Positions 1 through 7,253 of a stretch of 7,253 nt of DNA are shown in pieces. The notes under the pieces were generated by a model. The model did no database searches. It had not been told where the DNA came from and saw only the letters and a program-made list of their open reading frames with translations. A program made the position numbers and the translations under genes. The stretch's first letter is position 1, and each line of letters opens with the position of its first letter. This stretch comes from a bacterium (GTDB taxonomy: Bacteria; UBP15; UBA6099; DSWB01): NCBI GenBank assembly GCA_020061125.1, contig JAGUYV010000455.1, forward strand, positions 1-7,253. Direction: 5' to 3'.

Positions 1-85
1 CTCGCCTTGGGTCCCCCTTAGAAAAGGGGGATCAAGGGGGATGTAAAACCACTCTGCCCAGCCTATAATGACCGCATGAAGCTCT
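1..85 (+). repeat. Direct repeat copy 1: palindromic core plus 5' stump of the DUF559 gene
   Basis: Positions 1-85 match 196-280 with a single mismatch (A at 51, G at 246). The shared block contains the palindromic core (10-47), a TATAAT box (64-69) and ATGAAGCTCT (76-85), which are the first ten bases of the nuclease gene at 271. After position 85 the two copies diverge completely, so here the start codon leads into unrelated sequence and the frame closes at 214-216. I infer a duplicated unit whose coding part was deleted, leaving a 5' stump. The repeat touches the window edge and may extend further left. Confidence 0.9.
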
Positions 86-151
86 GTTGTCCCTCGATAA
101 TTCGTGTCCACAACACCGATTTTTCACACGCGGCATGGCCACCATACATCC

Positions 152-280
152 CGCAGATCGCATGCCCTTCTTGCTTGCGCACCCTGCACGGGCGGCTCGC
201 CTTGGGTCCCCCTTAGAAAAGGGGGATCAAGGGGGATGTAAAACCGCTCTGCCCAGCCTATAATGACCGCATGAAGCTCT
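152..280 (+). repeat. Direct repeat copy 2, upstream of and into the DUF559 gene
   Basis: This copy joins two matches. Positions 152-243 align with 999-1090 (88 of 92 identical by eye), and 196-280 align with 1-85 (84 of 85). The core at 205-242 holds a hairpin with 8-base arms TCCCCCTT and AAGGGGGA around AGAA (211 is inside the left arm), followed by a second AAGGGGGA that could pair instead. To the left, 180-194 can form a second, imperfect hairpin around TGCAC. The repeat ends inside the coding region, so it supplies the upstream region and start codon of the nuclease gene. A more weakly matching extension reaches back to about 128. Confidence 0.9.
259..264 (+). promoter_or_regulatory. 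Consensus -10 box directly before the DUF559 start codon
   Basis: TATAAT at 259-264 ends six bases before the ATG at 271, so transcription would begin at or next to the start codon and give a leaderless or nearly leaderless mRNA. No Shine-Dalgarno sequence is visible in 259-270, which fits that reading. No good -35 hexamer stands at 16-18 bases upstream, because that place is occupied by the end of the palindromic repeat. The same box is carried by the duplicate at 64-69. Function is inferred from position and consensus only. Confidence 0.4.
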
Positions 281-651
281 ACTACAATTCAAATCTCAAG
301 ATGCGCTCACGCAAACTGCGAAGCGGCGGCACGCTTGCAGAAGTGCTCCTCTGGAACAAACTCAAAGCGCGCCGGTTCCTTGGCCTCCAATTCTACCGCC
401 AGAAACCTATCGGCAAGTACATTGCCGACTTCTATTGCAAAGAACTGGACCTTGTGATCGAAGTGGACGGTTCCTCACACAGAGACAGGTACGAGTACGA
501 CGCAACCCGCCAGGCCGCGCTCGAAGCTCTGGGGTTGGCGGTGCTCCGGTTCGAAGATGAACAGGTGAGAAAAGGCATGGACAGCGTTCTCAAGACGCTG
601 GAGGTGTGGGTGGAAGAAAAACGCGGCGCGGTCCACGACGCGCGGGAATGA
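271..651 (+). CDS. DUF559 (Vsr-like PD-(D/E)XK) endonuclease domain protein
   Basis: This 126-residue protein is a complete DUF559 domain, a family related to the very-short-patch-repair (Vsr) endonuclease fold. The visible family pattern is an N-terminal K-L-R then T-x-A-E-x-x-L-W helix (E24), the F-Y-R-Q-K-P-I-G segment (41-48), the catalytic-type Asp in I-A-D-F-Y-C (D53), the E-V-D-G pair (E64, D66) with H70, the Y-D-x-x-R segment (76-80) and the V-L-R-F strand (91-94). The length is normal for the family and nothing appears truncated. The likely activity is metal-dependent DNA cleavage, but the substrate and biological role of stand-alone DUF559 proteins are not established. The gene has no visible ribosome site, has a TATAAT box just before its ATG, and is bracketed by oppositely oriented copies of one palindromic repeat (205-242 and 684-721). 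That arrangement suggests a small mobile or repeat-associated unit. Family assignment is firm; function is inferred. Confidence 0.9.
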   Translation: MKLYYNSNLKMRSRKLRSGGTLAEVLLWNKLKARRFLGLQFYRQKPIGKYIADFYCKELDLVIEVDGSSHRDRYEYDATRQAALEALGLAVLRFEDEQVRKGMDSVLKTLEVWVEEKRGAVHDARE

Positions 652-683
652 CACGGCGGTGGGGGGAGATTTGCGAAGCAGAG

Positions 684-721
684 TTTACATCCCCCTTGAT
701 CCCCCTTTTCTAAGGGGGACC
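684..721 (-). repeat. Inverted copy of the palindromic repeat core
   Basis: Positions 684-721 are the exact reverse complement of the 38-base core at 205-242, so the DUF559 gene lies between inverted copies. The hairpin arms are AAGGGGGA and TCCCCCTT with a 4-base loop. Downstream on the + strand there is no T-run, so it is not a convincing intrinsic terminator for the nuclease gene, although an RNA hairpin here would still end or stabilise the transcript 3' region. Similarity stops at both ends of the core; the longer arms seen in the forward copies are absent. Confidence 0.92.
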
Positions 722-998
722 TTAAAGCAAAACCCGGAGTATGCGGATGTCATGCGCATGGGCGGGGATTCGAGAGAACCACGGAGAGGAACATGGCCGC
801 TGGAGAAACGGGATGATTATTTTGTTGATGCGTTGAGGCAATTGATAGGATATGGGATAAACACACAATACTGTTTTTCGTTGCTCAAGTGAGTTTTATT
901 TAAAAAATCTTTTCGATCAAACGGTATTCATTCAGTATTGACCTGCGTCCCTGTATTGACACGAATTTTGTCGTACGCCGCGTGGCTCCACGGCATCA
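722..998. other. Stretch without a convincing gene between repeat copies
   Basis: No gene is supported here. An open frame runs from 659 to 892, but its first third reads through the palindromic repeat and the rest shows no recognisable motif or ribosome site. The sequence changes from mixed composition (722-830) to AT-rich (about 830-935). The octamer GTATTGAC occurs twice, at 935-942 and 953-960. From about 975 onward the sequence becomes recognisably similar to 128-151, a diverged outer arm of the third forward repeat. Confidence 0.5.
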
Positions 999-1090
999 CG
1001 CAGATCGCATGCCCTGCTTGCTTGCGCGCCCTGCACGGGCGACTCGCCTTTGGTCCCCCTTAGAAAAGGGGGATCAAGGGGGATGTAAAA
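999..1090 (+). repeat. Direct repeat copy 3 of the palindromic element
   Basis: Positions 999-1090 match 152-243 with four differences (1016, 1028, 1042 and 1051). The copy contains a perfect CGCCC/GGGCG hairpin around TGCAC at 1027-1041 and the hairpin core at 1052-1089. In copy 2 the first hairpin has one broken pair. Unlike copies 1 and 2 it lacks the segment with TATAAT and the nuclease start, ending at GTAAAA before AT-rich DNA. It is thus a solo repeat without a gene, and marks the left edge of the AT-rich block holding the exported-protein gene. Confidence 0.9.
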
Positions 1091-1130
1091 TCACCCTCAT
1101 CGTTGCTATTTGTTGCACTTTACAATAAAT

Positions 1131-1160
1131 TTGAATTGTGGTAATTATTGATTCTACAAT
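1131..1160 (+). promoter_or_regulatory. Candidate sigma-70-type promoter for the exported repeat protein
   Basis: TTGAAT (1131-1136) and TACAAT (1155-1160) are separated by 18 bases and match the -35 and -10 consensus at 4 and 5 of 6 positions. The predicted transcript would start near 1167, just ahead of the AAGGGG ribosome site. The whole stretch is AT-rich, so a chance match is possible. Confidence 0.45.
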
Positions 1161-1171
1161 TGAATAATTAC

Positions 1172-1177
1172 AAGGGG
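1172..1177 (+). promoter_or_regulatory. Ribosome binding site that fixes the start at 1184
   Basis: AAGGGG ends six bases before ATG 1184. The alternative upstream TTG at 1148 has no such site and overlaps the candidate -10 box, so it is rejected. Confidence 0.7.
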
Positions 1178-1183
1178 CAAACA

Positions 1184-1651
1184 ATGAAAAACACTTTTAT
1201 TTGTTTTGCTATGATTATTATGATGATGTTAGCTACACCAGTAAAGACTCAGCAATATCAAATGCCACCAAAAATTAAAAAGCTCATCAATGACTACACA
1301 TTACAAGAGCTGCAAATAGGTTTAGTATTAAAATTATCTACCCTGAACGGGTGTTCTATTTTCAGTAGTGAGGCAAAGCCAGTATTTTTGGGTATCATTG
1401 CAAATTCTACAGTAACCAATAGTATTTTCAATTCTTACGGAACATACGGTTCAAAATATTCATCAAACAGCATTTGGAACAGCTACAGTTCTTACGGAAG
1501 TAAATATGGTAATACAAGTGCATTCAACGACATGGCAACATCACCCCCGATGATAATTTGTAAAGAATCAGTTGTTGGATATTTAACGACTAATCAAACC
1601 AAATCAGGGGCAGTTAATCCGAATTTACTTATGTTTGCATTTGACAATTAA
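1184..1651 (+). CDS. Small exported protein with tandem N-S-I-x-N-S-Y-x-x-Y-G-S-K-Y repeats, function unknown
   Basis: The product is 155 residues from ATG 1184. Residues 1-22 form a signal peptide: M-K-N, then a hydrophobic stretch rich in I and M, then A-T-P. Residues 79-94 and 95-110 are two 16-residue units, N-S-I-F-N-S-Y-G-T-Y-G-S-K-Y-S-S and N-S-I-W-N-S-Y-S-S-Y-G-S-K-Y-G-N, followed by a partial third (T-S-A-F-N). I recognise this as a pattern seen in many short secreted bacterial proteins of unknown function, usually after an N-G ... L-G segment (here N55-G56 and L69-G70) and before a Y-L-T-x-N ending (here about 134-138). It may form a repetitive, aromatic-rich surface fold, but no activity can be assigned. 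Two 60-base lines I counted inside it have 30-32% GC, against about 80% in a line of the dehydrogenase gene downstream, which suggests horizontal acquisition. It stands alone, with repeats on its left and a chromosomal metabolic gene on its right. Confidence 0.8.
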   Translation: MKNTFICFAMIIMMMLATPVKTQQYQMPPKIKKLINDYTLQELQIGLVLKLSTLNGCSIFSSEAKPVFLGIIANSTVTNSIFNSYGTYGSKYSSNSIWNSYSSYGSKYGNTSAFNDMATSPPMIICKESVVGYLTTNQTKSGAVNPNLLMFAFDN

Positions 1652-1834
1652 GTCGAGGTTTAGGGACACCAGACGCTTGGAAACAATATATTAAACCAAT
1701 ATATAGCAATCGAACATTCTTGATTTCCACACCAGCATGACGATGAAGAAATGACCCGCCCTGCCCGCAGCGCGCAGAACGCTCGGTAATCCCATTTTCT
1801 GATACAATATCTGCAAGATTCACACAACGCGCAT

Positions 1835-1840
1835 GGAGGT
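1835..1840 (+). promoter_or_regulatory. Ribosome binding site that fixes the dehydrogenase start at 1845
   Basis: GGAGGT lies four bases before ATG 1845. The in-frame ATG at 1833 overlaps this site and has no site of its own, so the shorter protein is preferred. Confidence 0.75.
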
Positions 1841-1844
1841 TTGC

Positions 1845-3014
1845 ATGGCTAAATACCGGGGCGTGGATTTTCTGCTGCTCGATGACGAACTGGCCCAGGA
1901 GGAGCGCTTGGCGCGGGACGCGGTGCGCGCCTTTGTGCAGGACAATGTCGTTCCCGTGATCGAAGACTGCTACGAGCAGGGCCGATTCCCCCTGGAACTC
2001 GTTCCCAAAATGGGTGAGCTGGGCCTGTTCGCGCCCACCCTGCCCGCGGAGTACGGCTGCGCCGGAGCAAATTATGTGACTTACGGGCTGATGATGCAGG
2101 AGCTGGAGCGCGGGGACTCGGGCGTGCGCAGCTTCGCGTCCGTGCAGGGTTCGCTGTGCATGTACCCCATATACACATTCGGCACCGGGGAGCAGAAACG
2201 CCGGTGGATGCCCCTCATGGCCTCGGGCCGCGCCGTGGGCTGCTTCGGCCTCACGGAGCCGGACCACGGCTCGGACCCGGCGAGCATGATCACGCGGGCA
2301 AGAAAAACGGATCGCGGGTTTGTGCTCAACGGCAACAAAATGTGGATCACCAACGGGTCCCTGGCGGATGTGGCCATTGTGTGGGCCAAACTCGATGGCG
2401 ATGTGCGCGGCTTTCTGGTGGAAAAGGGAACGCCGGGTTTCACCACGAGCGACATCAAGCGCAAGATGTCCCTGCGCGCGTCGGTGACATCGGAGCTGGC
2501 GTTCGACGACTGCGAGATTCCCGAGGAAAACATGCTGCCGGGAGCGGAGGGGCTGAAAGCGCCGCTGTCATGCCTGAATCAGGCGCGGTTCGGCATTGCG
2601 TGGGGAGGAACCGGCGCGGCCATGGCATGTTATGACGCGGCGCTTGCCTACGCTCTGCAGCGCACGCAGTTCGGCAGGCCCATCGCCGGGTTCCAGCTTG
2701 TGCAGCGCAAGCTGGCGCGCATGCTCACGGAAATCACCAAGGCGCAGCTTGTGAACCTTCGCGTGGGCCGCCTGCTGGACGCGGGCCGCGCGCGCCACCC
2801 GCACATTTCCCTGGCCAAAATGAACGCTCTGGAGCACGCGCTCGACGCGGCGCGCACGGCGCGCGACATCCTTGGCGCCGCGGGCATCACCCTCGAACAC
2901 CCGGTCATGCGCCATCTGTGCAACCTCGAATCCGTGAAAACCTACGAAGGCACGCACGATATCCACGAGCTGATCCTGGGCCGGGACATCACCGGCATCC
3001 AGGCTTTTTCATGA
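1845..3014 (+). CDS. gcdH: Glutaryl-CoA dehydrogenase (acyl-CoA dehydrogenase family)
   Basis: This 389-residue FAD enzyme oxidises glutaryl-CoA and, in most members, decarboxylates it to crotonyl-CoA in lysine/tryptophan and aromatic-compound breakdown; electrons pass to electron-transfer flavoprotein. The N-terminal helical domain contains E-L-G-L-F-A-P-T (58-65) and D-S-G-V-R-S-F-A-S (91-99). Its R95 and S99 match the substrate-binding Arg and Ser known in the human enzyme. The middle domain has G-L-T-E-P-D-H-G-S-D (135-144) and W-I-T-N (167-170), which contact flavin. The C-terminal domain has R-T-Q-F-G (273-277) and ends in T-Y-E-G-T-H-D-I-H with the catalytic base E368, followed by I-L-G-R-x-I-T-G-I-Q-A-F as in mammalian GCDH. 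Y367 just before the base matches decarboxylating members, so crotonyl-CoA is the expected product (inference). No partner beta-oxidation genes are in view. The 190-base upstream gap has a TACAAT at 1803-1808 but no -35 match. Confidence 0.92.
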   Translation: MAKYRGVDFLLLDDELAQEERLARDAVRAFVQDNVVPVIEDCYEQGRFPLELVPKMGELGLFAPTLPAEYGCAGANYVTYGLMMQELERGDSGVRSFASVQGSLCMYPIYTFGTGEQKRRWMPLMASGRAVGCFGLTEPDHGSDPASMITRARKTDRGFVLNGNKMWITNGSLADVAIVWAKLDGDVRGFLVEKGTPGFTTSDIKRKMSLRASVTSELAFDDCEIPEENMLPGAEGLKAPLSCLNQARFGIAWGGTGAAMACYDAALAYALQRTQFGRPIAGFQLVQRKLARMLTEITKAQLVNLRVGRLLDAGRARHPHISLAKMNALEHALDAARTARDILGAAGITLEHPVMRHLCNLESVKTYEGTHDIHELILGRDITGIQAFS

Positions 3015-3059
3015 TTCCCGGCCTGCGCGCCCGCTAACCCGATTTTTACAAAACTTTTA

Positions 3060-3102
3060 TTTTTGAATCTGTGCAGCTTTTTTATAATGAATGGATTATA
3101 TA
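3060..3102 (+). promoter_or_regulatory. AT-rich promoter region before ndk
   Basis: A perfect TATAAT lies at 3083-3088 in a strongly AT-rich stretch that interrupts GC-rich DNA. The best -35-like word is TTGAAT at 3063-3068, but the 14-base spacing is short, and the 17-base position holds only TTTTTG. A second AT run, TATATA, lies at 3097-3102. Transcription of the ndk-dacB-murI-hisG run plausibly starts here, giving a leader of roughly 50-60 bases. Confidence 0.5.
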
Positions 3103-3134
3103 GTAACGAAATTGACTTTTGACGCGATTTTTCC

Positions 3135-3142
3135 GGGAGGAA
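3135..3142 (+). promoter_or_regulatory. Ribosome binding site that fixes the ndk start at 3151
   Basis: GGGAGGAA ends eight bases before ATG 3151. An in-frame ATG at 3091 would add 20 residues unlike any NDK N-terminus and overlaps the promoter-like region, so it is rejected. Confidence 0.85.
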
Positions 3143-3150
3143 AGCAGAAC

Positions 3151-3618
3151 ATGTTTGAAAGGGACGAACAGCGGACGCTTATGATTGTCAAGCCCGACGG
3201 GGTGCAGCGCGGGCTTGTTGGAGAAGTGATCAGCCGTGTGGAGCGCCGCGGACTCAAGATTGTCGGGCTGAAAATGGTGTGGATGGACAAGGAGCTTGCC
3301 AAAAAGCATTACGCGGTTCACGACGGCAAGGATTTTTTCGACAAGCTGATAAAGTTCATCACCTCGTCGCCGGTTGTGCTGATCGCGGTTCAAGGCTACC
3401 ACGCGGTGAATCTGGTGCGGCGCATGATGGGCGCTCTGGACCCGGACGAGGCCGATCGCGGCTCCATCCGCGGCGACCTGGCCATGAGCCGCAGCTTCAA
3501 TGTGGTGCACGGCTCCGACACCCCGGAAAACGGCGAGGCGGAAATCGCGCTCCATTTTTCGCAGAAAGAAATTTTTGACTATTCCCGCTCCATTGACGAC
3601 TGGCTGAAAAATGACTGA
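3151..3618 (+). CDS. ndk: Nucleoside diphosphate kinase
   Basis: This cytosolic enzyme transfers the gamma phosphate of ATP to nucleoside diphosphates through a phosphohistidine, balancing NTP and dNTP pools. The 155-residue product begins with the typical T-L-M-I-V-K-P-D-G strand (K14) and contains R-R-M-M-G (90-94), G-S-I-R-G-D (104-109) and the active-site signature N-V-V-H-G-S-D (117-123) with catalytic H120, followed by E-I-A-L-H-F. The usual G-A-T-D/N-P reads G-A-L-D-P here, a mild departure outside the catalytic centre. It is slightly longer than the classic 140-residue form because of the C-terminal Y-S-R-S-I-D-D-W-L tail. Its last eight bases overlap the start of the carboxypeptidase gene, and it appears to be the first gene of the cluster. 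Confidence 0.97.
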   Translation: MFERDEQRTLMIVKPDGVQRGLVGEVISRVERRGLKIVGLKMVWMDKELAKKHYAVHDGKDFFDKLIKFITSSPVVLIAVQGYHAVNLVRRMMGALDPDEADRGSIRGDLAMSRSFNVVHGSDTPENGEAEIALHFSQKEIFDYSRSIDDWLKND

Positions 3619-5053
3619 CCGGATCCCCCGCATCACCAGGGCCGCGGTGGCGGCCGTGATTCTGTGTTCCCTGCTCGCGGCCCGCGTTGCGCTGGGTAAG
3701 GACACCGTGTCCTCGGCGCTCGCCGCCAAAGACCTCAAGGGCGCCACCGTGGCGTTCGTGGTCTGGGACATGGCCACGGGCCAGGCTTTGTATGAACAGA
3801 ACATTGACCGGCTCATGACCCCGGCCTCGAACATGAAAGTGGTGACCGCGGCCGCGGCCATGCTCCGCCTGGGAACGGAACACCAGTTCACCACCGCATT
3901 CCACGCCGGGGGCTGGGACGCCTCTTCGGGAACCGCCTCGGCCCTGTATGTATCCGGCAACGGAGACCCGACATTTTCCGGGGAATTTTTCGACTCGAAC
4001 GCGGCCGCGGCCGACGCCCTGGCCGCCCTGCTCAAACGCCGCGGGCTGAACCGCCTCACCGGCGACATCATTCTGGACGCGCGCGCGTTCTCCGGCCCGG
4101 ACTACCCCGAGGGCTGGAGCAAGGAAGACCCCGGATACTGCTACGGCATGAAGGTTGGCGCGTTGAGCATCGCCGAAAACTGCCTCAACATCACGGCCAG
4201 CGGGTCCGGAAAATCCGGGGGCGCGGCCACGCTCACCCTGGACCCGCCCGTGCATTCGTCACTCATCGTCAACAATGTGAAAATCGTGTCCAAGGGCAAG
4301 AGCGGCATCAAGGTGTCGCAGAACGGAAAGGGCGCGATCACGGTGAGCGGCCAGGTGCGCGCCGGGACGAGCGCGTCCAGGGAATATCCGGTACCGCATC
4401 CAGACATGCTGTTCGGGGCCGCGCTGGCCGGCGCCATGCAGCGAGCGGGCGTCGGATTCCAGGGCAGACTGGTGCGCGCCTCGGAATGGAACGGCAGCGC
4501 GGCGCAGTGGCCGCAGATCGCTGCCGCGGGTTCGCCGCAGCTCATGCACATTCTGGGCGTGATGCTCAAGCACAGCGACAATTTCGTAGCGGAAATGATG
4601 TGCCGCGCGCTGGGAGCGGCCGATGGATACGGCGGCACAACCACGGGCGGCGCCAAGGCCATCACGCGCGCGGTCATGGAGGCGGGCTTCGCGTCTCCCG
4701 GAACCATCACCGTGTACGACGGCTCGGGCCTGTCGCGCAACAACCGCATCACGCCGCGCGTGCTCATGCAGTTGTACCGCGCCTTCTATAATTCCTACAT
4801 GGGGCCGGGCCTCATGGCGGCGCTGGCCGAACCGGGCCAGCCCGGCACCATGAAGAAACGGCTCACCGGCGCCGCGGGCCGCATCAAAGCCAAAACCGGC
4901 GCCCTGCGCGGCGTGTGCTCCCTTAGCGGCTACTTCACCCGCTCCAACGGTAGCACCGGCGCTTTCGTGATGTTCATGAACGGCTATTCCGTTCATTCCA
5001 ACAACATCCGGGCCATCCAGGACAAGCTCGCCCTGCTCATGCTCGAGATGTAA
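3611..5053 (+). CDS. dacB: D-alanyl-D-alanine carboxypeptidase/endopeptidase, PBP4 type (peptidase S13)
   Basis: The 480-residue product is a periplasmic penicillin-binding protein that trims terminal D-Ala from pentapeptides or cuts D-Ala-mDAP cross-links during cell-wall remodelling. An N-terminal signal peptide is visible: R4, R7 and R10, a hydrophobic core at about 11-28, and A-L-G before the mature part. The three serine-acyltransferase motifs are S-N-M-K (73-76, nucleophile S73, base K76), S-D-N (322-324) and K-T-G (428-430). The roughly 245-residue spacing between the first two is typical of PBP4, which carries inserted domains there. Y-D-G-S-G-L-S-R-N-N (369-378) is another S13 hallmark. 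The ATG overlaps the end of ndk (ATGACTGA) and has no clear ribosome site, so translation is probably coupled to ndk. Eighteen bases separate it from murI, a logical cell-wall neighbour. The symbol follows E. coli usage; exact specificity (carboxy- or endopeptidase) is not readable. Confidence 0.93.
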   Translation: MTDRIPRITRAAVAAVILCSLLAARVALGKDTVSSALAAKDLKGATVAFVVWDMATGQALYEQNIDRLMTPASNMKVVTAAAAMLRLGTEHQFTTAFHAGGWDASSGTASALYVSGNGDPTFSGEFFDSNAAAADALAALLKRRGLNRLTGDIILDARAFSGPDYPEGWSKEDPGYCYGMKVGALSIAENCLNITASGSGKSGGAATLTLDPPVHSSLIVNNVKIVSKGKSGIKVSQNGKGAITVSGQVRAGTSASREYPVPHPDMLFGAALAGAMQRAGVGFQGRLVRASEWNGSAAQWPQIAAAGSPQLMHILGVMLKHSDNFVAEMMCRALGAADGYGGTTTGGAKAITRAVMEAGFASPGTITVYDGSGLSRNNRITPRVLMQLYRAFYNSYMGPGLMAALAEPGQPGTMKKRLTGAAGRIKAKTGALRGVCSLSGYFTRSNGSTGAFVMFMNGYSVHSNNIRAIQDKLALLMLEM

Positions 5054-5060
5054 AACACAG

Positions 5061-5065
5061 AAGGA
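5061..5065 (+). promoter_or_regulatory. Ribosome binding site that fixes the murI start at 5072
   Basis: AAGGA ends six bases before ATG 5072. A TTG at 5066 is in frame but lies directly against this site, so ATG 5072 is preferred. Confidence 0.75.
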
Positions 5066-5071
5066 TTGCGC

Positions 5072-5878
5072 ATGGACAAAAGACCCATCGGCGTATTCGA
5101 TTCCGGCATCGGCGGGCTTTCCCTGCTGCGTGAGCTGGACAGCCTCATGCCCTACGAGGATTACATCTATGTAGGCGACACCGCGTACATGCCCTACGGC
5201 ACGCGCACCGAGCAGGAAATCGTGAACCGCTCCGAGCAGATCATCCGCTTCCTCGAAGGCAAGCAATGCAAGATGATCGTGATCGCGTGCAACACCATCA
5301 GCGGCCTGCTGCCCGAAATCACCCGGCGAGAGAAGCACGACACGCCCGTGGTCGGCATCATCAACTACGGATGCGTGGCCGCGGCCCTGTATGTCACCTA
5401 CAATTTCAGCATCGGCGTGCTCGCCACCCGCCGCACCGTGAACAGCGGCGTATACCGCGAAGTCATTGACAACTTCGACCCCTCGGTCAGCCTGTTCGCC
5501 CAGGAATGCACGGACCTTATCCCCCACATCGAGGCCGGTCACATCGGCTCTCCCGAGGTGCGCGTGCTCGCCGAAAAATACCTCCGCCCCATGCTCAAGG
5601 AGGACATTGACACCCTCATCCTCGGCTGCACGCACCTGCCCTTCATCAAGAACATCATCCAGGACATCATCGGCCCGTCCGTGATCCTCATCGATCCCGC
5701 GCGCCGCACCGCGGTCCTGTGCCTCAAAACGCTCCGCGACAACGGGTTGCTCAAAGTCAACCACAAGGAGCCGGGCAAGAAAAAATTCTTCGTCACCGGA
5801 AAGCCCGCGGATTTCAAGAGCAGCGCCCAGCTCGTGCTGGGCTGGAAGTTCCCCCGCGTGGAAAGGATCAAGCTATGA
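5072..5878 (+). CDS. murI: Glutamate racemase
   Basis: This cytosolic, cofactor-independent enzyme converts L-glutamate to D-glutamate for peptidoglycan precursors. The 268-residue product starts with [11 protein letters not shown] (6-16, acid/base-assisting D10 and S11), then [10 protein letters not shown] (34-43). The two catalytic cysteines are in A-C-N-T (C73) and G-C-T-H (C186). The length is usual for the family. Some motif neighbours are atypical: I-S-G instead of A-S-A after C-N-T, G-I-I-N-Y-G where most have V-I-E-P-G, and L-P-F-I after G-C-T-H instead of Y-P-L-L. All catalytic residues are kept, so I read this as a divergent but functional MurI rather than an aspartate racemase, which usually lacks the V-G-D-x-x-x-x-P-Y-G segment. 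Its TGA overlaps the hisG ATG by four bases (ATGA). Confidence 0.94.
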
Positions 5879-6762
5879 AGAAACAGAACTCCCGCATTCT
5901 CTGCATCGGCATGCCCAAGGGCAGCCTCCAGGAGGCCACATTCGACCTGTTCCAGAAGGCCGGGTACCGGGTGTCCCTGGACCGCCGCTCCTATTTCCCT
6001 TATATCAACGACCCGGAACTCAAGGGCCGCATGCTGCGCGCACAGGAAATCGCGCGCTATGTGGAGTCCGGCGACCTGGACTGCGGCCTCACCGGCCACG
6101 ACTGGACCATGGAAAACAACGCCAAGGTCAAGGAAGTGGCGGATCTGCGGTACGCCAAAAGCTCGTTCGCCGTGGTGCGCTGGGTGCTGGCCGTGCCAGA
6201 GGCCAGCTCCATCAAGACCGTCAAGGACCTCGAAGGCAAGCGCGTGTGCATCGAGCTGGTGAACTTCACCAAACGATGGTTCAAAAAGCATGGCGTTAAA
6301 GCCGCGGTGGAATACTCCTGGGGCGCGACCGAGGCCAAGGTGCCGGACCTGGCCGACGCCATCGTGGAGCTGACCGAGACCGGCAGCAGCCTGCGCGCGA
6401 ACAAGCTGCGCGTGGTGGACACACTGCTCGAATCCAGCACCCGGTTCATCGCCAACAAAGACGCGTGGGCCGACCCCTGGAAGCGCAAGAAAATGGAAGA
6501 CATCGCGCTCATGCTCCAGGGCGCGCTCAACGCCCAGGGCAAGGCCGGCCTCAAGATGAATCTGCCCAAACCGGCCCTGAACGCGGTGCTCAAGGTTCTG
6601 CCCGCCATGAAGAATCCCACGGTGTCGTCCCTGGCCGACGGCGAATGGCTCGCCCTGGAGACCATCGTGGAGGAAAGCGTGGTGCGCGAGATCATCCCCA
6701 GCTTGAAGCGCGCCGGAGCCTGTGATATCATTGAGTACAAGTTGAGCAAAGTCATCGAATGA
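5875..6762 (+). CDS. hisG: ATP phosphoribosyltransferase, long form
   Basis: HisG condenses ATP and PRPP to phosphoribosyl-ATP, the first and feedback-controlled step of histidine synthesis. The 295-residue length marks the long form, with its own C-terminal regulatory domain and no need for HisZ. Visible motifs are the N-terminal M-P-K-G-S-L (13-18), D-C-G-L-T-G-H-D-W (69-77), and the PRPP-binding loop [12 protein letters not shown] (165-176), followed by E-S-S-T-R-F-I-A-N (186-194). The C-terminal ACT-like domain (about 207-295) shows M-N-L-P (228-231), the P-T-V-S-S-L segment (248-253), and the terminal G-A-C-D-I-I-E-Y. This domain normally binds histidine for inhibition. The start is ATG 5875, four bases before the end of murI, with GAAAGGA at 5861-5867 as ribosome site; the much longer open frame to the left is murI in another frame. 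No other his gene is in view, so the pathway is scattered in this genome. Confidence 0.96.
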
Positions 6763-6763
6763 C

Positions 6764-6768
6764 GGGAG
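6764..6768 (+). promoter_or_regulatory. Ribosome binding site supporting a TTG start at 6776
   Basis: GGGAG directly follows the hisG stop and ends seven bases before TTG 6776. No ATG exists nearby; the next in-frame ATG at 6815 falls inside the first membrane helix. Confidence 0.55.
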
Positions 6769-6775
6769 CGGCCCT

Positions 6776-6985
6776 TTGGCGAACGATCATCTGAACAATG
6801 TCGCGCTGGCCATCATGTACATCGGGTTCTTCGGCTGGCTGTTGAGCGCGGGGCTGTTCATCTACCGCGGGTTCCGGAGAGACGGGCGGGTGCGCTTTCG
6901 CAACGCCGCGTTCTGGGCCGCCATGACCTTCGCGGGCATCGGATGCTTCATCATCGGACTGCTGTTCCTCGGCTACAAGGCCTGA
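6776..6985 (+). CDS. Small two-helix membrane protein, function unknown
   Basis: The 69-residue product starts with TTG and has two predicted membrane helices: about residues 10-30 (A-L-A-I-M-Y-I-G-F-F-G-W-L-L then a G-L-F-I-Y end) and about 44-66 (A-A-F-W-A-A-M-T-F through F-I-I-G-L-L-F-L-G). A short loop between them, rich in arginine (R-G-F-R-R-D-G-R-V-R-F-R), would be cytosolic by the positive-inside rule, placing both ends outside. I do not recognise a family. It lies 13 bases after hisG with a fair ribosome site, and its codon use is GC-rich like its neighbours, which favours a real gene of the operon. It could be an accessory subunit or a lineage-specific orphan; nothing ties it to histidine or isoprenoid synthesis. 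Confidence 0.65.
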   Translation: MANDHLNNVALAIMYIGFFGWLLSAGLFIYRGFRRDGRVRFRNAAFWAAMTFAGIGCFIIGLLFLGYKA

Positions 6986-6990
6986 CTGCG

Positions 6991-7008
6991 GCGCGGGGCG
7001 TCCCGCGC
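6991..7008 (+). terminator. GC-rich hairpin between the membrane-protein gene and ispD
   Basis: GCGCGGG (6991-6997) and CCCGCGC (7002-7008) form a perfect 7-bp stem with a GCGT loop, five bases after the stop codon. It is followed by TCTTCC rather than a T-run, so it is a weak intrinsic terminator at best; it may attenuate or stabilise the upstream mRNA. Role inferred from position. Confidence 0.4.
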
Positions 7009-7041
7009 TCTTCCATCCTCGCACAGGACAAGAGACACATT

Positions 7042-7253
7042 ATGGACACTGTAATCATTGCGGCGGCGGGCGCATCCACCCGCATGCAACACGACACATC
7101 CAAGGTTTACTTGGAAATGGACGGCGTACCGGTCCTGATCCGCGCCCTGGCGCCGGCGCGCAAAATTCCGTCCATCGGCCGCGTGATTGTGGCCGTGCGC
7201 CTGGAGGACGAGGCCCGGTGCCGCCGCCTGCTGCGCCGTTGGCAGTGGGGAGC
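7042..7253 (+). CDS. ispD: 2-C-methyl-D-erythritol 4-phosphate cytidylyltransferase, 5' part only
   Basis: Translation from ATG 7042 gives 70 codons before the window ends, with no stop. The N-terminus reads V-I-I-A-A-A-G-A-S-T-R-M (4-15), the nucleotide-binding loop of IspD-type cytidylyltransferases. S-K-V-Y-L-E-M-D-G-V-P-V-L (20-32) follows, where K21 corresponds to the conserved lysine, and then I-G-R-V-I-V-A-V (46-53) as the next beta strand. IspD joins CTP and MEP in the non-mevalonate isoprenoid pathway. The ribosome site is weak (AGGACA at 7025-7030, a little far). The 56-base gap and hairpin before it leave open whether it shares the upstream transcript. A single-domain IspD or the N-terminal half of an IspDF fusion are both possible; another sugar nucleotidyltransferase is less likely. 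Confidence 0.85.
   Translation, partial: MDTVIIAAAGASTRMQHDTSKVYLEMDGVPVLIRALAPARKIPSIGRVIVAVRLEDEARCRRLLRRWQWG

Follow-up and report, generated by a model that had tools for sequence, protein, structure and literature searches.

Repeats of the REP/RAYT type (REPtrons, REPINs, BIMEs; TIRYT/TIRtrons, PMC3733652) are organized around a single small enzyme gene that lies between inverted palindromic repeats. Gene-less copies occur singly, in pairs and in arrays, and each enzyme lineage has its own repeat family. The units built around DUF559 genes that are described here share these properties. They differ in their enzyme, a Vsr-like PD-(D/E)XK nuclease instead of a Y1 HUH transposase (no PF01797 domain was found in the unit), and in their repeats, which have a triplex-type third strand. 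In the window, i.e. the whole stretch of 7,253 nucleotides analyzed, the arm carries no GTAG/CGTC tag and the neighbor of its stem is a mirror purine tract.

A second type of dispersed repeat, the intrastrand triplex motif (TM), was formerly named PIT and was reportedly studied in earlier work by Maher and Hoyne. Like the arms of DUF559 units, TM_ECO/PIT motifs consist of a pyrimidine tract, a loop, a purine tract, a short loop and a mirror purine tract, and they are dispersed, at times as inverted pairs, with copy numbers that are highly variable among strains (PMC4666352). TM_ECO was found by others to form a triplex in vitro (PMC4666352). Holder 2015 tied the motifs to local instability, described no gene function connected to them, no transposase or integrase remnants and no mobility gene nearby, and left their mechanism and origin as unanswered questions (PMC4666352). 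In contrast to the motifs as published, those described here bracket DUF559 genes and co-vary with them.

With respect to the enzyme, EDxHD homing endonucleases (I-Bth0305I, 3r3p) and Vsr have the catalytic domain fold and sequence profile in common with DUF559, and a link between DUF559 and the EDxHD homing family is already in the literature (PMC9403480). Unlike these relatives, the DUF559 gene is free-standing between repeats, without an intron, an intein or an extra DNA-binding domain. DUF559 is the first gene that we find connected to these triplex repeats, which are widespread in bacteria, E. coli included, and had been regarded as orphans. In the open-access literature, we found neither this link nor the repeat sequences of the window or of Bacteroidota in a relevant context.

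Layout of the unit and its copies in the genome

The window corresponds to contig 34 of a genome of 4.1 Mb (79% complete, 513 contigs). The 38-mer GGTCCCCCTTAGAAAAGGGGGATCAAGGGGGATGTAAA is present in forward orientation at positions 10–47, 205–242 and 1052–1089, and as the exact reverse complement at 684–721. The following features were assigned:

150–770, + strand: complete repeated unit, from the left end and left triplex repeat through the DUF559 gene to the right triplex repeat and right end, delimited by end-to-end alignment with contig 14
205–242, + strand: left arm, a 38-nt tripartite (triplex-type) repeat with its tail gene-ward, CCCCCTT-AGAA-AAGGGGG-ATC-AAGGGGG
271–651, + strand: gene of the DUF559 Vsr-like PD-(D/E)XK nuclease, 126 aa (PF04480, E=2e-33)
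684–721, − strand: right arm, the left 38-mer in exact reverse complement (100% complementary), tail gene-ward
1–85, + strand: truncated second unit with triplex repeat 10–47, 5' leader and first DUF559 codons, 99% identical to 196–280
999–1098, + strand: detached left end with triplex repeat 1052–1089, gene-less, matching the 150–250 region, contig 303 and contig 14

The initial annotation had described a PD-(D/E)XK nuclease gene as the sole coding content between inverted 38-base palindromic cores, and both the exact inversion of the arms and the single gene between them were confirmed. The arms are no simple palindromes, however, as each is composed of a pyrimidine tract, a purine tract and a second purine tract. 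Similarly, the bracketed unit is real, but its limits had been set too narrowly at 205–721. Forward repeats do exist at the two sites that had been regarded as solo copies; the first is part of the truncated unit at 1–85 and the second, which is indeed gene-less, belongs to the detached left end. A DNA hairpin of −8.9 kcal/mol (z −3.3) was calculated for the left arm.

We counted 24 occurrences of the core TCCCCCTTNNNNAAGGGGGA in the genome and none of the backward control, and chance can therefore be dismissed as its origin. A second DUF559 gene with the same bracketing, 88% identical to the first, was found on contig 14. Positions 150–770 of the window align with this contig end to end (~87% over 622 bp) and the similarity stops at both ends; on contig 303, where a third DUF559 start follows a left arm before the contig ends, it likewise begins at position 150. 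These shared boundaries indicate a discrete unit that extends ~50 bp beyond each 38-mer. Furthermore, contig 410 carries a decayed repeat followed by apparent first DUF559 codons, and contig 363 contains another DUF559 gene without arms.

Most gene-less repeats on contigs 64, 71, 210, 308, 367, 420, and 455 of the same genome (L021–L029) are arranged as pairs 220–520 bp apart. The pairs are mostly tail-out, opposite to the DUF559 unit and unlike the miniature units of Mucilaginibacter described below, which counts against a mobile element. Two further repeats of ~97 bp (92–93% identical) lie inside tail-out pairs (L028:745–840 / L029:1433–1529 and L023:1529–1626 / L022:1567–1663); they are possibly other miniature elements, unrelated to the triplex repeat. 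An orphan ORF at window positions 1148–1651 has a signal-like start and a Ser/Tyr/Asn-rich segment, and gave no match in Pfam and NCBIfam. The Rfam search of the window returned no match and no exact copy of the window repeat was present in viral contigs. Six genomes of the same order (other families) yielded no strong stand-alone DUF559 match and one palindrome in total.

The nuclease and its arms across phyla

The AlphaFold model of the window protein (pLDDT 89) is closest in structure to NGO0050 (3hrl) and the catalytic domain of I-Bth0305I (3r3p), and more weakly to Vsr (1vsr). The match to 3r3p was obtained by sequence profile (E 2e-4) as well as by fold (6e-4), and the sequence profile also reaches 3hrl. 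Residues D53, E64, D66, H70, and D77 are invariant in 46 relatives. Profile, fold match and invariant residues thus place the protein with the Vsr/EDxHD catalytic fold. Between the copies in the window and on contig 14, dN was 0.067 and dS 0.44; the resulting dN/dS of 0.15 indicates purifying selection on the nuclease protein.

Inverted arms were scored as present when the inverted-repeat score between the flanks was at least 14; in the sample of 60 genomes described below, shuffles did not exceed 13. Scanning species genomes provided 80 DUF559 loci, 79 of which were scored; 54 of these had inverted arms, compared to 10 of 752 other ORFs of the same contigs. In 60 genomes that had not been selected for repeats, nearly all of them outside the order of the window, arms were found at 11 of 17 loci, the loci of the window's own genome being excluded. 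When paralogues and other loci were added, 79 of 122 stand-alone DUF559 genes (65%) from many phyla had inverted arms. Had the genes mostly lacked repeats, the unit proposed from the window would have been in doubt; the opposite was seen in both sets. The ~35% without clear arms, which include the gene on contig 363, count against a mobile element.

The arm sequences vary by lineage (TTCCCCTCTTGAGAGGGGTTAGGGGTGTG, GTCCCCTTGAGGGGACTTTAGGGGTGT, TCCCCCTTTGAAGGGGGCAGGGGGATG, and others). Most of them share a common plan of a hairpin, a short loop and a third G-rich tract facing the gene, from which a few high-scoring arms deviate. This plan matches that of intrastrand triplex motifs (TM/PIT, class II purine), with a C-rich stem, a G-rich stem, a short loop and a mirror G-rich tract. 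Over 156 arms, the agreement of the third tract with the mirror image of the purine stem was 0.882 (A and T interchangeable), whereas shuffling of stems between arms gave a mean of 0.784 and a maximum of 0.804. The third-strand mirror rule was followed at 85% or more by 115 of the 156 arms. By sequence type, the arms are G/C-rich class II intrastrand triplex motifs, with triplex formation in cells being putative.

Individual loci illustrate the range of contexts. At L129:1689–2317, a DUF559 unit is located between ftsA-like and ftsZ-like genes. At L206 (G070 contig 73:8640–10148), a BIME-like alternating array of ~187-bp units extends on both sides of the gene. The genome of Pontibacter fetidus (G085; L133 and other loci) has eight DUF559 matches with bracketing arms of several sequence types, each similar to the arms that accompany the nearest nuclease elsewhere in Pontibacter.

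Covariation of nuclease, arms and dispersed copies

Protein similarity and arm similarity were correlated (Mantel rho 0.418; permutation maximum 0.18), and the correlation persisted among distant pairs, with similar proteins removed. Additionally, arms were shuffled among the paralogues of one genome, by which the host is held constant. The maximum was then 0.34–0.36 and none of 1999 permutations reached the observed rho, so the arms follow the nuclease and not the host. Two traits of REP/RAYT systems are found in DUF559 units: the enzyme gene lies between inverted copies of a palindromic repeat that is also dispersed, and, by these Mantel tests, the repeat family is matched to the enzyme lineage.

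The tripartite pattern was dispersed in 23 of 28 DUF559-bearing genomes with up to 281 copies, a count somewhat inflated by overlapping matches, compared to 0–3 per genome for backward controls. DUF559 matches numbered 1–8 per genome, versus tens to hundreds of gene-less repeats. At least four copies of CCCCTCTTGAGAGGGG were present in 28 of 30 Mucilaginibacter genomes with a related nuclease clade and in 6 of 31 without it (p=2.5e-9); the bit-score cut-off for this clade was set after viewing the list, and a stricter cut-off left the direction unchanged. On a tree of 58 Mucilaginibacter genomes, the table of repeat abundance against nuclease read 28/2/4/24 (28 of 30 vs. 4 of 28), and in 10 phylogenetically independent pairs ~8 agreed and none opposed (median p 0.008). 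Both arm sequence and copy number thus track the nuclease, where independence of the two would have spoken against the initial annotation. Many repeats without a matching nuclease (58 copies in genome G104, 31 in G118) count against a mobile element.

Vertical co-inheritance of the unit and its repeats would reduce the similarity of nuclease and arms to mere linkage without a functional relation. Linked DNA co-varies by default, and orthologous loci such as Pontibacter L078/L133 do contribute to the correlation. We consider this explanation very unlikely, as the correlation survives the removal of close pairs and a constant host, and, across phylogenetically independent pairs, unlinked dispersed repeats vary in copy number with the nuclease.

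Even less probable is that the arms, being stable hairpins near both gene ends, simply serve the gene as bidirectional terminators or as regulatory hairpins of an ordinary kind. No T-run follows the arms, and PIT/TM motifs had neither promoter nor terminator activity (earlier work cited in PMC4666352). Identical inverted arms that are specific to a lineage, tens to hundreds of dispersed copies and filled as well as empty sites are not expected of terminators. This candidate was rejected based on the missing T-run, the dispersal and the covariation.

The REPtron-like geometry of the unit raises the question of whether RAYT/Y1 transposases mobilize the repeats with DUF559 as a passenger, and Y1_Tnp genes were indeed present in 22 of 24 genomes searched. 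However, neither the tripartite repeat nor its main hairpin types occurred within ~1.5 kb of any of 30 Y1_Tnp loci, several of which carry other inverted repeats of their own. Moreover, two genomes without a Y1_Tnp match (G062 and G075) contain 83 and 124 repeats, respectively. The 30 loci and these two genomes led us to discard RAYT as the mobilizer, an assumption that is now barely credible.

In E. coli, the DUF559 gene ycjD was found in ~3361 of 5426 genomes. A TM_ECO-type repeat lies 3' of ycjD (L279), with no left arm, and in one strain (L279) the 3' end of the gene is a decayed or reversed triplex motif. Among 59 chromosomes, the median number of region-matching places was 25 with ycjD and 11.5 without it (p=5e-9), a suggestive difference that is confounded by phylogroup. 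The locus was also considered as a clean empty/filled site and rejected, since in three ycjD-less strains sapF is followed by efflux genes, i.e. the locus has been replaced. Due to the confounding and the missing left arm, E. coli provides supporting but weaker evidence for the link of DUF559 to triplex motifs.

Filled and empty sites and the nature of the unit

Pairs of filled and empty sites, which the initial annotation had asked for, were found in Mucilaginibacter together with deletion derivatives and TM-only sites. In the engB/ubiA-like interval of 58 genomes, 14 had repeat-DUF559-repeat, 4 repeats only and 29 neither, and 11 were not scorable; at many empty sites, the genes are <20 bp apart. 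The filled state requires 13 changes on the tree, at least 8 of them on well-supported branches, which represents at least eight gains or losses of the unit, either direction being possible. At one locus (L153), apparently an internal deletion derivative, the two arms are retained along with short stretches that resemble the first and last nuclease codons, and another (L140) has one arm left. At L138, L152, and L162, engB reads into the left triplex repeat and has its stop codon there; the end of this host gene thus comes from the element. Two Mucilaginibacter genomes contain many units of ~90–108 bp in which two arms face inward across a short spacer.

Internally deleted copies that keep both ends, such as L153, and short paired units are also known from MITEs and their autonomous partners. 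In contrast to MITEs, the DUF559 system has no transposase, and no target-site duplication was evident by eye at the Mucilaginibacter junctions or the miniature units. Nor was an integration signature established, and both points count against a mobile element.

A domesticated, structure-specific enzyme could instead maintain or repair the repeats by nicking extruded triplex or hairpin DNA, with dispersal resulting from replication slippage and recombination; the arms would then be an autoregulatory or self-protecting site of the nuclease. The instability reported near triplex motifs (Holder 2015, PMC4666352), triplex motifs only on the 3' side of E. coli ycjD and the strong purifying selection on the nuclease are in line with this possibility. 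On the other hand, complete units, paired miniatures and cleanly empty sites are traces of an element, and a fixed repair gene need not carry its own bracketing repeats at unrelated sites. We therefore regard maintenance as unlikely.

The window itself is, with fair probability, an autonomous copy of a selfish repeat-nuclease element, i.e. a REP/RAYT-like system of autonomous and non-autonomous copies based on a homing-endonuclease-like nuclease. Orthologous sites differ in whether they carry a related unit, none at all, an internally deleted unit or a single repeat. The repeats of a unit are of the type matching its own nuclease, and genomes that bear this nuclease contain dispersed gene-less repeats of the same type. 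Purifying selection on the nuclease, its fold, which resembles I-Bth0305I and Vsr, and the third-strand mirror rule of the arms also favor this reading. The initial proposal of a RAYT/REP-like mobile or repeat-maintaining unit was supported, and none of the three outcomes that would have argued against it (repeats independent of the nuclease, nuclease genes mostly without repeats, no filled and empty site pairs) was encountered.

We infer that it is the nuclease that cuts the repeats and brings about their spread. This relative of EDxHD homing endonucleases and of Vsr nicking enzymes would recognize its own repeat when folded as a hairpin or triplex, extruded or single-stranded, and would nick or cut it, probably at replication forks. 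Repair of the break by copying another copy of the unit would amount to homing between dispersed repeats; alternatively, the break might be joined in an error-prone manner, and units would be gained, moved or lost. Internal deletion could give rise to paired-repeat miniatures and solo repeats, on which the nuclease would act in trans. PD-(D/E)XK nucleases have no DNA-joining activity; a unit could insert at a new, non-homologous site only with the help of host repair, which counts against such an element. More tentatively, we propose a new class of mobile elements, in which free-standing homing-type DUF559 nucleases may generate intrastrand-triplex repeats, disperse them and drive their turnover, in each case by cutting the folded form.

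DUF559 is a common protein family that is still named "unknown function". Its link to the repeats provides the nuclease with a candidate substrate that varies with the nuclease sequence, and the repeats with a candidate enzyme. If the proposal is true, DUF559 (ycjD in E. coli) would account, as the agent so far lacking, for the triplex motifs found in E. coli, cyanobacteria, Bacteroidota, and others, and REP-like dispersal would have evolved at least twice, on unrelated catalytic chemistry. E. coli K-12 has both a DUF559 gene and ~23 triplex repeats, which makes the question accessible to tests in a standard laboratory strain.
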